Shown here in pieces: positions 1 to 8,648 of a DNA stretch of 8,648 nucleotides. The stretch comes from an uncultured Lysobacter sp. Lineage in GTDB: Bacteria; Pseudomonadota; Gammaproteobacteria; Xanthomonadales; Xanthomonadaceae. Made by a program: the position numbers and the translations under genes. The DNA lies in contig CAMLID010000114.1 of the NCBI GenBank assembly GCA_946480055.1, positions 1-8,648 of the forward strand, in the 5' to 3' direction. The notes under the pieces were generated by a model. The model ran no database searches and had not been told where the DNA came from. It worked only from the letters and a program-made list of their open reading frames with translations. The first letter of the stretch is position 1, and each line of letters opens with the position of its first letter.

Positions 1-91
1 AAACCTTTTTTCCTACCGCTTCCCGCCTTCCGTTCAGGCCGTTCGGCCGTCCCGTTGAGCGGGGCGCGCATTGTGCACAGCCAAATCTGAA

Positions 92-120
92 TTGGGAAGG
101 GGGGAGGCGAAAATATTTTC
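92..120 (+). promoter_or_regulatory. candidate sigma70-type promoter for the DUF192 gene
   Basis: TTGGGA at 92-97 and TATTTT at 115-120 are separated by exactly 17 bases and lie in a short AT-rich island of an otherwise GC-rich sequence. The -10 element falls inside the perfect 12-bp palindrome GAAAATATTTTC (109-120). A start near 127 would give a leader of about 58 bases before the DUF192 start codon. The match to consensus is partial, so this is an inference from position and spacing. Confidence 0.4.
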
Positions 121-184
121 GACTTGACCGCCGCGCCGGCCTGTCCGATGGTCGCCGCACCCTTACGGAACAAGGAAAAACTCG

Positions 185-634
185 ATGTCCACGCTACGTC
201 TGTTGGCCGCCTGCGGCGCCCTGGTCCTGTCCGGTTGCGCCAGCGGCGCCGATTCCTGGGTGGAGCTGGGCGGTCAGCGCTACACCGTAGAGGTCGCCGA
301 CGACGACGACGAACGCGCGATGGGCCTGATGTTCCGCGAAGAAATGCCCGAGGGCGCCGGCATGATCTTCATCCACGAGCGCCAGGAACCGCAGGCGTAC
401 TGGATGAAGAACACCAAGATCCCGCTGGACATCCTGTATTTCGACGAGTCCCGCAAGCTGGTGTCGCAGCAGCGCGACGTGCCGCCGTGCTCGGCCGGCA
501 ACCAGTGCCCGCCCTATCCGAGCAACGCGCCGGCGCGTTATGTGCTGGAACTCAATGCCGGTCAGGCGGCCAAGCTGAAGCTGAACGACGGCGCGGTCCT
601 GACCTTCGGCCCGGGACTGCCGCAAAAACCCTGA
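185..634 (+). CDS. DUF192 family lipoprotein
   Basis: Encodes a 149-residue protein of the DUF192 family (Pfam PF02643), whose biochemical role is unknown to me. The N-terminus is a lipoprotein signal peptide: a short hydrophobic stretch ending in the lipobox LSGC, with the acylated Cys at residue 18. Residue +2 is Ala, so sorting to the outer membrane is expected. The family signatures follow: RAMGLMFRE (44-52), GMIFIHE (59-65) and YWMKNTKIPLD (72-82), then a Cys pair (C102, C108) that could form a disulfide in the periplasm. The start is fixed by AAGGA at 172-176, 8 bases before the ATG. The gene is monocistronic and converges on the rubredoxin gene with 10 bases between stop codons. The length is normal for family members with a signal peptide. 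Identification is secure; function is not. Confidence 0.93.
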   Translation: MSTLRLLAACGALVLSGCASGADSWVELGGQRYTVEVADDDDERAMGLMFREEMPEGAGMIFIHERQEPQAYWMKNTKIPLDILYFDESRKLVSQQRDVPPCSAGNQCPPYPSNAPARYVLELNAGQAAKLKLNDGAVLTFGPGLPQKP

Positions 635-648
635 GGCGGCGGCCTCAG
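621..648 (-). terminator. intrinsic terminator of the rubredoxin gene, sharing both stop codons
   Basis: CTGAGGC (631-637) and GCCTCAG (642-648) form a perfect 7-bp stem with a 4-base loop. Read on the minus strand the stem is followed by GG and then TTTTT (complement of the A run at 624-628), the layout of a rho-independent terminator. On the plus strand no T run follows. The left arm contains the DUF192 stop (632-634) and the right arm contains the complement of the rubredoxin stop (645-647). Confidence 0.7.
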
Positions 649-836
649 ACCTCCATCATCTCGAAGTCGTCCTTGGTCACACCGCAGTCGGGGCAGGTCC
701 AGGTGTCGGGCACGTCCTCCCAGCGGGTGCCGGGGGCGATGCCCTCTTCCGGCAGCCCCTTGGCCTCGTCGTAGATGAAGCCGCACACGACGCACATCCA
801 GGTGCGGAAGACAGTGACGGCGGCGGTCTCGGACAT
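645..836 (-). CDS. rubredoxin
   Basis: Encodes a 63-residue rubredoxin, a small cytoplasmic one-electron carrier with a single iron held by four cysteines. The two knuckles are MCVVCG (C15, C18) and CPDCG (C48, C51). Between them is the usual rubredoxin core (GFIYDEAKG, GTRWEDVPDTWTCP). About ten residues precede the first knuckle, slightly more than in the classic 53-residue clostridial form. The ATG at 836 was chosen because translation from upstream ATGs (for example 911) would add an atypical tail and overlap the thiE start. No clear Shine-Dalgarno sequence precedes it. The gene diverges from thiE-hemL. Its redox partner is not visible; elsewhere rubredoxins serve alkane hydroxylases or oxidative-stress reductases. 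That the pairing with thiE is functional is not shown. Confidence 0.95.
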   Translation of the reverse strand: MSETAAVTVFRTWMCVVCGFIYDEAKGLPEEGIAPGTRWEDVPDTWTCPDCGVTKDDFEMMEV

Positions 837-843
837 ATGGGCG

Positions 844-876
844 GATAATGCGTTTTTGCGGGACCAGCATTGTCCC
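844..876. promoter_or_regulatory. divergent rubredoxin/thiE control region with overlapping -10-like motifs and a dyad
   Basis: The 69 bases between the rubredoxin ATG and the thiE ATG contain GATAAT on the plus strand (844-849), and the overlapping 845-850 reads CATTAT on the minus strand. Both resemble -10 elements, but no convincing -35 is present for either. If the minus one is used, the rubredoxin transcript would be almost leaderless. Next to them lies the dyad GGGAC (860-864) N7 GTCCC (872-876), which could be an operator. All of this is inferred from pattern only. Confidence 0.3.
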
Positions 877-905
877 ACCCCAGTCGCGCCCACGGAAGCG
901 CCGTC

Positions 906-1544
906 ATGCATTCATCCTGGCCGCGCCGCGGCGTCTATGCGATCACCCCCGACGACAACGACGACGCGCGCCTGCTGGCGCGGGTCGATAGCGTGCTAAG
1001 TGCCGGCGCGGTCTGGCTGCAGTACCGCAACAAGGCCGCCGACGTCGCGACCCGCGAACGCCAGGCGCGCGCCCTGCTGCCGCTGTGCCGCCGCCACCAG
1101 GTGCCGCTGATCGTCAACGACGACTGGCGCCTGGCCGCGGCGATCGGCGCCGATGGCGCTCATCTGGGCGAGGACGACGGCGAAATCGCGGCCGCGCGGT
1201 TGGCTTTGGGCCACCAGGCCCTGCTCGGCGCCTCTTGCTACGACCGCGCCGATCTGGCCCGCGCCGCGGTCGCCGCGGGCGCGGACTACGTCGCGTTCGG
1301 CGCGTTTTTCCCCTCCTCGACCAAGCCCCACGCGCGCCGCGCCGCGCCGCAGTTGCTGAGCGATGCCGCCGCGCTGGCGGTGCCGCGGGTGGCGATCGGC
1401 GGCATCACCCCGGACAATGCGCGCGGCCTGGTCGAGGCCGGCGCCGACCTGCTGGCGGTGATCAGCGGCGTGTTCGACGCGCCCGATCCGGCCGCCGCGA
1501 CCCGCGCCTACCGCGCCTGTTTCGACCCCATCTCCTCTCTCTGA
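906..1544 (+). CDS. thiE: thiamine phosphate synthase
   Basis: Encodes a 212-residue ThiE, which joins HMP pyrophosphate and the carboxylated thiazole phosphate to give thiamine monophosphate in the cytoplasm. The TIM-barrel signatures appear in order: YAITPD (11-16), QYRNK (39-43), the ND pair (N71, D72), HLGEDD (86-91), LGAS (107-110), [10 protein letters not shown] (131-140, the substrate phosphate/diphosphate loop), AIGGI (163-167) and VISGVF (185-190). These correspond to the substrate- and Mg-binding positions known from B. subtilis ThiE. The ATG at 906 is preferred over the in-frame ATG at 870 because CGGAAG lies at 893-898, 7 bases upstream, and the protein then begins with the barrel. 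The length is typical. hemL follows after 16 bases, implying one transcript. No THI-box (TPP riboswitch) is seen upstream, so thiamine control through that route is unlikely here. Confidence 0.96.
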
Positions 1545-1560
1545 AGAGCCACGCCCGCCC

Positions 1561-2844
<1,284 letters not shown>

Positions 2845-2863
2845 TCCGTACCGAGTGAGTCGA

Positions 2864-2887
2864 CGGGGCCGTGCACGCGCGGCCCCG
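2864..2887 (+). terminator. GC-rich hairpin upstream of the hemL terminator
   Basis: CGGGGCCG (2864-2871) and CGGCCCCG (2880-2887) form a perfect 8-bp stem with an 8-base loop, 20 bases after the hemL stop. It has no T run. It sits just before the main terminator and may slow polymerase or protect the 3' end. Confidence 0.4.
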
Positions 2888-2894
2888 GAAACGC

Positions 2895-2927
2895 GAACGG
2901 GCCGACTTGCGTCGGCCCGTTCTGTTT
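2895..2927 (+). terminator. rho-independent terminator of thiE-hemL
   Basis: GAACGGGCCGAC (2895-2906) pairs perfectly with GTCGGCCCGTTC (2911-2922) around the 4-base loop TTGC, followed by TGTTT. On the minus strand the stem is followed by GCGTTT, so it may also stop transcripts arriving from the aminotransferase gene on the right. Confidence 0.88.
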
Positions 2928-3038
2928 GCATCGCGCAGCTCTACGTAGGCCAGCGTGAGTTCGTCTTCGTGAACCAGGCTGGTCGGCCCGGTGCGAGCCA
3001 GGATCGCGCGAAGACGCGTTCGCCCACCCGCCGCACGC

Positions 3039-4265
3039 TCAGCGACCGAGGAACCCGGCCAGCGCGGTGCGCAGGCGCGCCAGGCCTTCGGCGAGGTCGG
3101 CGTCGGCGATGTTCAGGGCCGGCACGAAACGCAGCACGTCGGGGCCGGCCTGCAGCAGCAACAGGCCGTGGTCGATACAGCGGTCGAGGATCTCGCCGGC
3201 CTTGCCGGCGTGCTCCGGACGCAGTTCCGCCCCCAGCATCAGGCCGCGACCACGGATGTCGGAGAACAGCGAGAACTCGGCATCCAGCGCGCTCAGCGCG
3301 GCGCGCAGGGCGGCCGACTGGCGCTCGACGTTGGCCAGCAGCGCCGGCGACGACAGCTCGCGCAGCGCGGCGCCGGCGACCGCAGCGGCGAGCGGATTGC
3401 CGCCGAAGGTGGTGCCGTGAGCGCCGAACTGCATGCTCTCGCCGGCGCGCGCGCCGACCAGCATCGCGCCGATCGGGAAACCGCTGCCCAGCGCCTTGGC
3501 CAGGGTGACCACGTCGGGCACGACTTCGTAGCCGTGGCAGGCGAACAAACGGCCGGTGCGGCCCATGCCGCATTGGATCTCGTCCAGGATCAGCAAGGCG
3601 TCGTGGCGATCGCAGAGCGCACGCAGGCCCTGCAGGAATTCCGCCGTCGCCGGCGTCACTCCGCCCTCGCCCTGCACCGGTTCGACCAGCACCGCGCAGA
3701 CGTCGCCGTCGGCCATCGCGGCTTCGGCCGCGGCCAGGTCGTTGAAGTCGCTGTAGCGGAAGCCCGGCGGCAGCGGCTCGAAACCTTCGTGGTACTTGGG
3801 CTGCGCGGTCGCGGTGACCGCGGCCAGGGTGCGGCCGTGGAAGCTGCCGCGGAAGCTGAGGATCGCGCGGCGTTCGGGCGCGCGACCCTGCGCGGTCGCC
3901 CACTTGCGCGCGAGCTTGATCGCGGCCTCGTTGGCCTCGGCGCCGGAATTGCAGAAGAACACCCGTTCGGCGAAACCCGAGGCCTTGACCAGAGTTTCGG
4001 CCAGGCGCAGCGGCGGCTCGCTGACGAAGACATTGCTGGTGTGCCAGAGCTTGCCGGCCTGCTCGGTCAGCGCCGCGATCAGCGCCGGATGGGCGTGGCC
4101 GAGCGCGTTGACCGCGATGCCGGCGCCGAAATCGACGTACTCGCGGCCGTCGCGATCCCAGACCCGCGCGCCTTTGCCGTGATCGAGCACGATCCGGCGC
4201 GGACGGTAGACCGGCAGGTAGTAGCGCTCGGAAAGGGCGAACAGCGATTCGGTCGAGGCGGTCAT
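3039..4265 (-). CDS. argD: acetylornithine transaminase family protein (ArgD-like class-III aminotransferase)
   Basis: Encodes a 408-residue PLP aminotransferase, probably acetylornithine aminotransferase, which interconverts N-acetylglutamate semialdehyde and N-acetylornithine in arginine synthesis. Seen in order: NALGHAHP near residues 53-60, HTSNVF (75-80), NSGAEANEAAIK (106-117), SFHGRT (141-146), LDEIQCGMGRTG with the cofactor Asp at D228, TLAKALGSGFPIGA with the Schiff-base Lys at K257, and GTTFGGNPLA. HTSN and DEIQ.G.GRTG are typical of the ArgD/AstC/GabT group. The ATG at 4265 (MTASTESLF) is chosen because the extension up to 4328 is Pro/Arg-rich and unlike the family. There is no clear Shine-Dalgarno sequence. 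No other arg gene is nearby, so the substrate rests on sequence resemblance alone; succinylornithine or another omega-amino substrate is possible. Confidence 0.9.
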   Translation of the reverse strand: MTASTESLFALSERYYLPVYRPRRIVLDHGKGARVWDRDGREYVDFGAGIAVNALGHAHPALIAALTEQAGKLWHTSNVFVSEPPLRLAETLVKASGFAERVFFCNSGAEANEAAIKLARKWATAQGRAPERRAILSFRGSFHGRTLAAVTATAQPKYHEGFEPLPPGFRYSDFNDLAAAEAAMADGDVCAVLVEPVQGEGGVTPATAEFLQGLRALCDRHDALLILDEIQCGMGRTGRLFACHGYEVVPDVVTLAKALGSGFPIGAMLVGARAGESMQFGAHGTTFGGNPLAAAVAGAALRELSSPALLANVERQSAALRAALSALDAEFSLFSDIRGRGLMLGAELRPEHAGKAGEILDRCIDHGLLLLQAGPDVLRFVPALNIADADLAEGLARLRTALAGFLGR

Positions 4266-4285
4266 CGGACGCGGAGTCGGTTGGG

Positions 4286-4301
4286 GAGAACGCGTATTCT
4301 C
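4286..4301. promoter_or_regulatory. operator-like palindrome upstream of the ArgD-like gene
   Basis: GAGAA (4286-4290) N6 TTCTC (4297-4301) is a perfect 5+5 dyad centred about 28 bases before the start codon, in an AT-richer patch. It is placed where a repressor could act on the aminotransferase promoter. It does not match the ArgR box as I know it. The regulator is unknown. Confidence 0.25.
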
Positions 4302-4335
4302 GCCCAAGTCGGCGACCGGCGCTGGCATTCCGGCG

Positions 4336-4359
4336 CCGCGCGGCCGCGCGGGTTCCCGC
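4336..4359. repeat. GC-only palindrome and adjoining small hairpin
   Basis: CCGCGCGGCCGCGCGG at 4336-4351 is a perfect 16-bp palindrome. It overlaps a second small hairpin, GCGGG (4348-4352) TT CCCGC (4355-4359). Both lie just after the stop of the ATP-grasp gene (minus strand) and before the ArgD-like gene. No T run follows on either strand, so this is at best a rho-dependent pause or mRNA-end structure. Confidence 0.3.
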
Positions 4360-4386
4360 CCCGGCAGCCCGTATCGCCGCGGGCGA

Positions 4387-5484
4387 TCAGTCGAAGCAGT
4401 GCGGCACGAAGCGGCTGCTGTTGCGGGTCACGCGGCCGTCATCCTCGCGCATGCCCAGGCCCGCGGCGGCGTCGCCGACCACCCAGGCGCCGAGCACCGC
4501 GTGGCCGGCATCGCTGCGGTACAGCGGCGAATAGGCCTGGTAGACCGTGGCCGGCGCGGCCAGCAGCGGCGCGCTTTCGAACACCGCCACACCCTCGCCT
4601 TCGCGGCCATGGCGCGGCTTGGCGACCAGCGGCCCGTCGATGTCGGCCGGGTCGTGCGAGGCCTGCAGCAGGTTGGGATGACCGGGAAACAGCCGCCACA
4701 GCAAGGGCAGCAGCGACTTGTTCGACAGCAGTTGTTTCCAGGCCGGCTCGATCCAGCGCGTCGGCGCCACGGCCAAGTGCTCGGCGAAAGGCTCGGCCAG
4801 CAGCCATTCCCAGGGATAGAGCTTGAACAACTGCGCGATCGGGCGGTCTTCGAGGTCGACGTAACGCTGTTCGTGCCAGCCGATCTCGGACATATCCAGG
4901 GATTGCGTCGCGAAGCCGGCCTGGGCGCAGGTCTCGCGCAGGTACTCGACGGTGGCGCGATCCTCGGGCGCCTCCAGGCAGCCGGCGAAATGCACCAGCG
5001 CGTCGGCGGGCAGGACCTGCGGCCAGCGTTCGACCAGGCGCTCGTGGATCAAATTGAACTGATCGGCACCGGCCACGGTGTCTTCCAGCCAATACCACTG
5101 CACCACCGCGGCCTCGAACAGGGAGGTCGGGGTGTCGGCGTTGTACTCGAGCAGCTTGGGTTCGCCGTGGCCGTCGTAGGCCAGATCGAAGCGGCCGTAC
5201 AGCGCCGGCTCCTGCGCGCGCCAGGAGCGTTCGACCAGGCCAGCCGCGCGCGCATCCAGGCCGAGTTCGGCGTAGTCGCCGCGTTCGACCACGTGCGCCA
5301 CGGCTTGCAGGCACAGTTCGTGCAGTTCGGTCGTCGCCGCCTCGATGCGGTCGATCTCGTGGGTGCGGAAGCGGTAGCAGGCGTCGTCGACCCAATAGGT
5401 CCCGTCCAGCGAATGAAAATCGAAGCCCAGGGCCTCGACGCGGGCACGCCAGTCGGCGCGGGCGACACAGGATTCGCGGCGCAT
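4387..5484 (-). CDS. glutathionylspermidine synthase-like ATP-grasp protein (YgiC/YjfC type)
   Basis: Encodes a 365-residue protein of the glutathionylspermidine synthase domain family (Pfam PF03738), close in length to E. coli YgiC/YjfC (about 386) and lacking the N-terminal amidase domain of bifunctional Gss. Conserved blocks: GRFD (R98, D100) followed by LLEYNADTPTSL (111-122; E113, N115), KLYPWEWLLAEP (221-232), RWIEPAWKQLLSNKSLLP (243-260), KPRHGREGEGV (289-299), GAWVVGD (332-338) and a C-terminal block at 342-362 ending in NSSRFVPH. The R.D and E.N pairs match, as I recall, the Gss residues that bind glutathione and Mg, so an active ATP-dependent amide ligase is likely. The natural substrate of this subfamily is not established; the name should not be read as proof of glutathionylspermidine synthesis. 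The ATG at 5484 lies 10 bases after the stop of the upstream gene. It is third in an operon with the RGGFG-tail protein and a DUF350 protein. Confidence 0.92.
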   Translation of the reverse strand: MRRESCVARADWRARVEALGFDFHSLDGTYWVDDACYRFRTHEIDRIEAATTELHELCLQAVAHVVERGDYAELGLDARAAGLVERSWRAQEPALYGRFDLAYDGHGEPKLLEYNADTPTSLFEAAVVQWYWLEDTVAGADQFNLIHERLVERWPQVLPADALVHFAGCLEAPEDRATVEYLRETCAQAGFATQSLDMSEIGWHEQRYVDLEDRPIAQLFKLYPWEWLLAEPFAEHLAVAPTRWIEPAWKQLLSNKSLLPLLWRLFPGHPNLLQASHDPADIDGPLVAKPRHGREGEGVAVFESAPLLAAPATVYQAYSPLYRSDAGHAVLGAWVVGDAAAGLGMREDDGRVTRNSSRFVPHCFD

Positions 5485-5494
5485 CGGCGGCGCG

Positions 5495-5926
5495 TCAGGT
5501 TCCGGCGCTGCGGATGGCGTCGCCGGTGGAACCGAAACCGCCCCGGTAGCCGTTCTGGACCTGCGGCGCACGATAGCCGGGCCGATAGACGTAGCTGCCG
5601 CCGCTGCCGGTGTGGTGCTCGCTGGGGCAGCGATCATCGAGATAGGTAGGGCGCGTCGCCTGCACGTTCTCCGCCGACCACGGCCCGTACCAGCGTCCCT
5701 TCTCGTAGACGCAGGCGTCGCGGTAGTCGCATTCGCAGCTGTAGCGGTCGACGTAGCCATCGCGCACAAACTTCTCGGCCGTGGCCTCTTGCATCAACCC
5801 ATAGCCGATGAAGGCTGCCGCGCCCAGGCAGAACAGCGGAACTCCCAGAGTGCTCCCGCTCGGCTGCCAGAGAACACCGGTGACCATCGGAGGGCGCCCC
5901 CGCCGGATTTTGCTCTGCTTCGCCAT
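5495..5926 (-). CDS. small membrane-anchored Cys-containing protein with RGGFG tail, DUF1190/YgiB-like
   Basis: Encodes a 143-residue protein. A basic N-terminus (KIRRGRPP) is followed by one hydrophobic segment (about 27-45), then a hydrophilic part with four cysteines (C64, C66, C72, C100) around YSCECDYRDAC and DDRC. A low-complexity Gly/Tyr/Ser region follows, and the protein ends in a tail containing YRGGFGSTG (127-135). The tail resembles the conserved RGGFG near the C-terminus of E. coli YgiB/YjfM (DUF1190), and the gene occupies the same place as yjfM between a DUF350 gene and a YjfC-type gene. Unlike YgiB there is no lipobox, so it is probably held by an uncleaved membrane segment with the Cys region in the periplasm. 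The ATG at 5926 lies 3 bases after the DUF350 stop. Overall similarity to DUF1190 is weak; assignment rests on tail and synteny. Function unknown. Confidence 0.8.
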   Translation of the reverse strand: MAKQSKIRRGRPPMVTGVLWQPSGSTLGVPLFCLGAAAFIGYGLMQEATAEKFVRDGYVDRYSCECDYRDACVYEKGRWYGPWSAENVQATRPTYLDDRCPSEHHTGSGGSYVYRPGYRAPQVQNGYRGGFGSTGDAIRSAGT

Positions 5927-5929
5927 GGA

Positions 5930-6328
5930 TCAGTAGGTCATGGCTGCGGCGTTGATCAGGCCGACGCCCAGATGCAGCGTGGCGGAGAGCAGACCGGCGG
6001 CCTGCTCGCCACGCTCCATGCGCGCCGGGAAGCCCGGCAGCAACAGGCGCACCAAGGCGTATGCCGCCGTCTGCGCCAGCAACGCCACCAAGCCCCACAG
6101 CGCAAGATCCATCAGGCTGACGCTGTGGGCCATTGCGCTCGCCAACGGCAGGCAGAAACCCAGCAACGCACCGGCCAAGGCGGTGGCAACCGCCGTGTTG
6201 CCGTCGCGGATCAGCCGCAATTCGCGATGCGGCGTGAACTGCAGATACAGCGCCAGGTACAAGGCGACGAAGCCGATACCGACGCCGAAATAGCCGGCGA
6301 ACGCAGGCAGACCTTGCAAGTACGTCAT
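5930..6328 (-). CDS. DUF350 (UPF0719, YjfL-type) inner-membrane protein
   Basis: Encodes a 132-residue protein with four predicted membrane segments (about 8-30, 45-68, 72-97, 109-130), the size and layout of DUF350. Family signatures are FTPHRELRLIRDGNTA (31-46), GALLGFCLPLASA (53-65), the charged RMERGEQAAG (103-112), and the ending GLINAAAMTY (123-132). The repeated two-helix pattern (a charged/Gly motif before each even helix) suggests an internal duplication. The role is unknown; a channel or transporter-like function has been proposed for the family. It is the first gene of a three-gene unit with the RGGFG-tail protein (3-base gap) and the ATP-grasp enzyme. AAGGG abuts the ATG with no spacer, which is poor for a Shine-Dalgarno sequence, but no other in-frame start is plausible. 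Confidence 0.92.
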   Translation of the reverse strand: MTYLQGLPAFAGYFGVGIGFVALYLALYLQFTPHRELRLIRDGNTAVATALAGALLGFCLPLASAMAHSVSLMDLALWGLVALLAQTAAYALVRLLLPGFPARMERGEQAAGLLSATLHLGVGLINAAAMTY

Positions 6329-6370
6329 CCCTTACCCGAACGATTCCGGGGGGATCCCGGACAGCGCGCC

Positions 6371-6399
6371 ACCTTAGCCGCGCACCGCGGGGCCGACAA
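6371..6399 (-). promoter_or_regulatory. candidate promoter of the DUF350 / RGGFG-tail / ATP-grasp operon
   Basis: On the minus strand TTGTCG (complement of 6394-6399) and TAAGGT (complement of 6371-6376) are 17 bases apart. This would place a transcript start near 6364, about 36 bases before the DUF350 ATG. The -35 matches 4 of 6 consensus bases and the -10 only 3, so support is modest. It sits in the 158-base divergent region shared with the M20 gene; no comparable plus-strand promoter could be recognised there. Confidence 0.3.
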
Positions 6400-6486
6400 G
6401 CGCTGCAGGGCACTGTGCGCTGCGTCATGCGGCGAGCCGGTGCGTGCGCGCAGAATCGCAGAACCACTCCAGGGACCCACACGCTC

Positions 6487-8082
6487 ATGACCCAGCCGCG
6501 CCGCTCGTCGTTCGCCTGCCTGTTGTCTGCCCTGCTTGTCGTCGGCTCCGCCGTCGCGGCGCCGCCGAACGCGGCCGCGCCGAAGATCTCGATCACCGAA
6601 ACCTCCGCCTTCGACGTCACATCGGTGCCGGTGTTCGCCGGCGACTATGCCGACATCTACGCCTACCTCGACCAGCACCGCGCCGAAAACCTGGCGCAGT
6701 TGCAGCGCTGGGTGCGGCAGCCTTCGATCAGCGCCCAGAACAAGGGCGTCAAGGAAATGGCGGAATTGCTGCGCGCCGACTTGCAGGGCCTGGGCTTCCG
6801 CGACACCGCGCTGGTGCCGACCTCGGGCCATCCTGGCGTCTACGGCTACTACGACGCCGGCGCCGAGCACACGCTGGTCGTCTACATGATGTACGACGTG
6901 CAGCCGATCGAGCCCACCGGCTGGAAGGTCGACGCCTTCAAAGGCGAACTGGTCGACGAGCCCGGCCTGGGCAAGGTCCTGATGGCGCGAGGCGCGACCA
7001 ATCAGAAGGGCCCGCAGCGCGCCTTCCTCAATGCGCTGGAGGCGATGATCCAGGTGCGCGGCAAGCCGCCGGTGAACCTGATCGTGCTGGCCGAGGGCGA
7101 GGAGGAACTAGGTTCGCCGCATTACCCGGAGATCGTCGCCAAGTACGAGGCGCAGCTGCGCAAGGCCGACGGCGTGTTCTTCCCGATGAACACCCAGGGC
7201 CGCGACGGCAAGGCCGGGATGTTCCTGGGCGTGAAGGGCATCCTGTATTTCGAACTGGAAGCGCGCGGCAATGCCAAGACCGGCGGTTCGCAGAAGAGCG
7301 AGGTCCACGGCTCGATGGCGGCGACGCTGGACTCGCCGACCTGGCGCCTGGTGCAGGCGCTGTCGACCCTGACCACGCCCGAGGGCGAGATCGCGGTGCC
7401 GGGCTACCGCGATGCGATCCGTCCGCCCAACGCCGAGGAGCAGCGCCTGTACAACGGCCTGATCGGCGAACGCGAGAAGGACGCGGCCAAGACCCTGGAA
7501 GTGCTCGGGGCTACGCGCTGGAAGAACGGCCGCAGCGTGCGCGAGTCGGTGGCGTCGGAGCTGTTCGACACCACGCTCAATATCGACGGACTGGTCGCGG
7601 GCTACACTGGCGAAGGCGTCAAGACCATCCTGCCGCACCGCGCGGTGGCCAAGATCGATTCGCGGCTGGTGCCGAACCAGACTCCGGAACAGGCCTTGGC
7701 GCTGATCCGCAAGCAGCTCGACGCGCAGGGCTTCGACGACATCGTGGTGCGCCAGCTCTCGGGCTATCCGCCGGCGCAGACCTCGGTCGAAGCGCCCTTG
7801 TCGCGCGCGGCGATCGGCACCTACCGCAAGTACGGTTTCACCCCGACCATCGCACCACGCCTGGCCGGCAGCGCGCCCTACTACGTGTTCACCCAGACTC
7901 TGGGCCTGCCGATGATTTCCGGCGGCCTCGGTCACGGCAGCGGCGCGCATGCGCCCAACGAATACATGGTGGTCGAACCGCAGGCCGGTTCGAAGATCGC
8001 AGGCCTGGCGCAGGCCGAGCGCTTCTATGTCGACCTGATGTACGCGCTGTCGGATGCGCTGAAGCCGGCGGCGAAGAAGTAA
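6487..8082 (+). CDS. secreted M20-family metallopeptidase homologue with altered metal site
   Basis: Encodes a 531-residue member of the M20 (carboxypeptidase G2 / carnosinase / DapE) family. A Sec signal peptide (basic TQPRR, hydrophobic 9-24, cleavage probably near A24/A25) sends it to the periplasm or outside. The catalytic-domain blocks are all recognisable: MMYDVQP (134-140), ARGATNQKGP beginning near residue 167, AEGEEELGSP (202-211), ADGVFFPMN (227-235), the dimer-domain His in SEVHGS (H274), and GHGSGAHAPNE with H488. Compared with the usual GHxD, (D)DKG and SD(N/T) motifs, the first metal His is M135, the bridging Asp is N172 and a further metal Asp is N235; the Glu pair (E206, E207), D137 and H488 remain. 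The ATG at 6487 follows AGGGA (6471-6475) and starts the signal peptide directly. It is monocistronic and divergent from the DUF350 operon. It is an intact M20 fold, but ordinary dinuclear zinc catalysis is uncertain. Confidence 0.92.
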   Translation: MTQPRRSSFACLLSALLVVGSAVAAPPNAAAPKISITETSAFDVTSVPVFAGDYADIYAYLDQHRAENLAQLQRWVRQPSISAQNKGVKEMAELLRADLQGLGFRDTALVPTSGHPGVYGYYDAGAEHTLVVYMMYDVQPIEPTGWKVDAFKGELVDEPGLGKVLMARGATNQKGPQRAFLNALEAMIQVRGKPPVNLIVLAEGEEELGSPHYPEIVAKYEAQLRKADGVFFPMNTQGRDGKAGMFLGVKGILYFELEARGNAKTGGSQKSEVHGSMAATLDSPTWRLVQALSTLTTPEGEIAVPGYRDAIRPPNAEEQRLYNGLIGEREKDAAKTLEVLGATRWKNGRSVRESVASELFDTTLNIDGLVAGYTGEGVKTILPHRAVAKIDSRLVPNQTPEQALALIRKQLDAQGFDDIVVRQLSGYPPAQTSVEAPLSRAAIGTYRKYGFTPTIAPRLAGSAPYYVFTQTLGLPMISGGLGHGSGAHAPNEYMVVEPQAGSKIAGLAQAERFYVDLMYALSDALKPAAKK

Positions 8083-8103
8083 GCGTGCGCGGCGGCGGTG
8101 GGC

Positions 8104-8256
8104 GATGCGGTTCGCGTCGCTCACCGCATCCTACGAATCGAGTCGCTATCTAAGAGCTAGCGGCGAACACCGTGTCGTAGGGTGCGGTGACAACCGCGCC
8201 GTCGCGGCAGCGCGGGTGCGTCGCGGCGCGGTTCGCTGCGCTCACCGCATCCTGCG
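8104..8256. repeat. REP-like inverted repeat cluster
   Basis: Three related units follow the M20 gene. Unit 1 (8109-8131) and unit 2 (8230-8252) are direct copies matching at 21 of 23 positions, both containing CTCACCGCATCC. Between them, 8176-8190 is an inverted copy (14 of 15 matching the complement of 8121-8135). Unit 1 forms a hairpin with 8-bp arms GATGCGGT (8104-8111) and ACCGCATC (8123-8130). The inverted unit forms an 8-pair stem with one G-T wobble (8181-8188 with 8193-8200, loop GACA). Alternating orientation, extragenic position and dyads are those of REP/BIME elements. The first hairpin, 21 bases after the M20 stop, may also act at the 3' end of that transcript. Confidence 0.6.
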
Positions 8257-8271
8257 AGGCAGGCGCGACTT

Positions 8272-8301
8272 GCGCCGGATCGCGGCGGTGCGATCCGGCG
8301 C
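8272..8301. terminator. perfect 12-bp hairpin after the SDR gene
   Basis: GCGCCGGATCGC (8272-8283) and GCGATCCGGCGC (8290-8301) form a perfect 12-bp stem with a 6-base loop, 12 bases beyond the stop of the minus-strand SDR gene. No T run follows on either strand, so it is a terminator-like or mRNA-protecting structure rather than a textbook intrinsic terminator. It may belong to the neighbouring REP-like cluster. Confidence 0.45.
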
Positions 8302-8313
8302 GGCTGATCGCAC

Positions 8314-8648
8314 TCAGCGCCGGTGCTTGGGCGCGCTGTCGAAATCCAGGAACAGATCCGGAAGCAGCGGCTGGGTGGGATCGACCGCGTAAGCGGCGAA
8401 ATCGGTGACCCCGAGCGCGAACAGCACATCGTCGTCGATCAGGAAGTGGCCGTAGTAGCCGCCCGCCGGCCGCACCAGCACCGCGTGCGCGGCGTCGGCG
8501 ACGATTTCCGGGGTCCGGCAGCGTTCGACCTGCACGCCCGGGATCATGTTGATCGCGTCGGTGGCGATCACCGTGCGCGGCCATAGCGCGTTGACCGCGA
8601 CGCCCTGCGGGCCGAACTCGGCGGCCAGGCCCAGGGTGACGAAGCTCA
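8314..8648 (-). CDS. short-chain dehydrogenase/reductase, C-terminal part (partial)
   Basis: The last 110 or so residues of an SDR; the 5' part lies beyond the right edge. The visible sequence begins FVTLGLAAEFGPQGVAVNAL, the helix that follows the YxxxK catalytic pair plus the next strand, and continues with WPRTVIATDAINMIPG, PEIVADAAHAVL and GHFLIDDDVL. NALWPRT with IAT is typical of the HSDL2-like group of classical SDRs, NAD(P)-dependent oxidoreductases acting on lipophilic or CoA-linked substrates, but the substrate cannot be told from this fragment. The nucleotide-binding TGxxxGxG motif and the catalytic Tyr/Lys are outside the window. The frame stays open without a stop from the edge to TGA at 8316-8314. 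Confidence 0.88.
   Translation of the reverse strand, partial: SFVTLGLAAEFGPQGVAVNALWPRTVIATDAINMIPGVQVERCRTPEIVADAAHAVLVRPAGGYYGHFLIDDDVLFALGVTDFAAYAVDPTQPLLPDLFLDFDSAPKHRR

What the first reader, a model, noticed from the sequence alone, without database searches (positions are those of the whole stretch)
6886..7956. M20 peptidase homologue with a rebuilt metal-binding site
Every M20 motif block is present and in register, yet three positions that normally bind or bridge the two metal ions are changed: the His of GHxD is M135 (with M134 for Gly), the bridging Asp of DDKG is N172 (followed by Q173), and the Asp of SD(N/T) is N235. D137, E206, E207, the dimer-domain H274 and H488 are retained. 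The changes are clean substitutions inside a long intact frame with a signal peptide and normal codon use, so decay or sequencing error is unlikely. This points to a secreted pseudo-peptidase, a mononuclear enzyme, or a member of a divergent M20 subfamily with new chemistry. I suspect a recurrent subfamily, but cannot confirm this here.
Basis: partly seen in the sequence, partly recalled or inferred. Interest (0 to 1): 0.7.

Follow-up and report, generated by a model that had tools for sequence, protein, structure and literature searches.

The report
Conserved M20 clade, altered metal centre
A secreted bacterial protein built like a two-zinc peptidase has lost three of its five metal-holding residues, and the more than 300 relatives examined, from several phyla, show the same change almost without exception, so it marks a real and old protein group whose chemistry has not been tested.

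Summary
The gene (window 6487-8082, +; 531 aa; Lysobacter) is a sound M20-fold protein; nearest solved structure Sso-CP2. The third is misplaced: the lost Asp/Glu aligns with P233-M234; N235 is incidental (Asn in 160 of 199 rows), whereas P233 is invariant. M135, N172, Q173, E206, E207 and H274 are invariant in 199 of 199 rows and in 120 of 120 of a second clade; H488 in 196 of 199 and 120 of 120. M/N rows share one supported branch apart from H/D rows, also with motif columns removed. Members were seen in Pseudomonadota, Acidobacteriota, Gemmatimonadota and Myxococcota. No NCBIfam cut-off is met. The lost ligands belong to one metal site (recalled geometry); the two kept ligands belong to the other, beside the general-base Glu, catalytic Asp and partner-chain His. 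I judge an exported one-metal hydrolase or peptide-handling enzyme most likely (about 0.5). A metal-free binding protein or non-hydrolytic chemistry is not excluded. Metal and activity were not measured.

The parts
6487..8082 (+). gene for the 531-aa M20-fold protein, stop codon included
   Evidence: AlphaFold2 pLDDT 84.2, pTM 0.84
6487..6561 (+). probable signal peptide, residues 1-25 (boundary by eye)
   Evidence: helix 11-23 and low pLDDT at the N-terminus; 112 of 120 listed relatives have a hydrophobic 12-mer near the N-terminus, 35 of 120 a lipobox-like motif (crude test)
6886..6891 (+). M134-M135; M135 in place of the metal His of GHxD
   Evidence: M135 199/199, 120/120
6895..6897 (+). 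D137, the catalytic Asp of GHxD, kept
   Evidence: 198/199, 120/120; catalytic D93 of MsAA in PMC11511702
7000..7005 (+). N172-Q173; N172 in place of the bridging Asp
   Evidence: N172 and Q173 199/199, 120/120
7102..7107 (+). E206 (general base) and E207 (metal ligand), kept
   Evidence: 199/199, 120/120
7183..7188 (+). P233-M234, where Glu (Sso-CP2 type) or Asp (carnosinase type) is the third ligand
   Evidence: P233 199/199, residue 234 variable
7189..7191 (+).
   Evidence: Asn in 160/199, 0/120 in the second clade
7195..7197 (+). Q237, clade-specific residue next to the lost ligand
   Evidence: 198/199, 120/120, 0 of 76 canonical rows
7306..7308 (+). H274, dimer-domain His, kept
   Evidence: 199/199, 120/120; H226 of MsAA in PMC11511702
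7663..7665 (+). R393, kept; substrate-carboxylate anchor in carnosinase-type enzymes (role recalled)
7870..7872 (+). S462 of the GS-A-P motif, kept
7948..7950 (+). H488, metal-ligand His, kept
   Evidence: 196/199 (misses L065, L074, L075, of which L074 and L075 have split frames), 120/120

Best explanation
The protein is an exported, probably dimeric M20-fold enzyme from a large, unnamed clade in which one metal site (His, bridging Asp, Asp/Glu) has been replaced by Met, Asn and Pro. I propose that it works with at most one metal. That metal would be held at the remaining site by E207 and H488, perhaps with the N172 side-chain oxygen. E206 would activate water, H274 of the partner chain would stabilise the oxyanion, and R393 and S462 would hold a carboxylate-bearing ligand such as a short peptide or N-acyl amino acid. 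Shown: the fold family (by prediction and homology), the substitutions, their invariance in the rows examined, the single branch, purifying selection, retention of the catalytic residues. Inferred: metal number, dimer, hydrolysis, substrate.
For: Three of the five M20 metal ligands are changed, while E207, H488, E206, D137 and H274 are kept (ligand and catalytic roles from passages of PMC11511702). The two kept ligands belong to the same metal in CPG2/DapE-type sites (recalled). The residues K379, K389, R393, S462 and P464 are shared with canonical rows. Selection is purifying. Structural neighbours include entries titled as one-metal forms: mono-zinc DapE (3isz, 4o23), acetylcitrulline deacetylase with one Co (2f7v), and Mn- or Zn-bound 5-nitroanthranilate aminohydrolase (titles only). 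Some relatives sit beside peptidase genes: M19 in 6 and M20 in 4 of 98 adjacent ORFs.
Against: No metal or activity data exist. Asn is a poor ligand and the bridging Asp is normally essential (recalled), so the site may be empty. One-metal DapE, as I recall, keeps its metal at the site that is lost here. No gene neighbour is universal: the adjacent and third-neighbour lists are mixed, ORFs were called crudely, and the window's own neighbours look like housekeeping genes. Among deep rows the pattern is looser: L153 keeps Asp at the bridge, and one G515 copy has Gln in place of Met.
Confidence: 0.5

Rival explanations
1. It is a pseudoenzyme: a metal-free periplasmic peptide-binding or scaffolding protein that kept the pocket but lost hydrolysis.
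For: The bridging Asp and first-site His are absent in all rows. In several sphingomonad loci and in Chromatocurvus an M19 dipeptidase-cluster gene lies in the flanks, and in other loci S9/DPPIV or M14 peptidase genes, so other enzymes could do the cutting.
Against: E206, E207, H488 and D137 have no obvious reason to stay (nearly) invariant if neither metal nor catalysis is needed. No close canonical paralogue is seen as a possible partner in two Lysobacter genomes (G001, G002; one match each); other genomes, such as G157, do hold canonical relatives as well.
Confidence: 0.25
2. It does non-hydrolytic or otherwise new chemistry on an M20 fold, for example intramolecular cyclisation as in the one-zinc glutaminyl cyclases of the same clan, or uses a soft metal held by Met and His.
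For: The kept residues (Glu-Glu, His, plus the bridging position) are those I recall for glutaminyl cyclase, a clan MH protein with one zinc. New residues M135, N172, P233 and Q237, nearly fixed in M/N rows and absent from 76 canonical rows, imply a positive role. Two deep relatives, L153 and L164, lie near hydantoinase/oxoprolinase genes.
Against: The glutaminyl cyclase parallel is recalled and uses Asp, not Asn. L153 and L164 are long branches, and M20 amidohydrolases often accompany hydantoinase genes (recalled).
Confidence: 0.15
3. It is an ordinary two-metal M20 peptidase whose site is completed by unexpected residues such as Q237, D123 or the thioether of M135.
Against: No acidic residue or His stands at positions 135, 172 or 233 in any of the 199 and 120 rows, and the bridging carboxylate is gone; the possible substitutes just named are exceptions.
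Confidence: 0.1

Closest known systems
Sso-CP2, M20 carboxypeptidase of Sulfolobus solfataricus (PDB 4mmo); NCBIfam PRK06446 (NF005034)
   Different: Sso-CP2 has Asn-His-x-Asp, Asp in RGASD and Glu at the P233 column. The window scores 272 bits, below the PRK06446 cut-off of 369.
Carnosinase-type dipeptidases (CNDP2 2zof/4ruh, CNDP1 3dlj, DUG1 4g1p)
   Different: CNDP2 keeps His, bridging Asp and Asp; the clade has Met, Asn and Pro followed mostly by Met or Phe.
One-metal M20 structures: DapE mono-zinc (3isz, 4o23), acetylcitrulline deacetylase with one Co (2f7v)
   Same: By their titles, an M20 fold can hold a single metal.
   Different: They keep all five ligands (recalled); the metal sits, as I recall for DapE, at the site that is lost here.
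5-Nitroanthranilate aminohydrolase (5k8m/n/o/p)
   Different: 14-15% identity; ligand set not compared here.
Glutaminyl cyclases of clan MH (recalled, not tested)
   Same: One zinc held by Asp, Glu, His beside a catalytic Glu.
   Different: Another family (M28-like); Asp rather than Asn.

Membership tests
M20 family by homology | Peptidase_M20 and M20_dimer domains above curated cut-offs | tested here: met
   54.7 vs 24.6 and 35.6 vs 21 bits
M20 family by homology | M20 fold with dimer domain | tested here: met
   AlphaFold2 model; top matches are M20 enzymes
Canonical two-metal M20 peptidase | five metal ligands (H91, D123, E158, E185, H425 in MsAA, PMC11511702) | tested here: not met
   Two of five kept (E207, H488); H, D and E/D are M135, N172, P233-M234
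Canonical two-metal M20 peptidase | catalytic Asp, Glu and dimer-domain His (D93, E157, H226 in MsAA) | tested here: met
   D137, E206, H274
Canonical two-metal M20 peptidase | two bound metal ions | not testable with these tools
   needs purified protein
Canonical two-metal M20 peptidase | peptidase or aminoacylase activity | not testable with these tools
   needs assay
Named NCBIfam M20 subfamilies | score above a model's cut-off | tested here: not met
   Best model PRK06446 in all seven proteins: 272 vs 369 for the window (25 of 31 matches shown); 223 vs 369 for a second-clade member and 123-164 vs 369 for five deep rows (for two proteins only the best 25 matches are shown)
Pseudopeptidase | absence of catalysis | not testable with these tools
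   needs assay
Glutaminyl cyclase | M28-type fold with Asp-Glu-His zinc site | tested here: inconclusive
   not listed, which excludes nothing; the Asp position is Asn here

The most novel reading that the evidence does not exclude
A phylum-spanning class of exported M20-fold enzymes has exchanged the two-zinc site for a fixed Met/Asn/Pro/Gln centre with one metal (possibly not zinc) or none, and carries out a reaction other than ordinary peptide hydrolysis, for example cyclisation or acyl transfer.
Probability: 0.13. Interest if true: 0.85.

Novelty: new variant of a known kind. Interest (0 to 1): 0.57.

Why it matters
M20 is a textbook two-metal family. A large and old branch in which the bridging carboxylate and first-site His are fixed as Asn and Met would show that the fold can be kept under strict selection without its defining dinuclear centre. 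The names that sources give (many rows have none) are generic hydrolase, deacetylase or peptidase names, which may be wrong for many genes. One metal analysis and one substrate screen would go far to decide it.

Tried and rejected
Rejected: decay or sequencing error. N235 as third ligand. Heterodimer with a close canonical paralogue: in two Lysobacter genomes the protein search gave one match each; more distant M20s were not sought there, and other genomes do hold canonical relatives. A fixed operon partner: clustering of flanking ORFs gave a TonB-receptor cluster in 22 of 89 loci and an M19 cluster in 8 of 89 (one member of each was checked with Pfam). Among 98 adjacent ORFs M19 was commonest (6), and among 93 third neighbours DPPIV_N (6) and S9 (4) (the 25 commonest families are shown of 114 and 146). 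Several of these loci are close relatives and no background rate was computed. A first neighbour call was spoiled by shadow ORFs and was replaced. Glutaminyl cyclase was looked for among structural neighbours: it is not among the 50 entries shown, nor the 50 rows, which excludes nothing.

Literature: ten searches found no description of this clade in their listings. The library holds only open-licence papers, so absence from print is not shown. Seen: passages of PMC11266112 (all three places were in the reference list), PMC11511702 and PMC10699109. Glutaminyl cyclase, DapE/CPG2 site assignments, 5-nitroanthranilate chemistry and the Arg/Ser anchor roles are recalled.

Rows dropped: five from the 153-row set before the tree; four more long branches (L132, L164, L205, L222) for the control tree; L072, L074 and L075 in the conservation list; L164 from the M/N set. 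In the 98/93 neighbour sets only one Lysobacter locus (L001) of nine was used, only loci L001-L078, and only ORFs of 120-900 aa.

Full report

Checking the three changes. Against Sso-CP2, 2pok and carnosinase, and against M20 paralogues from other genomes, M135 stands where the metal His is and N172 where the bridging Asp is. The third claim is off by one or two positions: carnosinase Asp aligns with M234, and the Glu of Sso-CP2 and 2pok aligns with P233. N235 lies outside the ligand column and is not conserved (160 of 199; 0 of 120 in the second clade).

Conservation. One search aligned the query with 120 listed homologues and the proteins of 78 loci (199 rows; the two sets overlap in organisms). 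M135, N172, Q173, K174, E205, E206, E207, F232, P233 and H274 are invariant. D137 and Q237 are kept in 198 of 199 and H488 in 196 of 199. The three H488 misses are L065, L074 and L075; L074 and L075 have split frames. The 78 loci were found with peptide patterns that include YMMYD and FFPMN, so they cannot by themselves show that these residues are fixed; the 120 homologues and the genome searches below do not rest on those patterns. The homologue search gave 5308 proteins at E <= 0.001 among the 8000 candidates scored; only the best 120 were listed and read, so how many of the rest carry M/N is not known.

A second clade. Profile searches of whole genomes turned up a second group at about 397-506 bits with the motifs YFMYD (YMMYD in one), (G/A)RGxxNxKGP, EGEEE (EGQEE in one) and Px..Q (one shorter member, L191, scores 291). 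A homologue search with one of them found 7999 proteins and listed 120. All 120 listed have M135, N172, Q173, E206, E207, P233, Q237, H274 and H488; the rest were not read. Genomes with a match of 390 bits or more: 28 of 149 in the Lysobacter family (motifs read in 13 of the 28), 11 of 101 in the Gemmatimonadota (all 11 read), 10 of 99 in the Acidobacteriota (all 10 read; one has an unreadable residue at position 172; one further genome, G515, carries three copies at about 247-317 bits), 2 of 190 Alphaproteobacteria and 2 of 185 Gammaproteobacteria. Each count includes the centre genome, which was chosen because it holds the gene. Group names come from the titles of the loci that led to the centres. 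The loci add a Myxococcota genome (L053).

Covariation and descent. Among 153 M20 rows gathered with the clade's own profile, Met at 135 goes with Asn (or one unreadable letter) at 172 in 64 of 65 rows. His at 135 goes with Asp in 79 of 81. Exceptions are L153 (Met/Asp), L206 and L209 (His/Asn, and these have also lost E207), one G515 copy (Gln/Asn), L205 (Asn/Gln) and three Gln/Asp rows; two rows lack one of the positions. In the tree of 148 rows all 64 M/N rows and three of the exceptions (L153, L205, the Gln/Asn copy) lie on one side of a branch with SH-aLRT 98. Next to them come eight rows (six His/Asp, two His/Asn), of which four share the YNHYDVQ motif with Sso-CP2; Sso-CP2 itself was not in the tree. 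With the motif columns blanked and four long branches removed, 63 M/N rows and the Gln/Asn row still form one branch, SH-aLRT 92, with L153 outside it. These are quick trees without bootstrap, and L164, L205 and L153 are long branches whose place is unsure.

Selection and export. Pairwise dN/dS between the window and nine Lysobacter copies is about 0.10-0.32. A crude test finds a hydrophobic N-terminal stretch in 112 of 120 relatives and a lipobox-like motif in 35 of 120. A Tat-like motif is rare: 1 of 120 in the first clade, 9 of 120 in the second.

What the site could do. PMC11511702 (passages) lists the M20 ligands H91, D123, E158, E185 and H425 and the catalytic D93, E157 and H226 in MsAA. 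Mapped here: M135, N172, E207, P233/M234 and H488; D137, E206 and H274. So all three catalytic residues and two of the five ligands remain. By recalled CPG2/DapE geometry, E207 and H488 share one metal, and the set private to the other metal is lost. Residues present in at least 93% of 63 M/N rows but in under a quarter of 76 canonical rows include D123, M135, N172, P176, P233, Q237, K250, D282, N365, D391 and Y427. The Arg, Ser and dimer His that hold substrate in canonical enzymes are shared. Against a wholly emptied site, one row has His at 234 and L191, L164 and L153 have Glu at 171. The overall pattern fits a working enzyme with one metal better than a dead relative, but it is inference.

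Context. No neighbour is universal. Sphingomonad loci and Chromatocurvus carry an M19-cluster gene, sphingomonad loci an M14-type gene, and some gammaproteobacterial loci S9/DPPIV genes. Adjacent and third-neighbour scans put peptidases on top of both lists, but with only 4 to 6 of 98 or 93 each and without a background rate. In the window itself the neighbours look like housekeeping genes (mostly named by eye). Two deep relatives lie near hydantoinase/oxoprolinase genes with TRAP or dipeptide-type ABC transport genes.

Known or new. No NCBIfam cut-off is met by the seven proteins tested. Source names are generic. Ten paper searches showed no description, within an open-licence library only. 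I file it as a new variant: M20 by homology and fold, not a canonical two-metal M20 peptidase, because a tested defining feature (the five ligands) is not met.

Noticed in passing
L088, L090 (Chromatocurvus halotolerans, G005) and L240 (G717): Other M20 proteins with Gln in place of the metal His (YLQSDGQP / YLQLDGQP / YLQADGQ) form their own branch (SH-aLRT 99).
   Followed up: partly
L206, L209 (unnamed Acidobacteriota genomes G540, G529): M20 proteins that keep the metal His but have Asn at the bridge and EGEDA/EGEDG in place of EGEEE: a separate loss of ligands.
   Followed up: no
L223 4869-6569, 6655-8316, 15736-17451: Three M20 copies within about 13 kb in one Acidobacteriota genome (G515), with Met, Met and Gln at position 135, near MacB-type, outer-membrane barrel and alanine dehydrogenase genes.
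   Followed up: partly
L025 / G161 (Bacterium HR33): A 168-aa ORF about 1 kb downstream of the gene matches profile residues 433-522, and a 62-aa ORF further on matches 481-521: partial duplicates.
   Followed up: no
L230 and L231: Deep relatives L153 and L164 lie near hydantoinase/oxoprolinase genes, with TRAP and dipeptide-type ABC transporter genes respectively.
   Followed up: partly
window 870-2844, 3039-4328, 4387-6328, 8314-8646: Neighbours: thiE and hemL (+), class III aminotransferase (-), glutathionylspermidine-synthase-like and small membrane/secreted genes (-), SDR-like fragment (-). The thiE and class III aminotransferase domains were checked only on the L001 counterparts; the other names are by eye.
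   Followed up: no
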